Below are positions 1-64,000 of a stretch of 64,000 bases of DNA, piece after piece. A model generated the notes under the pieces. It made no database searches. It was given only the letters and a program-made list of their open reading frames with translations, and had not been told where the DNA came from. The stretch lies in NCBI RefSeq assembly GCF_029581195.1, contig NZ_CP120737.1, forward strand, positions 310,001 to 374,000. The letters are read 5' to 3'. The DNA comes from Solwaraspora sp. WMMD791 (GTDB lineage: Bacteria > Actinomycetota > Actinomycetes > Mycobacteriales > Micromonosporaceae). Position 1 is the stretch's first letter. The number at the start of each line of letters is the position of its first letter. The translations under genes and the position numbers were made by a program.

Positions 1-80
1 TCCCCGTCTTTCCCGTCGAGATCCGCGACGGCGACATCTACGTCAGTCTGACGCCGAGCAATGGAGTAGCCGTACCATGA
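1..80 (+). CDS. Rieske-type non-heme ferredoxin subunit, C-terminal end only
   Basis: Only the last 25 codons are present (in frame from base 3, stop TGA at 78-80). The end reads PVFPVEIRDGDIYVSL then a short tail. That DGDIYV ending is typical of small Rieske ferredoxins (NirD/BphF-like), which in actinobacteria sit between sufD and sufC. The stop overlaps the sufC start as ATGA, so the two are probably translationally coupled. The Rieske cluster ligands lie outside the window, so the call rests on this ending and on position. Confidence 0.7.
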   Translation, partial: PVFPVEIRDGDIYVSLTPSNGVAVP

Positions 81-850
81 GCGTTCTGGAGATCCGCGAC
101 CTGCAGGTGTCGGTCAAGCTGCCGGAAGGCGAGCTCAAGCCGATCCTGGCCGGGGTGACGTTGACCATCCGGTCGGGGGAGACACACGCCATCATGGGCC
201 CGAACGGCTCCGGCAAGTCGACGCTGGCGTACTCGATCGCCGGCCACCCCAAGTATGAGATCACCGGTGGTGAGGTGCTGCTCGACGGCACCGACGTGCT
301 GGCCATGTCGGTCGACGAGCGGGCTCGTGCCGGGCTGTTCCTCGCCATGCAGTACCCGGTCGAGGTGCCCGGGGTGTCGGTGGCGAACTTCCTGCGTACC
401 GCCAAGACCGCGGTCGACGGCACCGCGCCGAAGCTGCGCACCTGGGCCGGTGAGCTGCGCGGTGCCATGGAGCGGCTGCAGATGGACCCGGCGTTCGCCC
501 AGCGCAACGTCAACGAGGGCTTCTCCGGTGGCGAGAAGAAGCGGCACGAGATCGTGCAGCTGGAGCTACTCAAGCCGAAGATGGCCATCCTCGACGAGAC
601 CGACTCCGGGCTCGACATCGACGCGCTGCGGGTGGTCAGCGAAGGGGTCAACCGGGTACGGGAGGCGGGCCAGACCGGTCTGCTGCTGATCACCCACTAC
701 ACCCGGATCCTGCGCTACATCAAGCCGGACTTCGTGCACGTCTTCGTTGGCGGCCGGATCGTCGAGGAGGGCGGCCCGGAGCTGGCGGAGAAGCTGGAGG
801 CCGAAGGCTACGAGCGGTACGTCGCGGGTGCCGGCACGGCTGCGGCCTGA
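77..850 (+). CDS. sufC: Fe-S cluster assembly ATPase SufC
   Basis: This 257-residue ABC-type ATPase is the motor subunit of the SufBCD scaffold, which builds Fe-S clusters in the cytoplasm; it has no membrane partner. Visible features are Walker A GPNGSGKST (41-49), the SufC-type signature SGGEKKRHEI, Walker B KMAILDETDSGLDIDAL and the switch histidine in LLITHYTRIL. Length matches the family (about 250). The ATG overlaps the stop of the upstream ferredoxin gene, and sufS, sufU and a sufT-like gene follow on the same strand, giving the usual actinobacterial SUF order. sufB and sufD should lie just upstream of the window. Confidence 0.97.
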   Translation: MSVLEIRDLQVSVKLPEGELKPILAGVTLTIRSGETHAIMGPNGSGKSTLAYSIAGHPKYEITGGEVLLDGTDVLAMSVDERARAGLFLAMQYPVEVPGVSVANFLRTAKTAVDGTAPKLRTWAGELRGAMERLQMDPAFAQRNVNEGFSGGEKKRHEIVQLELLKPKMAILDETDSGLDIDALRVVSEGVNRVREAGQTGLLLITHYTRILRYIKPDFVHVFVGGRIVEEGGPELAEKLEAEGYERYVAGAGTAAA

Positions 851-903
851 CCGACCGCGCCGGGACCACCTCACGATCCGTGCAGAAGGGCGGCGTCGAG
901 CCG

Positions 904-2214
904 ATGAGCACCATAGCCATCCCCCGGGACACGCCGGCCCCCGACGGTCCAACCGTGTTGGACGTCGATGCGGTCCGTGCCGACTTCCCGATCCTCGGCC
1001 GGCAGGTCAACGGCCACCCGTTGGTGTACCTGGACAGCGCCAACACCTCGCAGAAACCCCGCCAGGTGCTCGACGCGCTGTCCGACTACTACCAGCAGCA
1101 CAACGCCAACGTCGCCCGCTCGGTGCACACTCTGGGCACCGAGTCGACCGAGGCGTACGAGGGTGCCCGGGCGAAGCTGGCCGCGTTCATCGGCGCGGCC
1201 AGCCCGGACGAGGTCGTCTTCACCAAGAACTCCACCGAGGCGATCAACCTCGTCGCGTACGCCTTCGCCAACGCCTCGACCGGCGCTGGCGCCGGCACCG
1301 ACCCCCGGTTGCGGCTCGGCCCCGGCGACGAGGTGGTGATCTCCGAGATGGAGCACCACTCCAACATCGTCCCCTGGCAGTTGCTGTGCGAACGCACCGG
1401 TGCCACGCTGCGCTGGTTCGGGCTGACCTCCGACGGTCGACTCGACGAGTCGGACCTGACCGGGCTGATCACCGAGCGGACCAAACTGGTCTCCCTGGTG
1501 CACATGTCGAACATCCTCGGCACGGTCAACGACCTGTCCGCCATCACCCGCCGGGTCCGGCAGGTCGGTGCTCTGCTGCTGCTGGACTGCTCCCAGTCGG
1601 TGCCGCACCGGCCGGTGGACGTGGCGGCGCTGGACGCCGACTTCATCGCCTTCACCGGGCACAAGATGTGCGGGCCGACCGGGATCGGGGTGCTGTGGGG
1701 CCGGGCGGCGCTGCTCGCCGTGATGCCGCCGGTGCTCGGCGGCGGCTCGATGATCGAGACGGTGTCGATGAGCGGATCCACGTTCGCCCCGCCGCCGGCC
1801 CGGTTCGAGGCCGGTACGCCGCCGATCGCCCAGGCGGTCGGTCTCGGCGCCGCCGTCGACTACCTCACCGCGCTGGGCATGCCGGCGGTCGCCGCGCACG
1901 AGGAGCGGATCACCGCGTACGCCCTGGACGCCCTGGCCACCGTGCCGGGTCTGCGGATCGTCGGCCCGCCGACGCCGGCCGGGCGGGGCGGCACGGTGTC
2001 GTTCGCGCTGGACGGTATCCACCCGCACGACGTCGGACAGATCCTCGACGCCCAAGGCGTGCAGGTCCGGGTCGGCCACCACTGCGCCCGCCCGGTCTGC
2101 GTCCGCTACGGCGTCCCGGCGACGACCCGGGCGTCGTTCTACCTCTACACCACGACCGGCGAGGTGGACGCGTTGGTGCGCGGTCTGGAACAGGCGCGGA
2201 AGGTCTTCGACTGA
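904..2214 (+). CDS. sufS: Cysteine desulfurase SufS
   Basis: PLP-dependent class V aminotransferase-fold enzyme (436 aa) that takes sulfur from L-cysteine and passes it as persulfide to SufU. The PLP lysine is K254 in FTGHKMCGPTG, the stacking histidine lies in EMEHHSNIVPW (about 151), and the catalytic loop cysteine is C394 in RVGHHCARPVC. I start at ATG 904. A GTG at 880 is in frame and would add MQKGGVEP, but conservation normally begins nearer the ATG; an AAGGG lies 14-18 bases before 904. The last base of its TGA is the first base of the sufU ATG (TGATG), so the two are coupled. Confidence 0.96.
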   Translation: MSTIAIPRDTPAPDGPTVLDVDAVRADFPILGRQVNGHPLVYLDSANTSQKPRQVLDALSDYYQQHNANVARSVHTLGTESTEAYEGARAKLAAFIGAASPDEVVFTKNSTEAINLVAYAFANASTGAGAGTDPRLRLGPGDEVVISEMEHHSNIVPWQLLCERTGATLRWFGLTSDGRLDESDLTGLITERTKLVSLVHMSNILGTVNDLSAITRRVRQVGALLLLDCSQSVPHRPVDVAALDADFIAFTGHKMCGPTGIGVLWGRAALLAVMPPVLGGGSMIETVSMSGSTFAPPPARFEAGTPPIAQAVGLGAAVDYLTALGMPAVAAHEERITAYALDALATVPGLRIVGPPTPAGRGGTVSFALDGIHPHDVGQILDAQGVQVRVGHHCARPVCVRYGVPATTRASFYLYTTTGEVDALVRGLEQARKVFD

Positions 2215-2672
2215 TGGAGCTCGACCAGCTGTACCAGGAGATCATCCTGGACCATTACAAGCGTCCGCAGGGGCGTGGCCTGCGGGAGCCGTACGCGGCG
2301 GAGGCGCACCACGTCAACCCGACCTGCGGCGACGAGATCACCGTACGGGTGAGTCTGGCCGACGACGACCGGCTCGGGGTGTCCCACGACGGCCAGGGCT
2401 GTTCGATCAGCCAGGCGTCGGCCAGCGTGCTGTACGAACTGGTCGACGGGCGGTCGGCCGACGAGGCGTTCGCCGTGCACGGTGCCTTCGTCGAGCTGGT
2501 GTCCGGCCGTGGCCAGGTCGAGCCGGACGAGGATGTGCTGGGTGACGGGGTGGCGTTCGCCGGAGTGGCGCGCTACCCGGCCCGGGTGAAGTGTGCGCTG
2601 CTGCCGTGGATGGCGTTCAAGGACGCCGCGGCACGCGCCGGTGTGGGCGCGAGCCCGGAGGTGACGCAATGA
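2214..2672 (+). CDS. sufU: SUF sulfur-transfer protein SufU
   Basis: A 152-residue NifU/IscU-fold protein. In Gram-positive bacteria SufU binds zinc and accepts persulfide from SufS instead of acting as a scaffold. The expected zinc ligands are all visible: C38 and D40 in NPTCGDE, C63 in GQGCSISQAS and C127 in RVKCALLPW. The SufU-type insert between the second and third ligands (about 80-110) is present, which separates it from IscU. It starts on the last base of the sufS stop and ends in an ATGA overlap with the next gene, so the order sufS-sufU-sufT is one transcript. Confidence 0.95.
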   Translation: MELDQLYQEIILDHYKRPQGRGLREPYAAEAHHVNPTCGDEITVRVSLADDDRLGVSHDGQGCSISQASASVLYELVDGRSADEAFAVHGAFVELVSGRGQVEPDEDVLGDGVAFAGVARYPARVKCALLPWMAFKDAAARAGVGASPEVTQ

Positions 2673-3118
2673 GTGCCGAAGAGACCATGACCGAGGCGAC
2701 GCCGGCAGCGGAGTCGGCCAACGGCGCCGGTGCGCCGGACGGTGCCGGGGCTGCCGGCGGTGCGACCCCGGCGGCCGGGGCCACCCCGGCCGGTCGGCCG
2801 GCGCTGGCCGACATCGAGGAGGCGATGAAGGACGTCGTCGACCCGGAACTCGGCATCAACGTCGTCGACCTCGGCCTGGTGTACGGCCTGCACGTCGACG
2901 ACGACAACGTCGCCACCATCGACATGACGTTGACCAGCGCGGCCTGCCCGCTGACCGACGTCATCGAGGAACAGGCCCGCCAGGCGCTGACCACCGGACC
3001 GGGCGGTGGCCTGGTCTCCGACATCCGGATCAACTGGGTCTGGCTGCCGCCGTGGGGGCCGGACAAGATCACCGACGAGGGTCGGGACCAGCTGCGGGCC
3101 CTGGGGTTCAACGTCTGA
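2669..3118 (+). CDS. sufT: MIP18/DUF59 metal-sulfur cluster assembly factor (SufT-like)
   Basis: 149 residues. The C-terminal part (about 45-149) is a DUF59/PaaD-like domain with DPELGINVVDLGLVYG and the cysteine loop TSAACPLTDV (C93). Family members help load Fe-S clusters into client proteins. The first 42 residues are a low-complexity Ala/Gly/Thr/Pro extension not needed by the fold; I keep it because the ATG overlaps the sufU stop (ATGA). It is the last gene of the SUF operon and is followed 16 bases later by a strong hairpin. Confidence 0.9.
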   Translation: MSAEETMTEATPAAESANGAGAPDGAGAAGGATPAAGATPAGRPALADIEEAMKDVVDPELGINVVDLGLVYGLHVDDDNVATIDMTLTSAACPLTDVIEEQARQALTTGPGGGLVSDIRINWVWLPPWGPDKITDEGRDQLRALGFNV

Positions 3119-3134
3119 CCCGACGACACCCGAC

Positions 3135-3175
3135 GGCGGGGGTGGGCGGTCCTGGTCGGACCGCCCACCCCCGCC
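3135..3175. terminator. Bidirectional terminator between suf operon and acylase gene
   Basis: A perfect 18-bp stem (3135-3152 with 3158-3175) and five-base loop TGGTC sits between two convergent genes. There is no T run, as is common in actinomycetes. Position and stem strength make termination of both transcripts likely. Confidence 0.8.
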
Positions 3176-3187
3176 GCTCGTCGGGCC

Positions 3188-6100
3188 TTACCTGCCGTAC
3201 ACCTCGAGTTCGTAGAGCGAGTAGCCGTACTGGCTGCCCCGGGTGACGCCGACCAGCCGCAGGTACCGGGCCGTGGTCACCGGGAAGGCGGCCACGTCGG
3301 TGCCGCCGTCGCCGACGGCGGTGGACCAGACGGTCCGCCAGTCGTCGCCGTCGGCAGAGACCTCGATCCGGTACGCCCGGCCGTAGGCCGCCTCCCAGTG
3401 CAGCACCGCTCGCCCGACCGGGCGGGCACTACCCAGGTCGACGCGGATCCACTGGTCGTCGGACCAGTCGCTGGCCCAGCGGGTGCCCCGGTGGCCGTCG
3501 ACCGCCCGGCCGACCGGGTTGCCCAGCTGGCTGCTGCTGGCGCTGACCGGTCGGCCGGCGGCCAGGTTGGTCACGTCGTCGCCCCGGCCGGCCGGGAAGG
3601 ACACCACCTGCTGGTAGGTGGGGCGGTTCTGCCAGGCGATCAGCGCCTGGTTGATGCCACCCAGCGGGGAGTGCACGATCGCGTCGGCGCACCACTGGTC
3701 GCCGGCGGCACAGTGCGCGTCGCCCGGATAGGTGGTCGTCGCCGGTTCGGCCAGCGCCGCCCGCAGGCTGTCCAGCAGCACCTGCCGGCACGCCGCCGGT
3801 GACCCGCCGCCGCAGAAGGTGTCGCCCAGCCCGGCCGCGACCGGCTCGCCGAGCACGGCGCGCAGGTCCTTGTCGACGTAGCCCCACCAGCCGTACTGGA
3901 ACGACGAGCCCTTGTGGGTCTGCGCCGAGTTGGCCGAGGTGGGCAGTTGGGAGACGTCGCCGCGCTGCTGCCCGGACGGCGACTCGTTGATCATCAGCGC
4001 GTCGATCAGCGACCGGTAGAGCTGGTCACCGAGTCCGGGCCGGAACTGCGCCCGGACCAGCAACGGCCACCACGCGTCGAGCACCCGGATCGCCTCGGCA
4101 TGCCGGTAGACCTTGCTGCCGGCGGCGGTCTCCACCCGTAGCGCGCCGTCGGCGTGCCAGGCCCGTAGCGCCGCGATCGCCTCGGCCAGGGCCGGATCGG
4201 TGACCGGCTGGCTGTCGAGCACCCGCAGGACGGTGCCGAGCACCTCGGCGCCGCGCAGGTCGGTCAACCCGGCCCGCTGCACCAGGGCCACCACGTCGGC
4301 GCGGTCGAGCGTGCGTCCGGCCGCCACGGCGGCCCGGACCGGTACGTCGAGCAGGTCGCCCCGGTGCACGGCGCCGAAGCTGAAGTTGCCGTCGGCGGCA
4401 CCGAAGTCCGTGGCCTGCTTGTTGTTCCAGCTGACGTAGTAGTCCTGGTCGATCGACTGCGGCTTCGACGACGCCGGGGCGTACCGGGCGGTGTTGGTGG
4501 CCGGGTCGTAGTCGAGCCACTCGTACGCCGGTTCGGCCCGCATCGGCAGGTTCGGGTCGGCCCCGGGGGTGCGGACCGGGTTGCGCCCGGAGGTGAACAT
4601 CGCGGACTCGGTCGAGTTGACGTAGAACCAGTTGAAGGCGAACTCGACGTTGTCGGCGGTGTCGATGAAGTCGGCCGCGGTGCCCATCACGGCCGGGTCG
4701 TTGAACATCTGGAACCCGATCGCCGAATCTGCCTCGTGCCGGTAGGTGGAACGCAACTGGGTGAAGGCGTGCGGCTGGCCGTCGACCAGCGCCCGCCAGC
4801 CGACCAGGCCGAGCTGGGTCCGCCAGGTGACCAGCCGGTACGACCCGGCTGGGGTGGGGTCGGCGACGGTGGGCGACCAGCGGTTGACGTGCGACAGCTC
4901 CTCCATCGCCAGGCACTGGCCCCGGTACCGGTAGTGGTTGCTGGCCAGCGTCGGGGCGGTACCGTCGGGGCTGCACAGCGGTACGGCGTACGTGTCGGTG
5001 ATGTCGTGGATGGACGAGGTGGCACTCCACGCGTAGTCGGATCCCCGGCCGAGCAGGACGTAGAGGTTGAGTCCGGCGAACGCGACGCCCCGGGCGCTGA
5101 TCCCTGGTCCCTGCAGTTCCTGGACCATCAGCAGTTGCGGGGCGAAGTAGCCGGTCTGCGGGCCGAACACCGCGATCGGGTGCCCGGTGGCGGAGTGCTC
5201 GGCTCCGATCACGACCGCGTTGGACATGCCACGCGGGGCGGCGCCGATGGTGAGCCCGGCGAGGGCGGCGGCACCGGCGGTGGACCCGTCGTCCGTCGCC
5301 GTCGGGACGGCCGAACCGGTCGGGTCGGTGACCACCGGCTCCACCCGCGCGGTGCCGGCGTCGGGCAGCACCACGCTGGTGGCGTCGGTCGGGCTGGCCC
5401 CGTACGGGAAGCTCTGCCCGTCGTGCAAAGTCAGTACCGTCTCCGGGTCGTTGGCGGCGCGGAACCCTTCCCACACCCGGTCCCCGGCGACCGGTCCGTA
5501 GCGGGCCTGCGCGGCCACCCGGACCAGGGCCGACTGCATTTCGGTGCCGCCTCCGCCGCCGAAGAGTCCACCGATGACCCCGGCGATGGCGATCAGGTCG
5601 GTCAGTTGGAACGGTTCCGGCCCGCCGGCGTTGGTGATCGCGTCGAGGTGCCCGGTGAGGACGTACTCGCCGGGGCAGTTGCGCGCGGCCATGCAGTCGC
5701 TGATGTAAGCGTTGACGCCGGCGACGTAGGCGGTGACGTCCTGGTAGAGCAGCTCGCCCCGGTCGCCGCGCTGACGCAGCGCGGTGACCTGCGCGTCCAG
5801 GTCGGCCTGGGTGTACGGCGCGGTGCGCCACAGGCTCTGCTCCAGCTCGCGGTTGCCCGGGGCGCCGCCGGCGAACGAGGTGAGGGTGCCGCGTCCGACG
5901 TGGCGTAGCAGGTCCATGGTGAACAGTCGGTCCTCGGCTCCGGCGTAGCCGGCACCGTACATCGTGCCGGACCGGGTGGTGCCGGTGACGTGCGGTACGC
6001 CGGTTGCCTTGTCCCGCACGACGGTCACGTCCGAGCGGGGCTGGTAGCTGCGGGCGACCTGTCCGGCAGGTACCCCGAACGACGCGTCGGTGAAGAAGGT

Positions 6101-6445
6101 GTCGATCTGCTCGTCGGCCAGGCCGGCGTAGCCGTAGACCAGTCTGGCGTAGCGGTCGAGCTGGTCCCGGGCGTGCGGCGGGTAGGTGCCGAAGGCCTGG
6201 TGGCCGAGGATGTCGACGAGGGTGGCGTTGCCGTTCTGCCCGGGCGGCAGGATGTCGGCGCACTCGTCGAGGCAGTAGTCCACGGTGGTGGACGCGGCGG
6301 CAGGGGACTGGTCGGGGGCGGTCACCGGGGCTGGGGTGTCCGTTGACGGGGCGGCGGTGGCCGGCACGGCGAGTGCTCCGCCGCCGAGCACGGCGGCGGT
6401 CAGGACGGCGACCACGGGTCTGGCGAGTCCGGTGCGCAGGGGCAT
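3188..6445 (-). CDS. Secreted penicillin acylase family protein with C-terminal F5/8 type C domain
   Basis: About 1085 residues. A Sec signal (basic MPLRTGLARP, hydrophobic core, AxA site) precedes a penicillin-amidase/AHL-acylase-type N-terminal-nucleophile hydrolase. The probable nucleophile after autocleavage is Ser408 in APRGMSNAVVIGAEH, followed by GHPIAVFGPQTGYFAPQ. The last 120 residues (NLAAGRPVSASSSQ... to YSLYELEVYGR) form an F5/8 type C (discoidin/CBM32-like) module that would bind sugars or surfaces. Substrate cannot be read from sequence: beta-lactams, acyl-homoserine lactones and lipopeptides are all possible. I choose ATG 6445 rather than the in-frame ATG at 6457 because GGAGG then sits seven bases upstream. 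It is divergent from another secreted enzyme. Confidence 0.88.
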   Translation of the reverse strand: MPLRTGLARPVVAVLTAAVLGGGALAVPATAAPSTDTPAPVTAPDQSPAAASTTVDYCLDECADILPPGQNGNATLVDILGHQAFGTYPPHARDQLDRYARLVYGYAGLADEQIDTFFTDASFGVPAGQVARSYQPRSDVTVVRDKATGVPHVTGTTRSGTMYGAGYAGAEDRLFTMDLLRHVGRGTLTSFAGGAPGNRELEQSLWRTAPYTQADLDAQVTALRQRGDRGELLYQDVTAYVAGVNAYISDCMAARNCPGEYVLTGHLDAITNAGGPEPFQLTDLIAIAGVIGGLFGGGGGTEMQSALVRVAAQARYGPVAGDRVWEGFRAANDPETVLTLHDGQSFPYGASPTDATSVVLPDAGTARVEPVVTDPTGSAVPTATDDGSTAGAAALAGLTIGAAPRGMSNAVVIGAEHSATGHPIAVFGPQTGYFAPQLLMVQELQGPGISARGVAFAGLNLYVLLGRGSDYAWSATSSIHDITDTYAVPLCSPDGTAPTLASNHYRYRGQCLAMEELSHVNRWSPTVADPTPAGSYRLVTWRTQLGLVGWRALVDGQPHAFTQLRSTYRHEADSAIGFQMFNDPAVMGTAADFIDTADNVEFAFNWFYVNSTESAMFTSGRNPVRTPGADPNLPMRAEPAYEWLDYDPATNTARYAPASSKPQSIDQDYYVSWNNKQATDFGAADGNFSFGAVHRGDLLDVPVRAAVAAGRTLDRADVVALVQRAGLTDLRGAEVLGTVLRVLDSQPVTDPALAEAIAALRAWHADGALRVETAAGSKVYRHAEAIRVLDAWWPLLVRAQFRPGLGDQLYRSLIDALMINESPSGQQRGDVSQLPTSANSAQTHKGSSFQYGWWGYVDKDLRAVLGEPVAAGLGDTFCGGGSPAACRQVLLDSLRAALAEPATTTYPGDAHCAAGDQWCADAIVHSPLGGINQALIAWQNRPTYQQVVSFPAGRGDDVTNLAAGRPVSASSSQLGNPVGRAVDGHRGTRWASDWSDDQWIRVDLGSARPVGRAVLHWEAAYGRAYRIEVSADGDDWRTVWSTAVGDGGTDVAAFPVTTARYLRLVGVTRGSQYGYSLYELEVYGR

Positions 6446-6603
6446 GTACGCCTCCATCGGTGGGCGGGGGTGGACCCCCGATGGTCAGAAGTGAAAAAAA
6501 TTCAGTTACTGGATGGTAGCCAGGTGCCGTGCCGGTGCGGAAGATTTAGCTGGCTCGATTATTGTCGGGCATTTCCTGCCAGACTGAGCAGAAGGGACAC
6601 CCG
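6446..6603. promoter_or_regulatory. Divergent intergenic region between two secreted-enzyme genes
   Basis: 158 bases between oppositely oriented genes must hold both promoters. It is locally AT-rich (a run of seven A at about 6494-6500; TTTAGCT and GATTATTG near 6545-6563), unlike its surroundings. I could not assign a convincing -35/-10 pair. The plus-strand gene has an AGAAGGGA ribosome-binding site at about 6589-6596. Confidence 0.5.
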
Positions 6604-7995
6604 ATGCGCAGACCTCGACCGTTGGGGCGCCGCCGGACCATCGGCGGCCTCGTCGCGACACTCCTGATCAGTGGCGGACTCGCCACCGGTCCGGCGCCCG
6701 CCGCCGCGACGGCCGCCGCCACCGACCCGGCGACCCCCGCCACCGACCCGGCCGCCACCGGCACCGTCTCGGTGCTGACCTACAACGTCGCCGGCCTGCC
6801 GGCCTGGCTCTCCAGCGGCAACCCCGCCGTCAACACCCGACCGATCGGGCAGCGCATCGGCGCCTACGACGTGGTCCACGTGCAGGAGGACTTCAACTAC
6901 CACGCCGACCTGTACGCCGCCAACGACCACCCACACCGGACTCCGACCAGTGGTGGGGTGCCCTTCGGAGACGGCCTCAACACGCTGTCGCACTACCCGT
7001 ACTCGGACCTGACCCGGGTGCGCTGGAACACCTGCAACGGCACGGACTGCCTCACCCCGAAGGGCTTCACCCGCACCCGGATCCGGCTGGCCGAGGGCGT
7101 CCACGTCGACTTCTACAACGCCCACCCCAACGCCGGCAGCACCGACGCCGACCTGGCCGCCCGCCGGGCCAACATCAGCCAACTCACCGCCTACATCCTG
7201 GCCAACTCGGCCGGCAACGCGGTGGTCGTCGCCGGTGACACCAACACCCGGTGGACCCGGTCCGGGGACAACATCCGCGACCTCGTCAGCGCCGCCGGGC
7301 TCACCGACGCCTGGGTTCAGGCCGAGCGCGACGGCGTGCCACCGGCCGCCGGCAGCCCGGCTCTGGTCTGCGATCCGGCGCTGGTCACCGCCGCCTGTGA
7401 GGTGGTCGACAAGATCCTCTACCGGGGCAACCGGCTCATCGATCTCGACCTGGTGAGCTACGCCAACGACAACGCCGCGTTCCTCGACTCCGCCGGCCGG
7501 CCGTTGTCGGACCACTATCCGATCGCCGCCACCCTGCGCTGGACTCTCGCCGGCGACCTGCGGATGAGCGACGACTGGGGCGGCCCGCACGGCACCCCGT
7601 TCACCGACGTGGACCAGGTCCGCCCCGGCGGCCAGGTCGGCCGGATCGCCGTACGGGGCGGAGCCCGGCTGGATCAGGTGTCGCTGACCCTGTCCGACGG
7701 GCCGACCCTGACCCACGGCGGTGCCGGCGGGAACCTCGTCGGCCTGGACCTGGCCCCGGGGGAGTACCTCACCCAGGCGACGCTGACCCGGGGACAGCGC
7801 GACGGCCGGACCCGGGTGTTCTCCGCGCGGTTCGTCACCAACCTCGGCCGGGTGCTGGCCGCCGGCACGCCGACCAGTGACACGGTCACCTACGTCGCCC
7901 CGGCCGGCTGGCAGATCGGCGGCTTCCACGGCCGCGCCGGCAGCGAGGTCGACCGGCTCGGGATGATCTGGACCCCGGCACCGGCGTCGCCTTAG
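6604..7995 (+). CDS. Secreted DNase I-fold (EEP) phosphodiesterase with jacalin-like lectin domain
   Basis: 463 residues with a signal peptide (MRRPRPLGRRR, then a hydrophobic stretch to about 36). The first domain (about 50-320) is an endonuclease/exonuclease/phosphatase fold of the sphingomyelinase-like type: TYNVAGLP, HVQEDF, NAHPNAG, VVVAGDTNTRW and SDHYPIAA supply the usual Asn, Glu, His, Asp/Asn and Asp-His residues for Mg-dependent phosphodiester cleavage. Residues about 330-463 look like a jacalin-type beta-prism (IAVRGGARLDQV, THGGAGGN, IGGFHGRAGSEVDRLGMIW). Substrate could be phospholipid head groups or DNA. ATG 6604 has a good ribosome-binding site; the upstream in-frame TTG does not. 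Its stop overlaps the convergent gene's stop. Confidence 0.85.
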   Translation: MRRPRPLGRRRTIGGLVATLLISGGLATGPAPAAATAAATDPATPATDPAATGTVSVLTYNVAGLPAWLSSGNPAVNTRPIGQRIGAYDVVHVQEDFNYHADLYAANDHPHRTPTSGGVPFGDGLNTLSHYPYSDLTRVRWNTCNGTDCLTPKGFTRTRIRLAEGVHVDFYNAHPNAGSTDADLAARRANISQLTAYILANSAGNAVVVAGDTNTRWTRSGDNIRDLVSAAGLTDAWVQAERDGVPPAAGSPALVCDPALVTAACEVVDKILYRGNRLIDLDLVSYANDNAAFLDSAGRPLSDHYPIAATLRWTLAGDLRMSDDWGGPHGTPFTDVDQVRPGGQVGRIAVRGGARLDQVSLTLSDGPTLTHGGAGGNLVGLDLAPGEYLTQATLTRGQRDGRTRVFSARFVTNLGRVLAAGTPTSDTVTYVAPAGWQIGGFHGRAGSEVDRLGMIWTPAPASP

Positions 7996-8753
7996 TGGAC
8001 CAGGCTGACCAGGGCCCGCTTGAGGTAGCCGTCGTGCCGGTTGTCCACCCAGCCGACCGCACTGATCGGCCGCCCCTGTTTGCGGGCCTCGTCGCAGTAG
8101 TCCAGCACGTCCGACGCGGGCTGGTAGTCGGTGACTGCCAGCGCCGCGTTGGCGCGTAGCCGGTACGCGGCGTCCTCGGCGTCCCGTACGGCGATCCGCC
8201 CGTCGTCGTCGCGGCGCGCCGCGACCGTGATCTGCCAACCGAACAGCTGCACCAGCACGATGCCAGGGGGAGCGTCGGCGGGGATGCTCACCTCGGCGTT
8301 CGCCCGGGCCAGCGCCTCGGCGACCTCCCGCTGGTAGGTGCCCGCCCAGGCGGCCTGGGCCTGCTGCGGACGCATGACCGACAGCAGTTCGGTCTGCTGG
8401 TCGGTGGGTAGCGCGGTGAGCAGCGCGGCCATGGTCGGCTGCGGCAGCCGGTCGGCGACCGCGCGGACCTGCTCGACGGGGAGCCGGCTCAGCACCGCCA
8501 CCGCCTCGGCGGTAGGCAGGCTGCGCGCGTAGTCGCCCAACTGCTCGGTGCTCAACAGCCTCATCAACTTGGCCCGCAGGTCGTCGCTGGCGGCGGGGAG
8601 GAGCCGGATCAGGTCGGACGTCGTCAGTTCCGCGACTGCCACCGGGATCCGGTCGGCGGGCATCGCCGCAAGCAACCCGACGGCCTGTCGCGGTGAGGTA
8701 CTGCGGACCATCGCGATGAGCTGGGTTATGGGCATCATCCCACCGGGCAGCAT
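7992..8753 (-). CDS. Uncharacterised protein with MgtE-N-like helical repeats
   Basis: 253 residues, no signal or membrane segment. The first 140 residues are four or five helical repeats of about 23 residues that carry a recurring LLxxLP pattern (LLAAMPADR, LIRLLPAAS, VLSRLPVEQV, LLTALPTDQ). This resembles the superhelical N-terminal domain of MgtE-type proteins, but no CBS or transporter domain follows. The last 90 residues are alpha/beta (VLVQLFGWQITVAAR, ALAVTDYQPASDVLDYCDEA, AVGWVDNRHDGYLKRALVSL), with no motif I recognise. I use the first ATG, which has GGAG nine bases upstream. The gene is convergent, with a 4-bp overlap, with the EEP gene. Function unknown. Confidence 0.7.
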   Translation of the reverse strand: MLPGGMMPITQLIAMVRSTSPRQAVGLLAAMPADRIPVAVAELTTSDLIRLLPAASDDLRAKLMRLLSTEQLGDYARSLPTAEAVAVLSRLPVEQVRAVADRLPQPTMAALLTALPTDQQTELLSVMRPQQAQAAWAGTYQREVAEALARANAEVSIPADAPPGIVLVQLFGWQITVAARRDDDGRIAVRDAEDAAYRLRANAALAVTDYQPASDVLDYCDEARKQGRPISAVGWVDNRHDGYLKRALVSLVH

Positions 8754-8920
8754 GAGTGTCGTCTCCAGGGAGTCAGGTGATCGTTACGCGCGCCTGATGT
8801 GCCTAACATCCCTGGCCAGCACGTCGCATCAACCCGTCGGCGGAGTTGTACGGCGTTCGGCCAGGTTTCGGTGGCCTCGCCCGGCGGCATCGCGAGCGTT
8901 GCTTCGCTAACCTGCCGGGA

Positions 8921-9355
8921 ATGATCCCCCGGCCGCCCCGCCTGTCCCACCCGTTCACCCGGCAGGGTGCCACGGTCGGCGCGGTGCTGGTGCTCTGGGG
9001 CGCGGTGACCGCCGGGGTCGCCGGACTGTTCCTCGGCAACCGGCAACCCCCGGAGGTGGCGGCGCGGACCGCCGCCGCGACCTTCGTCAGCCGCCTCGGC
9101 CAGGCCGCTCCGGCAGCGGCCTACGACCTGCTCTGCGCGCCGACCAGGGCGAGGCTGGACCGGGCCGACTTCACCCGGTGGACCCGGGGGCTGCAGATCG
9201 CCGACCACTGGGTGGGCGCGGCCCGGCCGGGCCCCGAGGCGACCTCGGCGGTGGTCGGAGTCCGGCTGACCGGGCCCTCCGGCGCCGCCCGGGTGGTGGA
9301 GTTCACCGTGGTGGCCGAGCGGGGCACCTGGCGGGTCTGCACCGGCCCGTGGTGA
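8921..9355 (+). CDS. Membrane-anchored small protein, NTF2-like extracellular domain
   Basis: 144 residues. A short basic N-terminus is followed by one membrane segment (about 18-38, VGAVLVLWGAVTAGVAGLFL) and an extracellular alpha+beta domain (AARTAAATFVSRLGQAAPAAAYDLLC... VEFTVVAERGTWRVCTGPW). The pattern of a long helix, an AAYDLLCAPTRARL loop and strands ending in WRVC resembles DUF4878/NTF2-like lipoprotein domains of actinobacteria. Two cysteines (LLC and RVC) could form a disulfide. I chose the ATG at 8921, since the upstream in-frame sequence is not hydrophobic and covers the divergent promoter region. Role unknown. Confidence 0.65.
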   Translation: MIPRPPRLSHPFTRQGATVGAVLVLWGAVTAGVAGLFLGNRQPPEVAARTAAATFVSRLGQAAPAAAYDLLCAPTRARLDRADFTRWTRGLQIADHWVGAARPGPEATSAVVGVRLTGPSGAARVVEFTVVAERGTWRVCTGPW

Positions 9356-9433
9356 CCGGGCCGGGTCGGAACCCGGCCGCGGTGCAGCTCGGCCGGGTCG
9401 GCGGGCTGGTCACCGTGCGCCGACGGTAATCGG

Positions 9434-9464
9434 TTGGGAGCCGTGGAGCACCCGACGGTACTAT
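9434..9464 (+). promoter_or_regulatory. Putative promoter of the ABC-F leader
   Basis: A -10-like TACTAT (9459-9464) lies 19 bases after a weak -35-like TTGGGA (9434-9439). If used, transcription would start close to the GTG at 9471. Spacing is one or two bases longer than ideal, so this is a candidate only. Confidence 0.35.
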
Positions 9465-9470
9465 GGGTCC

Positions 9471-9491
9471 GTGCTGCTCTGCGAAGGCTGA
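9471..9491 (+). CDS. Possible six-codon leader peptide of the ABC-F gene
   Basis: GTG CTG CTC TGC GAA GGC TGA encodes MLLCEG and would begin almost at the predicted transcription start, so it could be read leaderless. It ends nine bases before a terminator-like hairpin. Short leader ORFs ahead of such hairpins control many ABC-F ribosome-protection genes by ribosome stalling; that it does so here is inference. Confidence 0.35.
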   Translation: MLLCEG

Positions 9492-9499
9492 ACCGCCCC

Positions 9500-9530
9500 G
9501 CGCCGACGGTCGACGACCTGTCGGCGCTTT
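9500..9530 (+). terminator. Terminator-like hairpin (candidate attenuator) upstream of ABC-F gene
   Basis: GCGCCGAC (9500-9507) pairs with GTCGGCGC (9520-9527), and inside it GGTC (9508-9511) pairs with GACC (9515-9518), leaving a GAC loop and one bulged T. The stem is followed at once by TTT. It lies 45 bases ahead of the ABC-F start, in its 5' leader, so it would terminate before the gene unless prevented. Confidence 0.55.
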
Positions 9531-9574
9531 GTCATGTCCGCGAGTCAGCCCTCGACATCAGGAGCGAGTCACCG

Positions 9575-11182
9575 ATGATCACCGCAACCGGCCTGGAACT
9601 CCGCGCGGGGTCGCGAATCCTGCTCTCCGACACCACGCTGCGGGTGCAGCCCGGCGACCGGATCGGCCTGGTCGGCCGCAACGGTGCGGGCAAGACCACC
9701 ACGCTCAAGGTCCTGGCGGGTGAGGGACTGCCGTACGCCGGACAGATCGAGCGGCGTAGCGCCGTCGGCTACCTGCCGCAGGATCCGCGTACCGGCGACC
9801 TGAACGTCACCGCCCGCGACCGGGTCCTGTCTGCCCGGGGGTTGGACACCCTGATGTCGCAGATGGCCGAGCTGGAGGCCCGGCTCGCCGAGGGCGGCAC
9901 GGACGAGCGGCTGGTCCGCCGGTACGGCACCCTCGAGGATCAGTTCGCGTCGCTCGGCGGGTACGCGGCCGAGGCCGAGGCGGCCCGGATCTGCGCGAAC
10001 CTCGGGCTGCCCGACCGCGTCCTCGGACAGACGATCGGCACCCTCTCCGGCGGTCAGCGGCGACGGATCGAGCTGGCCCGGATCCTGTTCCGGGACGCGG
10101 CGGAGAACGGCGGCGGCATCCTGTTGCTCGACGAGCCGACCAACCACCTCGACGCCGACTCGATCACCTGGCTGCGGGGCTTCCTCGGCGGGCACAAGGG
10201 CGGGCTGGTGGTGATCAGCCACGACGTGGATCTGCTGGACGCCGTCGTCAACAAGGTGTGGTTCCTCGACGCCACCCGATCGGTTGTCGATCTGTACAAC
10301 GTCGGTTGGGCGGCGTACCAGCAGCAGCGGGAGACCGACGAACGGCGCCGGCGGCGGGAGCGCGCCAACGCGGAGAAGAAGGCCGGGGCGCTGCTCGCCC
10401 AGGCTGACAAGATGCGGGCCAAGGCGACGAAGACGGTCGCCGCGCAGAACATGGCCCGGCGTGCCGAGAAGCTGCTCGCCGGGCTGGAGGACGAACGGGT
10501 CGCGGACAAGGTGGCCAAGGTCCGCTTCCCGAGCCCGGCACCGTGCGGCAAGACCCCGCTGACGGCCGCGGGCCTGTCGAAGTCGTACGGCTCGTTGGAG
10601 ATCTTCTCCGGGGTCGACGTGGCGGTCGACCGGGGTTCGCGGGTGGCGATCCTCGGGCTCAACGGTGCGGGCAAGACGACTCTGCTGCGGATTCTCGGTG
10701 GCCTGCTGGAGCCGGATTCCGGTGCGGTGCACGCCGGGCACGGGCTGCGGCTCGGCTACTACGCGCAGGAACACGAGACCCTGGACGTCGACCGGTCGGT
10801 GCTCGACCACATGCGCAGTGCGGCCGTGGAGCAGTCCGATACCGACCTGCGAAAGATACTCGGCGCGTTCCTGTTCAGCGGTGACGACGTGAACAAGCCG
10901 GCCGGGGTGCTCTCGGGTGGGGAGAAGACCCGGCTCGCCCTGGCGACGCTGGTCTGTTCCGGTGCGAACGTATTGCTGCTCGACGAGCCGACGAACAACC
11001 TGGATCCGGTCAGCCGTGAACAGGTTCTGGACGCCATCGCCCGGTATCCCGGTGCCATCGTGCTCGTCACCCACGACCCGGGCGCGGTGTCGGCACTCAA
11101 GCCCGACCGGGCGATTCTGTTGCCGGACGGCGACGAGGACGCATGGAGCGACGACCTGCTCGAACTCGTGGAACTTGCATGA
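9575..11182 (+). CDS. ABC-F family ATPase (ribosome-associated, tandem ATP-binding cassettes)
   Basis: 535 residues with two ABC cassettes and no membrane domain. Cassette 1: Walker A GLVGRNGAGKTT (31-42), signature LSGGQRRRIELA, Walker B ILLLDEPTNHLD. Cassette 2: GLNGAGKTT, LSGGEKTRLALA, LLLDEPTNNLD. Between them is a charged linker rich in Arg/Lys/Glu (DERRRRRERANAEKKAGAL), the part that reaches toward the ribosomal exit site in this family. Known members either modulate translation (EttA-like) or protect ribosomes from antibiotics; the sequence does not decide. ATG 9575 has AGGAGCGAG upstream. The unusual 5' leader argues for regulated expression. An HTH gene and an enoyl-CoA hydratase-like gene follow, an order I recall from other actinobacteria. 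Confidence 0.92.
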   Translation: MITATGLELRAGSRILLSDTTLRVQPGDRIGLVGRNGAGKTTTLKVLAGEGLPYAGQIERRSAVGYLPQDPRTGDLNVTARDRVLSARGLDTLMSQMAELEARLAEGGTDERLVRRYGTLEDQFASLGGYAAEAEAARICANLGLPDRVLGQTIGTLSGGQRRRIELARILFRDAAENGGGILLLDEPTNHLDADSITWLRGFLGGHKGGLVVISHDVDLLDAVVNKVWFLDATRSVVDLYNVGWAAYQQQRETDERRRRRERANAEKKAGALLAQADKMRAKATKTVAAQNMARRAEKLLAGLEDERVADKVAKVRFPSPAPCGKTPLTAAGLSKSYGSLEIFSGVDVAVDRGSRVAILGLNGAGKTTLLRILGGLLEPDSGAVHAGHGLRLGYYAQEHETLDVDRSVLDHMRSAAVEQSDTDLRKILGAFLFSGDDVNKPAGVLSGGEKTRLALATLVCSGANVLLLDEPTNNLDPVSREQVLDAIARYPGAIVLVTHDPGAVSALKPDRAILLPDGDEDAWSDDLLELVELA

Positions 11183-11445
11183 ACAGGTGTTCCTCGGTGC
11201 CCTCATCTTGTATCGGTGAACGTCATTATCGGATAGCGCGAATTGCATGAACACGGCTGGTGTGGCGGCTGTCGCCGGAACAACCGGGGCCGCCGGCGGG
11301 GATTCTCTCAGGGTGCTGTATCGGGTAACTGACACGGTCGTGCGTGTCGGTTGGCGAACAGTTGATATCTGGCGCATGATCGTTGGAGGCGGTCTAATAG
11401 GTGGGACCGCATCGAACCACACAGTCTGGGACGTGAGGAATCAAC

Positions 11446-11673
11446 ATGGCAGCCACCGGCACAGCCGCCACCACCGAGAAGGGTCGCCGGATCGTCGGAG
11501 CCGAGCGTCAGACCCTGGCCAAGGATCTCGTCAAGCGCTACACCTCCGGGGAGAGCATCCGCGCCCTGGCGGCCTCCACCGGCCGTTCCTACGGCTTCGT
11601 CCACCGGGTGCTCACCGAATCCGGCGTGCAGCTGCGTCAGCGTGGCGGCGCTCGGCGTCGCAAGAAGGGATGA
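11446..11673 (+). CDS. Small helix-turn-helix DNA-binding protein
   Basis: 75 residues, strongly basic. After a disordered N-terminus comes a recombinase/transposase-like HTH: LAKDLVKRYTSGESIRALA followed by recognition helix ASTGRSYGFVHRVLTESG. The tail RQRGGARRRKKG could bind DNA backbone. It resembles a small HTH protein conserved in actinobacteria whose role I do not know. It has a GTGAGGAA ribosome-binding site and is preceded by 263 bases without a gene after the ABC-F stop, so it probably has its own promoter. Confidence 0.85.
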   Translation: MAATGTAATTEKGRRIVGAERQTLAKDLVKRYTSGESIRALAASTGRSYGFVHRVLTESGVQLRQRGGARRRKKG

Positions 11674-11725
11674 CCGCACCTGCGTGTCGCGTTCTCCGTC
11701 ACGACGGTCAGAGCCCCCGTTGACC

Positions 11726-12472
11726 GTGACCGACGGCGTACGCCTCGACTACGACGGGCCGGTTGCGACGGTGACGTTGGACCGGCCCGACGTGCTCAAC
11801 GCCCAGACGCCCCACACGTGGCGTGCGTTGCGTGACATCGGCCGGGAGTTGCGCGGCGACACACGGGTGGTGGTGGTCCGCGGCGCGGGCCGGGGCTTCT
11901 CCGCCGGCCTCGACCGGCGAGCCATCGAACAGCTCCGTACGTCGTTGGCCGACCTTCCGGCGGACCGGGCGGCCGAGAAGATCGCCGGCTTCCAGGAGGC
12001 CTTCACCTGGCTGGGGCGACCCGACCTGATCAGCGTTGCTGCGGTGCACGGCCCGGCGGTCGGCGCGGGATTTCAGCTCGCACTCGCCTGTGACCTGCGG
12101 ATCGTTACCGAGGACGCCCGACTGCGGATGGCCGAGGTGACCCTCGGGCTGGTGCCCGACCTCGGCGGGACCCGTCGGCTCGTCGAAACGGTCGGCTACG
12201 CCCGTGCGGTGGAGATCTGTGTGACCGGCCGGTGGGTCGACGCCGCCGAGGCGCAGCGGCTGGGGCTGGCCAACCTGGTGGTGCCCGGCGCCGACCTGTC
12301 CGCCGCGGTGGCGGACCTGGTGGCCGCCGTACTCGCCGGTCCACGCGACGCGGTGGTCGAGATCAAGGCGCTGCTCGCCGGGGCGACCGACCGCAGCCCG
12401 GCGGACCAACTGCGCGCCGAGCGCGACGCCCAGGTCCGTCGGATCCAGGACCTGGCCGGGACCGGCGAATGA
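11726..12472 (+). CDS. Enoyl-CoA hydratase/isomerase family protein
   Basis: 248 residues of crotonase fold. Visible parts are the N-terminal strand VRLDYDGPVATVTLDRP, the first oxyanion-hole loop GAGRGFSAGLDRRAI and the second VHGPAVGAGFQLALACDLRI, then MAEVTLGLVPDLGGTRRL. In true hydratases two Glu residues sit near the second loop; here the region AEVTLGLVPDLGG has a Glu only at the first position and an Asp at the second, closer to isomerase-type members. Start is uncertain: GTG 11726 or TTG 11720, neither with a strong ribosome-binding site. It lies 52 bases after the HTH gene and is probably co-transcribed with it. Confidence 0.85.
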   Translation: MTDGVRLDYDGPVATVTLDRPDVLNAQTPHTWRALRDIGRELRGDTRVVVVRGAGRGFSAGLDRRAIEQLRTSLADLPADRAAEKIAGFQEAFTWLGRPDLISVAAVHGPAVGAGFQLALACDLRIVTEDARLRMAEVTLGLVPDLGGTRRLVETVGYARAVEICVTGRWVDAAEAQRLGLANLVVPGADLSAAVADLVAAVLAGPRDAVVEIKALLAGATDRSPADQLRAERDAQVRRIQDLAGTGE

Positions 12473-12651
12473 CTCACGGCGGTGGCCGGTCCGTCCGATC
12501 CCTCGACCGGTAAGGCCCGGAGAGGGAATACGGTAGTTACCTGCAATCGTTGTCGGAGGCATCGGGGACACTGGTGCCCGGAGACGGTTCGACCCGACCG
12601 GGGACACGTCCGCGACCGGGGCGACACGGAAGGTGGGGGTGGCCGGTTTCG

Positions 12652-14646
12652 ATGGCTGGTGGTGGCGGTGGGATGGGCGGTCCGGGCGGCATGGGAGCCA
12701 GCTGGAGCATGCTGCGCTCGATGCGCGACGGTGACCAGGTGCGTGCCCACCGGGTCAGTCGGGGCACCACCCGACGGATCGTCGCCTTCGCCGGCCCGTA
12801 CCGCCGGGACATCGTCGTCTTCCTGGTCACCGTGGTGCTGGCCGCCGGCATCGGGGTCGCCACCCCGGTCCTGGCCGGCAGCGTGGTCAACGCGATCACC
12901 GCCGGCGGGACCGACGCCGGCGCGACCGTGGTACGCCTGGCGTTGTTCATCGCCGGGCTCGCCGTCGCCGACGCCCTGCTCTCCCTCGCCCAACGCTGGT
13001 ACGCCGCCCGTATCGGTGAGGGCATCATCCTCGACCTGCGCACCCGGGTCTACGACCACGTCCAGCGGATGCCGCTGCAGTTCTTCACCCGCACCCAGAC
13101 CGGCGCCCTGGTCAGCCGGCTGAACAACGACGTGATCGGTGCCCAGCGGGCCTTCACCTCCACCCTGTCCGGCGTGGTCAGCAACGTCATCCAGCTGGTG
13201 CTCACCGCCGCCGTGATGTTCACCCTCTCCTGGCAGATCACCGCCCTGTCGCTGGTGCTGCTGCCGATCTTCATCGTGCCGGCCCGCCGGGTCGGCCGCC
13301 GGTTGGCCGAGATCACCCGCGAGTCGTACGACCTCGACGCCAAGATGAACGCCACGATGACCGAGCGGTTCGGGGTCGCCGGGGCGCTGCTGGTCAAACT
13401 CTTCGGCCAGCCCGACGTGGAGGCCCAGCGGTTCGCCGAGCGGGCCGACCGGGTCCGCCAGATCGGCATCCAGTCCGCGATGTACTCGCGGACCTTCTTC
13501 GTGGCGATGCTCCTCGTCGCCTCCCTGGCCCAGGCCCTCACCTACGGCCTCGGTGGATGGCTGGCCGTCACCGGGGCGGTCAGCGCCGGCACCGTCGTGA
13601 CCCTCGCCCTGCTGCTGACCCGGCTGTACGGCCCGCTCACCGCCTTGTCCAACGTCCGGGTCGACGTGATGAGCGCGCTGGTCTCCTTCGACCGGGTGTT
13701 CGAGGTGCTCGACCTCGCCCCGTCGATCAGCGAACGCCCCGACGCCGTCGCGGTGCCGGCCGGTGCCGGCCGGTTGGAGTTCCGCGACGTCCGGTTCCGC
13801 TACCCGAGCGCGGCCGAGGTGTCGCTCGCCTCGCTGGAGGACGTGGCGACGCTGGACCGCACCACCGCCGAACCGGTGCTGCGCGGGCTGTCGTTCACCG
13901 CCGAGCCGGGCCAACTCGTCGCGCTGGTCGGGCCCTCCGGCGCCGGCAAGAGCACCACCGCGATGCTGGTTCCCCGGGTCTACGACGTCACCGACGGTCA
14001 GGTCCTGGTCGGCGGGGTGGACGTACGGGACGCGACCCTCGCCTCGCTGCGGGACACCATCGGTGTGGTCACCCAGGACTCCCACCTGTTCCACGAGACG
14101 ATCGCCGAGAACCTGCGGTACGCCCGACCGGACGCCACCGACGACGAACTGTGGGCGGCGTTGCGCGGCGCGCAGGTCGAGGAGTTGGTCCGCGCCCTGC
14201 CGGACGGGCTGGACACCGTGGTCGGCGAGCGCGGGTACCGCTTCTCCGGCGGCGAGAAGCAACGCATCGCGATCGCCCGGCTGCTGCTCAAGGCACCGTC
14301 GATCGTCATCCTCGACGAGGCAACCGCCCACCTGGACTCCGAATCCGAAGCAGCGGTGCAGCGGGCGCTGTCCGTGGCGTTGACCGGCCGTACGGCGTTG
14401 GTGATCGCCCACCGGCTCTCCACGGTCCGCGACGCGGACCAGATCCTGGTGCTCGACGAGGGCCGGATCGTGGAGCGGGGCCGGCACACCGAGCTGATCG
14501 GTGCCGGCGGGCTCTACGCCGAGCTCTACCGCACCCAGTTCGCCGTCGCCGATTCACCGACGCCGTACACCGACGACACCGGCCCGGATCCGGTCTCGCT
14601 CGCCGGGGCGCGGCGCTTCCCGATCGATGCCGAACCGGGCGGCTGA
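12652..14646 (+). CDS. ABC exporter, fused permease and ATPase (half-transporter)
   Basis: 664 residues. A Gly/Met-rich cytoplasmic start (MAGGGGGMGGPGGM) precedes six membrane helices (about 60-340) of the type I exporter fold and then an ATPase: Walker A GPSGAGKST, Q-loop VVTQDSHLFHETI, signature FSGGEKQRIAIARLL, Walker B SIVILDEATAHLD and switch IAHRLSTV. The ATPase carries an acidic insert just before Walker A (AEVSLASLEDVATLDRTTAE). It should work as a homodimer, exporting a lipid, peptide or drug. ATG 12652 follows GGAAGGTGGGGGTGG. The 179 bases before it hold no gene I can support. Confidence 0.9.
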   Translation: MAGGGGGMGGPGGMGASWSMLRSMRDGDQVRAHRVSRGTTRRIVAFAGPYRRDIVVFLVTVVLAAGIGVATPVLAGSVVNAITAGGTDAGATVVRLALFIAGLAVADALLSLAQRWYAARIGEGIILDLRTRVYDHVQRMPLQFFTRTQTGALVSRLNNDVIGAQRAFTSTLSGVVSNVIQLVLTAAVMFTLSWQITALSLVLLPIFIVPARRVGRRLAEITRESYDLDAKMNATMTERFGVAGALLVKLFGQPDVEAQRFAERADRVRQIGIQSAMYSRTFFVAMLLVASLAQALTYGLGGWLAVTGAVSAGTVVTLALLLTRLYGPLTALSNVRVDVMSALVSFDRVFEVLDLAPSISERPDAVAVPAGAGRLEFRDVRFRYPSAAEVSLASLEDVATLDRTTAEPVLRGLSFTAEPGQLVALVGPSGAGKSTTAMLVPRVYDVTDGQVLVGGVDVRDATLASLRDTIGVVTQDSHLFHETIAENLRYARPDATDDELWAALRGAQVEELVRALPDGLDTVVGERGYRFSGGEKQRIAIARLLLKAPSIVILDEATAHLDSESEAAVQRALSVALTGRTALVIAHRLSTVRDADQILVLDEGRIVERGRHTELIGAGGLYAELYRTQFAVADSPTPYTDDTGPDPVSLAGARRFPIDAEPGG

Positions 14647-14659
14647 CTAGGCTGTCGGG

Positions 14660-14801
14660 ATGCGACCCCCGCGACCGGGGCCGCTGCGACCAGTGCGGTG
14701 GACACCGGCTCGACGAGGCGTTGCAGTGCCTCGACTGTGGCCAGCCCGGCGGGTTGTTCGGCCAGCTGGTCCGGGAACGCCTGCAGCGACACCGCGGGTG
14801 A
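14660..14801 (+). pseudogene. Small zinc-ribbon ORF with apparent frameshift after the start codon
   Basis: In frame from 14661 the sequence encodes CDPRDRGRCDQCGGHRLDEA then LQCLDCGQPGGLFGQLVRE and RLQRHRG-stop. The spacing C-x2-C-x10-C-x2-C is a zinc-ribbon pattern and the rest looks like a real small protein. There is no ATG, GTG or TTG in this frame close by, but an ATG lies at 14660 in the neighbouring frame. Removing one C from the C5 run at 14666-14670 would join them and give a 46-residue protein starting MRPRDRGRCDQC. The stop sits in the stem of a convergent terminator, as genuine gene ends do. It may be frameshifted, mis-sequenced or use CTG 14652. Confidence 0.45.
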
Positions 14802-14823
14802 GCCGCCGGTCGTGGCTCACCCG
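14795..14823. terminator. Bidirectional terminator containing two stop codons
   Basis: CGGGTGAGCC (14795-14804) pairs perfectly with GGCTCACCCG (14814-14823) around a nine-base loop. The stem carries the stop of the zinc-ribbon frame on the plus strand (14799-14801) and of mug on the minus strand (14817-14819). Confidence 0.65.
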
Positions 14824-15356
14824 GCCGTGACGGCACGCCGCAGGTCGGCGAACGCGGCCGCCAGGTCGTCCAGCTGATAGCGGGCGTTGAGTCCACTCGG
14901 ATTCGGCAGCACCCACAGCTGGGCGCCGGCCAACGTCTCGGCCTGCCGGCCGATCACCGCCCGGGGGCGGTCGAACCCGGCACGGTACGCGGTCACCCCG
15001 ACCACCGCGATCCACCGGGGCCGCAGCTGCTCGACCAGCCGGGTCAGCCGCTGCGCGCCGGCGACGAACTCGTCGGGGCGCAGTTCGTCGGCGCGCGCGG
15101 TGGCCCGGGGCACCACGTTGGTCAACCCGAGGCCGAGGGCGGGCAGGAGCCGGTCCTCTGTCGGGTGCAGTTGCCGGTCGGTGAACCCGGACCGGTGCAG
15201 CGTCGGCCAGAACCGGTTACCGGGCCGGGCGAAGTGGTGCCCGACCGCCGCCGAGTACAGGCTGGGGTTGATCCCACTGAACAGCACGTCGAGGTCCGGG
15301 CCGACGACGTCGGGCAGCAGCCGCCCGGCACCGCCGGCCGCGATCCGCGCGATCAC
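14817..15356 (-). CDS. mug: G/U mismatch-specific DNA glycosylase Mug
   Basis: 179 residues of the uracil-DNA glycosylase superfamily, Mug/TDG branch. The catalytic-side motif is LFSGINPSL (Mug has GINPG) and the second motif is VLPNPSGLNARY, which inserts into DNA. GNRFWPTLHRSGFT and VGVTAYR also match the family. It should remove U or T opposite G and ethenocytosine. GTG 15356 overlaps the stop of the SDR gene (GTGA), so it is translated with the gene before it; an unrelated DNA-repair function in this operon is probably incidental. Length agrees with the family. Confidence 0.9.
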   Translation of the reverse strand: MIARIAAGGAGRLLPDVVGPDLDVLFSGINPSLYSAAVGHHFARPGNRFWPTLHRSGFTDRQLHPTEDRLLPALGLGLTNVVPRATARADELRPDEFVAGAQRLTRLVEQLRPRWIAVVGVTAYRAGFDRPRAVIGRQAETLAGAQLWVLPNPSGLNARYQLDDLAAAFADLRRAVTAG

Positions 15357-16114
15357 GGGTACGGCAGCGCGCCACCGTCGACCGGGATGGTCAGCCCGGT
15401 CAGGTAGCTGGCCGCCGGGGACAGCACGAACGCGGCGACCCGGCCGAACTCCGCCGGATCGCCGAGCCGACCGAGCGGGATCGCGGCCTGCGCGTCGGCG
15501 CGGGCCTGCTGCGGATCCGGGGCGGCGGCGAAGAGCTCGGCGTTGCGGTCGGTCATGATCCGGCCGGGCAGCAGGCTGACCACCCGTACGCCGCGTCGGG
15601 CGTACCGGTCGGCGAGCTCCTTGCCGACGGCGGCGAGCCCGGGGCGCAGCCCGTTGGAGATGCCCAGCCCCGGCACCGGCATCCGGACCGAGGTCGACAG
15701 CACCAGCGCGACCGCGCCGCCGGCTGGCAGCGCGTCGGCGACGGTCCGCACCATCCGTACTGTGCCGAGGAAGACGGTCTCGAAGGCGTCCCGCCACTGC
15801 TGGTCGTCGACGGTATCGGCGTCGCCGGGCGCCGGCCCGCCGACCGACACCAGAGCACCGTCCAGCCGCCCGAAGCGGTCGGTCGCCGTGTCCACCAGCC
15901 GCTGGGCGTCCTCGAGTGCCGCCAGGTCCGACGGGACCGCGACGGCGTGGTCCGGGCCGCCGAGCCGGTCCACGGCAGCCGCCAGCCGGTCGGGGTCGCG
16001 GGCTCCGAGGACCACCCGGGCACCGTCGGCGACCAGACAGGCGGCGGTGGCGAACCCGAGTCCTCGGGACGCGCCGGTCAACACGTACACCCGGTCGGTG
16101 AGGCCCAGATCCAT
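15353..16114 (-). CDS. SDR-family oxidoreductase with atypical active site
   Basis: 253 residues with a Rossmann start TGASRGLGFATA and GARDPDRLAAAV, and a C-terminal ASYLTGLTIPVDGG. The classical catalytic Tyr-x3-Lys is missing: where YxASK is expected the sequence reads LGISNGLRPGLAAVGKELA, although the preceding serine (VLSTSVRMP) is kept. I recall a 3-oxoacyl-reductase-like SDR subgroup with this change; whether it still reduces a carbonyl is unclear. It lies 45 bases after the DUF692 partner gene and overlaps mug. The short gap contains a CCCGCCG/CGGCGGG hairpin (16134-16157), so it may be partly uncoupled from the upstream genes. Confidence 0.85.
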   Translation of the reverse strand: MDLGLTDRVYVLTGASRGLGFATAACLVADGARVVLGARDPDRLAAAVDRLGGPDHAVAVPSDLAALEDAQRLVDTATDRFGRLDGALVSVGGPAPGDADTVDDQQWRDAFETVFLGTVRMVRTVADALPAGGAVALVLSTSVRMPVPGLGISNGLRPGLAAVGKELADRYARRGVRVVSLLPGRIMTDRNAELFAAAPDPQQARADAQAAIPLGRLGDPAEFGRVAAFVLSPAASYLTGLTIPVDGGALPYP

Positions 16115-16159
16115 GCCGGCGATCCTGCTACATCCCGCCGCTGCCGCCGTCGGCGGGTC

Positions 16160-16702
16160 CTACCGTGCGGCGCGTCCTCGTCGGCGGCCCTGGCCAGCGG
16201 GGGTAGGCCGGCGCAGCAGCCGTACCCGACCGGCGACCTGGACCACGACGCCGTCCGGCGTCCGACGCAGGGCCGGCCACCAGCGGGGCCGGGGCCCGGA
16301 GCGGCCATCGTAGCGCCAGCGGACCTCGGCGGCGGCGAGTGCGGTCCGGGCGGTCGCCGGAAGCTGTCCGTCGTCGGCCAGCCGGCGGGCCAGGTCCCAG
16401 CCGTCGCGCCAGCCGCCGACCGGCGGCCGGCCCCGCGCCCAGTCGACGAAGACGGCGGGCCACCGGTCGGCGAGCGAGTGGACCAGGTCGGGCCAGTGCC
16501 GGGCCAGCTCGCCGGCCCGCTTGTGCAGCAGCGCCCGGCGGGCCACAGCGAGCCGGTGCCGGTCGAAGCCGACCGGGTCGGCCGCGCCCGCCACGAGCGC
16601 GGCGACCAGCGCCCGCTGGGCGGCGGCCAGTCCGTCGGCACCGCCGGGCGGGCCGCCGTCGGGTGCGGGCCCGACGCCGGTACGGGGCACCGACCGGCTC
16701 AC
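16160..16702 (-). CDS. Uncharacterised partner protein of the DUF692 oxidase
   Basis: 180 residues, no signal or membrane helix. The central part (about 28-130) is helical with many Trp and Arg (LVAALVAGAADPVGFDRHRL, ARRALLHKRAGELARHWPDL, DRWPAVFVDWARG, GGWRDGWDLARRL), followed by a basic beta-rich end (VVVQVAGRVRLLRRP) and RRRGRAAR tail. GTG 16702 overlaps the DUF692 stop (GTGA), so expression is coupled. In known MNIO systems a second protein (for example MbnC or a DUF2063 protein) delivers the precursor; this protein takes the same place in the gene order, although I see no clear DUF2063 signature. Function inferred from context only. Confidence 0.7.
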   Translation of the reverse strand: MSRSVPRTGVGPAPDGGPPGGADGLAAAQRALVAALVAGAADPVGFDRHRLAVARRALLHKRAGELARHWPDLVHSLADRWPAVFVDWARGRPPVGGWRDGWDLARRLADDGQLPATARTALAAAEVRWRYDGRSGPRPRWWPALRRTPDGVVVQVAGRVRLLRRPTPAGQGRRRGRAAR

Positions 16703-17520
16703 GTGACCGGTGCCAGTCCGGCCGCCACCGCGACCGCGTCCAACTCGGCGCGCAGCTGGGCCGCCGGCGGATAGTGGCCGTCGCGTTCCAGCAGCACCGC
16801 CGGCGGTCGACGGCGGGCGGACAGGTCGGCGAGCAGCCCCAGCACCTCGGCGGGCACCGCGTCGGTGTGCGTGTCGTGGTAGATCCCGTCGTGGTCGGCG
16901 GCACCGCCGGCCACGTGCAGGTAGGCGATCCGGTCCAGCGGCATCCGCTCCAGCACGGCGAGCGGGTCCTGCCCCCGGTTGCGGGCGTTGGCGTACACGT
17001 TGGCGACGTCGAGCAGCAGCAGCGCGTCGCAGCGGTCGAGGATCTCGGTGACGAAGTCCGGCTCGTCGAACTCGTCGTCGGGCCAGTCGAAGAGCGCGGC
17101 GATCGGTTCGAGGGCCAGCGGCACCGGCAGGTTCGCGCGGGCGCGGGCCACGTTCGCCACCACCGCGTCGACGGCGGCCCGGGTCCGTGGCAACGGCAGC
17201 AGATGACCGGCCTCGACGCCGCCGGCCCGCACGAACGCGATGTGCTCGCTGACCAGCGGGGCGTCCAGCAGCTGCGCGACCCGGGCCAGTCGGGTGACCC
17301 GGGTCGCCTCGACCGGCTCGGCACCACCGAGGGAGAGCCGTACGCCGTGCGGGACGACGGCCACGCCGCGTGCGCGCAGCGCGGCCAGCTGCGGGTCGAT
17401 CGGCCGGTCCGGGTCGACCGACTCGGCGATCACCTCGGTGAACCGCAGTCCGGGCAGCGCCGCCACGACTCCGGCGATCTCCGTACGCCAGCCGATGCCG
17501 ACGCCGTACGGTCCGGTCAT
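16699..17520 (-). CDS. DUF692 multinuclear non-heme iron oxidative enzyme (MNIO)
   Basis: 273 residues forming a TIM-barrel of the MbnB/TglH (DUF692) family. Conserved metal-ligand and active-site motifs are present in order: GVGIGWR (6-12), VVPHGVRLSLGG (H58), LVSEHIAF (E92, H93), LALEPIA (E138), LLLLDVANVYANARN (D171, N174), YLHVAGG (H202), YHDTHTDAVP (H215, D216, H218) and LLERDGHYP (E245). Characterised relatives use two or three iron ions to oxidise cysteines or nearby residues of ribosomally made peptides. I start at ATG 17520, which overlaps the stop of the upstream gene (ATGA), instead of an earlier in-frame codon inside that gene. The likely substrate is the Gly/Cys tail encoded immediately upstream. 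Confidence 0.92.
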   Translation of the reverse strand: MTGPYGVGIGWRTEIAGVVAALPGLRFTEVIAESVDPDRPIDPQLAALRARGVAVVPHGVRLSLGGAEPVEATRVTRLARVAQLLDAPLVSEHIAFVRAGGVEAGHLLPLPRTRAAVDAVVANVARARANLPVPLALEPIAALFDWPDDEFDEPDFVTEILDRCDALLLLDVANVYANARNRGQDPLAVLERMPLDRIAYLHVAGGAADHDGIYHDTHTDAVPAEVLGLLADLSARRRPPAVLLERDGHYPPAAQLRAELDAVAVAAGLAPVT

Positions 17521-18401
17521 CCGCCGCACCCGCCGCAGCCGCCACCGCACCCGCCGCCGCCGTCACCCCCACCACCGTCGCCACCGCCGCCGCCGTCGCC
17601 CCCACCGGAGTTGGTGGCGTTGCGCTGGATCTCGGCGGTCTGCGCGAAGTCCGGATCCATCGTCCACAGCGCTACCGCCCCAAACAGTGCGACCCCCATC
17701 GCGGCATCGGCCGCGCCATAGGTGGCGTACGAAGGCCGGTTGCTGGGCGCGAGGTGCCGGTGCCGGCGGGCCAACTCCGCCAGGGCCCGCCGGCCGGCGG
17801 CGGTGACCGCGGGGACCTTGATGGTCAGGAAGAGTCCGATCGGGACGGTCAGGGCCAACAGCAGCATCAGGTAGCCGATCGGGCGGCCGGTCGACATTCC
17901 GGCGATCAGCCGCAGTACGCCGACGCCCGCCAGCACCAGCATCGCGGCGCCCAGCCAGCGGGCGGTGGCGCGGCGGGCCGGCGGGACCAGCAGGTCACGG
18001 TCGGCCAGCCGGCCGTACAGGCGGTCCAGGCTCTGCCGTACCCAGACGTTGTCCGACAGGTCACGGACCCGGCGCTGCTCGTGGGCGCAGCGGTGGACGG
18101 TCGCGGTGAGATCGTCGGCGCCGGCCGGGAGCGGTCCGGGCGCGCTCAGCCTGCCACCGGGGGCGACGTCGATCGCCCCGGCGCTGCGTAGGGCGCCGAG
18201 GGCGGACTGCACGGCACGCTGGGCACCGCCGGTGAGGTAGGCGACCTCGGTGCCGGTGAGCTCACCTGACCGGGTCTGCTCCCGGCCGGCCAGCGCCAGC
18301 AGCCGGTAGGCCACGTTGACCAGCAGCAGAATCGCCGCCGTGAATCCGAACAAGGCCAGGAAGGTGGGGCCGGGGATGCCCCAGGTGTCGCCGGACGTCA
18401 T
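17517..18401 (-). CDS. TIGR04222-like membrane protein with Gly/Cys-rich C-terminal tail (likely MNIO substrate)
   Basis: 294 residues. One membrane helix near the N-terminus (about 12-38), a soluble domain (40-145), then three more helices (149-169, 174-194, 233-247). After the last helix the chain becomes low complexity: NATNSGGGDGGGGGD and on to GGCGGGCGGCGG at the very end, with Cys at 285, 289 and 292. The sequence matches my memory of TIGR04222, a domain whose members end in GGCGG-type tails and lie beside DUF692 genes. ATG 18401 has GGAGG five bases upstream; an earlier in-frame codon lacks this. The stop overlaps the DUF692 start. The tail is an obvious candidate for oxidative modification and metal or redox chemistry. 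Confidence 0.88.
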   Translation of the reverse strand: MTSGDTWGIPGPTFLALFGFTAAILLLVNVAYRLLALAGREQTRSGELTGTEVAYLTGGAQRAVQSALGALRSAGAIDVAPGGRLSAPGPLPAGADDLTATVHRCAHEQRRVRDLSDNVWVRQSLDRLYGRLADRDLLVPPARRATARWLGAAMLVLAGVGVLRLIAGMSTGRPIGYLMLLLALTVPIGLFLTIKVPAVTAAGRRALAELARRHRHLAPSNRPSYATYGAADAAMGVALFGAVALWTMDPDFAQTAEIQRNATNSGGGDGGGGGDGGGGDGGGGCGGGCGGCGG

Positions 18402-18413
18402 TACGCCTCCGAG

Positions 18414-18484
18414 GTGTGCGACAGTTCGTCTCCACACGGCGTGATCGGGGTCGTACCGCGCCGTGTGGCCTCAGTGTGCGACAG
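18414..18484. promoter_or_regulatory. Direct and inverted repeats upstream of the DUF692 operon
   Basis: GTGTGCGACAG occurs twice in the same orientation, at 18414-18424 and 18474-18484 (60 bases apart). Between them CCACACGGCG (18432-18441) pairs with CGCCGTGTGG (18459-18468). The copy nearest the gene touches the ribosome-binding site of the TIGR04222-like gene. This could be an operator array, or the hairpin could end the upstream tetR transcript. Confidence 0.45.
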
Positions 18485-18507
18485 CCGCGCCAGTCGGCCG
18501 CGACGAC

Positions 18508-19086
18508 TCAGCGCCGGGGGCGGCGTACCGCCTCTTCGACCAGGTCGAGCACGGCACCCAGGTCACCGGCCGGTCGGCCCATCGCCAGGTGCAGCACCAG
18601 CCCGTCGTAGGCCAGCTCCAGGAACCGGGCCAGCACGTCGATCGGTACGTCGTCGCGCAGCACCCCGGCGTCGCGTTGCCGCCGCAGCCGGTCCCGGGTG
18701 GCCTCGGCGATCGCCGCCGACCGGGCCGTCCACCGGCGGGCGAAGTCGGGGTCGGTACGCAGCCGTCGGGACACTTCGAGCTGGCTGCCCAGCCAGCCGG
18801 CGGTGTCCGGCGCGGCGGAGCGGTGCAGCAGATCCCGCATGACCTGGACGAGGCCGTTGCGGGCCACCGTCTCGACCATGGCGGCCGCGTCGTCCTCGGC
18901 TACGGCGAGGAACAGGGAGTCCTTGTCCCGGAAGTGGTGGAAGATGGCTCCCCGGGACAGGCCGGTCGCCTCCTCCAGCCGCCGTACGGTGGCGCCCTCG
19001 TACCCGTGCCGGGCGAAGCAGACCCGCGCCGCGGCGAGGATCTCCTGGCGACGGGCATCGAGTTGGACCTGGCTCACCCGGGGCAT
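18508..19086 (-). CDS. acnR: TetR-family repressor, AcnR-like
   Basis: 192 residues. The N-terminal HTH reads RRQEILAAARVCFARHGYEG then TVRRLEEATGLSRGAIFHHF and RDKDSLFLAVAEDDAAAM. This is close to corynebacterial AcnR as I remember it, including the RRLEEATGxSRGAIFHHF helix and the NGLVQVMRDLL segment. AcnR represses the aconitase gene and senses citrate. acnA lies 1.2 kb away on the same strand, with a HAD gene and a DUF2630 gene between. The motif ACGTACGG occurs both in this gene's upstream region and upstream of acnA. The regulatory role is inferred; the family call is firm. Confidence 0.82.
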   Translation of the reverse strand: MPRVSQVQLDARRQEILAAARVCFARHGYEGATVRRLEEATGLSRGAIFHHFRDKDSLFLAVAEDDAAAMVETVARNGLVQVMRDLLHRSAAPDTAGWLGSQLEVSRRLRTDPDFARRWTARSAAIAEATRDRLRRQRDAGVLRDDVPIDVLARFLELAYDGLVLHLAMGRPAGDLGAVLDLVEEAVRRPRR

Positions 19087-19122
19087 GATGTGATCGTGTC
19101 AGGTGGGCCGACCTGGTGCAAT

Positions 19123-19156
19123 CCGTACGTACGGCTTGTTAAGTCTACGGTTTAAC
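19123..19156. promoter_or_regulatory. Palindromes between acnR-like gene and HAD gene
   Basis: A perfect 12-bp palindrome CCGTACGTACGG (19123-19134) is followed by GTTAA (19138-19142) and its complement TTAAC (19152-19156). The region is shared by two divergent genes. The first palindrome is a good candidate autoregulatory operator for the TetR protein. Confidence 0.5.
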
Positions 19157-19202
19157 ACAGCGGGACTGTTCCGCGATACGTGCTGTCGCGTAAGGTGCGC
19201 CC

Positions 19203-19847
19203 GTGCCACTCCTGCTCCTGGATCTGGACAACACCCTGCTCGACCGGGCAGGGGCGTTCCGCGTGTGGGGTCAGGAGTTCCTGAACTCGATCGGCGCCCC
19301 GTACGACGACATCGACTGGCTGATATCCGTCGACGCCGACGGGTTGACCGACCGCTGGGACCTCGCCGACGCCATCCGTGACCGGTACCAGCTGCGGGTC
19401 TCGGTGGTCGACCTGGTGGAGGAACTGCACGACGGGGTGGTCGCGCACAGCCGGCTCGATCCGTTGGTCGCCTGCTCGCTGCGGATCGCCAAGGACGCCG
19501 GGTGGGTACCGGTCGTGGTCACCAACGGTGCGGTCCGCCAGCAGGAGGCGAAGATCCGCCGGACCGGGCTGGACCGTTACGTGGCGGACTGGGTGATCTC
19601 CGAGGCGGCCGGGGTCAGCAAACCCAACCCGAGGATCTTCGCGCTGGCCGCACAGAGCGTCCGGATGCGGCTGCGCGGGGCCTGGATGGTCGGCGACAGC
19701 CCGGAGGCCGACATCGGTGGTGCCGCGGCCACCGGGCTGCCCAGCGTCTGGCTGCACCGGGGCCGCAGCTGGCTCGACGACCGGTACGCGCCGACGCGTC
19801 AGGCGTCCGGCGTCATCCCGGCGGTCGCCGCCGTGCTCGCCGGCTGA
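19203..19847 (+). CDS. HAD-superfamily hydrolase
   Basis: 214 residues, HAD subfamily IA. Motif I LLLDLDNTLLDR (Asp nucleophile and acid), motif II VVVTNGA, motif III Lys in AAGVSKPNPRIF, motif IV WMVGDSPEADIGGA. A helical cap lies between motifs I and II. It should dephosphorylate a small metabolite such as a sugar phosphate or nucleotide; substrate cannot be told. GTG 19203 has TAAGGTG a few bases upstream. It is divergent from the acnR-like gene and its stop codon lies in the first unit of a tandem repeat. Confidence 0.9.
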   Translation: MPLLLLDLDNTLLDRAGAFRVWGQEFLNSIGAPYDDIDWLISVDADGLTDRWDLADAIRDRYQLRVSVVDLVEELHDGVVAHSRLDPLVACSLRIAKDAGWVPVVVTNGAVRQQEAKIRRTGLDRYVADWVISEAAGVSKPNPRIFALAAQSVRMRLRGAWMVGDSPEADIGGAAATGLPSVWLHRGRSWLDDRYAPTRQASGVIPAVAAVLAG

Positions 19848-19950
19848 GCCCGACCGGCGCTTCGGCTGAGCCCGGCCGGCGCTTGTGCTGAGCCCGGCCG
19901 GCGCTTGTGCTGAGCCCGGCCGGCGCTTGTGGCTGAGCCCGGCCGGCCGC
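19843..19950. repeat. 22-bp tandem repeat, five copies
   Basis: Units beginning GCTGAGCCCGGCCGGCGCTT start at 19843, 19865, 19887, 19909 and 19932 (spacing 22, 22, 22, 23); the last is shortened. The first unit supplies the stop codon TGA (19845-19847) of the HAD gene. Each unit has the self-complementary CCGGCCGG or a variant, so the array can fold and may help terminate transcription before the convergent DUF2630 gene. Confidence 0.85.
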
Positions 19951-19974
19951 ATCGGAGGCGGCCGACCGCTGCGG

Positions 19975-20220
19975 TCACTGTAGGTAGCTCTCCACCTCGC
20001 CGGTCGGGCGGGGCTGGACCGCATCCGGGTCACCCCCGGACTCGCGGGCGGCCCTACGCCGCCGCAACAGGTCCCAGCACTGGTCGAGCGCCTCCTCCAG
20101 CGCGCCCAACCGGGCGTGCTCCTCGTCGGCGGACAGCTGCCCGGCGGTGTACCGGGTACGCAGTTCGTGCTCCTCGTCGACCAGTTGGCGGATGCGGGCC
20201 AGCAGCGTCCTGTCGTCCAT
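19975..20220 (-). CDS. DUF2630 family protein
   Basis: 81 residues, mostly alpha-helical and charged: MDDRTLLARIRQLVDEEHEL, then LGALEEALDQCWDLLRRRRA and a tail RPTGEVESYLQ. The QCWDLLRRRRA segment and VExYLQ ending are hallmarks of DUF2630, a small actinobacterial family with no known function. ATG 20220 matches the family start; the in-frame sequence before it overlaps the end of a terminator stem region. It lies downstream of acnA but after a strong hairpin, so it probably has its own promoter or depends on read-through. Confidence 0.9.
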   Translation of the reverse strand: MDDRTLLARIRQLVDEEHELRTRYTAGQLSADEEHARLGALEEALDQCWDLLRRRRAARESGGDPDAVQPRPTGEVESYLQ

Positions 20221-20241
20221 GCCCCGAGCTTGGCACACCAC

Positions 20242-20283
20242 GACGGTGGGCGGTGACCGGAACCCCGGTCACCGCCCACCGTC
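20242..20283 (-). terminator. Terminator after acnA
   Basis: A perfect 19-bp stem (20242-20260 with 20265-20283) and AACC loop lies 14 bases beyond the acnA stop and ahead of the DUF2630 start, both on the minus strand. Confidence 0.75.
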
Positions 20284-20297
20284 ACCGCGTCGTCAGC

Positions 20298-23093
<2,796 letters not shown>

Positions 23094-23165
23094 GTCGGAC
23101 TCCTTACCGCTGGTCCCTGGTCGTCCTGGCAGTCTTTCGTACGGATTACCGCGTCGTTCGGGTGA

Positions 23166-23211
23166 GGTAACACTTACCCCGACTGCGGATCGCAATAAAA
23201 CCGTACGTCCG
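23166..23211 (-). promoter_or_regulatory. Candidate regulatory region of acnA
   Basis: On the minus strand ACGTACGG, about 115 bases before the acnA start, is also found in the palindrome upstream of the acnR-like gene (19123-19134). Nearer the gene, GGTAACACTTACC (23166-23178) is an inverted repeat of five bases around a three-base centre. Both are candidate operators; neither is proven. Confidence 0.4.
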
Positions 23212-23293
23212 TCTTGCTACTGGCGCAACCCCGGCCCCCGGCCGGCCGCCGGGGAGGGTTTGCCGCAGGAGGCGGGTGGGCAGATGAGGTCGG

Positions 23294-23683
23294 GTGGACA
23301 CCTCGACCGACCTGGACGCGCTGACCGACTTCTTCGACCGGTACGGGGCGGCCGTGACCGCTGGCGACATTCCTGAGTTGGCCGCCTGCTTCGCGTCGCC
23401 GGCGATGGTGGTCGCCGACACCTACAGCTTCTCCTTCTCGTCCCCGGCCGCGGTCGCGTTGTCGTTCGTCGGCGCGGCCGCCGACTACCAGGTGCGCCGG
23501 ATCGTCGCCGCGCATACCCGCTTCCATGACGTTCGGCAGGTCAGCGCTGCCCTGGTGGCCGTCGAGGCCGAGTGGGAGTACCTCGACGCCGAAGGCCGGT
23601 CCGTGCCGGGTCGGCGATTCCACTACCTGTTGCGGGTCGGTCGCGATGGGGTGTGTATCTGTACTGTTACCCCACTCGACTAA
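23294..23683 (+). CDS. NTF2/SnoaL-like fold protein
   Basis: 129 residues. The order helix (LDALTDFFDRYGAAVTAGDI), ELAACFASPAMVVADTYSF, then a curved sheet (HTRFHDVRQVSAALVAVEAE, WEYLDAEGRSVPGRRFHYLL) fits the NTF2-like cone fold, as in SnoaL-type or ketosteroid-isomerase-related proteins. No catalytic pair can be named, so it may bind a small molecule or be an orphan. It begins at GTG 23294 with AGATGAGG upstream, divergent from acnA across 200 bases. Confidence 0.75.
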   Translation: MDTSTDLDALTDFFDRYGAAVTAGDIPELAACFASPAMVVADTYSFSFSSPAAVALSFVGAAADYQVRRIVAAHTRFHDVRQVSAALVAVEAEWEYLDAEGRSVPGRRFHYLLRVGRDGVCICTVTPLD

Positions 23684-23764
23684 CTAATGAGTAACTAGCC
23701 CTTTTGCGTGCCGGGTCAGGATCGCTACTCTTCCGCGGGACGCTGTCGCGCTAAGGGGGTCAAC

Positions 23765-24520
23765 GTGGACGGCAAGCACGCTTCTCGAGTCGTGTGGACG
23801 CCGTCGAACGTGATCGCAATGGCACCGTGGGTAGTTGTCCTGAGTGGACTGGCTGTCATGACGGTCATCTTCCTCGTGGCCGCCGGGTGCGTACCGATGC
23901 AGACGCGGGCGATCGGGGAGGCGCCGCCGCCGGTGAACGATCGACCGGCCCCCGAACCTGAACCCAGAGTGCCCGCCTCGCCGCCTGCGGTGAACACCGG
24001 TGGCCAGTTGGTCGCCGTCGCGCCACCGCCGTCCGGCGAGGCGATCCTCGCCCCCGCGCCGCCGTCGTCGACACCCCCCGCACCGCCCACACCGGACATG
24101 ATGCCGTCGCCCACCGGTCCGGCCCTGGCCACCGTCCTGCCACCCGGCGTCACCGCGCCGGCGCGGACCACCCCGCCGGCGCCGCCGGCCAATCCCGACG
24201 TGATCGGCCAGTACCGGGTGCTGCAGCAGTTCGGCGACGCCTTCATTGCCGAGGTGCTGGTGGTGAACACCTCGCGGCGGGATCGTGACTGGACGGTCAC
24301 GCTGAGGTTCCCGGACAACGTCGGCCGGCTGTACGCCGCCTGGGTCGAGGGTGCGCCGCAGGCGACGCTACGCCAGTCCGGCCGTGACTACGTCTTCACC
24401 AGTTCGGTCCCGGTCGCGGCCCGCTCGTCGGTGCCGCTGCGGTTCCACTTCCAGCGCCACGGCGGTGGTGCCACCCCGCAGCGGTGCGCCGCCAACGGCG
24501 CACCGTGCCAACTGCGCTGA
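23765..24520 (+). CDS. Membrane-anchored protein with CBM2-like domain
   Basis: 251 residues. A short basic start, one membrane helix (about 22-43, VVVLSGLAVMTVIFLVAAGC), a long Pro-rich linker (48-140, APPPVNDRPAPEPEP and similar) and a C-terminal beta-sandwich (IGQYRVLQQFGDAFIAEVLV, DRDWTVTLRFP, LRFHFQRHGGG) that resembles CBM2 cellulose-binding or similar bacterial adhesion modules. Two Cys in QRCAANGAPC could be bonded; the usual N-terminal Cys of CBM2 is absent. GTG 23765 follows AAGGGGG. It lies directly ahead of the giant amylase/pullulanase and may hold polysaccharide at the cell surface (inference). Confidence 0.65.
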   Translation: MDGKHASRVVWTPSNVIAMAPWVVVLSGLAVMTVIFLVAAGCVPMQTRAIGEAPPPVNDRPAPEPEPRVPASPPAVNTGGQLVAVAPPPSGEAILAPAPPSSTPPAPPTPDMMPSPTGPALATVLPPGVTAPARTTPPAPPANPDVIGQYRVLQQFGDAFIAEVLVVNTSRRDRDWTVTLRFPDNVGRLYAAWVEGAPQATLRQSGRDYVFTSSVPVAARSSVPLRFHFQRHGGGATPQRCAANGAPCQLR

Positions 24521-24601
24521 TCCGTCAACGGCGCACCCCACCGCACCCCGCTGCATCCCACGCACCGCACCGCACCCCACCTGTGCCTGCCCCACCATCA
24601 G

Positions 24602-24632
24602 CTTGCAAGATATTGCAGAATCTTGCAGCAAG
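24602..24632 (+). promoter_or_regulatory. Probable MalR/AmlR-type operator upstream of the amylopullulanase
   Basis: TTGCA occurs three times at exact ten-base spacing (24603, 24613, 24623), with CTTGCAAG at the start and CTTGCAGCAAG at the end. Streptomyces alpha-amylase and maltose promoters carry comparable TTGCA/CTTGCAG repeats bound by the LacI-family repressor MalR. The site is 38-68 bases before the start codon. Confidence 0.6.
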
Positions 24633-24669
24633 AGCTAGCGTGCGCTCATCATCAACCGGAAGGCTGTCG

Positions 24670-27600
24670 ATGGAAGCCGCACCCTGTCGTCCACGTGCGT
24701 CCCGCCTGACGCCGTACGCCCTCGCCGCCGTACTTGCCGGAACCCTGCTCGGCGTACCGTCGCCTGCCACTGCCACTGCCACTGCCACTGCCACCGCCGG
24801 CCAGGCCGTTCCGCCGGCGGTCGGCGCACCACAGTGGAGCGCCGAACCGTCGGCGGCGACCCTCGCCGCAGCCCCCGGCGACCGGGGCCGAGCCGAACAG
24901 TTCTACTTCCTGCTGCCCGACCGGTTCGCCAACGGCGATCGGCGCAACGACCGCGGCGGCCTGCGCGGTGACCGGCTCGTCACCGGTCACGACCCCACCG
25001 ACAAGGGTTTCTACCAGGGCGGTGACCTGCAGGGCGTGATCGACAACCTGGACTACATCCAGGGCCTGGGCACCACCGCGATCTGGCTGGCCCCGGTCTT
25101 CGCCAACCGGCCGGTGCAGGGCAGCGGCGACGACGTCTCGGCCGGCTACCACGGCTACTGGATCACCGATTTCACCCGGGTCGACCCGCACTTCGGTAGC
25201 ACCGCAGACCTCAAGCGGCTGGTCGACCTCGCTCACCGGCGCGGCATCAAGATCTACCTGGACGTCATCGTCAACCACACCGCCGACGTCATCTCCTACG
25301 CCGAGGACAACTACACCTACGTCGACAAGGCGACCGAGCCGTACCGGGACGCGCAGGGGCGCCCGTTCGAGGACCGCCACTACGCCGACGGCACCCGTGC
25401 CTTCCCCGACGTCGACACCGACGGGTTCCCGTACACTCCGGTCGTCGACCCCGCCGACGCCCGGGTCAAGGTCCCCGCCTGGCTCAACGACCCGACGATG
25501 TACCACAACCGGGGCGACAGCACCTTCGTCGGTGAGAACAGCGAGTACGGCGACTTCTTCGGCCTCGACGACCTGTGGACCGAACGCCCCGAGGTGGTCC
25601 GCGGCATGACGAAGATCTTCGCCGACTGGATCCGCGACACCGGGGTCGACGGCTACCGGCTGGACACCGTCAAGCACGTCAACCTCGACTTCTGGCCCCA
25701 GTTCAGCCGGGGCATCGACGCCGCCGCCGCCCGCGCCGGCAAACCCGACTTCTTCATGTTCGGCGAGGTCTACTCCGCCGACGCCGAGGTCACTTCGACC
25801 TACGTCCGTCGGGGCGGCCTGCCGGCCACCCTCGACTTCGGTTTCCAGGAGGCGGCCCGCTCGTACGTCGCGGCCGGTGGCTCCGCAGCCGACCTGGCCG
25901 ACCTGTACGCCGACGACCCGCTGTACGCCGCCCGCGACACCGACGCCGGCCGGCTGCCCACCTTCCTCGGCAACCACGACATGGGGCGGATCGGCACCTT
26001 CGTCGCCGACGGCGGCACCGACCCCGCCAGCCACCTCCGTCGCGACCTGCTCGCTCACGAGCTGATGTTCCTCACCCGGGGCCAACCGGTGATCTACTCC
26101 GGAGACGAACAGGGCTTCACCGGCGCCGGCGGCGACAAGGACTCCCGGCAGACCATGTTCGCCTCCCAGGTCGCCGACTACCTCGACGACGATCTGCTCG
26201 GCACCGACCGCACCCACGCCGAGGACCAGTTCGACCGCCGTCACCCGCTCTACCGGGGCATCGCCGCACTCGGCAAGCTGCGCGCCGCCCACCCGGCGCT
26301 GCGCGACGGCATCCAGGTCACCCGGTACGCCGCCGACGGTCCCGGCGTGTTCGCCTTCTCCCGCATCGACCCGGCCGACCGCGTCGAGTACGTCGTCGCC
26401 GTCAACAACGCCACCACCGCCCAGCAGGTCACCGTCGACACCTGGTCACCCGGCACCACCTTCACCAGCGTCCACGGCCGGCACCGGCCGGTGCGCACCG
26501 ACGCCGACGGGCGGATCACGGTCACCGTACCGGCGCTGTCGGCGATCGTGCACCGGGCCGGTGCCCCGATCCCGGCGCCAGCCGGCGCACCGACTGTCTC
26601 GATCGGCGCCCCCGCCGACGGCACCGCCGTCGCCACCCGGGCCGCCGTCACCGCCGAGGTGACCGGCGACCCGCTCGCCGAGGTCACCGTCGCCACCCGG
26701 ATCGGCACCGGCCCGTGGACCCTGCTCGGTCGGGCCCGGCACGCCCCGTACCAGGTGCACCACGACCTCACCGGGTTGGCAGCCGGCACCCGGATCGAGT
26801 ACAAGGCGGTGGTGCGTGACAGCAGACACCGGACCGCCACCGCCAGGGCCACCGCGCTGGTCGGCACCCCGCCGCAGGCCGCCGCCCGGGACTGGCTCGT
26901 CGTGCACTACCAGCGCACCGACGGCGACTACGCCGACTGGGGCCTGTACACCTGGGGCGACATCGACCCGGACTGGCAGACCACCTGGCCGGCCGGCCAC
27001 CCGTTCGTCGGCGAGGACAGCTACGGCCGGTTCGCCTGGGTGAAACTCGCCCCCGGAGCGAAGTCGGTCGGTTTCCTGGTCGTCGACGCCGACGGAACGA
27101 AGGACGTCGACGTCGACCGGACCGTCGACGTTGGTGCCACCGGCGAGGTGTGGGTCAGACAGGGCGACCCCGCGCTCTACCCGACCCGCCGCGACGCCAC
27201 CGGCGAGGCCGACCCGCCGGCCGACGACGGCGTCGCGGTGCTGCACTACCGCCGGGCCGACGGCGACTACACCGGCTGGGGGTTGCACGTCTGGGACGGC
27301 GCCGCCACCCCCACCGACTGGGCCGATCCGCTGCCGCCGGCGTCGCGGGACGACTTCGGCGTCACCTTCCGGGTGCCGCTGGTCGACGGCGCAACCGGGC
27401 TCAGCTACATCGTCCACCGGGGCGACGACAAGGACCTGCCGACCGACCAGCGCCTCGACTTCGCCGCCGTCGGACGTGAGGTGTGGCTGCTCGCCGGCGA
27501 CCCCGACCGGCTGCTGCCGCCGGTCGCGACCATCGGCCGTGACCTGGACCTGACGACACAGCGGGCGCACTGGATCGACCGGTCCACCATCGCCTGGGCC

Positions 27601-30174
27601 ACCGGACCGACCGACGGCAAACGCTACGACCTGGTCTGGGCCCCCGACGGCGGGCTGGCCGTCGACGGCGACTCGCTCACCGGCGACCACCGGTCCATCC
27701 TGCTGACCGCGCGACCCAACGGACTCACCGAGGAACAGCGCGCCAAGTTCCCGCACCTGTGGGCCTACCGCAGCTTCGGCATCGACCAGCGGGACCGGGA
27801 CGAGGTCGCCGCCGCGCTGCGTGGCCAGGTCGTGGTCACCGAACGCGACCACGAGGGCAACCTACTGGCGGTCACCGGCGTACAGCTGCCCGGGGTGCTC
27901 GACGACGTGTACGCCGCAGCCACGACCGCCCCGCTCGGCGTCGGATTCACCGGCCGGCGGCCCACCCTGTCGGTCTGGGCGCCGACCGCCCGGACCGTCG
28001 CCCTGCAGTTGTACGACACCCCGACCGCCGCGCCCCGGACCGTGACGATGCGCCGCGACGACCGGACCGGGGTCTGGTCGGTACGCGGTGAACCGTCCTG
28101 GTACGGCCGCTACTACCGCTACCAGGTCGACGTCTGGCAGCCGGCCGCCGGGCGGATGGTGACCGCCTCGGTCACCGACCCGTACGCGGTGGCGCTGGCC
28201 GCCGACTCCACCCACGGCCTGATCGTCGACCTGGCCGACCCGGCACTCGCCCCGGCCGGCTGGGCGCGGCTGCGCAAACCGGCGGCAGTGCCGACCAGCC
28301 GTACCCAGATCCAGGAGGTGTCGGTCCGCGACTTCTCCATCGCCGACGACAGCGTCCCCGCCGGCCGGCGTGGTACGTACCTTGCGTTCACCGATGCGCG
28401 TACCGCGGGGATGCGGCACCTGCGGTCGCTGGCCGACGCCGGCGTCACCCACCTGCACCTGCTGCCGACCTTCGACTTCGCCACCATCCCCGAGCGCCGG
28501 GCCGACCAGGCGGCGCCGGACTGCGACCTGGCCGCGCTGCCGCCGGACTCGCCCCGCCAGCAGGAGTGCGTCGCCGCCGTCGCCGACGCCGACGGCTACA
28601 ACTGGGGCTACGACCCGCTGCACTACACGGTCCCGGAGGGCGGCTACGCCACCGACCCCGACGGTGCCGCGCGTACCGTCGAGTTCCGCCGGATGGTCGC
28701 CGGGCTCAACGCCGCCGGGCTGCGGGTGGTGCTGGACGTGGTCTACAACCACACGTCGGCGGCTGGTGTGGACCGGCACTCGGTGCTCGACCAGATCGTG
28801 CCCGGCTACTACCACCGGCTGCTCGACGACGGGTCGATCGCCACCTCCACCTGCTGCGCCAACACCGCTCCGGAACACGCCATGATGGGCCGGCTGGTTG
28901 TCGACTCGGTCCTCACCTGGGCCAGGGCGTACAAAGTGGATGGCTTCCGGTTCGACCTGATGGGCCACCACCCGAAGGCGAACATCCTGGCGGTCCGGGC
29001 GGCGCTGGACAAGCTGACCGTCGCCCGCGACGGCGTGGACGGCCGCGCGATCCTGCTCTACGGCGAAGGCTGGGACTTCGGCGAGGTCGCCGGCGACGCC
29101 CGGTTCGTCCAGGCCACCCAGCTCAACATGGCCGGCACCGGGATCGGCACGTTCACCGACCGGCTGCGTGACGCGGTCCGCGGCGGCGGCCCGTTCGATG
29201 CCAACCCCCGTGTGCAGGGCTTCGCCAGCGGCCTGTTCACCGACCCCAACGGTGATCCGGTCAACGGCAGCCGTGCCGAGCAGGAGACCCGGTTGCGCCA
29301 GCAGCAGGACGTCATCAAGGTCGGCCTGACCGGCAACCTGGCCGGTTATGCGTTCACCAGCGCCACCGGGGACCGGGTGACCGGAGCGGACGTCGACTAC
29401 AACGGTGCACCGGCCGGGTACACGGCGGCACCGGGGGAGGCGGTCAGTTACGTCGACGCCCACGACAACGAGATCCTCTACGACGCGCTGGCGTACAAGC
29501 TGCCCGCCGGCACCTCGGCCGCCGACCGCTCCCGCGCCCAGGTGCTCGCCCTGGCCACGGCCGTTCTGGCCCAGGGCACCGGGTTCGTCACCGCCGGCAG
29601 CGAACGGTTGCGGTCGAAGTCGCTGGACCGCAACTCGTACAACTCGGGGGACTGGTTCAACCAGATCCGCTGGGACTGTGCCGACGGCAACGGGTTCGGC
29701 GCCGGGCTGCCGCCGGCCGCCGACAACGCCGACAAGTGGCCGTACGCCGGCCCACTGCTGGCCGACCCGGCGCTGGTCCCGGACTGCGCCACGATCGGCC
29801 TGACCGCGGCCCGGTACGCCGAACTGCTGCGGATCCGTGCCTCGTCGCCGGTGTTCGCTCTGGAAACCGCCCGTGAGGTGCAGCAGCGGGTCAGTTTCCC
29901 GCTGGCCGGCCCTGCCGAAACGCCAGGGGTGATCACCATGCGGCTGCGTTCCGCCGGGCTGGACCAGCGGTGGCGGTCGGTGACGGTGGTCTTCAACGCG
30001 ACGCCGCAGACCGTTCGGCAGCGGCTGCCCGAGCTGCGCCGGGCAACGGTGGAGCTGCACCCGGTGCTGCGGGATTCGGCCGACCCGGTGAGCCGTCAGG
30101 CCGCCTTCGACTCCTCGACCGGCACCTTCACTGTGCCGGCCCGGACCGTCGCGGTCTTCGTCCAACCCCGCTGA
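24670..30174 (+). CDS. pulA: Secreted two-module alpha-amylase/pullulanase (amylopullulanase-like)
   Basis: 1834 residues with signal peptide (to about 45, containing a (GCCACT)n repeat coding Ala-Thr). Module 1 is a complete GH13 alpha-amylase: DVIVNHTAD, nucleophile D332 in DGYRLDTVKH, acid E366 in GEVYS, D437 in LGNHDMGRI. Then come an Ig-like segment (about 630-735) and two pullulanase-associated domains (WLVVHYQRTDGDYADWGLYT and VLHYRRADGDYTGWGLHVW), a CBM48-like region and module 2, a type I pullulanase: DVVYNHTSA, D1429 in DGFRFDLMGHHP, E1466 in YGEGWDFG, D1599 in DAHDNE. It should hydrolyse both alpha-1,4 and alpha-1,6 bonds of starch or pullulan outside the cell. ATG 24670 follows GGAAGG. 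Likely repressed through the TTGCA repeats upstream. Confidence 0.93.
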   Translation: MEAAPCRPRASRLTPYALAAVLAGTLLGVPSPATATATATATAGQAVPPAVGAPQWSAEPSAATLAAAPGDRGRAEQFYFLLPDRFANGDRRNDRGGLRGDRLVTGHDPTDKGFYQGGDLQGVIDNLDYIQGLGTTAIWLAPVFANRPVQGSGDDVSAGYHGYWITDFTRVDPHFGSTADLKRLVDLAHRRGIKIYLDVIVNHTADVISYAEDNYTYVDKATEPYRDAQGRPFEDRHYADGTRAFPDVDTDGFPYTPVVDPADARVKVPAWLNDPTMYHNRGDSTFVGENSEYGDFFGLDDLWTERPEVVRGMTKIFADWIRDTGVDGYRLDTVKHVNLDFWPQFSRGIDAAAARAGKPDFFMFGEVYSADAEVTSTYVRRGGLPATLDFGFQEAARSYVAAGGSAADLADLYADDPLYAARDTDAGRLPTFLGNHDMGRIGTFVADGGTDPASHLRRDLLAHELMFLTRGQPVIYSGDEQGFTGAGGDKDSRQTMFASQVADYLDDDLLGTDRTHAEDQFDRRHPLYRGIAALGKLRAAHPALRDGIQVTRYAADGPGVFAFSRIDPADRVEYVVAVNNATTAQQVTVDTWSPGTTFTSVHGRHRPVRTDADGRITVTVPALSAIVHRAGAPIPAPAGAPTVSIGAPADGTAVATRAAVTAEVTGDPLAEVTVATRIGTGPWTLLGRARHAPYQVHHDLTGLAAGTRIEYKAVVRDSRHRTATARATALVGTPPQAAARDWLVVHYQRTDGDYADWGLYTWGDIDPDWQTTWPAGHPFVGEDSYGRFAWVKLAPGAKSVGFLVVDADGTKDVDVDRTVDVGATGEVWVRQGDPALYPTRRDATGEADPPADDGVAVLHYRRADGDYTGWGLHVWDGAATPTDWADPLPPASRDDFGVTFRVPLVDGATGLSYIVHRGDDKDLPTDQRLDFAAVGREVWLLAGDPDRLLPPVATIGRDLDLTTQRAHWIDRSTIAWATGPTDGKRYDLVWAPDGGLAVDGDSLTGDHRSILLTARPNGLTEEQRAKFPHLWAYRSFGIDQRDRDEVAAALRGQVVVTERDHEGNLLAVTGVQLPGVLDDVYAAATTAPLGVGFTGRRPTLSVWAPTARTVALQLYDTPTAAPRTVTMRRDDRTGVWSVRGEPSWYGRYYRYQVDVWQPAAGRMVTASVTDPYAVALAADSTHGLIVDLADPALAPAGWARLRKPAAVPTSRTQIQEVSVRDFSIADDSVPAGRRGTYLAFTDARTAGMRHLRSLADAGVTHLHLLPTFDFATIPERRADQAAPDCDLAALPPDSPRQQECVAAVADADGYNWGYDPLHYTVPEGGYATDPDGAARTVEFRRMVAGLNAAGLRVVLDVVYNHTSAAGVDRHSVLDQIVPGYYHRLLDDGSIATSTCCANTAPEHAMMGRLVVDSVLTWARAYKVDGFRFDLMGHHPKANILAVRAALDKLTVARDGVDGRAILLYGEGWDFGEVAGDARFVQATQLNMAGTGIGTFTDRLRDAVRGGGPFDANPRVQGFASGLFTDPNGDPVNGSRAEQETRLRQQQDVIKVGLTGNLAGYAFTSATGDRVTGADVDYNGAPAGYTAAPGEAVSYVDAHDNEILYDALAYKLPAGTSAADRSRAQVLALATAVLAQGTGFVTAGSERLRSKSLDRNSYNSGDWFNQIRWDCADGNGFGAGLPPAADNADKWPYAGPLLADPALVPDCATIGLTAARYAELLRIRASSPVFALETAREVQQRVSFPLAGPAETPGVITMRLRSAGLDQRWRSVTVVFNATPQTVRQRLPELRRATVELHPVLRDSADPVSRQAAFDSSTGTFTVPARTVAVFVQPR

Positions 30175-30211
30175 CCCACGCCGCACCCCACGCCGCCCCT
30201 GCCCTTCTCCG

Positions 30212-30269
30212 CGATCTTGCACTTATCGATAGACGAAGCCGACAAATCCTCTCGATAACTGCAAGATCG
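30212..30269. repeat. 58-bp imperfect palindrome, copy 1
   Basis: Arms CGATCTTGCACTTATCGA (30212-30229) and TCGATAACTGCAAGATCG (30252-30269) pair except for one central C-C mismatch; the spacer is 22 bases. It lies between the convergent pulA and pepP genes. Copies with the same length and mismatch occur at 36542-36599 (inverted) and 56184-56241. Confidence 0.9.
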
Positions 30270-30271
30270 TC

Positions 30272-30315
30272 GGGGCGGGGCGGGGCGGGGCGGGGCGGGG
30301 CCGGGCCGGGTTGGG
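30272..30315 (+). repeat. G-rich (GGGGC)n run
   Basis: Six consecutive GGGGC units followed by CGGGCCGGGTTGGG lie directly after the first 58-bp palindrome. The strand has many closely spaced G4 blocks, enough for a G-quadruplex, in the shared 3' region of two convergent genes. Confidence 0.7.
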
Positions 30316-30326
30316 AGCGGGTGCAG

Positions 30327-30356
30327 TCAGTCAGGGTCAGTCAGGGTCAGTCAGGG
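30327..30356. repeat. 10-bp tandem repeat across the pepP stop codon
   Basis: TCAGTCAGGG is repeated three times. Read on the minus strand it gives repeated TGA triplets, and the pepP stop (30351-30353) is one of them. Confidence 0.8.
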
Positions 30357-31934
30357 GAGGAGGGGGAGGCGGGGGCCGGCGTCGCGCTGGGCGGCCAACC
30401 AGGCTTCCACCTCGTCGGCCTGGCGGGGCAGCCCGGCCGACAGGTTCACCGCACCGGCGGCGGTGACCAGCACGTCGTCCTCGATCCGGATGCCGATGCC
30501 GCGCAGTTCCTCGGGCACCAGGTCGTCCTCCGGCTGGAAGTACAGGCCGGGCTCGACTGTCAACACGTACCCCTCGCCGAGTTCGCCGTCGCGGTAGCGC
30601 TCCTTGCGGGCCCGGGAGCAGTCGTGCACGTCGATGCCGAGCATGTGACCGAAGCCGTGCAGCGTCCACCGACGGTAGACAGTCGACTCGGACTCCATCG
30701 CCTCGTCCACGCTGACCGGCAGCACCCCCAGTTCCGCCAGGCCCTCGGCGAGCACCCGCATGCAGGTCTGGTGCACGTCGCTGAACTTCACCCCCGGCTT
30801 GATGAAGTCCATTCCGGCCTGCTGTGAGGCGTACACGATGTCGTAGACGTGCCGTTGCAGTGCGGTGAACCGCCCCGACACCGGCAGCGTACGGGTCACG
30901 TCGGCGGTGTAGAGGTGCTCGCCCTCCACGCCCATGTCCATCAGCAGCAGTTCACCCGGACGGGTGACGCCGTCGTTGCGGACCCAGTGCAGGATCGTCG
31001 CGTGCGCGCCGGCGCCGACGATCGACCCGTACCCGACGTCGTTGCCGTCGTGCCGGGCCCGCAGCGCGAAGATCCCCTCCAACAGCCGTTCGGCGACCGG
31101 CCGGTCGGCTGGCAGCACCCGGGCCACGTCCTCGAAACCGCGTACGGTGGCGTCGATCGCCGCCTGCAGCTGGGCGATCTCCCACTCGTCCTTGACCAGC
31201 TTCAACTCCGAGATCACCGCCGCCAGCTCACGGTCGCGGGCCCCGGCGTCGTCACCGCTGTCGTACGGCAGCACCGCCGCGTCCACCCGCGCGTCGAAGC
31301 CACGCAGCACCCGGGTCCGGCCGGGGGCGCAGCCGGCCAGCGCCGCCGGCAGCTCACTCAGCGGTGCCGTCGTCAGCCCCAGCTCGGTCGACTTCTCGGC
31401 CAGGGTGCGACGCCGGCCCACCCACAGCTCACCGTCGCGGCTGCGGAAGAACTCGTCGGTCTCCCGGGACGAGCGCTGCCGGGTGTACAGCACCGCGTCG
31501 TGGCCGCCTCCGGTCGGGTGCAGCACCAGCACACTGTCCGGATCATGGTCGCCGGTCAGGTACACGAAGTCGCTACCCGGGCGGAACGGGTAGTCGGTGT
31601 CGTTGGCCCGGACCTTCTCCACCCCGGTCGGCACGACCACGGTCTCGCCGGTGAACGCCGCCGACAGCGCCGCCCGGCGGCGGGCGTGGTGGGTGATCTC
31701 GGCGCGTGGCGTCAGCGGCAACGTGTCGTCGCGCCAGCCGGTCCGCATGAACTGCAGAAGCTTCTCGGGGAAATCCGGGTCGTGCGATTCGGTACGGGGC
31801 TGTTCGGCGACCACCTCGGCAGCCATCTCGGTCGGCGTACCCTCGACCGGGCCCATCACCGCGTCGGCGGCCGGGATCGCCGTCGGGTCCTCGGTCGGGG
31901 TCGCCGTCGGGTCGGCGGTCTGGTCCTGTGTCAT
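30351..31934 (-). CDS. pepP: Xaa-Pro aminopeptidase (aminopeptidase P family, M24B)
   Basis: 527 residues, cytoplasmic. After a Pro/Thr/Asp-rich N-terminal extension (about 1-50, DPTATPTEDPTAIP) comes the AMP_N domain (FPEKLLQFMRTGWRDDTLPL, YPFRPGSDFVYLTGDHDPDS) and then the pita-bread peptidase: metal ligands in LLMDMGVEGEHLYTADVTRT, HGFGHMLGIDVHD and VLTVEPGLYF with the terminal GIRIEDDVLVT. It removes the first residue of peptides with Pro at position two, using two Mn ions. ATG 31934 follows GGGAGGA; longer readings upstream overlap the divergent asnB gene and are rejected. Its stop lies in a short tandem repeat. Confidence 0.94.
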   Translation of the reverse strand: MTQDQTADPTATPTEDPTAIPAADAVMGPVEGTPTEMAAEVVAEQPRTESHDPDFPEKLLQFMRTGWRDDTLPLTPRAEITHHARRRAALSAAFTGETVVVPTGVEKVRANDTDYPFRPGSDFVYLTGDHDPDSVLVLHPTGGGHDAVLYTRQRSSRETDEFFRSRDGELWVGRRRTLAEKSTELGLTTAPLSELPAALAGCAPGRTRVLRGFDARVDAAVLPYDSGDDAGARDRELAAVISELKLVKDEWEIAQLQAAIDATVRGFEDVARVLPADRPVAERLLEGIFALRARHDGNDVGYGSIVGAGAHATILHWVRNDGVTRPGELLLMDMGVEGEHLYTADVTRTLPVSGRFTALQRHVYDIVYASQQAGMDFIKPGVKFSDVHQTCMRVLAEGLAELGVLPVSVDEAMESESTVYRRWTLHGFGHMLGIDVHDCSRARKERYRDGELGEGYVLTVEPGLYFQPEDDLVPEELRGIGIRIEDDVLVTAAGAVNLSAGLPRQADEVEAWLAAQRDAGPRLPLLP

Positions 31935-32000
31935 CTGGTCCTCCCACGGTTGGGCGTACTCGACGGTACCGCGTGAGCGTCGCGTGGAAAGATGTCTGCC

Positions 32001-33998
32001 ATGTGCGGACTCCTGGCCTTTTTCAGCGCTCGCGGTGACGCCGGCGCGCACCGCGACGCGATCGCCCACGCGTTGGAATGCCTGCACCACCGTGGCCCGG
32101 ACGAGACCGGGGTCGAAGTGATCGGCGACCCGACCGGGCGGTGGGCGGACGCGGTCTTCGCACACAAGCGGCTGGCCATCATCGACGTGGCGTCCAGCCA
32201 GGAGCCGCTGGCCTACGCCGACGGCCGCTACCTGCTCACCTTCAACGGCGAGATCTACAACTACATCGAGCTTCGCGAGCAGTTGATCCGCGAGTTCGGC
32301 GCCCAGTTCGCCACCGCCGGCGACGGCGAGGTGATCGTCGCCGGATACCACTACTGGGGCGAGAAGGTGCTGCACAAGCTGCGCGGCATGTTCGCCTTCG
32401 TCATCTGGGACCGTCAGCAGCGCCGCGCCTTCGGCGCCCGGGACTACTTCGGCATCAAGCCGCTGCACTACCTGCAGACCCCGGACGGCATATACCTCGC
32501 CTCGGAGAAGAAGGCGCTGCTGCCGTTCTCGCCCGCCGCCAACGCCGGTGACGCCGGCGTCGACACCGCGAACCTGTCGCACTACCTGACCCTGCAGTAC
32601 GTGCCGGAACCGCGCACCCTGCACCAGGGAATCAGCCGGATCGGCTCCGGGGAGTGCCTGACCTGGTCGGCGCCGGCGCTGGACCCGTCGGGTGCGTTGC
32701 CGGGCCCGGCCGGTGGGGTGCAGATCCGCCGCTGGTACCAGCCGATCTTCCGGCCGGCGCCGACACCGGACCCGCAGCGGCTCTACGACGAGATCCGCGA
32801 GACCCTGCGGGAGAGCGTCCGGATGCACATGCGGGCCGACGTACCGGTCGGGGCGTTCCTGTCCAGCGGCATCGACTCGACCGCTGTGGTGGCGCTGTCG
32901 CGGGAGTTCAACCCGAACATCCTGACCTTCACGGTCGGCTACGACGTGCCGGGCTACTCGGAGATCGAGGTCGCCCAGGACTCGGCCCGGCACCTCGGCG
33001 TCACCACCATCCCGACGAAGATCGGGCCGCAGGACATGATGGAGGCGTTGCCCCGCATCGTCTGGCACCTGGACGATCCGGTCGCCGACCCGGCGCTGGT
33101 GCCGCTGTACTTCGTCGCGAAGAAGGCCGCCGAGCACGTCACGGTGGTGCTCTCCGGCGAGGGCGCGGACGAGTTCTTCGGCGGCTACACCATCTACCGG
33201 GAACCGCTGTCGCTGGGCGCCGTGCACAGCTTGCCGGATCCGATGCAGAAGGGGCTGCGTGCGGTCTCCAAGGTGATCCCGCAGGGGGTCAAGGGCAAGA
33301 GCTTCCTGGAGCGTGGCACCACGCCGATCGAAGAGCGGTACTACGGCAACGCCCGGATGTTCACCGAGGAGGAGAAGCAGCACCTGCTGCGCCGTTACGA
33401 CCCGTCGGTGCGCTACACCGACGTGACCGCGCCGATCTACGCCGAATGCGCCGAGCTCGACGACGTCACCAAAATGCAGTACGTCGACCTGTACACCTGG
33501 CTGCGCGGCGACATTCTGGTCAAGGCGGACCGGATCTCGATGGCACACTCGCTGGAGGTGCGGGTGCCGTTCCTGGACAAGGAGGTCTTCGACGTCGCGG
33601 CGAAGATCCCGGTGGAGCTGCGGCTGCCGCCACGGTCGGACGCCACCAAGTACGCGATGCGTCAGGCGCTGGCGACCGTGGTGCCACCGGCCATCGTCAA
33701 CCGCCGTAAGCTCGGCTTCCCCACCCCGACCCGGGTCTGGCTGCGCGGCGAGATGTACGAGTGGGCCCGGCACATCTTCGCCACCTCCGGTGCCGGCGAC
33801 CTGCTCGACCTGTCGTACGCGATGCGGCTGCTCGACGAGCACAAGCGGGAGGAAGCGGACCACTCCCGCAAGGTCTGGACCGTGCTGATCTTCTGCATCT
33901 GGCACGCGATCTTCGTGGAGCGGTCGCTGGACCCGGGCATCCAACGCAACCAGTCCGCCCTGCTGACCAAGCCGGTGGTCGGCTCGATGGTCGCCTGA
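32001..33998 (+). CDS. asnB: Asparagine synthetase B (glutamine-hydrolysing)
   Basis: 665 residues. The glutaminase domain starts at the catalytic Cys2 (MCGLLAFFSARGD), which decides the start at 32001; the in-frame ATG nine bases earlier would bury the nucleophile. Further motifs are HHRGPDETG, AHKRLAIIDV, FNGEIYNYIELR and DGEVI. The synthetase domain has the ATP loop FLSSGIDSTAVVAL, LSGEGADEFFGGYT and DRISMAHSLEVRVPFLD. It makes asparagine from aspartate, glutamine and ATP. It shares a 66-base divergent promoter region with pepP. Length is typical of the long actinobacterial form. Confidence 0.95.
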   Translation: MCGLLAFFSARGDAGAHRDAIAHALECLHHRGPDETGVEVIGDPTGRWADAVFAHKRLAIIDVASSQEPLAYADGRYLLTFNGEIYNYIELREQLIREFGAQFATAGDGEVIVAGYHYWGEKVLHKLRGMFAFVIWDRQQRRAFGARDYFGIKPLHYLQTPDGIYLASEKKALLPFSPAANAGDAGVDTANLSHYLTLQYVPEPRTLHQGISRIGSGECLTWSAPALDPSGALPGPAGGVQIRRWYQPIFRPAPTPDPQRLYDEIRETLRESVRMHMRADVPVGAFLSSGIDSTAVVALSREFNPNILTFTVGYDVPGYSEIEVAQDSARHLGVTTIPTKIGPQDMMEALPRIVWHLDDPVADPALVPLYFVAKKAAEHVTVVLSGEGADEFFGGYTIYREPLSLGAVHSLPDPMQKGLRAVSKVIPQGVKGKSFLERGTTPIEERYYGNARMFTEEEKQHLLRRYDPSVRYTDVTAPIYAECAELDDVTKMQYVDLYTWLRGDILVKADRISMAHSLEVRVPFLDKEVFDVAAKIPVELRLPPRSDATKYAMRQALATVVPPAIVNRRKLGFPTPTRVWLRGEMYEWARHIFATSGAGDLLDLSYAMRLLDEHKREEADHSRKVWTVLIFCIWHAIFVERSLDPGIQRNQSALLTKPVVGSMVA

Positions 33999-34064
33999 CC
34001 GCAGCGCCGCCGACCAACGGACGGTCCGTACCGGGGTCTGCGGGGGGTGACGCCGCGTGACGCG

Positions 34065-34100
34065 CCGGGGCCCGGCTGCTGGAGTGCAGCCGGGCCCCGG
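34065..34100. terminator. Bidirectional terminator between asnB and the LPMO gene
   Basis: A perfect 15-bp stem (34065-34079 with 34086-34100) and TGGAGT loop, followed on the plus strand by TTCTT, lies between two convergent genes. Confidence 0.85.
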
Positions 34101-34116
34101 TTCTTGCGGTGTCGGA

Positions 34117-35247
34117 TCAGGACGCCGAACAGGTCACTGCCGGTGTGCCGGACGTGCCGCTGGCGGTGAAGCCGAAGGTGGTGGAGGCGTTCGGAGCCAG
34201 CGTGCCGTTCCACGCCGCGTTGCGGACGGTGATGTTCGACCCGCTGACGGTGTGGGTGCCGCTCCAGACGCTGTTGATGGTGACCCCGCTGCCGAGGTTC
34301 CAGCTGGCGCTCCAGCCACCGATGCTGGAGGTGCCGTTGTTACGGACGGTCACCTCACCCTGGAAGCCGCCACTCCACGAGCTGACGGTCCGGTAGGTCG
34401 CCGAGCAACCGCCGGACGGAGCCGGGGTGGTGGGGTTCGGGCCGGGAGTGGTGGGGTTCGGGCCGGGGGTGGTCGGGTTCGGGCCGGGGGTGGTCGGGTT
34501 CGGGCCGGGAGTGGTGGGGTTCGGGCCCGGCGTGGCCGGGTTGCCCCGGATGCCGGTCACCTGGCCGTTGCCACCGTCGAAGACCACGTCCGAGCAGCCG
34601 TAGAAGTTCTCCTGGCTGTCCGAGCGCACCCAGTGCGAGTAGATGATGTGCTGGCCGCTCTTGTTGCTCGGCAGCCGGCCGCTGAAGTAGTAGTGGCCGT
34701 CGTTGGTGCCGACCGCGCCGCGCTGCGGCGGGTTGGTGACGGTCAGGAACGGGGTCTCCTCCAGGTCACTCCAGGCCAGCGGCCGGTTCGGGCTCCAGCT
34801 GTCCTTGGTGATGTAGAAGTAGAACGTGCCCGGGTGGTGCGCCCAGTTGCTGTACTTGAACTCCATGGTGGCGCCGGCGGTCAGGTGGGTCAGCGGCCAG
34901 TCGTTGCGGGCCAGGTTGTACCCCGAGAAGCCGGAGTTGCCACCGCTGCACAGCTGCCCGTCCGGGATGAACCCGGCCTTGCGGCCGGCCGCGTCCGAGC
35001 GCAGCACGCTGAACCAGTTGTACAGCGAGTTCGCGCCACTCTGGTTGACCGCGGCGGCGCAGGCCTGGTTGGTGGGGCGAATCTGACCGGTCTGGTCGAG
35101 GCCGTCCACCCAGCACAGGTAGGTCCGGCTGCCCGGTGTCATCGCGGCACCGTGTGCGGAGGCCGCGTTGGGGGTCACCACGGTCAGTAGACCGGCGGCG
35201 AGCGCGGAGGCGGCGGCGACTACCGCCACTCTGCGAAGAGCTTTCAC
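34117..35247 (-). CDS. Secreted AA10 lytic polysaccharide monooxygenase with CBM2
   Basis: 376 residues. The signal peptide ends ...NAASA so that His32 (HGAAMTPGSRTYLCW) becomes the N-terminal residue, as the copper histidine brace requires; the second brace histidine is 137 or 138 in YSNWAHHPGTFYFYI. The catalytic domain runs to about 235 (FYGCSDVVFDG). A linker of repeated TPGPNPT leads to a C-terminal CBM2 (CSATYRTVSSWSGGFQGEVT ... ITVRNAAWNGTLAPNAS). It should oxidatively cleave cellulose or chitin; CBM2 and the AA10 type favour cellulose. GTG 35247 has AAAGGAG seven bases upstream, and the protein from there begins MKALRRVAVV as a proper signal peptide. Confidence 0.95.
   Translation of the reverse strand: MKALRRVAVVAAASALAAGLLTVVTPNAASAHGAAMTPGSRTYLCWVDGLDQTGQIRPTNQACAAAVNQSGANSLYNWFSVLRSDAAGRKAGFIPDGQLCSGGNSGFSGYNLARNDWPLTHLTAGATMEFKYSNWAHHPGTFYFYITKDSWSPNRPLAWSDLEETPFLTVTNPPQRGAVGTNDGHYYFSGRLPSNKSGQHIIYSHWVRSDSQENFYGCSDVVFDGGNGQVTGIRGNPATPGPNPTTPGPNPTTPGPNPTTPGPNPTTPGPNPTTPAPSGGCSATYRTVSSWSGGFQGEVTVRNNGTSSIGGWSASWNLGSGVTINSVWSGTHTVSGSNITVRNAAWNGTLAPNASTTFGFTASGTSGTPAVTCSAS
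34425..34535. repeat. 21-bp tandem repeat coding the LPMO linker
   Basis: A GGGTTCGGGCCGGGnGTGGT unit recurs at 21-base spacing (TTC at 34436, 34457, 34478, 34499, 34520). On the minus strand it encodes NPTTPGP repeats between the catalytic and cellulose-binding domains. Confidence 0.9.
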
Positions 35248-35597
35248 CGAGAACTCCTTTGTAAAACCAGTCCGCGAGGAAAAGTGCACACCTGCGGACA
35301 CGGTGATGGGGTCCGACGTATGCCAAACGCCCGAACATGAGGTGCGCGGCATCGGGGTCGGCCGTGCCTGGGCACGGCAGGGACTCCCATGCCGTCCGAT
35401 GGACGTGTGCGCGCTCGCGTAGCTCCCGGCGAGTCCGAACAACGGCGCGTCAGCCCCCACGCCGCTGCGGGTAATCGATATCCCATCACACATCGACGAG
35501 AAGCGCAATAGTTCACCCTCGATGTCCGCCCGCGCTGCAGCAGACCACTGGTGAGCTGGGAGAATCCCTCACGGCAGTCGGCAACTGGAGGAGAATC
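35248..35597. other. 350-base divergent intergenic region
   Basis: It separates the LPMO gene (minus) from the PfkB kinase gene (plus) and must hold both promoters. I see a short hairpin GCCGTGCC-TG-GGCACGGC (35361-35378) and a partly symmetric GGGTAATCGATATCCC (35469-35484) centred on ATCGAT, which could be an operator. No convincing coding sequence and no CebR-type TGGGAGCGCTCCCA site are visible. Confidence 0.5.
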
Positions 35598-36527
35598 ATG
35601 CGGTACGCGGTGGTGCTCGGCGAGGCACTGATCGACCTGCTCGACGGCGAATGCGACGGCGAGCCCGTCTACCGTCAGGTCATCGGCGGCGCGCCGCTGA
35701 ACGTGGCGGTCGGCGTCGCCCGGCTCGGCGGGACCGTCGAGTTCGCCGGGGCGCTCGGCGACGACGCGCTCGCCGAGCGGATCCGCCGATTCCTGCGTAC
35801 CGCCGGGGTCGGCGACCGTGCCCTGACCACCGTCGCCGCGCCGACCACCCTGGCCGTGGCCACCTTCACCGGTGCCGAGCCCGACTTCCGCTTCTACGGC
35901 GACCCTCCCTCGTACGGCCTGCTCGACCCGGCCCACCTCGACGCGCGCCTGATCGCCGACGCGACCGTGCTCTACTGCGGCTCGATCGCACTGCTGACCG
36001 AGCCGACCCTGACCGCCGCCCGGCAGGCCTGGGCCGGCACCGGCGGGCTGCGGGTCTTCGACCCGAACGTCCGGCCCCGACTGCTGCCCGACGCCGCGTC
36101 GCTGGCGGCGTACCGGCAGGTCGTGGCCGGCTTCGCGGCAACCGCCGACCTGGTCAAGCTCAGCGCCGCCGACGCCGAGGTGCTCTACGACGGGGCGGAC
36201 CCGGTGGCCGCCGCCGCGCTGCTGCACGACCTCGGCACCGCGACGGTGGTGGTGACCAGGGGCGCGGCCGGCGCGCTGGTCAGCGCCGGCGGCGACGTGG
36301 CGACCATCGACGCGCCGACGGTCGCCGCGGTCGACGCCACCGGCGCCGGTGACTCGGTGATGGGTGCCCTGATCGCCGAACTGCTCGACACCGGGATGCC
36401 GGCCGACACCGCCGGCTGGGCCGACCGCGTCGGTTTCGCCCTGCGGGTCGCCGGCCTGGTCTGCGAGTCGCCCGGCGGCGCGGTCGCCATGCCGACCCGG
36501 GCCGCCGTCGCCGCCCGGTTCAGCTGA
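35598..36527 (+). CDS. PfkB-family sugar kinase (fructokinase-like)
   Basis: 309 residues of ribokinase fold. N-terminal VVLGEALIDLLDGE and GGAPLNVAVGVARLGG (PfkB signature 1 region), the substrate-lid LGDDALAERIRRFL, the DPNVRP element (VFDPNVRPRLLP), then the anion-hole and catalytic aspartate in VDATGAGDSVMGALIAEL. GEALID plus DPNVRPRL are typical of fructokinases. It phosphorylates a cytoplasmic sugar, probably fructose. GGAGGAGA lies directly before ATG 35598. No transporter gene is next to it; the other sugar genes here encode secreted enzymes. Confidence 0.9.
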   Translation: MRYAVVLGEALIDLLDGECDGEPVYRQVIGGAPLNVAVGVARLGGTVEFAGALGDDALAERIRRFLRTAGVGDRALTTVAAPTTLAVATFTGAEPDFRFYGDPPSYGLLDPAHLDARLIADATVLYCGSIALLTEPTLTAARQAWAGTGGLRVFDPNVRPRLLPDAASLAAYRQVVAGFAATADLVKLSAADAEVLYDGADPVAAAALLHDLGTATVVVTRGAAGALVSAGGDVATIDAPTVAAVDATGAGDSVMGALIAELLDTGMPADTAGWADRVGFALRVAGLVCESPGGAVAMPTRAAVAARFS

Positions 36528-36541
36528 CCACCCATCCTCGA

Positions 36542-36599
36542 TGATCTTGCAGTTATCGAGAAGATTTCTCTGATTTGTCCAACAATAAGTGCAAGATCG
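36542..36599. repeat. 58-bp imperfect palindrome, copy 2 (inverted)
   Basis: Same element as at 30212 but in the other orientation: TGATCTTGCAGTTATCGA ... ACAATAAGTGCAAGATCG, 58 bases, 22-base spacer, with the mismatch now read as G-G. It begins 14 bases after the sugar kinase stop and ends 15 bases before the convergent MBL gene end. The second arm has drifted at its inner end. Confidence 0.9.
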
Positions 36600-36614
36600 C
36601 GGTGAGTCACCGGC

Positions 36615-37451
36615 TCAGGTGCGGTTCGCCAGTTCCGCGTAGCCCCGGGTGACCGCGACGGTCGCGGTCGCCACGTCGAACGGTGCCTGGGCGGCCACCC
36701 GGTCGACCGGGGCGCCGTCGGCGTGGCCGTCGCGGATCAGCCACTCCAGCGCCACGAGTTCGGCGTGCTGGGCCCGGACGAACCCCGTGTCGACGCATGC
36801 CCCGTGCCCGGGCACCACCACGCTCGACGGCCCGAGTCGGCGCAGCACCGCCGCGAGCGTGTCCGGCCACTCCAACGGGTAGCCGTCGTCGAACGACGGC
36901 GGTGCCCCCTGCTCGACCAGGTCGCCAGCGACCAGCAGGTCCGCGTCGACGACCCGCACCACCAGGTCACCGATGGTGTGACCGCGCCCCGGATGCCACA
37001 GCTCGACCACCCGGTCACCCAGGTCCAGCGTCGCGCTGCGGGTCACCGTACGGTCCGGGGGACGGACCACGACGTCGCGCAGCTGCGCGGCGAGTCGCGG
37101 GTCGTCGTCGGCCATTTCCCGGTACGCCTCGTCACGGACCACCTCGACCGGGCGGCGCAGCAACCGGGCCGCCTCCTGATGTGCCCACACCGGTGCGGGC
37201 GGGTCACCGGCGACCACCTCGTTGCCGAAGCAGTGGTCGAAGTGGTGGTGGGTGTTCACCACCGACCACGGCAGGTCGGTGACCCGGCGGGCCGCCGTGA
37301 CCAGCGCGGCGGCCTCGGCCGGCGTACTGCCGGTGTCGACGATCACGGCGGCGGCACCGCCGACGATCAACGTCGAGTTGACGTCGAGGCGTTCCCGGCG
37401 GAGCACGTACACCCGGTCGCCGACCTCGACGAGGTCACCGCCGCCGGTCAC
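36615..37451 (-). CDS. MBL-fold metallo-hydrolase
   Basis: 278 residues of metallo-beta-lactamase fold. Zinc ligands are visible in VVNTHHHFDHCFGN (H68, H70, D72, H73), GRGHTIGDLVV, LLVAGDLVEQG and VVPGHGACVD. The layout fits a cytoplasmic thioesterase/lactonase or glyoxalase II-like hydrolase; there is no signal peptide. Its ATG overlaps the stop of the upstream hotdog thioesterase gene, so they are co-translated and may act on the same thioester or ester. Substrate unknown. Confidence 0.88.
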   Translation of the reverse strand: MTGGGDLVEVGDRVYVLRRERLDVNSTLIVGGAAAVIVDTGSTPAEAAALVTAARRVTDLPWSVVNTHHHFDHCFGNEVVAGDPPAPVWAHQEAARLLRRPVEVVRDEAYREMADDDPRLAAQLRDVVVRPPDRTVTRSATLDLGDRVVELWHPGRGHTIGDLVVRVVDADLLVAGDLVEQGAPPSFDDGYPLEWPDTLAAVLRRLGPSSVVVPGHGACVDTGFVRAQHAELVALEWLIRDGHADGAPVDRVAAQAPFDVATATVAVTRGYAELANRT

Positions 37452-37897
37452 AGGGCCCGGCCCCCGGTCGGATCGTCCCCGGACCGGGGCGTCGGCGTCC
37501 GGTCGAACGCCCGCTCGACGAAGCGGTGCCGGTCCACCAGCATCCGCTCGATGCGGCCCTGGGCGACGGTCGTGCCGCCTTCGGTGACCACCACGTCGAA
37601 GACCAGCCGTCGGCCGTCGACCTCGGCGAGGCGGGCCATCGCGGCCACCGCCCGGCCGACCGGTGTCGGGGCGCGGTGGTCCAGCTCGACGCGGGTGCCG
37701 ACGGTCGTCATCCCGGTCGGCAGCGCGGCGGCGGTGGCGGCGACCGTCGCCGCCTCGGCCAGCGCGAGCAGCCGGGGGGTGCCGAGGACCGGTACGTCGC
37801 CGGAGCCGACTGCCTGGGCGGTGTCGGAATCGGTCACGGTCAGCTCCACCCGGGCGGTCGCGCCCAGCGTGAACCTGGTCTCCGGCGTCTGTCCCAT
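37448..37897 (-). CDS. FlK-like hotdog thioesterase
   Basis: 149 residues. GSGDVPVLGTPRLLALAEAA followed by LPTGMTTVGTRVELDHRAPT resembles the fluoroacetyl-CoA thioesterase (FlK) family, where a Thr, a Glu (here in ALAEAAT) and a His (ELDHRAP) form the active site. The ending is Arg-rich and variable. It probably hydrolyses a short acyl-CoA or protects against a toxic one; true fluoroacetyl specificity cannot be inferred. It starts seven bases after the LacI gene stop and overlaps the MBL gene, so the three genes form an operon. Confidence 0.8.
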   Translation of the reverse strand: MGQTPETRFTLGATARVELTVTDSDTAQAVGSGDVPVLGTPRLLALAEAATVAATAAALPTGMTTVGTRVELDHRAPTPVGRAVAAMARLAEVDGRRLVFDVVVTEGGTTVAQGRIERMLVDRHRFVERAFDRTPTPRSGDDPTGGRAL

Positions 37898-37903
37898 GGC
37901 TCC

Positions 37904-39025
37904 TCAGCCTAGGTCCTCCACCGGTGCCGGAGCATGCAGGTCGACGGTCGGGCCGGTCGCGTCGGCGCCGGCGATGTCGCCTCCGGCCGGCCCGGTGCCG
38001 CCTCCGGCGGGTCCGGTGTCGCCGGCGGTGCTCTGCCGGACCACCATCGTGAACGGCGGCTGTACGTCGTACGGTGGCCGCACCGGCCGCTGCTCGATCC
38101 GGTCGACCAGGCGCCGCACCGCCAGCCGCGCGATCGCTGCCTTGTCCGGCGCGATGCTGGTCAGGCTGGGACTGGTGTACCGACCTTCCTCGATGTCGTC
38201 GATGCCGACCACCGCGATGTCGTGCGGGATGCGCCGGCCGGCGTCCAGGGCGGCCCGCATCGCGCCGATCGCGATCAGGTCGTTGTAGGCGAAGACCGCG
38301 TCCGGGGGCTCGGCGTGGGCGAGCAGCGCCCGCATCGCGGCGTGACCGTCGGCTCGGCCGAACCGGTCGGTGACCGCGATCAGTTCCGGTCGGGCGGCCA
38401 GCCCGGCGGCGGCGAGCGCCTGGCGGTAGCCGTCCAGCCGCAGCTGCGCCGACTGCCGGTCGTCGTGGCCGTGGGCACCGATGAAGGCGATCCGGCGACG
38501 GCCGAGCGCGATCAGGTGGGCCACCGCCTCCCGGCTGGCCGCGACGTTGTCGATGGCGATGTGGTCGTGCCGCACGTCGGTGACGCCCTCACCGATGAGG
38601 ACCAGCGGAAGGGCGCTGCGCCTGGCGAGCACCTCGGCGCGGCCGATGCGCACCGGGCTGAGGATCAACCCGTCGACCACGTTGCGGCGGGAGCCGCCGA
38701 GCAGCGCCAACTCCGTGTCGCGGACAGCGTCGGTGCTCTCCACGACCAGGGTGTAGCCGAGCGCGGCGGCCTCCCGGATCGCGATCTCGGCCAGTTCTGC
38801 GAAGTACGGGTTGGTCAGCTCGGGAATGGCCAGCGCGATCAGCCCGGTGCGGCCGCGCCGCAGGTGCCGGGCGCTGAGGTTCGGAGTGTAGCCGAGCTCG
38901 TCGATGGCCCGCTGCACCCGGCGTCGGGTGGCCTCCGCGACGGGTCGGTAGCCGTTGACCACGTTGGAGACGGTGGCCAACGAGACGCCGGCATGTTCGG
39001 CGATGCTCCGCAGACTGACGCCCAT
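37904..39025 (-). CDS. LacI-family transcriptional repressor
   Basis: 373 residues. HTH with the LacI pattern SLRSIAEHAGVSLATVSNVV then NGYRPVAEATRRRVQRAIDE and the hinge ELGYTPNLSARHLRRGRTG. The sensor domain has the periplasmic-binding-protein fold (LIALAIPELTNPYFAEL, FAYNDLIAIGAMRALD-like segment, AVVGIDDIEEGRYTSPSLTS). A Gly/Pro-rich tail of about 45 residues follows. I take ATG 39025; ATG 39043 is also in frame. It faces the GH2 gene and a perfect 16-bp palindrome lies between them, so it most likely represses that gene, and perhaps itself, until a sugar is present. Confidence 0.9.
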   Translation of the reverse strand: MGVSLRSIAEHAGVSLATVSNVVNGYRPVAEATRRRVQRAIDELGYTPNLSARHLRRGRTGLIALAIPELTNPYFAELAEIAIREAAALGYTLVVESTDAVRDTELALLGGSRRNVVDGLILSPVRIGRAEVLARRSALPLVLIGEGVTDVRHDHIAIDNVAASREAVAHLIALGRRRIAFIGAHGHDDRQSAQLRLDGYRQALAAAGLAARPELIAVTDRFGRADGHAAMRALLAHAEPPDAVFAYNDLIAIGAMRAALDAGRRIPHDIAVVGIDDIEEGRYTSPSLTSIAPDKAAIARLAVRRLVDRIEQRPVRPPYDVQPPFTMVVRQSTAGDTGPAGGGTGPAGGDIAGADATGPTVDLHAPAPVEDLG

Positions 39026-39058
39026 CCAGTGATCCTGGCACATATCGACGAGCGGGGA

Positions 39059-39096
39059 TTGACGAGATCGCTACCGGATGTCTATAACGTTATAGA
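39059..39096 (+). promoter_or_regulatory. GH2 promoter with overlapping LacI-type operator
   Basis: -35 TTGACG (39059-39064) and -10 TATAAC (39083-39088) are 18 bases apart. The -10 lies inside the perfect palindrome TCTATAACGTTATAGA (39081-39096), which has the central CG of LacI-family operators. Repressor binding would block RNA polymerase. Confidence 0.75.
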
Positions 39097-39165
39097 GATT
39101 CGATGTAGCTCGATGCGACTCTCGGCTCGATCCCGTCCCCGGCCCGTCCACCCGATGGAGACGAC

Positions 39166-41511
39166 ATGAGATCGCCCCGTACCCGTTTGACCGCCCTCGT
39201 CGCGGCGGCGGCCACCGCCGTCGGCGCGCTCGTCGCACCCGAGACCGCCGTCGCGGTGCCCGCCCGGCCCGCGCCACTGACCACCCCGTGGACCGCCCAG
39301 GCACTCGACGGCACCCCGCTGCCCGAGTACCCCAGGCCGCAGATGACCCGCCCCGACTGGCGCAACCTCAACGGCGAATGGCAGCTGCGGCAGTCCACCA
39401 CCGACGACCCCCCACAGTTCGGCGTCGACCTGCCCGAACGGGTCAACGTGCCGTTCCCGGTCGAGTCGGCGCTGTCCGGCATCGGCCGGGCCGCCGACGA
39501 CGACCGGCACCACCTGACCTACCGGCGCACCTTCACCGTCCCGGCCAACTGGACCGGCCGGCGGGTGCAGCTGCACTTCGGCGCCGTCGACTGGCAGTCC
39601 ACCGTCTGGGTCAACGGCAGGCGGGTCGGCGGCCACACCGGGGGCTACGACGCCTTCAGCTTCGACATCACCCGGGCGCTGCGCCGCGGCCCGAACGAAC
39701 TGATCGTCACGGTCTGGGACCCGACCGACAGCCGCCAGCACGGCAGCCTGCCGCCGATCGGCAAACAGACCCGCACACCGGGTGGGATCTTCTACACGCC
39801 GGCCTCGGGCATCTGGCAGACCGTCTGGCTGGAACCCACCCCGACCACCTCGATCAGCGACGTCGACCTGCGCCCCGACCTGGCCAGCAACACCATCCGG
39901 GTCCGGGTCGCCACCCGGGGCAACGCCACCGGCCACACCGTCCGCGCCGAGGCCCTCGCCGGTGGGACCGTCGTCGGTGCCGCCACCGGCGGGTTCAGCG
40001 AGTTCGCCGTACCGGTGCCGAACGCCCGCCTCTGGTCCCCGGACGACCCGTTCCTCTACGACCTGCGGGTCACTCTGCGTGACCGTCATGGCCGGGTCGT
40101 CGACCGGACCACCCACTACTTCGGCATGCGGGAGATCGGCGTACGGATGATCGACGGGGTGCCGCGACCGACTCTCAACGGCGAGTTCGTCTTCCAGCTC
40201 GGCACCCTCGACCAGGGCTACTGGCCCGACGGCGTCTACACCGCACCGACCGACGAAGCGCTCGCCTTCGACCTGCGCAGACACAAGGACCTCGGGTTCA
40301 ACATGGTGCGCAAGCACATCAAGGTCGAACCGCAGCGCTGGTTCTACCACGCCGACCGGCTCGGCCTACTGGTCTGGCAGGACATCCCGTCGCTGACCGC
40401 CCAGGACGTCGACCCGACCGACGCGCAGCAGGCCCAGTTCGAGGCCGAGGCGCGTGAGATCGTCGGCGAGCACCGCAATTCGCCGTCGGTGGTCGCCTAC
40501 GTCGTCTACAACGAAGGCTGGGGGGAGCGGGCCCTGGCGGACACGATCCGGGTCGGCCAGGCGGTCAAGGACCTCGACCCGACCCGGCTGGTCAACACCC
40601 ACAGCGGGTACAACTGCTGCCAGTCGCTGGGCAACCCCGGCAACGGCGACATGGACGACTGGCACGTCTACGTCGGACCCGGCGCGCCGGCGCCGACCGG
40701 CGGGCGGATCTCCGTGCTCGGCGAGTTCGGCGGCCCCGGGCTGCGGGTGCCGGGCCACGAATACAGCCCCAACGGCAACTTCCAGGCGTACGAGTGGCAG
40801 CCGACCCCGGCCGCGTTGACCGACCGCTACGTGGGTCTGATCCAGGGCGCCACCAACCTGATGGTCGGCCGAGGGCTCAGCGCCGCCGTCTACACCGAGA
40901 TCACCGACGTCGAGGGCGAGCTGAACGGCTTCCTCACGTACGACCGGCAGGTGGTCAAGATGGACGAGGCCCGGGTACGGGCGGCCAACCTGGCGCTGAT
41001 CGCCACCTCGCGGGCGCTGCCGTCGCGGGCACCGGTTGCCCTGCCGTTGGACACCCGCCAGTCGCTGCGGGTCACCACACCCGGTTTCACCGACCGCTAC
41101 CTGCGGCACCGCGACAGCCTGGCCTACACCGACGTGGTCACCGCCGACAGCCCGCAACTGCTCAAGGACGACGCGACGTACGCGATCCGGCCCGGTCTGG
41201 CCGACCCGGCGTGCTACTCCTTCGAGTCGGTGAACTTTCCAGGCCAGTATCTGCGGCACGCCGACTCCCGGGTCCGCAACTCGCCCGACGACGGCACCGC
41301 GCTGCTGCGCGCCGACGCCACCTGGTGTGCCCGAGGTGGGCTGACCGGCAGCGGTGTGTCGTTGGAGTCGTACAACTATCCGGGCTCGTTCCTGCGCCAC
41401 TACGCGGCCGAGATCTGGCTCAGCGACGGCGCGGGAGGCCCTGGCTGGAATTCGCCGACCAGCTGGACGGCGGACGTCACCTGGGAGGTAACTCCCGCCT
41501 GGGCCCCGTAG
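39166..41511 (+). CDS. Secreted GH2 beta-glycosidase with AbfB-like (CBM42) domain
   Basis: 781 residues with signal peptide (to about 30). GH2 layout: jelly-roll sugar-binding domain (LNGEWQLRQSTTDDPPQ, LTYRRTFTVPANWTGRRVQL), Ig-like domain, and TIM barrel with acid/base E450 in VVYNEGWGE and nucleophile E520 in VLGEFGGPG. The last 140 residues look like an arabinofuranose-binding beta-trefoil (AbfB/CBM42): RYLRHRDSLAYTDVV, FESVNFPGQYLRHADSRVR, LESYNYPGSFLRHYAAEIWL. Together they suggest action on arabinose-decorated plant polysaccharide, but exact specificity (galactosidase, glucuronidase, mannosidase) is open. GGAGACGAC precedes ATG 39166. Confidence 0.9.
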   Translation: MRSPRTRLTALVAAAATAVGALVAPETAVAVPARPAPLTTPWTAQALDGTPLPEYPRPQMTRPDWRNLNGEWQLRQSTTDDPPQFGVDLPERVNVPFPVESALSGIGRAADDDRHHLTYRRTFTVPANWTGRRVQLHFGAVDWQSTVWVNGRRVGGHTGGYDAFSFDITRALRRGPNELIVTVWDPTDSRQHGSLPPIGKQTRTPGGIFYTPASGIWQTVWLEPTPTTSISDVDLRPDLASNTIRVRVATRGNATGHTVRAEALAGGTVVGAATGGFSEFAVPVPNARLWSPDDPFLYDLRVTLRDRHGRVVDRTTHYFGMREIGVRMIDGVPRPTLNGEFVFQLGTLDQGYWPDGVYTAPTDEALAFDLRRHKDLGFNMVRKHIKVEPQRWFYHADRLGLLVWQDIPSLTAQDVDPTDAQQAQFEAEAREIVGEHRNSPSVVAYVVYNEGWGERALADTIRVGQAVKDLDPTRLVNTHSGYNCCQSLGNPGNGDMDDWHVYVGPGAPAPTGGRISVLGEFGGPGLRVPGHEYSPNGNFQAYEWQPTPAALTDRYVGLIQGATNLMVGRGLSAAVYTEITDVEGELNGFLTYDRQVVKMDEARVRAANLALIATSRALPSRAPVALPLDTRQSLRVTTPGFTDRYLRHRDSLAYTDVVTADSPQLLKDDATYAIRPGLADPACYSFESVNFPGQYLRHADSRVRNSPDDGTALLRADATWCARGGLTGSGVSLESYNYPGSFLRHYAAEIWLSDGAGGPGWNSPTSWTADVTWEVTPAWAP

Positions 41512-41603
41512 CCGGTCGACCCCCGTTAGCCGACCCCGGGCCGCTCGACCCTGGGTGGCTGATCTGTCACCCAATGTCACCTCGGCGCAGGCAGGTACGG
41601 GTC

Positions 41604-41653
41604 CAGCCGGTATTCCTGTGAGGAATAGTTATTCCTCACAGGAATACCGGCTG
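41604..41653. repeat. 50-bp near-perfect palindrome with two-base centre
   Basis: Bases 41604-41627 are the exact reverse complement of 41630-41653 around GT. The inner part (TATTCCTGTGAGGAATA) is AT-rich in a GC-rich neighbourhood. It lies 92 bases after the GH2 stop and 78 before the sirtuin start on the same strand; it may be a terminator, an operator or a cruciform. Confidence 0.9.
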
Positions 41654-41731
41654 AAGTGCATACATGTACGCCGGTTCCCTTCGCCGGACTGCTGTCGCCA
41701 TTGCGGACGACGTACCGGTTACCGTCGGAGG

Positions 41732-42505
41732 ATGTCGGAACTTTCCAGCACGACGGCGGTCGACGAGGTGGCGGGGTGGCTGGCCGCCGCCCGAGGGGTA
41801 CTGGCGTTGACCGGGGCCGGCATCTCCACCGACTCCGGGATACCCGACTTCCGGGGCCCCAACGGCGTCTGGACCCGGGACCCGGAGGCGGCCAAGCTGT
41901 TCACCCTCGACGCGTACGTCGCCGACCCGGCGATCCGGCGACGGTCCTGGATCGGCCGCCGGGACCATCCGGCCTGGTCGGCGCAGCCGAACGCCGGCCA
42001 CGCGAGCCTGGTGGAGCTGGAGCGGTCCGGCCGGCTGGCCGCGATCGTCACCCAGAACATCGACGGCCTGCACCAACGCGCCGGCAACAGCCCGGACAAG
42101 GTGATCGAGATCCACGGCACGATGTCCGAGGTCGAGTGCCTGAGCTGCGACGACCGGACCGGCATGGACGAGGCGCTGGCCCGGGTCGCCGCCGGTGAGG
42201 ACGACCCGGACTGCCGCCTGTGCGGCGGCATCCTGAAGGCGGCGACGATCTCGTTCGGCCAGTCGTTGCACGGACCCACCCTGCGCCGGGCGGTGCGTGC
42301 CGCCGAACGCTGCGACCTGCTGCTCGCCGTCGGGACGTCGCTGACCGTGCAGCCGGCCGCCGGGCTGGTGGAGATCGCCGCCGAGGCCGGTGCCCGGGTG
42401 GTGATCGTCAACGCGGCGACGACCCCGTACGACGCGATCGCCGACGCGGTGCTGCGTGAACCGATCGGTACGGTGCTGCCTGCCCTCGTCCGCCAGCTGA
42501 TCTAG
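41732..42505 (+). CDS. Sir2-family NAD-dependent protein deacylase (sirtuin)
   Basis: 257 residues. NAD-binding motifs GAGISTDSGIPDFRGPNG, TQNIDGLHQRAG with catalytic His in EIHGTM, GTSLTVQPAAG and VNAATTPYD. A zinc module is formed by CLSC and CRLCGG. It removes acetyl or longer acyl groups from lysines with NAD. The start ATG 41732 has GGAGG directly against it (spacing zero), so a weak or later start is possible, but the motif position fits the family. Its stop codon lies in the arm of a strong convergent terminator. Confidence 0.93.
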   Translation: MSELSSTTAVDEVAGWLAAARGVLALTGAGISTDSGIPDFRGPNGVWTRDPEAAKLFTLDAYVADPAIRRRSWIGRRDHPAWSAQPNAGHASLVELERSGRLAAIVTQNIDGLHQRAGNSPDKVIEIHGTMSEVECLSCDDRTGMDEALARVAAGEDDPDCRLCGGILKAATISFGQSLHGPTLRRAVRAAERCDLLLAVGTSLTVQPAAGLVEIAAEAGARVVIVNAATTPYDAIADAVLREPIGTVLPALVRQLI

Positions 42506-42545
42506 AAGGATCTGGCCGGTGTATCGACCATGATCCTTCTAGATC
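42499..42545. terminator. Bidirectional terminator containing both convergent stop codons
   Basis: GATCTAGAAGGATC (42499-42512) pairs perfectly with GATCCTTCTAGATC (42532-42545) across a 19-base loop. The TAG of the sirtuin gene and the TAG of the PH-domain gene both lie in the arms, so the two coding sequences end with the same bases. Confidence 0.85.
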
Positions 42546-44065
42546 GACGGTCGTGGCTCGGCCGGCGGCTCGGTCGGTGCCGCCGGCTCAGCCGGCGGGT
42601 GCGGTTCGGCGGGCGGGGCCGGCTCAGCCGGCGTGCCGCGGGCGGCGCGCGCCCGCTCGGTGAGCTGCTCCGCCAGCCACCACGCCTCTGCCACGTCGCG
42701 GTCCTTCGCGTAGGCGCTCGGTCCGCCGGCGGTGTCGGCGTAGACCGTGGCCAACCCGAGCAGTCGCTGCAACGGACCCCGGAGCACCCGGACGCTCTGC
42801 ATCCGCGCGTACGGCACGACCAGCATCTGCCGGGTCAACAGCCCACTGCGGACACTGAACACGTCGTCGGCGAGCCCGGCACCGAGTTTCGGCTGCGCCA
42901 ACGGGTTGAGCCAGCGGGCCCGCCGGGGCGGCGGCGTCATCGTCAACGTGTCGAGCGCGATGCCGGGCAGCACGTCGACGAGGATGCGGTTCGCGGTGGC
43001 CAGGTCACCGACCGGCAGCAACTGGTCGGACTGGTTGCTGGCGCCCTGGGTGTCCGGTGCGGCGTAGCCGGCGACGTGCAACCGCATCCGCAGCCACTTC
43101 TTCCTACGCCACAACAGCGGCCAGGTCACCCCGATCGCCTGCAGCCGGTGCAGCGGCACGGTCTGCGACCGGGTCTCGGTCAGCCCGTGGCGGACCCGCA
43201 GCCCGACCTCGTCGCGGGCCAGCCGGAAGTTCCAGTCGTTGAGCACCCGCCGGATGGGCTGCATCAGCACGCCGGCGGTGGCGGTCAAGGTGCTGGCGAC
43301 CGCGATGAACGACCAGGTGACGTCCATCGCGAACTGGGTGATGACGAAGGCCACCCCGAACGGCAGGAACATCGTCTGCGGGGTGAGCAGCTGACTGATC
43401 AGCAGGTCCCGGTTGGTGACGGTGTGCAGCAGCCGGCCGGGTGGGGGAGCCGACGGGTCGGGCAGGCTGGCCGGCGTACCGTCGTCTGTGGCCGCAGCCG
43501 GCACGGACCCGGCGGGGGCACCACGGCCGGCGAGCGCGAGCAGCCGGGCCCGCAGCGCGGCGGCGTCCGCGACGGTGAGGTACGCCAACGGCGCCTCGGT
43601 CTGGCCGCCGCCGACCACCTCCAGGCGCAGCTCGGCCAGGCCGGTCAACTGGGCGAGCAGCGGCCGGACCACCTCCACGGCCTGCAGTCGCTCCAACGGG
43701 ATGGCCCGGGTCCGCCGCCACAGCAGCCCCTCGTGGATGCGCAGCTCCCGGCCGACCACGTGGTAGCCGGTGTTGTACCAGCTGACCACCGCTATCGCCA
43801 GGTAGCCGAGCAGGCAGAGGACGACCAGCAGCGCGAAGCGGCCGAAGCCGACCCGGCCGAGCGTCTGCCAGGAGAGTCCGGCGATGATCACCGCCAGGGC
43901 CCGGCTGCCCTTGAGTACCGGGCTCAGCGGGTGCAGCCGCTGGCGTGGCTCCTCCGGTGGCACCGGCGGCGGAAAGACCTGCCCCGGCAGCGGGTACGGC
44001 ACCGGTCCGGTCGGCGGGGGGTAGGGCACCGGCCCGGTCGGCGGGTGCGCCGGTGGCTGGGTCAC
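42539..44065 (-). CDS. Bacterial PH-domain (bPH2/DUF304) membrane protein, YdbT-like
   Basis: 508 residues. A Pro-rich N-terminus (PPTGPVPYPPPTGPVPYPL), two pairs of membrane helices and three bPH2 repeats, each with a strand-rich VVGRELRIHEGLLWRRTRAI (about 105), FRLARDEVGLRVRHGLTETR (about 295) or DDVFSVRSGLLTRQMLVVPY (about 425) pattern followed by an LERLQAV-type helix. The C-terminus is again Pro/Ala/Glu-rich with PAEP repeats. B. subtilis YdbS/YdbT pairs of this type affect resistance to some bacteriocins. GTG 44065 overlaps the stop of the smaller PH gene. Role here unknown. Confidence 0.88.
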   Translation of the reverse strand: MTQPPAHPPTGPVPYPPPTGPVPYPLPGQVFPPPVPPEEPRQRLHPLSPVLKGSRALAVIIAGLSWQTLGRVGFGRFALLVVLCLLGYLAIAVVSWYNTGYHVVGRELRIHEGLLWRRTRAIPLERLQAVEVVRPLLAQLTGLAELRLEVVGGGQTEAPLAYLTVADAAALRARLLALAGRGAPAGSVPAAATDDGTPASLPDPSAPPPGRLLHTVTNRDLLISQLLTPQTMFLPFGVAFVITQFAMDVTWSFIAVASTLTATAGVLMQPIRRVLNDWNFRLARDEVGLRVRHGLTETRSQTVPLHRLQAIGVTWPLLWRRKKWLRMRLHVAGYAAPDTQGASNQSDQLLPVGDLATANRILVDVLPGIALDTLTMTPPPRRARWLNPLAQPKLGAGLADDVFSVRSGLLTRQMLVVPYARMQSVRVLRGPLQRLLGLATVYADTAGGPSAYAKDRDVAEAWWLAEQLTERARAARGTPAEPAPPAEPHPPAEPAAPTEPPAEPRPSI

Positions 44066-44583
44066 AGCCCTTCCGCCCGGACCTCGCCGAGTGCGGTCAG
44101 CCGGTCGCGTAGCCGGGACGCCTCCGCCGGGCGCAGCCCCGGCACCCGGGCGTCGCTGGCCGCCGCGGCCGTGTGCAGTTGCACCGTGGCCAGGTCGAAG
44201 GCCCGTTCCAGCGGGCCGGCGGAGACGTCGACGAACTGCATCCGGGCGTACGGCACGATCGACAGCCGCCGCACCAGCAGTCCGTGGCGCACCAGCAGAT
44301 CGTCGTCGCGTTCGGCGTACCCCCAGGCGTGGACCGCTCGTATGGTCGTCACCACCCGCAGCACCGTCAACAGCACCGCTGCGGCGAACCCGACGCCGAT
44401 GAACCAGAACCCGGTCAACGCCCAGCCGATTCCGAGACCGACCAGCAGGAAACTCATTCCGATGGCCAGCCGGATCAACTCGACCCAGATCAGGTCGCGG
44501 GAGACCGGCTGCCACTGCACCGTGTCGGGCCAGGGCTCCAGCGGGCTGATCGGGGCTGCCGGAGCAGCGGAGGGTTCACTCAC
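44062..44583 (-). CDS. Small bacterial PH-domain membrane protein, YdbS-like
   Basis: 173 residues. Two membrane helices (about 32-78: LIRLAIGMSFLLVGLGIGWAL and FWFIGVGFAAAVLLTVLRVV), then one bPH2 repeat (AWGYAERDDDLLVRHGLLVRR, IVPYARMQFVDVSAGPLERA). It is the usual partner of the longer YdbT-like protein encoded next, with a GTGA overlap, and they probably form one membrane complex. No enzymatic motif is seen. Confidence 0.88.
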   Translation of the reverse strand: MSEPSAAPAAPISPLEPWPDTVQWQPVSRDLIWVELIRLAIGMSFLLVGLGIGWALTGFWFIGVGFAAAVLLTVLRVVTTIRAVHAWGYAERDDDLLVRHGLLVRRLSIVPYARMQFVDVSAGPLERAFDLATVQLHTAAAASDARVPGLRPAEASRLRDRLTALGEVRAEGL

Positions 44584-44601
44584 CCTTACGAGCGTAGGCG
44601 A

Positions 44602-44826
44602 TCAGCCAAGCGGTGCCACCTCACGGAGGAATCCGCGCGCCCGCAGGAAGTCGCCGAGGCGGTCCTGATGCTGCGCGCAGGCCAGCCAGGTCTTGCGCCG
44701 GTCGGGGGTGTGCAGCCGGGGATTGTTCCACCGCAGCGCCCACGTCGCCGCCGCGCGGCAGCCTTTGGCCGAGCAGATCAGTGGGTCGGCGGGCGCGCTG
44801 TCGGCGGAATCGGAAACTGCGGTCAC
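44602..44826 (-). CDS. Small conserved Cys/Trp-rich protein (often mislabelled acetone carboxylase)
   Basis: 74 residues: an acidic start (SDSADSAPADP), then LICSAKGCRAAATWALRWNN, HTPDRRKTWLACAQHQDRLG and DFLRARGFLREVAPLG. The C-x4-C and later C-x2-H could bind zinc. I recall this short family in many actinobacteria with a misleading acetone carboxylase label; nothing here supports that activity. GTG 44826 begins the conserved part. It lies upstream of the PH genes on the same strand, 18 bases from the next start, and may share their operon. Confidence 0.75.
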   Translation of the reverse strand: MTAVSDSADSAPADPLICSAKGCRAAATWALRWNNPRLHTPDRRKTWLACAQHQDRLGDFLRARGFLREVAPLG

Positions 44827-44858
44827 ACGCCGAGTGTAGAAAGCCTGATTGGCGTAAG

Positions 44859-44890
44859 CGCCGGGCGGCCACGGGGGAAGCCGCCCGGCG
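44859..44890. repeat. Inverted repeat between divergent genes
   Basis: CGCCGGGCGGC (44859-44869) pairs with GCCGCCCGGCG (44880-44890), loop ten bases. It lies in the 216-base gap between the small minus-strand gene and the MoxR gene and could be a leader structure; I could not assign promoters. Confidence 0.6.
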
Positions 44891-45042
44891 ACGGCTGAAT
44901 CGTACACACGCCGATCCCCCTTGTGTCTACCCACCTGACGGTGCTTTCTCGGCCCCTGCCCATAGGTTCGAGCCGGCGTGCGACGCTTAGGGCGGCACGA
45001 CCCTTTCGACCGACGACGCCAGAACCACGCTGTGGAGGACCG

Positions 45043-46215
45043 GTGGCCCAGCCGACCACGCCCGAATCATCGACCCCGACCGGTGCCGGGCCGCAACCCG
45101 GCGCGAGTCCGGCGACCGACGCGACCCTGCTCGAACGGGCGATGTTCGAGGTCAAACGAGTGATCGTCGGGCAGGACCGGATGGTCGAGCGGATGTTCGT
45201 CGCGCTGCTGGCCCGAGGGCACTGCCTGCTCGAAGGGGTTCCCGGCGTGGCGAAGACCCTCGCTGTGGAGACCCTCGCGACCGTCGTCGGTGGGTCCTTC
45301 GCCCGTGTCCAGTTCACCCCGGACCTGGTGCCGGCCGACCTGGTCGGCACCCGCATCTACCGGCAGTCCAGCGAGAAGTTCGACATCGAACTCGGGCCGG
45401 TCTTCGTCAACTTTCTGTTGGCCGACGAGATCAACCGGGCACCGGCCAAGGTGCAGTCGGCGTTGCTCGAGGTGATGAGTGAACGGCAGGTCTCCTTGGG
45501 TGGGCAGACCCACCCGGTGCCCGATCCGTTCCTGGTGATGGCCACCCAGAACCCGATCGAGCAGGAAGGCGTCTATCCGCTGCCGGAGGCGCAGCGGGAC
45601 CGGTTCCTGATGAAGATCGTCGTGGGCTACCCGACCGATGCCGAGGAACGTGAGATCGTCTACCGGATGGGCGTCGAGGCGCCGCAGCCGAGCGTGGTGT
45701 TCTCCCCGACCGACCTGATCGACCTGCAGCGCAAGGCCGACAAGGTCTTCGTACACAACGCCCTGGTCGACTACACGGTACGGCTGGTGCTGGCCACCCG
45801 GTCGCCGGCCGAGCACGGCATGCCCGACGTCGCCCAGCTCATCCAGTACGGCGCCAGCCCCCGTGCCTCGCTCGGCATCGTCCGCGCCACCCGCGCCCTG
45901 GCGATGCTGCGGGGCCGTGACTACGCGCTGCCGCAGGACGTGCAGGACATCGCGCCCGACATCTTGCGACACCGGCTGGTGCTCAGCTACGACGCGCTCG
46001 CCGACGACGTGCCGGCCGACCACATCGTCGGACGGGTCATGTCCACGGTGCCACTGCCGACGGTCGCCCCCCGGCAGAACGCGACCGCGCCGCCGGGTGC
46101 CGCGCCGCCGGGTGCCGGGCAGCCGGGTGTCGCTGGGCAGCCGGGAATGCCGCTGCCGTCGGGCGGTCCGGTGGCGCCACAGGGCGTCGGCCCGTGGCCC
46201 GGACAGCTGCCGTGA
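45043..46215 (+). CDS. MoxR-family AAA+ ATPase
   Basis: 390 residues. Walker A LLEGVPGVAKTLAVETLA, Walker B VNFLLADEINRAPAKVQ, sensor ATQNPIEQEGVYPLPEAQRD and arginine-finger RFLMKI fit the MRP subfamily of MoxR chaperones. The C-terminus is a Pro/Gly-rich tail (ATAPPGAAPPGAGQPG and so on) of about 55 residues. MoxR proteins with DUF58 and VWA partners help insert metals or assemble membrane complexes. GTG 45043 follows GTGGAGGACC. It is the first gene of a tightly coupled three-gene operon. Confidence 0.92.
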   Translation: MAQPTTPESSTPTGAGPQPGASPATDATLLERAMFEVKRVIVGQDRMVERMFVALLARGHCLLEGVPGVAKTLAVETLATVVGGSFARVQFTPDLVPADLVGTRIYRQSSEKFDIELGPVFVNFLLADEINRAPAKVQSALLEVMSERQVSLGGQTHPVPDPFLVMATQNPIEQEGVYPLPEAQRDRFLMKIVVGYPTDAEEREIVYRMGVEAPQPSVVFSPTDLIDLQRKADKVFVHNALVDYTVRLVLATRSPAEHGMPDVAQLIQYGASPRASLGIVRATRALAMLRGRDYALPQDVQDIAPDILRHRLVLSYDALADDVPADHIVGRVMSTVPLPTVAPRQNATAPPGAAPPGAGQPGVAGQPGMPLPSGGPVAPQGVGPWPGQLP

Positions 46216-47168
46216 CCGCACCCGCCGACCGGTCCGAGGCGGTCCTCTCCCGGCTCTACCTGACTGTCACCCGCCGGCTCGACGGGCTGCTGCAGGGCGA
46301 CTACGTGGGGCTGCTGCCCGGGCCGGGCAGCGAAGCCGGCGAGTCCACCGAGTACCGCCCCGGTGACGACGTTCGGCGGATGGACTGGCCGGTCACCGCG
46401 CGGACCACCGTGGCGCACGTCCGCCGTACCGTCGCCGACCGGGAGTTGGAGGCCTGGATCGCGGTCGACCTGTCGGCCAGCCTCGACTTCGGCACCGCCC
46501 GCTGCCTCAAGCGGGACCTGGTGGTCGCGGCGGCGGCCGCGATGGTGCACCTGAGCGCCCGAGGCGGCAACCGGGTCGGTGCGGTGCTCGGCACCGGTGC
46601 CCCGGCGCAGGGCGGGTCGACGCGTCGGCTGCCCGCGCGTACCGGCCGCAAGGAGGCACACGGGCTGCTGCGGGCGATCGCCGGCACACCGTCGCGGCCC
46701 GGCCGCAGCGACCTCGGTGCCCTGATCGACATGCTCAACCGGCCACCGCGTCGCCGTGGTGTCGCGGTGGTCATCTCCGACTTCATGGCCCCGCCGCACC
46801 AGTGGGGCCGGGCGGTCCGCAAACTCGCCGTCCGCCACGACGTGCTCGCCGTCGAGGTGCTCGACCCGGTCGAGTTGGCGCTGCCCGACATCGGTGTGGT
46901 GGAGTTGACCGACCCGGAGACCGGCATGCTGCACGAGGTGCAGACCGCCGACCCCCGACTGCGCCGACGCTACGCCGAGGCCGCTGCCGCGCAGCGGGCC
47001 GAGATCGCCCAGACGCTGCGCGGTGCCGGTGCCGCGCACCTGCGGCTGCGTACCGATTCGGACTGGCTGCTGGACATCGTCCGGTTCGTCGCCGGGCAGC
47101 GGCACGCCCGTACCCGTGGCATCGCCCGCCCGGCCCCCGCCCCGCGCCCGGAAAGCGAAGCTCGATGA
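46212..47168 (+). CDS. DUF58 domain-containing protein
   Basis: 318 residues. The DUF58 core motif is GLLPGPGSEAGESTEYRPGD then VRRMDWPVTARTTVAHVRR, followed by a degenerate VWA-like fold with VAVVISDFMAPPHQWGRAV. It is a typical partner of MoxR ATPases. GTG 46212 overlaps the MoxR stop and its own stop overlaps the next ATG, so expression is coupled on both sides. It has no membrane helix. Client of the complex unknown. Confidence 0.9.
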   Translation: MTAPADRSEAVLSRLYLTVTRRLDGLLQGDYVGLLPGPGSEAGESTEYRPGDDVRRMDWPVTARTTVAHVRRTVADRELEAWIAVDLSASLDFGTARCLKRDLVVAAAAAMVHLSARGGNRVGAVLGTGAPAQGGSTRRLPARTGRKEAHGLLRAIAGTPSRPGRSDLGALIDMLNRPPRRRGVAVVISDFMAPPHQWGRAVRKLAVRHDVLAVEVLDPVELALPDIGVVELTDPETGMLHEVQTADPRLRRRYAEAAAAQRAEIAQTLRGAGAAHLRLRTDSDWLLDIVRFVAGQRHARTRGIARPAPAPRPESEAR

Positions 47169-48115
47169 TCCGTTTCCTGCAGCCGTGGTGGCTGCTCGCC
47201 CTCCTGCCGGTACTCGCCATCGCCGGCGTGTACGTCTGGCGGCAGTTCCGCCGCAAGGCCTACGCGGTGCGGTTCACCAACGTGGACCTGCTGCGTACCC
47301 TCGCCCCCAAGGGCCTCGGCTGGCGTCGGCATCTGGCCGCCGGCGCGTTCCTGCTCAGCCTGCTGGTGCTGGCCTCGGCCCTGGCCCGGCCGTCGATCGA
47401 CGCCGAGGAGTCGCTGGAACGGGCCACCGTCATCCTCGCCATCGACGTCTCCCTGTCGATGGAGGCCGACGACGTCGCGCCGAGCCGGATCGAGGCGGCG
47501 CAGCAGGCGGCCAAGGAGTTCGTCGCGGAACTGCCGGAGGGGTACAACATCGGGTTGGTCGCGTTCGCGAAGTCGGCGAACGTCCTGGTCGCTCCGACCA
47601 AGGACCGGCCGGCGGTGACCCAGGCGATCGACGGGCTGGTGCTGGCCGAGGCGACGGCCACCGGCGAGGCGGTCTTCACCTCGCTGGAGGCGATCCGGAT
47701 GGTGCCGACCGACGGTGCCCAGGGGCCGCCGCCGGCGCGGATCGTGCTGCTCTCGGACGGCTACCGCACCTCAGGTCGGTCCGTCGAGGAGGCGGCGGCC
47801 TCGGCGGCCGCCGCCAACGTGCCGGTGTCGACGATCGCGTTCGGCACCGACGACGGCCAGGTACGCATCGGCGGCCAGGTGCAGCGGGTGCCGGTGGACC
47901 GGTTCGCCCTGGCGGAGCTCGCCGAGGCGACCAGCGGCTACTTCTACGAGGCGGCGACCGCCACCGAGCTCAGCCAGGTGTACGAGGACATGGGCTCGTC
48001 GATCGGGCAGCGGACCGTGCCCCGGGAGATCACCCAGTGGTACGCGGCCCTGGCGCTGCTGCTGGCGCTGGGCTCGGCGGCGCTGAGTCTGGTGTGGACG
48101 TCGCGGCTGCCGTGA
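47165..48115 (+). CDS. Membrane-anchored VWA-domain protein (BatA-like)
   Basis: 316 residues. Two N-terminal membrane helices (about 8-24 and 55-75), a VWA domain with intact metal site ILAIDVSLSMEADDV (DxSxS) and VLLSDGYRTSGR, and a final membrane helix (about 292-312). This topology matches BatA/B-type proteins that work with MoxR and DUF58 proteins at the membrane. It ends the operon; a strong hairpin follows 32 bases later. Confidence 0.92.
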   Translation: MIRFLQPWWLLALLPVLAIAGVYVWRQFRRKAYAVRFTNVDLLRTLAPKGLGWRRHLAAGAFLLSLLVLASALARPSIDAEESLERATVILAIDVSLSMEADDVAPSRIEAAQQAAKEFVAELPEGYNIGLVAFAKSANVLVAPTKDRPAVTQAIDGLVLAEATATGEAVFTSLEAIRMVPTDGAQGPPPARIVLLSDGYRTSGRSVEEAAASAAAANVPVSTIAFGTDDGQVRIGGQVQRVPVDRFALAELAEATSGYFYEAATATELSQVYEDMGSSIGQRTVPREITQWYAALALLLALGSAALSLVWTSRLP

Positions 48116-48147
48116 GCTGCCCGAGCTCGGGTGGGCCGGGACGGGCT

Positions 48148-48188
48148 GATCCGGCCGGCCGGTGGCGTGGCCACCGGCCGGCCGGATC
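48148..48188. terminator. Bidirectional terminator after the MoxR operon
   Basis: A perfect 19-bp stem (48148-48166 with 48170-48188) around GTG. It lies just beyond the VWA gene and touches the stop of a tiny convergent gene. Confidence 0.85.
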
Positions 48189-48189
48189 C

Positions 48190-48276
48190 TCACCTGGCAC
48201 TGCTGGCCAGCACGAAGATGACGGCGATCCAGACGGCGGCCAGGGTGAATCCCAACGGGGCGACGTAACGGTTCAT
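48190..48276 (-). CDS. 28-residue single-pass membrane peptide
   Basis: Encodes MNRYVAPLGFTLAAVWIAVI then FVLASSAR: a short basic start and one hydrophobic helix of about 20 residues. ATG start with GGAG about 13 bases upstream; the stop abuts a strong convergent terminator, as a real gene end would. It is too small for routine gene calling. It may associate with the membrane complex of the convergent operon or with the acyltransferase upstream; both are guesses. Confidence 0.6.
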   Translation of the reverse strand: MNRYVAPLGFTLAAVWIAVIFVLASSAR

Positions 48277-48300
48277 CGTGGGCGGGCTCCGGCGACGGGG

Positions 48301-48326
48301 CGGTCACCCCGAGGTCGGGGTGACCG
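48301..48326. terminator. Palindrome between acyltransferase gene and membrane peptide gene
   Basis: CGGTCACCCCGA (48301-48312) and TCGGGGTGACCG (48315-48326) pair perfectly with a two-base centre. It lies 62 bases beyond the acyltransferase stop and 25 bases before the peptide start, both on the minus strand; terminator or operator. Confidence 0.55.
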
Positions 48327-48387
48327 GCAGGCGGGCTGACGGGCGACACGGGTGGACCGCACGGGTGCACCGGGAGCCGCGCCGCTG

Positions 48388-49683
48388 TCAGCGCGCTCGA
48401 CCGGTGACCCGGCGACGACTCGGAGGATCGCTATCTCGCACAGCGATCACCTCCACAGGTCGTCCGGGCGTTGAACCGGGCAAGAGCGTACACCCGGGCC
48501 GGCGCGTCGGCACAATCCGCAGCAGCGCGATCAGTGCGACCGCGAGAATCGGCAGATGGACGGCCCGGTCGGCGAGCCAGCCGGGACCGTCCGGCGGTGT
48601 GTGCAGACCGGCGACCGGGCTGCCGTCGGCGATCCACAGTGCGACGAACGTCGACCCGACCAGCACCGGCTGGTGCCACAGGTAGATGCCCATCGCGTGC
48701 CGGTTCACCGCTGCGACCGGCGCCCACCACCGGGCGGTGGTGTCGATCCGGCCCCGCAGGTGCCGCAGCGCCAGCGTGGCGGCACCGAGCTGCGCGGCCA
48801 CCAACGCCAGGGTCGCCAGCGACGGCGGGTTCAGGTTGGACCGGTCCTGGCCCGGCAGGCCCACCGCGCTGGCCGGGTACCCGCCGACCACGGTCAAAGC
48901 CAGCAGCACCGCCACCCCGCCGATGAGCAGGCCGACGGCGTACCGGGTCGGCGGCGGCCCGTACACGGCCAGCAGCCCACCGGCGAGGAACGGCAGGGCC
49001 CAGGCGGCGACGACGGCCAGCATCGGCGGCAGGTGCCCGGCGTCGGCGGCGACCACGATGGTGACCGCCGACAGCGCGGCCGGTGTGACGGTCACGAAGG
49101 CCCGCTCCGGGCTGTGCCGGACGCCGCGCAGCAGTGGGCCGCAGAGCGCCCGCAGGACCAGCAGCACCGCGAGGAACCACAACGGACTGACCGCCAGCTT
49201 CGCCACGGTCACCAGGCTGTCGGTGGGCGCGCCGACGAGATAGCCGACGACCAGTGCCAGCGCCAGACCTGCGGCGAATCCCAGCAGCGGAGCGCGCAAC
49301 GTCCGCAGCGATCCGCCACGCCCGTGCGACCCGCCGCCGTGCGACCCGATGCTACGGGTGGCGGCGAATCCGGCGGCGAAGAACAGCAGCCCGAGGGTCT
49401 GCGGCAGCCAGGTCAACGGATTCAGCCAGGGCATGTCGATCAGCGGGCTGTCGACGCGCAGCAGCCCGTCGCCGGTGAGTACCAGGGCGGTCACCCACCA
49501 GTGTCCGGCGACGATCCCGATGATGGCCAGCGCCCGGACCAGGTCGACGACTGGCTCCCGCCGTGGGCGCACCGGATCCGCCGATCGCGCCGGGCCCGGT
49601 GGCACCGTAGTCGGCGCCGTGGCTTCCGGTGGCGCGGTGGCTTCCGGTGGCGTCGTCAGGCTCATCGGCTGCGCCGGGTTCAT
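48388..49683 (-). CDS. Acyltransferase-3 family multi-pass membrane protein
   Basis: 431 residues, about ten membrane helices. The start of the family is visible in VVDLVRALAIIGIVAGHWW, with the conserved Arg-Ala and the helix-1 His, and later MGIYLWHQPVLV near the end. Members move acyl groups onto sugars, lipids or antibiotics at the membrane. A Pro/Thr-rich N-terminal extension (ATAPPEATAPTTVPPGP) precedes the first helix. ATG 49683 overlaps the stop of the hydrolase gene, so both are translated together; the hydrolase could remove, and this enzyme add, an acyl group (inference). Confidence 0.85.
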   Translation of the reverse strand: MNPAQPMSLTTPPEATAPPEATAPTTVPPGPARSADPVRPRREPVVDLVRALAIIGIVAGHWWVTALVLTGDGLLRVDSPLIDMPWLNPLTWLPQTLGLLFFAAGFAATRSIGSHGGGSHGRGGSLRTLRAPLLGFAAGLALALVVGYLVGAPTDSLVTVAKLAVSPLWFLAVLLVLRALCGPLLRGVRHSPERAFVTVTPAALSAVTIVVAADAGHLPPMLAVVAAWALPFLAGGLLAVYGPPPTRYAVGLLIGGVAVLLALTVVGGYPASAVGLPGQDRSNLNPPSLATLALVAAQLGAATLALRHLRGRIDTTARWWAPVAAVNRHAMGIYLWHQPVLVGSTFVALWIADGSPVAGLHTPPDGPGWLADRAVHLPILAVALIALLRIVPTRRPGCTLLPGSTPGRPVEVIAVRDSDPPSRRRVTGRAR

Positions 49684-50513
49684 CGGGCCACCGCCGTGAG
49701 CCACGTGCCGGACCGGGTCGGGTCGGCGGCGAGCAGGTCGGCGACGGCGTCCAACGTGCCGCTGCCGGGCCGCAGGTAGCCGTCGTGCCCGTCGACACCG
49801 TCGGTCGGCAGCGGCCGGGCGCCGAACGTCGGGTCCGCCGGTGCCGTCCCGTGCCCGAATCCGGCCCACCGCACCGCCGGTACCCGCCGAATCCAGTCGT
49901 CGGCGGCAGTGGCGTGCCAGACCTCGGCGCCGGTGCCGAGGTCGGCGACGTGCGCCGCGCCCATCCCGGGGGCAGCGAGTGCGACGAGATCGGTGACACA
50001 GCCGTCGAGCCGTGCTGCGGCCAGCCCGGCCACCAGCGCGCCGTAGCTGTGCCCGATCACCACGACGGAGGCGGCCGGCTGGCGTCGGCACAGGTCGGCG
50101 ACGAATGCGATCAGCGCGGCCGCACCGGCCTCGGCCCGACCCCAGCGCAGTGCCGCCGGCCCGAACCCTTCCGGCGGGTCGTAACCGAGCCAGGCGACGA
50201 CGGCGGTACGCGCCTCGCGCCGCTGCGCCGCTGCGTACAGCACCCGGGCCTGCACCGCTGGTGCGCGGTGGGTGACTCCGCCGAGGCCTCGGTCGAACGT
50301 GGCCAGGGTGTTGTCCGTGCCGGGGATCAGCACCGCGATCCGACGGGCGGTCGACAGGTCGCCGACGGCCTCGACGGCGGTGCCGTCACCGGTGGCATCG
50401 AACGCCAGGAACTGCCGTCCGGCGGTGTCCGGCCAGAGTGCGGCCTGCCCGGCCGGCGCGGTGGCCAGCGTGGCGCCGCACATCGTTGCGAGGGCGATCA
50501 GACGGATACGCAT
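49680..50513 (-). CDS. Secreted alpha/beta hydrolase (DUF1023-like)
   Basis: 277 residues. Signal peptide to about 24 (MRIRLIALATMCGATLATAP). The hydrolase core has VAVLIPGTDNTLATF, the nucleophile elbow VVVIGHSYGALVAGLA (GHSYG), Asp in ALAAPGMG and WHATAADDWI, and a final His in VDGHDGYL. The PGTxNT and GHSYG pair resembles the DUF1023 family common in actinobacteria. Lipase or esterase activity is likely, substrate unknown. It is followed with overlap by the acyltransferase and preceded, 74 bases away, by the response regulator gene on the same strand, so it may be a target or part of that operon. Confidence 0.85.
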   Translation of the reverse strand: MRIRLIALATMCGATLATAPAGQAALWPDTAGRQFLAFDATGDGTAVEAVGDLSTARRIAVLIPGTDNTLATFDRGLGGVTHRAPAVQARVLYAAAQRREARTAVVAWLGYDPPEGFGPAALRWGRAEAGAAALIAFVADLCRRQPAASVVVIGHSYGALVAGLAAARLDGCVTDLVALAAPGMGAAHVADLGTGAEVWHATAADDWIRRVPAVRWAGFGHGTAPADPTFGARPLPTDGVDGHDGYLRPGSGTLDAVADLLAADPTRSGTWLTAVAR

Positions 50514-50587
50514 ACCGATGAGCCTGCGGCGCGGGTGTGTCCGCCCGCGTCGTGCCGCGGAGCCAGGTTCGGCGTCGTACCAGGGGG

Positions 50588-51253
50588 CTATTCGCCGGCG
50601 GTGACCAGTCCCGACTCGTAGGCGACGACGACCGCCTGTGCCCGGTCGCGGACGCCGAGTTTGCTGAGGATCCGTCCGACGTGGGTCTTGACCGTCTGCT
50701 CCGCCACGACCAGGTCGGCGGCGATCTCGCCGTTGGACCGGCCCCGGGCGATCAACCGCAGCACCTCGGTCTCCCGGTCGGTCAGCGAGGTCAGCGACAC
50801 CGGTCGGGGACGGTGCTGCCCGGGGCGGGTGGCGAACTCGGCGATCAGTCGGCGGGTGACCGACGGCGACAGCAGCCCCTCGCCGGCGGCCACCACCCGT
50901 ACGGCGTTGACCAGGTCGGCCGCAGGCGCGTCCTTGAGCAGGAACCCGCTGGCCCCGGCCCGCAGCGCTTCGTAGACGTAGTCGTCGAGGTCGAACGTGG
51001 TGAGGATCAGCACCCGGGGCGGTTCGTCGCGGGACCGCCCGTCGAGCAGCTGCCGGGTGGCGGCGATCCCGTCCAGCACCGGCATCCGGACATCCATCAG
51101 CACCACGTCGGGGTCGAGGCGGCGGGCCGCGCTGACCGCGTCGGCTCCGTTGGCGGCGTCACCGACCACCACCAGGTCCGGTTGGGCACCGAGCAGAGCA
51201 CCGAAACCCTGCCGGACCATCGCCTGGTCGTCGGCGATCAACACTTTGATCAT
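50588..51253 (-). CDS. NarL/LuxR-type response regulator
   Basis: 221 residues. Receiver domain with phospho-acceptor D54 (VVLMDVRMPVLDG), acidic pair in IADDQAM, Thr in ILTTFD and Lys in LLKDAPAADL. The C-terminal LuxR HTH reads LTDRETEVLRLIARGRSNGE and IAADLVVAEQTVKTHVGRIL. It is the partner of the histidine kinase encoded 26 bases upstream. Phosphorylation should let it dimerise and bind promoters; its targets may include the hydrolase-acyltransferase pair downstream. Confidence 0.95.
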   Translation of the reverse strand: MIKVLIADDQAMVRQGFGALLGAQPDLVVVGDAANGADAVSAARRLDPDVVLMDVRMPVLDGIAATRQLLDGRSRDEPPRVLILTTFDLDDYVYEALRAGASGFLLKDAPAADLVNAVRVVAAGEGLLSPSVTRRLIAEFATRPGQHRPRPVSLTSLTDRETEVLRLIARGRSNGEIAADLVVAEQTVKTHVGRILSKLGVRDRAQAVVVAYESGLVTAGE

Positions 51254-51279
51254 GTCGTCCTTCGCTCGTCGCCAGCACG

Positions 51280-52578
51280 CTACCCGGTGGGCCGGTCCGG
51301 GTCAGCGCCGCCGTCGGCGTCAGCACCGGTGGTGCCGTCGACGGCGGTGTCGGTCGGGCGGTACGGCAGCCAGGCGGTGACCACGAAGCCGGTCCGGCCG
51401 TCCGGACCGGCCGTGAAGGTGCCGCCCAGCAGCTCGGCCCGTTCCCGCATCCCGATCAGCCCATGCCCCCCGGTGGAGCGTTCCCGACCGGCGGCCAGCT
51501 GGGCGGGCCCGTTGCTGACCCGTACCACCAGCCGCGCGACCGTGGTCCGCAGCTCGACGCGGACCTTCGCCCCGGGTGCGTGCCGCCCGGCGTTGGTCAA
51601 CGCCTCCTGCACGATCCGGTAGGCCGCCAACCCGACCGGTTCGGCCACGGTGTGCGTGGCCAGGCGCGGGTCCGTCTCCAGTGCGACGTCGAGTCCGGCC
51701 CGGCGGGCGGAGTCGACCATCTCGGCGACGTCGGCCAGGCCGGGCTGCGGGCTGCGCTGGGCCCGTTCGGTTTCGCTGCGCAGCACCCCGAGCAGCCGGC
51801 GCATGTCGGCGAGCGCGCTGCGGGCGGCACCGGCGATCGCGGTGAACTCGTCGCGGGTCGGCGTGGTCATCCCGGCCAGCCGGTACGGCGCGGTCTCCGC
51901 CTGCACGGCGATCATCGACATGTGGTGGGCGACGACGTCGTGCATCTCCCGGGCGATCCGGGCCCGTTCCTCCAGTACCGCCCGCCGCTGCTGCTCCTGC
52001 TGGGTGACGACGGTCTGGCTGGCCAGCGCGTGCTGGCTGGCGCGACGTCGGCGTACCTGGTCCGCGACCGCGACGACCAGCGCGATCAGTCCGACCAGCA
52101 CGTACATGACGTCCGAGCCGGTGAACACGAGTACGGGCAGCGCGGTCACCGCTCCGGCCGTCGCCGAGACCCGCAGCTCGGCCCGCAGGGCGAGAGTGGC
52201 CAGTACGGACAGCAGGGCCAGCAGCTGGAAAGGGCTCCACGGAATCCCGTACGGATACAGGACCATGCCGGGGAACAGCAGCAGGAACGAGACCTGCCAG
52301 GCCCGCAACGGCCGGAGGTAGGCGAGCGCCGCCGGTGCGACGCTGACGAAGCCGAGGACCGGTCCGAGTGGTCCCGGCAGGTGACTGATCTCGTGCAGGT
52401 CGAGCATCGCCACCGCGCTGAGGAGCAGGAACAGGGCGAACGCCAGCCATCGGCCGGCTGCCCGCCACCGACCGGGTGGGGCGGTGGCGGGCAGCGGCGG
52501 ATAGTCCGGCCCCCAGATCAGCTGACGCCACGTCTGCCGGACCTGCCCGATCGCACTGGTGCTCACGGCTGTCACCAT
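51280..52578 (-). CDS. Membrane histidine kinase (HPK7/DesK-NarX type)
   Basis: 432 residues. Five or six membrane helices (about 42-170), coiled region 175-205, H-box ERARIAREMHDVVAHHMSMI with phospho-acceptor H213, and an HATPase domain with AYRIVQEALTNAGRHAP and GHGLIGMRERAELLGG. It has no extracellular sensor domain, so it probably senses within the membrane, like DesK or antibiotic-sensing kinases. It forms a two-component system with the following response regulator. ATG 52578; divergent from fabG across 123 bases that contain GGGGG-CTAGTA-CCCCC (52619-52634). Confidence 0.93.
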   Translation of the reverse strand: MVTAVSTSAIGQVRQTWRQLIWGPDYPPLPATAPPGRWRAAGRWLAFALFLLLSAVAMLDLHEISHLPGPLGPVLGFVSVAPAALAYLRPLRAWQVSFLLLFPGMVLYPYGIPWSPFQLLALLSVLATLALRAELRVSATAGAVTALPVLVFTGSDVMYVLVGLIALVVAVADQVRRRRASQHALASQTVVTQQEQQRRAVLEERARIAREMHDVVAHHMSMIAVQAETAPYRLAGMTTPTRDEFTAIAGAARSALADMRRLLGVLRSETERAQRSPQPGLADVAEMVDSARRAGLDVALETDPRLATHTVAEPVGLAAYRIVQEALTNAGRHAPGAKVRVELRTTVARLVVRVSNGPAQLAAGRERSTGGHGLIGMRERAELLGGTFTAGPDGRTGFVVTAWLPYRPTDTAVDGTTGADADGGADPDRPTG

Positions 52579-52689
52579 CGCGAGGCTACGACCGGATCGG
52601 CCGCCTGTCGTGACACCAGGGGGCTAGTACCCCCGGGTTACTGCTTACCCGGCGGTAGCACCTAGTCTCCAAAGCCGGATCATTCATGA

Positions 52690-53409
<720 letters not shown>

Positions 53410-53499
53410 CGGCAGCTCCGCCCATCGCATCCCGGGTCCATCGGCTTCACCTTCCGGCTCCACCGACCACTGATCACCGACCATCGAACGGAGAACCCT

Positions 53500-54267
53500 G
53501 TGTCCGCACTGCTGGCCGGTAAGCGGCTGCTCGTCACCGGTGTCATCACCGACCAGTCGATCGCCTTCTCGGTGGCCAAACTGGCCCAGGAGAACGGCGC
53601 CACCGTCGTGCTGACCGGGTTCGGCCGGATGTCCCTGGTCGAGCGGATCGCCAAGCGGCTGCCCGCCGAGGCCCCGGTGATCGAGCTGGACGTGACCAAC
53701 GTCGACCACCTCGCCGCCCTGCCCGACCGGGTCCGCGAGCACGTCGACGGCCTCGACGGGGTGGTGCACTCGATCGGGTTCGCCCCGCAGAGCTGCCTCG
53801 GTGGCGGATTCCTCGACGCGCCCTGGGAAGATGTGGCCACCGCGCTGCACGTCTCCACCTACTCGTACAAGTCGTTGGCGATGGCGGCGCTGCCGCTGAT
53901 GCGCCCGGGCGGCGCGGTCGTCGGACTCACCTTCGACGCCACCCTGGCCTGGCCGGTGTACGACTGGATGGGCGTGGCCAAGGCCGGCCTGGAGTCCGCC
54001 TCCCGGTACCTGGCGCTGCACCTGGGGCCGAAGGGCATCCGCAGCAACCTGGTCTCCGCTGGTCCGCTGCGCACGATGGCGGCCAAGTCGATCCCCGGGT
54101 TCGAGGCCTTCGAACACGCCTGGACCGAGCGGGCGCCGCTGGGCTGGCAGTTGACCGACCAGGAGCCGGCCGCGCGGGCCTGCCTGGCGTTGCTGTCGGA
54201 CTGGTTCCCGGCGACCACCGGTGAGATCGTGCACGTCGACGGGGGTTTCCACGCCATCGGGGCGTGA
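53500..54267 (+). CDS. inhA: Enoyl-ACP reductase (NADH), InhA/FabI type
   Basis: 255 residues. Start [20 protein letters not shown] is the FabI/InhA cofactor loop; S91 (VVHSIGFAP), Y154 and K161 ([15 protein letters not shown]) correspond to InhA S94, Y158 and K165. Other InhA-like stretches are [12 protein letters not shown] and [19 protein letters not shown]. It performs the last reduction of each elongation cycle and is the target of isoniazid-type inhibitors in mycobacteria. GTG 53500 has GGAGAACC upstream. It lies 90 bases after fabG. Confidence 0.95.
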
Positions 54268-54340
54268 CCGGCGGGCCGACCGGCGGAGCGATCCGGGGTG
54301 CGCCGCCGACGGCGCGCGTCGGACCAGGAACAATGGCGTC

Positions 54341-55381
54341 ATGGCGTACGACGCATTGGTCCTGCTGTCGTTCGGCGGCCCGGAAGGGCCCGACGACGTG
54401 CTGCCGTTTCTGCACAACGTCACCCGGGGGCGCAACGTGCCGCCGGAGCGGCTCGCCGAGGTCGCCGAGCACTATCAGCACTTCGGCGGGGTGTCGCCGA
54501 TCAACCAGCAGTGCCGGGACCTGCTCGCCGCGATCCGGGCCGACCTCGCCGCGCACGGCGTCGACCTGCCGGTCTACTGGGGCAACCGGAACTGGCATCC
54601 GATGCTGGCCGACACGGTGGCCCGGATGCGCGACGACGGGGTGCGCCGCGCGCTCGCCTTCGCCACCAGTGCCTACGGCGGCTACTCCTCGTGTCGGCAG
54701 TACTGGGAGGACATCGCGGCGGCCCGGGCGGCGGTCGGCCCGGACGCTCCGGTGATCGACAAGCTGCGCCAGTTCCACGACCACCCCGGGTTCGTCCTGC
54801 CGCACGCCGAAGCGGTCCGGGCCGCGCTGGCCACCCTCGACCCGGCGGTACGCCAGCGCACCCGGCTGGTGTTCACCGCCCACTCGATTCCGACCTCGAT
54901 GGCTGCGGTGGCGGGCCCGGAAGGTGGGCGATACCAGGCCCAGCTGGCCGAGACCGCCCGGCTGGTCGCCGCCGAGGCTGCCCCCGACCTGCCGTACGAC
55001 CTGGTCTGGCAGAGCCGGTCCGGGCCGCCGCAGGTGCCGTGGCTGGAGCCGGACGTCAACGACCACCTGCGGGACCTGGCCGGGCAGGGCGTCACCGCCG
55101 TGGTGGTCAGCCCGGTCGGGTTCGTCTCCGACCATCTCGAAGTGGTCTGGGACCTGGACACCGAGGCGGCGGCGACCGCCAAGGAGCTCGGGTTGACGTA
55201 CGTGCGGGCCGGCACGCCGGGGACCCATCCGGCGTTCGTGTCGATGGTGCGTGATCTGGTGCGCGAACGGCTGAGCCCGGACGGTACGGTGACCCGGCAG
55301 CGGCTGGGTACGCTGCCGGTCTGGGACACCTGCCCGGTGAACTGCTGCACTTCCGCGACCACCCCCCGGAGACCGTCGTGA
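54341..55381 (+). CDS. hemH: Ferrochelatase (coproporphyrin III type, actinobacterial)
   Basis: 346 residues. [17 protein letters not shown] start, catalytic histidine in [10 protein letters not shown], acidic cluster in [19 protein letters not shown]. In the coproporphyrin-dependent pathway of Gram-positive bacteria it inserts iron into coproporphyrin III. Cysteines that may hold a [2Fe-2S] cluster are in YSSCRQYW and WDTCPVNCC near the end, as in other actinobacterial enzymes. ATG 54341 with AGGAAC upstream. The next gene overlaps its stop. Confidence 0.94.
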
Positions 55382-56157
55382 CCGACCGCAAACCCGTCGA
55401 GAGCTGGCTGACCGACATGGACGGCGTGCTGGTGCACGAAGGCCAGCCGGTCCCTGGCGCACCGGAGTTCATCAACCGGCTACGTGCCTCCGGCAAGCCG
55501 TTCCTGGTGTTGACGAACAACTCCATCTACACCCCACGTGACCTGCAGGCCCGGCTCACCCGGATGGGCTTCGACGTGCCGGAGCAGGCGATCTGGACGG
55601 CGGCGTTGGCGACCGCCCAGTTCCTGGCCGACCAGCGGCCGGGCGGCACCGCGTACGTGATCGGCGAAGCCGGTCTGACCACGGCGATGCACGCGGTCGG
55701 TTACATCCTGAGTGACTACGCCCCGGACTACGTCGTGCTGGGGGAGACCCGGACCTACAGCTTCGAGGCGATCACCAAGGCGGTCCGGCTGATCAACGAC
55801 GGGGCCCGGTTCATCTGCACCAACCCGGATCCGACCGGGCCGTCGACCGAGGGTGCCCTGCCGGCGGCCGGTTCGGTGGCGGCGATGATCTCGAAGGCGA
55901 CCGGGGTGGAGCCGTACTTCGTCGGCAAGCCGAACCCGATGATGATGCGGTCGGCGTTGAACACGATCGACGCGCATTCGGAGAGCACCGCGATGATCGG
56001 TGACCGGATGGACACCGACGTGCTCTGCGGGCTGGAGGCCGGTCTGCAGACGATCCTGGTGCTCACCGGGATCAGCAACCGGGCCGACATCGACCGGTAC
56101 CCGTACCGTCCGTCGCGGATCGTCCCGTCGGTGGCCGACCTGATCGACGAGGTCTGA
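55378..56157 (+). CDS. HAD-superfamily IIA hydrolase (NagD-like)
   Basis: 259 residues. Motif [14 protein letters not shown], motif [12 protein letters not shown], large C2 cap, then VGKPNPMMM (Lys) and [17 protein letters not shown] (motif IV). This matches the NagD/4-nitrophenylphosphatase group of sugar or nucleotide phosphatases. GTG 55378 overlaps the hemH stop, so it is co-translated with the heme gene. The reason for the pairing is unclear. It ends the fabG-inhA-hemH operon; a 58-bp palindrome follows. Confidence 0.92.
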
Positions 56158-56183
56158 GCACCGCCGCCCTTGCATGATCGCGA

Positions 56184-56241
56184 CGATCTTGCACTTATCG
56201 ATGGACAACTCGGACAAAAGCTCTCGATAACTGCAAGATCG
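56184..56241. repeat. 58-bp imperfect palindrome, copy 3
   Basis: Arms CGATCTTGCACTTATCGA and TCGATAACTGCAAGATCG are identical to those at 30212; the 22-base spacer differs but keeps GACAA. Here three more base pairs extend the stem (CGA at 56181-56183, TCG at 56242-56244). It lies 26 bases after the HAD gene, before the convergent gene. Confidence 0.92.
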
Positions 56242-56256
56242 TCGAGGGTGTCAGGG

Positions 56257-56316
56257 GCGGGGGTCAGGGCTGTGTCGCGGGGGCCAGGGCTGCGTCGCGG
56301 GGGTCAGGGGCGTAGC
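56257..56316. repeat. 20-bp tandem repeat across a stop codon
   Basis: GCGGGGGTCAGGGCTGTGTC, a one-two base variant and a shorter variant occur at 56257, 56277 and 56297. The TCA of the third (56304-56306) is the stop of the minus-strand gene. Confidence 0.85.
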
Positions 56317-57095
56317 GGGGCGTTGCAGGCGGCGACTAGGGCCCGCCGGCAGGCGGCGGTGAGCGGTCGCAGCGCGGCATCCCGCTGCTGCGCCTCGTAG
56401 CCGTTGACCGCGCCGCCGGGAGCCGCGTGCTCGGCCAACGCCAGTACCTGGTCCAGCACACTGGCGCGGGCGAACAGCCGACGGGCCCGGGGGTCGAATC
56501 CGGGCGGCAGGTCCATGCCGCCGTCGGGCCGGCGCAGCGCGGCCAACGCGCCGGCCAGTTCCGGTCGCCAGTGGGCGATGTCCAGCCGGGTCAACGCCGT
56601 GGTCGCCTCGGCCAGGGCGGCGGACAGGTCGGCCTCCGCCTCGGCCGGGCCCGGCTCGGTGCGCCCGCCGCCGGGCAACTCGTCGGGCAGCGGGTAGACC
56701 CGCCAGAGCACCGTCTCGAAGGTCACCCCCGACCCCGAGGTGTGGCTGCGGACCTCCGGGATGACACCCAGGCCCCGGGCCACCACCGCTTCACCGGCCA
56801 GCAGCGCCGCGCCGGTGAACGCACCGGGGCCGGGCAGCCCGCGCGGGTCGCCGGGTGCCGGCAGGACCAACCGGATCTCGTCCGGCGCCAGCTTCGCGAA
56901 ACAGGGCAGCGCGTCGCGCAACGGCAGGTCGGTCCAGGCTCCGGGCGCGTCGGCGACCAGATGCTCCTCGTCGCCGGCTATCTCGTCGGCGATCTCGTCG
57001 TACGGCACCAGCCCGGCGCGCCATGCGCGGACCCAGGCCACGAATCGGCTGGACCGGCGCGCCCCGAGGGTGGCCGCGCCTACTGCGGGGGACAT
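56304..57095 (-). CDS. Conserved hypothetical protein
   Basis: 263 residues, no signal or membrane helix. It begins MSPAVGAATLGARRSSRFV, then a Trp/Arg helix (AWVRAWRAGLVPYDEIADEI), a beta-rich centre (DEIRLVLPAPGDPRGLPGPG, GVTFETVLWRVYPL) and helical C-terminus ending CRRALVAACNAPLRP. I recognise the pattern as an actinobacterial conserved protein but cannot name a function. ATG 57095 is chosen because the in-frame codons upstream are low complexity and cover a repeated region. Its stop lies in a tandem repeat. Confidence 0.75.
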   Translation of the reverse strand: MSPAVGAATLGARRSSRFVAWVRAWRAGLVPYDEIADEIAGDEEHLVADAPGAWTDLPLRDALPCFAKLAPDEIRLVLPAPGDPRGLPGPGAFTGAALLAGEAVVARGLGVIPEVRSHTSGSGVTFETVLWRVYPLPDELPGGGRTEPGPAEAEADLSAALAEATTALTRLDIAHWRPELAGALAALRRPDGGMDLPPGFDPRARRLFARASVLDQVLALAEHAAPGGAVNGYEAQQRDAALRPLTAACRRALVAACNAPLRP

Positions 57096-57146
57096 GCAGG
57101 CTAGGGTACGTGCCGCCGCCCCGGTTGTCTCGACTCCGCTGGCGGC

Positions 57147-57211
57147 GCACCCTGTGGCGCGTCGTCGTGCCGGGTGCCGCACCCCTGCGGCGCGTCGTCG
57201 TGCCCGGTGCC
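57147..57211. repeat. 32-bp tandem duplication
   Basis: Two copies of GCACCC-TG-GGCGCGTCGTCG-TGCC-GGTGCC-like sequence (57147-57178 and 57179-57211) differ at a few bases. They fill the divergent gap between the conserved hypothetical gene and the DUF3097 gene, about 25 bases before the latter. Confidence 0.85.
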
Positions 57212-57235
57212 GCCCGGCGGGGTTAGCCTGCCGCG

Positions 57236-58063
57236 ATGGATGGCGACCGGCGGTACGGAGACGACGTCCTGGCGGGCAACTGGCGCCGTCGGCGCGCCGT
57301 TCCCGTCCTGGACGCGGAGTTGGACCTGGTGGTCGAGGACGCCGACTCCGGCTTCTGCGGGGCGGTGGTGGGTTTCGAGTCCGGTGCGGTGACCCTGGAG
57401 GACCGGCACGGCCGGCGGCGGCACTTTCCGCTCGAGCCGGCGGCGTTCCTGCTCGACGGCCAGCCGGTGACGTTGCGGCGCCCGGCCCGACCCGCCGCCG
57501 CCACGCCCCGGCAGCGCCAGCGCACCGCCTCCGGCTCGATCGCCGTCGGATCCCGGCCGGCCCGGGTCGCCCAGGCCAGCCGGATCTGGGTCGAAGGGAT
57601 CCACGACGCGGCTCTGGTGGAGCGGATCTGGGGCGACGACCTGCGGATCGAAGGTGTGGTGGTCGAGCCGCTGGACGGCATCGACGCGCTGGCCGACGAG
57701 GTCGCGACGTTCGCGCCGGGGCCGCAGCGGCGCCTCGGGGTCCTGGTCGACCATCTGGTGCCCGGTTCGAAGGAGAGCCGCCTCGTCGCCGCGGTCACCT
57801 CGCCGTACGTGCTGGTGACCGGGCATCCGTACGTGGACGTGTGGCAGGCGGTGAAACCGGACCGGGTCGGGCTGCGGCAGTGGCCGCAGATCCCGCCCGG
57901 CCAGCCGTGGAAGGAAGGTGTCTGCGCGGCGGTCGGGGTGGCCGAGCCGGCGCAGATGTGGCGGCGGATCCTCGGCGCGGTGCGCAGCTACCAGGACGTG
58001 GAGACACCGTTGATCAACGCGATGGAGCGGTTGATCGACTTCGTCACCGTACCGCCGCAGTGA
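57236..58063 (+). CDS. DUF3097 family protein
   Basis: 275 residues. N-terminal SH3-like part (NWRRRRAVPVLDAELDLVVE, VTLEDRHGRRRHFPLEPAAF), then a TOPRIM-like core: IWVEGIHDAALVERIWGDDL, IEGVVVEPLDGIDALAD, RLGVLVDHLVPGSKESRL and VTGHPYVDVWQAV. Glu in VEGIHD and DHL resemble the acidic residues of TOPRIM primases and RNase M5. Family is found widely in actinobacteria; function unknown, possibly nucleic-acid related. ATG start follows GCCTGCCGCG with no strong ribosome-binding site. Confidence 0.85.
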   Translation: MDGDRRYGDDVLAGNWRRRRAVPVLDAELDLVVEDADSGFCGAVVGFESGAVTLEDRHGRRRHFPLEPAAFLLDGQPVTLRRPARPAAATPRQRQRTASGSIAVGSRPARVAQASRIWVEGIHDAALVERIWGDDLRIEGVVVEPLDGIDALADEVATFAPGPQRRLGVLVDHLVPGSKESRLVAAVTSPYVLVTGHPYVDVWQAVKPDRVGLRQWPQIPPGQPWKEGVCAAVGVAEPAQMWRRILGAVRSYQDVETPLINAMERLIDFVTVPPQ

Positions 58064-58099
58064 GCCGACCGCCCGTTGCGGTAGTGCGGCGGCGGCCGG

Positions 58100-59437
58100 T
58101 CAGCCGAGGTCGTCCGGGTCGCGGGTGAGGACGAAGGTGGCCAGGTCCAGCGCCGTCGGGGTGCCGGTCGGGCCACGCCGTACGGTGAGGATCTCGCCCT
58201 GCTGGGCGCCGCTGCGGCCCTGCCAGCGGTCCACGCCCGCTGCGGCGAACCGCGACGTCACCGGCTGCACCGGCCCGAGCAGGGTGAGGACCAGCTCGGC
58301 GGCGTCGGCGTTCCAGGAGAGCTGCATCTCCCGCCCCATCCACCACCACCGACCGCAGATCGCGTCGATCTCCGCCGGCGGCGGGGTGCCCGGCCGCCAC
58401 GGACGAGGCGCGGCCGGTTCCCGGTCGAGCACTCCGGCCAGCACCCGCAGCCCCAGCTCACGAATGGTGCCCTGGGTGAACCCGTACGAGTTGGCGAAGG
58501 CGACCACGCCGGTGCCGGTGGCGCGGTGTACGGCGAGCAGCGCCACGTACCCGGGCATCGAACCGCCGTGCCCGGCGAAGACCCGCTCCCCGACCCGGTA
58601 CAGCTCGGGACCGAGCCCGTGGCCGCCGGTCCACCGCTGCGGGTCGTTGATCGCGACCGGTAGGCACATCTCCGCCATCGTGTCGGGGTCGAGCACCGCC
58701 GGGTCCGGGTCGGCGAGGAACGCCGCCCACCGGCTCAGGTCGTCGACGGTGGACCAGAGCTGGCCGGCGGGGGCCATCGCTCCGGTGTCGGTACGGGGCT
58801 CCTCGCGCAGCGTGCCGTGCCACGGGTGCACCACGTAGCCGGCGGCGTACGGGGCGGTGGGGTGGTAGGTGGTGCGGGTCATGCCGAGCGGGTCGAGGAG
58901 GTCGGTGGCGACCAGTTCGCTCCACGGCGTGCCGGTGATCCGGTGCAGAGCGGCACCGAGCAGTCCGTACGCCAGGTTCGAGTAGTGGTACGTGCGGTGC
59001 GGCGGGAAGGCCACCTTGTCCGGTCCGAGCCCGGCCAGCAGGGTGGCGACGTCGGTGCCGGTGGTGCGTTCCCACCAGCCGTCGCTGTCCGGTTCGCGTT
59101 GCAGGCCGGCGGCGTGGCCGAGGAGCTGGCGCAGGGTGATCCGCTCGAACGGGGTGTCGGGCAGGTGGTCGCGGAGCCGGTCGTCGAGGTCGAGCCGACC
59201 GGCGTCGCGGAGCCGCAGCACCAGGGTGGCGGTGAGGGTCTTGGTGATCGAGCCGATCCGGTACTGCAGGTCGGGGTGGGGTGACGGGTGGTCACCGGCG
59301 GATGCGACGTGCACCAGCCGCCGGCCCCGGAGCACGCCGAGGACGACGGAGGGTGCCCGGCCGTACGACTGGGTCTCGGCGACCGCAGTGTCGATCATGC
59401 CGGTGGTGCCGGGGGAGAGGGACGTGGACACGCTCAC
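58100..59437 (-). CDS. Serine hydrolase of the beta-lactamase (class C-like) family
   Basis: 445 residues. Active-site motif YRIGSITKTLTA (S63-x2-K66), second motif YHYSNLAYG (Tyr-x-Asn), third GHGGSMPGYV (His-x-Gly in place of KTG). This is the S12/penicillin-binding-protein-like esterase group, with a C-terminal lipocalin-like domain of about 100 residues. No signal peptide, so it is likely cytoplasmic and acts as an esterase or peptidase, not as a resistance beta-lactamase. GTG 59437 follows AGGAGTGTT, which decides the start. Confidence 0.9.
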   Translation of the reverse strand: MSVSTSLSPGTTGMIDTAVAETQSYGRAPSVVLGVLRGRRLVHVASAGDHPSPHPDLQYRIGSITKTLTATLVLRLRDAGRLDLDDRLRDHLPDTPFERITLRQLLGHAAGLQREPDSDGWWERTTGTDVATLLAGLGPDKVAFPPHRTYHYSNLAYGLLGAALHRITGTPWSELVATDLLDPLGMTRTTYHPTAPYAAGYVVHPWHGTLREEPRTDTGAMAPAGQLWSTVDDLSRWAAFLADPDPAVLDPDTMAEMCLPVAINDPQRWTGGHGLGPELYRVGERVFAGHGGSMPGYVALLAVHRATGTGVVAFANSYGFTQGTIRELGLRVLAGVLDREPAAPRPWRPGTPPPAEIDAICGRWWWMGREMQLSWNADAAELVLTLLGPVQPVTSRFAAAGVDRWQGRSGAQQGEILTVRRGPTGTPTALDLATFVLTRDPDDLG

Positions 59438-59558
59438 AACACTCCTGTACGTGGTGACCTGACAGCGGTGTGTCGCTCCCGTTTGGCCCGGCTCGAAATA
59501 TGCCCGATATGTCGATTCCGCGGTCGCCGCTGGTGCGCATACATGTCACGATCGGTAT

Positions 59559-60062
59559 GTGGAACCCGTCCTGTGGATCGTATTGGGCGTCGTGCTCGCG
59601 ATCGCGGAGTTGTTCACCGCGACGCTGTTCCTCGTCATGTTCGCCGCCGGCGCGTTCGCAGCGGCGGTCGCGGCGGCCCTGGGGGCACCGGTCGCCGCAC
59701 AGGCCCTGGTCTTCGCCGCGGTCTCCGCGTTGACCGTGCTCGCCGTCCGGCCGGTCATCCAGCGGCACCGCACGGCGGCGCTGACCAGCGGCGACGAGCC
59801 GTTCGGAGTCGCGGCGATCGAGGGCGCCACGGCGCTGGTGCTGGAGCAGGTCGACGCCGACGGCGGCCAGGTCAAGATCGACGGAGAGCTGTGGAGCGCC
59901 CGGTCCTACGACGGGATCGGGGTCTTCACCCCCGGACAACGGGTACGGGTCATCGAGGTCAAGGGCGTCACCGCCCTGGTCTGGCGCGACGACGTCATCG
60001 GCGGCGACGTCATCGGCGGCGACGCCACCGGCGGTGACCTGACCGGCGGCGACGCGCGGTAG
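59559..60062 (+). CDS. NfeD-family membrane protein
   Basis: 167 residues. Two or three membrane helices (WIVLGVVLAIAELFTATLFL, AGAFAAAVAAALGAPVA, ALVFAAVSALTVLAVRP), then an OB-fold NfeD domain (IEGATALVLEQVDADGGQVK, LWSARSYDGIGVFTPGQRVR, VIEVKGVTALV). It partners the SPFH protein encoded 32 bases later, the usual pairing for membrane microdomain organisation. The end is odd: VIGGDVIGGDATGGDLTGGD, four five-residue repeats coded by 15-base direct repeats (59995-60054). Confidence 0.88.
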   Translation: MEPVLWIVLGVVLAIAELFTATLFLVMFAAGAFAAAVAAALGAPVAAQALVFAAVSALTVLAVRPVIQRHRTAALTSGDEPFGVAAIEGATALVLEQVDADGGQVKIDGELWSARSYDGIGVFTPGQRVRVIEVKGVTALVWRDDVIGGDVIGGDATGGDLTGGDAR

Positions 60063-60094
60063 CGGAACACCTCCACCGAAGAGGGTGAGCGACG

Positions 60095-61216
60095 ATGGAC
60101 ATAGCGATCGCGGTACTGGTCGGGGCGATCGCCCTGATCACGGTCATCACGTTGATCCGGGCCGTCCGGATCGTGCCACAACAGCGGATGGACGTGGTCG
60201 AACGACTCGGCCGTTACCAACGCACCATGACGCCCGGTCTGAACCTGCTGGTCCCGTTCGTCGACACCGTCCGCGCCAAGGTCGACATGCGCGAGCAGGT
60301 GGTCAGTTTCCCGCCGCAGCCGGTGATCACCTCCGACAACCTGGTGGTGTCGATCGACACCGTCCTGTACTTCAAGGTGGTCGAGCCGCGCGCCGCCACC
60401 TACGAGATCGCCAACTTTTTGCAGGCCATCGAGCAGCTCACCGTCACCACGCTGCGCAACGTGATCGGTTCGCTCGACCTAGAGCGCGCGCTGACCAGCC
60501 GGGAGGAGATCAACCGGCACCTGTCCGGGGTCCTCGACGAGACCACCGGCCGGTGGGGCATCAAGGTCACCCGGGTGGAGATCAAGGCGATCGAGCCGCC
60601 GCCGAGCATCCGTGACTCGATGGAGAAGCAGATGCGCGCCGAGCGGGACCGCCGCGCCGCGATCCTCACCGCCGAAGGGCACAAGCAGTCGCAGATCCTC
60701 TCCGCCGAGGGCGAGAAGCAGGCGTCGGTGCTGCGCGCCGACGGTGACCGGCAGGCCCGGATCCTGCAGGCCGAGGGGCAGGCGAAGGCGATCCGTACCG
60801 TCTTCGACGCCATCCACCAGGCCAACCCGAGCCAGAAGGTGCTCGCCTACCAGTACCTGCAGGCGTTGCCGCAGATCGCCAATGGCCAGGCCAACAAGGT
60901 GTGGATCGTGCCGGCCGAGCTGACCAAGGCGCTCGAAGGCCTCGGTGGTGCCCTCGGCGGGCTCAGCCAGATGGTCGGCGACGCGCCGTCGCAGCAGGTC
61001 GACTCCTCTGCCGTGGAGCGGGAGGCGGCCGAGGCGGCCGAGGCGGCAGCCGCCGAGGCGCAGCGGGTCAACGACGAGGTCCGCGCCGCCGAGCAGGTCA
61101 GCAGCGGCGGAAACGCCCGACCGGCCGGGCTGCCCGCGCCGGAGCCGGTGCCCGCCTCCGAACTGCTCGGCCAGTTCGACGCCAGCCAGACCCGACCGGA
61201 GGCCGAACGCGGCTGA
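60095..61216 (+). CDS. SPFH-domain (stomatin/prohibitin-like) membrane protein
   Basis: 373 residues. One N-terminal membrane helix (IAIAVLVGAIALITVITLIR), SPFH domain (VPQQRMDVVERLGRYQRTMT, FVDTVRAKVDMREQVVSFPP, VISTDNLVV-type VITSDNLVVSIDTVLYF), then a long coiled coil (RAERDRRAAILTAEGHKQSQ, SAEGEKQASVLRADGDRQA) and a low-complexity tail. Resembles YbbK/QmcA. With NfeD it forms large membrane rings that hold proteases or organise lipids. GAGGGTGAGCG lies before the ATG. Confidence 0.93.
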   Translation: MDIAIAVLVGAIALITVITLIRAVRIVPQQRMDVVERLGRYQRTMTPGLNLLVPFVDTVRAKVDMREQVVSFPPQPVITSDNLVVSIDTVLYFKVVEPRAATYEIANFLQAIEQLTVTTLRNVIGSLDLERALTSREEINRHLSGVLDETTGRWGIKVTRVEIKAIEPPPSIRDSMEKQMRAERDRRAAILTAEGHKQSQILSAEGEKQASVLRADGDRQARILQAEGQAKAIRTVFDAIHQANPSQKVLAYQYLQALPQIANGQANKVWIVPAELTKALEGLGGALGGLSQMVGDAPSQQVDSSAVEREAAEAAEAAAAEAQRVNDEVRAAEQVSSGGNARPAGLPAPEPVPASELLGQFDASQTRPEAERG

Positions 61217-61261
61217 GCCGCTGAGCCGCGCATGCACCGACCGGTCGATCGCTGACCGGGA

Positions 61262-61324
61262 CCCGCACACCTACCGGACGCGCACACCTACCGGTGGAAA
61301 GACGCGCACACCTACCGGTGGAAA
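61262..61324. repeat. 24-bp tandem repeat
   Basis: GACGCGCACACCTACCGGTG-GAAA is repeated exactly at 61277-61300 and 61301-61324, with a partial copy before (61262-61276). It lies in the 215-base gap upstream of the membrane protein gene and could be a regulator-binding array. Confidence 0.85.
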
Positions 61325-61389
61325 TCCGAGCGACTCCCGCATATGTGTCCGGTGCGGCTGACACGATCAGGCCGTCAGTGACGATCACG

Positions 61390-61411
61390 CCGGGGCCCGA
61401 CCGGGCCCCGG
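61390..61411 (+). promoter_or_regulatory. Stem-loop in the leader of the membrane protein gene
   Basis: CCGGGGCCC (61390-61398) pairs with GGGCCCCGG (61403-61411), loop GACC. It ends seven bases before the GGGAGGA ribosome-binding site, so it may affect transcription or translation of the next gene. Confidence 0.5.
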
Positions 61412-61431
61412 CAGCGCGGGAGGACGACACC

Positions 61432-62187
61432 ATGACGCGCGCCGTCAGGAACACCCGGCCACGGACCAGTGCCGCTGCGGCCAACCGGTCGGGACCGATG
61501 CGGGTGGTCTCCCGCAGCGACGCCGGGATCGCCGTGGTCGCCGCCGCCGCACCGGAGCACGCGCCCACCGGGCCGGCCACCAACGCCGCCTGGGCCTGGT
61601 CGGTACGCCGGTTCACCCGGGTGGCCATCTGGGCGTTGCCGCTGTACGCCGTCGCCTTCGCGGTGAGCAGCCTCAGTGGCCTGCGCGGCGGCAACCCGGC
61701 GCCGGACCTGGTCGACGGGCGGCCCGCGTACCTGATCGCCTGGGTGGTGGCGAGCTGGCTCGGCCTGGTCGCGCTCGTCGCGATCGCCGGCATCCACGCC
61801 GCGGCCCGCAGCCGTGGTACGGCGGTGGCGGCGCTGCTGACCGGGCTGGCCGGCGCGGCACTGATGGTTCCGTTCGCCGGACTGCCCGACGGCACCGTGG
61901 TCTACGGCACCTCGGCCCGGTCGCTGGCCCTGGTCGGCGCCGCGCTCTACAGCCTGGGCTGGTTCCTGGCCGGCGCCGCCGTGCTGCGGTCGGAGCTGTT
62001 CAACCGGCTCGACGGCTGGCTGCTGATCGTGGCGTCGCCGCTGCTCGGCTTCATCGGGCTGTTCTCCGGCCCGCTGCAGACCGTCGGCGCGGTCTTCGCG
62101 TTGACCGCCGGTATCGGCCTGGCCTGGTCGGCCGGGCGGATGGTGCCGAGCGTGCAGGCGGCCCCGAACGCCCCGGCCCGCGCCTGA
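61432..62187 (+). CDS. Six-TM membrane protein, uncharacterised
   Basis: 251 residues. A charged N-terminal tail of about 60 residues precedes roughly six membrane helices (VAIWALPLYAVAFAVSSLSG, AWVVASWLGLVALVAIAGI, GTAVAALLTGLAGAALMVPF, SLALVGAALYSLGWFLAGA, GWLLIVASPLLGFIGLFSG, VGAVFALTAGIGLAWSAG). No family motif is seen. ATG 61432 follows GGGAGGACG; earlier in-frame codons overlap the repeats and stem-loop. Function unknown. Confidence 0.8.
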   Translation: MTRAVRNTRPRTSAAAANRSGPMRVVSRSDAGIAVVAAAAPEHAPTGPATNAAWAWSVRRFTRVAIWALPLYAVAFAVSSLSGLRGGNPAPDLVDGRPAYLIAWVVASWLGLVALVAIAGIHAAARSRGTAVAALLTGLAGAALMVPFAGLPDGTVVYGTSARSLALVGAALYSLGWFLAGAAVLRSELFNRLDGWLLIVASPLLGFIGLFSGPLQTVGAVFALTAGIGLAWSAGRMVPSVQAAPNAPARA

Positions 62188-62223
62188 GGCGTCCGGGTCG
62201 GTCAGATCAGGCGTCAGGGGGAC

Positions 62224-62255
62224 CGGTCAGGGCGGTCAGGGCGGCTCGGTCAGGG
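62224..62255. repeat. CGGTCAGGG repeats across a stop codon
   Basis: CGGTCAGGG occurs at 62224, 62233 and 62247. The TCA of the last (62250-62252) is the stop of the minus-strand methyltransferase gene. Same pattern as at 30327 and 56257. Confidence 0.75.
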
Positions 62256-63056
62256 CGGGTCGTCGCGGCACAGTTCCCAGAACGCCACCGCCGCCGCCGT
62301 GGCCACGTTGAGCGAATCGACCCCGCGCCGCATCGGCACCGACACCCGTACGTCGGCGGCCTGGATCGCCGCCGTGCTGAGCCCCGGCCCTTCCGCGCCG
62401 AGCAGCAGGGCCGGGCGGGCCCGCTGGCCGGCGTCGAGCCGCTGCACGGCCACCGCGTCCGGCGTCGGCGTCATCGCGAGCAGGTGGAACCCGGCGGTAC
62501 GGATGGTGGCCAGCGCCGCCGGCCAGGCTGTCGCCCGGGCGTACGGCACCGCGAAGACCTCACCCATGCTGACCCGTACCGACCGCCGGTACAGCGGATC
62601 CGCACAGGTTGGGGAGAGCACCACCGCGTCCATCCCGAGTGCCGCCGCGCTGCGGAACAGCGCGCCGAGGTTGGTGTGCGTGTTGATGCCTTCGCAGACC
62701 ACCAGCCGACGGGCAGTGGCGAGGACCTCGTCGAGCGCCGGCAGCGGACGGCGGTGGAACGAGGCCAGCACTCCCCGGTGCACGTGGAAACCGGTGATCG
62801 ACTCCAGCACCGCCGGGGTGGCCGCGTAGACCGGCGTCTGCTCCGGCAGCTCGACCAGCTGGTCGAGGCGTTTGGCGTCGATCAGCACCGACCGTGGTCG
62901 GTAGCCGGCCCGCAGGGCCCGCTCGATGACCAGTTCGCCTTCGGCGATGAACAGTCCGTTCGGCGGCTCCCACCGGGTCCGCAGCTCGACGTCGGTCAGG
63001 GCCCGGTAGTCCGCTATCCGGTCGTCGTCGGCGTCGGTGATCTCCGCTACTGGCAC
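62250..63056 (-). CDS. SpoU/TrmH-family RNA 2'-O-methyltransferase
   Basis: 268 residues. A short substrate-binding domain (GLFIAEGELVIERALRAGYR, PRSVLIDAKRL) precedes the SPOUT knot with its three motifs: NTHTNLGALFRSAAALGMD, ALLLGAEGPGLS and VPMRRGVDSLNVATAAAV. It uses SAM to methylate ribose in rRNA or tRNA; the target base cannot be told. GTG 63056 is the most likely start; the gene is divergent from the PucR gene by only about 40 bases. Confidence 0.9.
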   Translation of the reverse strand: MPVAEITDADDDRIADYRALTDVELRTRWEPPNGLFIAEGELVIERALRAGYRPRSVLIDAKRLDQLVELPEQTPVYAATPAVLESITGFHVHRGVLASFHRRPLPALDEVLATARRLVVCEGINTHTNLGALFRSAAALGMDAVVLSPTCADPLYRRSVRVSMGEVFAVPYARATAWPAALATIRTAGFHLLAMTPTPDAVAVQRLDAGQRARPALLLGAEGPGLSTAAIQAADVRVSVPMRRGVDSLNVATAAAVAFWELCRDDPP

Positions 63057-63096
63057 ACCGGAGATTGTGCCCGGTGCCCCAGGTACCGTCGTGCGG

Positions 63097-64000
63097 GTGT
63101 TCCCTACCGTCGGCGAGGTGCTGGCTCTCGAACCGGTCCGGCACGGCGGCCCCCGGGTGGTGGCGGCCGAGGAACGCCTGGACCGGCTGGTCCGCTGGGT
63201 GCACGTGACCGAGGTGCCGGACATCGCCAGCCTGCTGCGCGGTGGTGAGCTGGTGCTCACCACCGGGATCGGGTTGCCGGCCGACGACGCGGGGCTGCGG
63301 GCCTTCGTCGCCGAGCTGGCCGACGTCGGCGTCGCCGGACTGGTGGTCGAGCTGGGGCGCCGCTACCACGGTGGGGTGCCCAAGGTGATGGTCGCCGCCG
63401 CCGCCCGGCACGGGCTGCCGCTGGTCGAGCTGCGCCGGGCGACGCCGTTCGTGCTGATCACCGAGGCGGTGCACGCGCTGATCGTGGATGCCCAGTTGGC
63501 GCAGCTGCGAGCCACCGAGGAGATCCACCAGCGGTTCACCGAACTGTCGGTCGAGGGCGCGGAGGCCGCCGAGGTGGTCCGGCAGGCGGCGGAGCTGGCC
63601 GGCGCCCCGGTGGTGCTGGAGAACCTGGCCCGGCGGGTGCTGGCGTACCACAGCGCGGGGGAGAACGCCCGGTTGCTGCTCGACGGCTGGGAGCAGCATT
63701 CGCGGCGGATCCAGCCGGCGGGGCGGACGGCGTACCACGCCGACACCGGCTGGCTGGTGACCATGGTCGGCGCGCGGGGTCAGGACTGGGGTCGGCTGCT
63801 GCTGCGTTGCCCCGGTGCGGGGCCGGACGGGGCAGGCGGGCCGGACGGGGCGGGTGGGCCGCCGACGCGGCTGTCGATCCTGTTGGAGCGGGCGGCGTCG
63901 ACGTTGGCGTTGGGGCGGCTGATCCGCCGCGACGCCGACGGGCTGGAGCGGCAGATCCACCGTACGCTGCTGACCGCCCTGCTCGACGGCTCGCAGCCGG
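63097..64000 (+). CDS. PucR-family transcriptional regulator, truncated by window end
   Basis: The first 301 codons are visible, no stop. The N-terminal PucR domain reads FPTVGEVLALEPVRHGGPRV then EVPDIASLLRGGELVLTTGI and VAGLVVELGRRYHGGVPKV, as in regulators of purine and amino-acid catabolism. A GGDEF-like or GAF-like middle (VVRQAAELAGAPVVLENLAR) follows. The HTH domain (C-terminal) is beyond the window. GTG 63097 fits the family start; GTG 63091 is also possible. It may be transcribed leaderless, as no clear ribosome-binding site is seen. Confidence 0.85.
   Translation, partial: MFPTVGEVLALEPVRHGGPRVVAAEERLDRLVRWVHVTEVPDIASLLRGGELVLTTGIGLPADDAGLRAFVAELADVGVAGLVVELGRRYHGGVPKVMVAAAARHGLPLVELRRATPFVLITEAVHALIVDAQLAQLRATEEIHQRFTELSVEGAEAAEVVRQAAELAGAPVVLENLARRVLAYHSAGENARLLLDGWEQHSRRIQPAGRTAYHADTGWLVTMVGARGQDWGRLLLRCPGAGPDGAGGPDGAGGPPTRLSILLERAASTLALGRLIRRDADGLERQIHRTLLTALLDGSQP

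Follow-up and report, generated by a model that had tools for sequence, protein, structure and literature searches.

A three-gene operon of Solwaraspora sp. WMMD791 probably encodes a minimal three-part protein-modification unit, in which an oxidase of the MNIO (DUF692) family and a partner protein would act on the Cys-Gly tail of a TIGR04222 membrane protein. The operon lies in a window, that is the whole stretch of DNA analysed, of 64,000 nucleotides. In the proposed mechanism, the DUF2063-like partner would dock on the MNIO and present to it the flexible tail, and the tail Cys would be oxidised in succession. By analogy with characterised MNIO relatives, the products would most likely be 5-thiooxazole or oxazolone-thioamide groups. 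The modified tail would stay attached to its protein and, tethered to the membrane, chelate a metal, most likely copper, probably at the cytoplasmic face. The overlapping operon, the enzyme family with its ligands, the partner family with its natural fusions, the tail grammar, the co-occurrence of the components and the recurrence of the tail in carriers unrelated to each other are read from sequence. We infer the modification of Cys, its chemistry, the metal, the membrane side and the function, and the choice of copper and thiooxazole is made by analogy. The preliminary description had proposed the tail as the MNIO substrate; comparison of relatives, namely co-occurrence and tail reuse on other carriers, supports well the view that the tail would be the substrate of the MNIO-partner pair.

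The features are the following:
17517..18401, minus strand: TIGR04222 membrane protein, 294 aa, ATG start (NCBIfam TIGR04222, E 2.2e-45)
17520..17609, minus strand: Cys-Gly tail, residues 265-294, proposed MNIO substrate (direct reading, pLDDT, tail statistics over relatives)
17517..17520, minus strand: 4-base overlap of the TIGR04222 stop (TGA) and the MNIO start (ATG), read from sequence
16699..17520, minus strand: MNIO (DUF692) oxidase, 273 aa (PF05114, E 8.8e-76)
16699..16702, minus strand: 4-base overlap of the MNIO stop and the third-gene GTG start, read from sequence
16160..16702, minus strand: MNIO partner protein, probably PME-type 2, 180 aa, GTG start (family at 72 of 86 MNIO places)

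The operon and its products

The three genes span positions 16160-18401 of the minus strand in the order TIGR04222, MNIO, third gene, and are joined by 4-base overlaps at both junctions (17517-17520 and 16699-16702); that the genes overlap had been described before. A scan for promoters and terminators found none, and is uninformative at this G+C; a search for a plasmid origin gave no near match. When the flanks of 31 loci were compared (ORFs of at least 90 aa, E 1e-8, blastp-fast), no widely common fourth gene was seen. Beyond the three genes, the comparison gave only an upstream region in L233 and L236, which matched 5 and 4 other labels, respectively. The same comparison between loci revealed no conserved neighbour pointing to copper.

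These flanks bear on the possibility that the tail is a RiPP core, cut off and released once modified, with the rest of the membrane protein acting as its leader or anchor. Cys-modifying MNIOs act on RiPP precursors in the literature covered, and the tail sits at the extreme C-terminus. In the flanks of the 31 loci no fourth gene, and hence no dedicated peptidase or transporter, is common to more than five of the other labels, and the tail is kept while its carriers change. Release of the tail is on these grounds held to be unlikely. The TIGR04222 protein, with its 294 residues, matches none of the bufferin models of Pfam and NCBIfam.

The TIGR04222 protein scores 155 bits against a family cut-off of 43, and its AlphaFold model has a mean pLDDT of 86.7. 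Long helices are modelled at 11-38, 141-171 and 176-194, and a broken helix at 225-240/242-248. Membrane scores were calculated on a simplified hydrophobicity-type scale, using 19-residue windows for the single-TM and long carriers discussed below. The protein had been described as having four TM segments: three helices are clear, but the fourth is doubtful, as it scores 1.6 compared to -0.8 and -0.1 for clear TM segments of the same protein, and breaks in the model at G241, one of two columns invariant in 46 sequences. The predicted topology places the N-terminus outside, a loop of residues ~40-140 in the cytosol, a TM hairpin at 141-194 and then the weak, broken helix, sidedness being deduced from charges. 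The fold has no match among PDB structures at E<=0.001. The TM1-TM2 loop shows similarity to the GPP34 domain (hhalign P 6.5e-4), which is cytosolic.

The tail covering residues 265-294 is Gly-rich, with Asp in its proximal and Cys in its distal part, and terminates with CGG. The Cys residues at 285, 289 and 292, already noticed in the preliminary description, are encoded by codons 17547-17549, 17535-17537 and 17526-17528, and each is followed by Gly. In the AlphaFold model pLDDT falls below 50 over residues 267-274, 276-288 and 291-294.

The second gene product matches PF05114 over positions 1-259 of the 263 of the profile. Residues H58, H93, E138, D171, N174, H202, D216, H218 and E245 are identical in all 75 aligned MNIOs (those above 200 bits, plus the window enzyme), and position 92 is occupied by E in 69 and by D in 6 of them; the metal-ligand motifs are complete, as had been claimed. 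The enzyme aligns with 3BWW and with the DUF692 chain of 8HCI/8HI7. Mapping through 3BWW, the N, D and H ligands of the site-3 iron of HvfB correspond to N174, D216 and H218; the other positions are presumed to be ligands from conservation and the family background. Scores are below the NCBIfam equivalog cut-offs of BufB (174/310 bits), HvfB (159/360), ApyH (104/400) and ChrH (55/600). The closest relatives among the named loci, which are the best 80 of 416, are found in Micromonospora (78% identity). Family membership suggests that the enzyme may carry out an iron- and O2-dependent oxidation of a peptide residue.

The 180-residue product of the third gene, called unknown in the preliminary description, has no match in Pfam and NCBIfam up to E 1. 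Its model (pLDDT 87.7) includes five helices and three strands. A Foldseek search of the PDB gave no hit at E<=0.001, MbnC ranking fourth (E 1.5, probability 0.21), and alignment by hhalign with two DUF2063 proteins gave a weak signal (P 0.0077, probability 5%). A relationship to DUF2063 by fold, which in PME-type 2 partners goes with a full or partial RRE, is weakly supported by these tests. The single PDB sequence profile match (E 0.55) is not credible.

Co-occurrence of tail, oxidase and partner in Actinomycetes

The components were searched for in 296 Actinomycetes genomes, with up to 9 candidates scored per genome. At least 107 TIGR04222 places scoring above the cut-off and at least 86 PF05114 places were tabulated. 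A frame was not counted again when a later piece of it matched, and TIGR04222 matches below the cut-off were excluded. Genes were regarded as linked when found within 5 kb on one contig, and tails were scored as Cys tails when the last 60 residues had at least 3 Cys and a G+S fraction above 0.45. By these rules 62 of the 107 TIGR04222 genes are linked to an MNIO gene, always on the same strand, and 54 of the 86 MNIOs are linked to a TIGR04222 gene. Cys-tailed proteins (49 of 107) are linked to an MNIO in 42 instances, have one elsewhere in the genome in 6 and lack it in 1; for the 58 tail-less proteins the corresponding figures are 20, 16 and 22. An MNIO is thus present in 45 of the 46 genomes hosting a Cys-tailed TIGR04222 protein, compared to 17 of the 38 hosting only tail-less ones (Fisher 1.4e-8, uncorrected for relatedness, kinship being left uncorrected throughout the sample). 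In the single Cys-tailed genome without MNIO, G067, the gene is at the contig end. A covariation of tail Cys with DUF692, for which the preliminary description had suggested a test, is also seen among Gly/Ser-rich tails alone: 48 proteins with at least 3 Cys have an MNIO in the genome and 1 has not, while for those with fewer than 3 Cys the numbers are 3 and 6. Where the MNIO is missing, Gly-rich tails persist and their Cys mostly do not. Counted by genomes, Cys tail and MNIO occur together in 10 members of family label f16, both are missing from 9, and 1 has the MNIO alone. In f18 the two occur together in 9 genomes and the MNIO without the tail in 14; f26 is split 1-1-1.

Sequences related to the third gene were identified by profile search at 72 of the 86 MNIO places, at 37 of which they are read through from the MNIO without a break in the frame. 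At MNIOs linked to TIGR04222 the partner family is found beside or fused to the enzyme in 53 of 54 cases, 30 of them fusions; the lone exception (L188) features a partial partner match. In a second set, made of the best 80 of 416 loci, which are named and come partly from the same genomes, plus L221, the partner is found in 80 of 81; the contig of L300 ends soon after the MNIO gene. Extended to the phylum, the partner profile matched at least 28 of 396 genomes, 26 of which were already in the earlier set. Two were new: in G582 all three genes and the tail are present, and G579 has a match at E 6e-4. Because the two proteins are naturally fused in many relatives, the MNIO and the partner probably act together, and the third gene, for which a partner role had been suggested, may be taken as encoding an MNIO partner, probably of PME-type 2. 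Partners of this type are adjacent or fused to the MNIO, and in the window the two genes overlap by 4 bases. The Micromonospora matsumotoense locus (L253), whose partner is a 57% match, belongs to the same species as one of the PME-type 2 examples given by Antoine et al. (PMC12452194).

The sequence of the tail obeys a grammar which recurs across relatives and is more than chance. In the 49 Cys tails Cys residues are always at least 3 positions apart; pairs with 0-1 residue in between number 0, against 48.5 +- 5.2 expected from shuffling. Cys-Gly steps are 206 (expected 129 +- 6.9), Gly following 206 of the 242 Cys. Similar figures were obtained with the 65 tails of the named loci, some of which are from the same genomes: 0 close pairs against 68.0 +- 6.1, and 260 Cys-Gly steps against 172.7 +- 7.6; 45 of these tails terminate with GCGG. 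In 24 chosen Micromonosporaceae loci, excluding L274 and its frameshifted tail, the TIGR04222 protein beside the MNIO has 3-5 Cys and ends with GCGG, though the linker varies. Could such tails be a product of drift, TGC (Cys) codons having arisen from GGC (Gly) codons in a low-complexity tract next to an MNIO gene by coincidence? The tails are indeed encoded by GGC-rich repeats, and frameshifts occurred within them in L251 and L274. The total lack of close Cys pairs in both sets and the recurrent GCGG end argue against drift, as does the finding that 6 of 7 Gly-rich tails of MNIO-free genomes have 0-2 Cys, and this explanation is regarded as highly improbable. In L251 and L274 all three proteins (TIGR04222, MNIO and partner) look fused into one. 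This reading was discarded, because the frame opened in TIGR04222 crosses the MNIO region out of frame after an indel in the G-rich tail.

Some loci host the enzyme pair without a tail. Among Streptomyces-type (f18) loci, 17 of 26 keep MNIO and partner and have no Cys tail at the locus: 13 have a tail-less TIGR04222 protein, to which G016, G096, G187 and G254 are to be added. G187 is located near a contig end. Searching 5 of the 17 loci for tails with relaxed criteria gave nothing convincing at the locus. A partner without a tail at the locus was found also in G160, G282, G034, G085, at the second MNIO of G095 and at the broken G177 copy; G085, G095 and G177 have a tailed TIGR04222 protein elsewhere in the genome. 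At 13 MNIO places both partner and tail are missing. Absence of the tail from most DUF692-linked homologues, which the preliminary description had named as evidence against its reading, is not the case overall (tail in 42 of 62), but is the case within f18 (tail in 9 of 26 MNIO loci), and the Streptomyces-type loci count against the tail as substrate. The 17 loci would fit an alternative in which the tail Cys stay unmodified and bind metal as plain thiols, the MNIO acting on another protein; the His-rich stretches of some carriers similarly suggest direct metal binding. This alternative, rated slightly below release of the tail, is at odds with the way in which tail Cys track the presence of the MNIO, with the strong constraints on Cys-Gly spacing, and with the tail being the part which unrelated carriers have in common.

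Carriers of the tail and their orientation in the membrane

The tail is not confined to TIGR04222 proteins, being found on another protein at 10 of the 32 MNIO places that have no linked TIGR04222. Eight carriers (L084, L098, L102, L135, L165, L173, L185, L187) are single-TM proteins of 83-119 aa; six of these fall under the family label holding Frankia and Pseudofrankia, and each of the six has 3 to 6 His after the TM. The two others (L167 and L190) are long open frames of 452 and 476 aa, for which no Pfam match was found at 0.1 and no clear TM was detected (best 19-residue means 1.39 and 1.26). Embleya scabrispora (L265) has an extra His-rich carrier beside TIGR04222, the start of which reads as a single TM followed by an Arg-rich tract. 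Among ORFs not counted as TIGR04222, such tails are found at the end of 13 of 4325 on the MNIO strand, compared to 1 of 4390 on the opposite strand and none of 4165 at loci without MNIO. The 13 are made up of the 10 carriers described, two (L105) at the ends of TIGR04222-like frames and one (L140) seemingly spurious.

In the second set of 81 loci, 63 have a TIGR04222 protein with a tail by rule, and 6 a Frankia-type carrier and no TIGR04222. Six more have a TIGR04222 protein failing the rule: L251 and L274 are frameshifted, and L265, L275, L283 and L294, read by eye, have 4, 3, 2 and 2 Cys near the end, the 2-Cys tails of L283 and L294 being uncounted because at least 3 Cys are demanded. Neither was found in the last 6; upstream sequences are cut by the contig end in L246, L266, L280, L282 and L287, but not in L230.

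Because some relatives have this kind of tail on other, unrelated proteins next to the same MNIO and partner, the comparison suggests that the tail is a movable tag, which would be oxidised by the MNIO and perhaps hold metal. It is possible, and advanced here tentatively, that a portable Cys-Gly tag, read by the MNIO-partner complex on at least three kinds of carrier (TIGR04222 proteins, often His-rich single-TM microproteins, and long proteins), is oxidised to make a permanent, mostly membrane-tethered and cytoplasm-facing metal buffer and not a released peptide.

The side of the membrane on which the tail resides was assessed from the charge distribution. All eight single-TM carriers are more positively charged behind the TM than ahead of it: Lys/Arg number 4-8 in the 25 residues that follow the 19-residue window, and 0-1 in front of it. 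Starts were chosen by us, and L165 has one Lys inside the window. According to the positive-inside rule the positively charged flank is cytoplasmic, and since Lys/Arg follow the TM, the tails of these proteins are predicted to be in the cytoplasm. Such carriers support the earlier suggestion that the tail is modified in place at the membrane. In the 44 Cys-tailed TIGR04222 proteins with at least 80 bits and a complete frame, TM1 and TM2/3 score well, with medians of -0.6 and -0.4, and the segment following TM3 averages 6.7 K/R compared to 2.0 D/E. The best later segment, all residues after TM3 being scanned, has a median score of 3.55; it is at least 3.5 in 23 proteins, from 2 to 3.5 in 10 and below 2 in 11.

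In the 11, which are the window protein and 10 others, the fourth segment could span the membrane and bring the tail outside; the segment of the window protein (1.6) is itself ambiguous. These proteins are compatible with the published periplasmic view, according to which modification precedes export and the anchored tail would then chelate metal outside the cytoplasm. Antoine et al. (PMC12452194) used the topology of AlphaFold models to predict that the tails are periplasmic, and bufferins, in the sources covered, are exported. The 23 proteins with no later segment below 3.5, and the orientation of all eight single-TM carriers, speak against an outside tail, as do the two long carriers lacking a clear TM and the MNIO, in which no export signal was seen by eye. 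A tail ending outside is therefore considered the less probable arrangement, though a better candidate than release or plain thiols; the charges of the single-TM carriers and the weak fourth segment in 23 of 44 proteins favour a little a cytoplasmic tail.

Should the proposed unit be real, MNIO enzymes would decorate resident proteins, beyond making released peptides, and a short, genetically portable tail would suffice to direct a rare Cys chemistry. Tail-bearing TIGR04222 proteins would find a reason, and any Cys-Gly tail in a genome hosting the pair would be a predicted new substrate. Thiooxazole-type chelators would work on the cytoplasmic face of the membrane, where thiol proteins are usually regarded as the buffers of copper. 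Natural fusions of MNIO and partner would in turn be ready-made tools.

Comparison with known systems

The MbnABC system of methanobactin is similar in that an MNIO and a partner act on Cys. Methanobactin is a released peptide, in contrast to the tail proposed here, and the window MNIO has 31.9 bits against the cut-off of 325 of the NCBIfam MbnB model. Microcin B17 has a Gly-rich core in which spaced Cys and Ser become heterocyclic. The likeness of this core to the tail is an analogy only, as the enzymes differ; a microcin B17 sequence match (6grh, E 0.42) is weak and reflects composition.

Bufferins, oxazolins and fontiphorin (BufABC, HvfABC, FonABC) share with the operon an MNIO and a partner working on repeated Cys, which leads in those systems to copper-binding groups, and the EGKCG group is likewise modified on Cys-Gly. 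In the parts of the literature covered, HvfBC makes 5-thiooxazoles and FonBC removes 4 H per Cys repeat (PMC13419390, PMC13097082), FonBC acts preferentially where Cys is followed by a small residue (PMC13097082), and joining HvfB to HvfC by engineering gives markedly higher activity than co-expression of the two (PMC13419390). The precursors of these systems are peptides, mostly with Sec signals, and the partners are PME-type 1; here the tail ends a larger membrane protein or a long protein.

The link between TIGR04222 tails and MNIOs, put forward in the preliminary description, was already in print. Antoine et al. (2025, PMC12452194) described TIGR04222-MNIO clusters and proposed the Cys-rich C-terminus of a subset as the substrate; the protein pair and the proposed substrate are the same as in the window. 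According to that paper, PME-type 2 partners are predicted in at least 10% of the clusters, many of which appear to have no partner gene, and the tails are placed in the periplasm. The present comparison differs in that a partner-family domain, often fused, is found at 53 of 54 linked MNIOs, and in that the tail is found on unrelated carriers. Within the literature on TIGR04222-MNIO so covered, three points were encountered only in the present analysis: that the tail changes carriers, that the partner is nearly always there and often fused, and that there are indications of a cytoplasmic tail.

Cys tails and MNIO genes

In five genomes carrying a Frankia-type family label (L089, L097, L137, L174 and L184), the Cys-tailed TIGR04222 protein is encoded at a distance from the MNIO (DUF692) gene; four of the five also encode a single-TM tail protein adjoining MNIO. 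Among the proteins other than TIGR04222 that carry a Cys tail, one from Embleya scabrispora (L265:5190-5667) features a long His-rich stretch ahead of the tail, a composition which suggests that it binds metal. In two further loci (L251 and L274), the TIGR04222 gene carries a frameshift within its G-rich tail, and this may reflect either a sequencing error or a real loss.

Partner domains and a DUF4142 gene

The partner domain is matched over approximately its first half only in L286, L289, L296, L301, L302, L114 and L188, which have either a shorter variant or a broken frame. In one of the Streptomyces-type loci, a gene encoding a DUF4142 protein (L129:5907-6728) is flanked by a fused MNIO-partner gene and by a tail-less TIGR04222 gene; ORFs recur at the same position in other loci of this type.

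Likeness to GPP34 proteins

A second, weak TIGR04222 match (L002:1303-2076) in the Solwaraspora genome, which is about 6.77 Mb in size, corresponds to a GPP34 protein (PF05719, E 1.3e-31), which the loop connecting TM1 and TM2 of TIGR04222 proteins resembles (hhalign P 6.5e-4).
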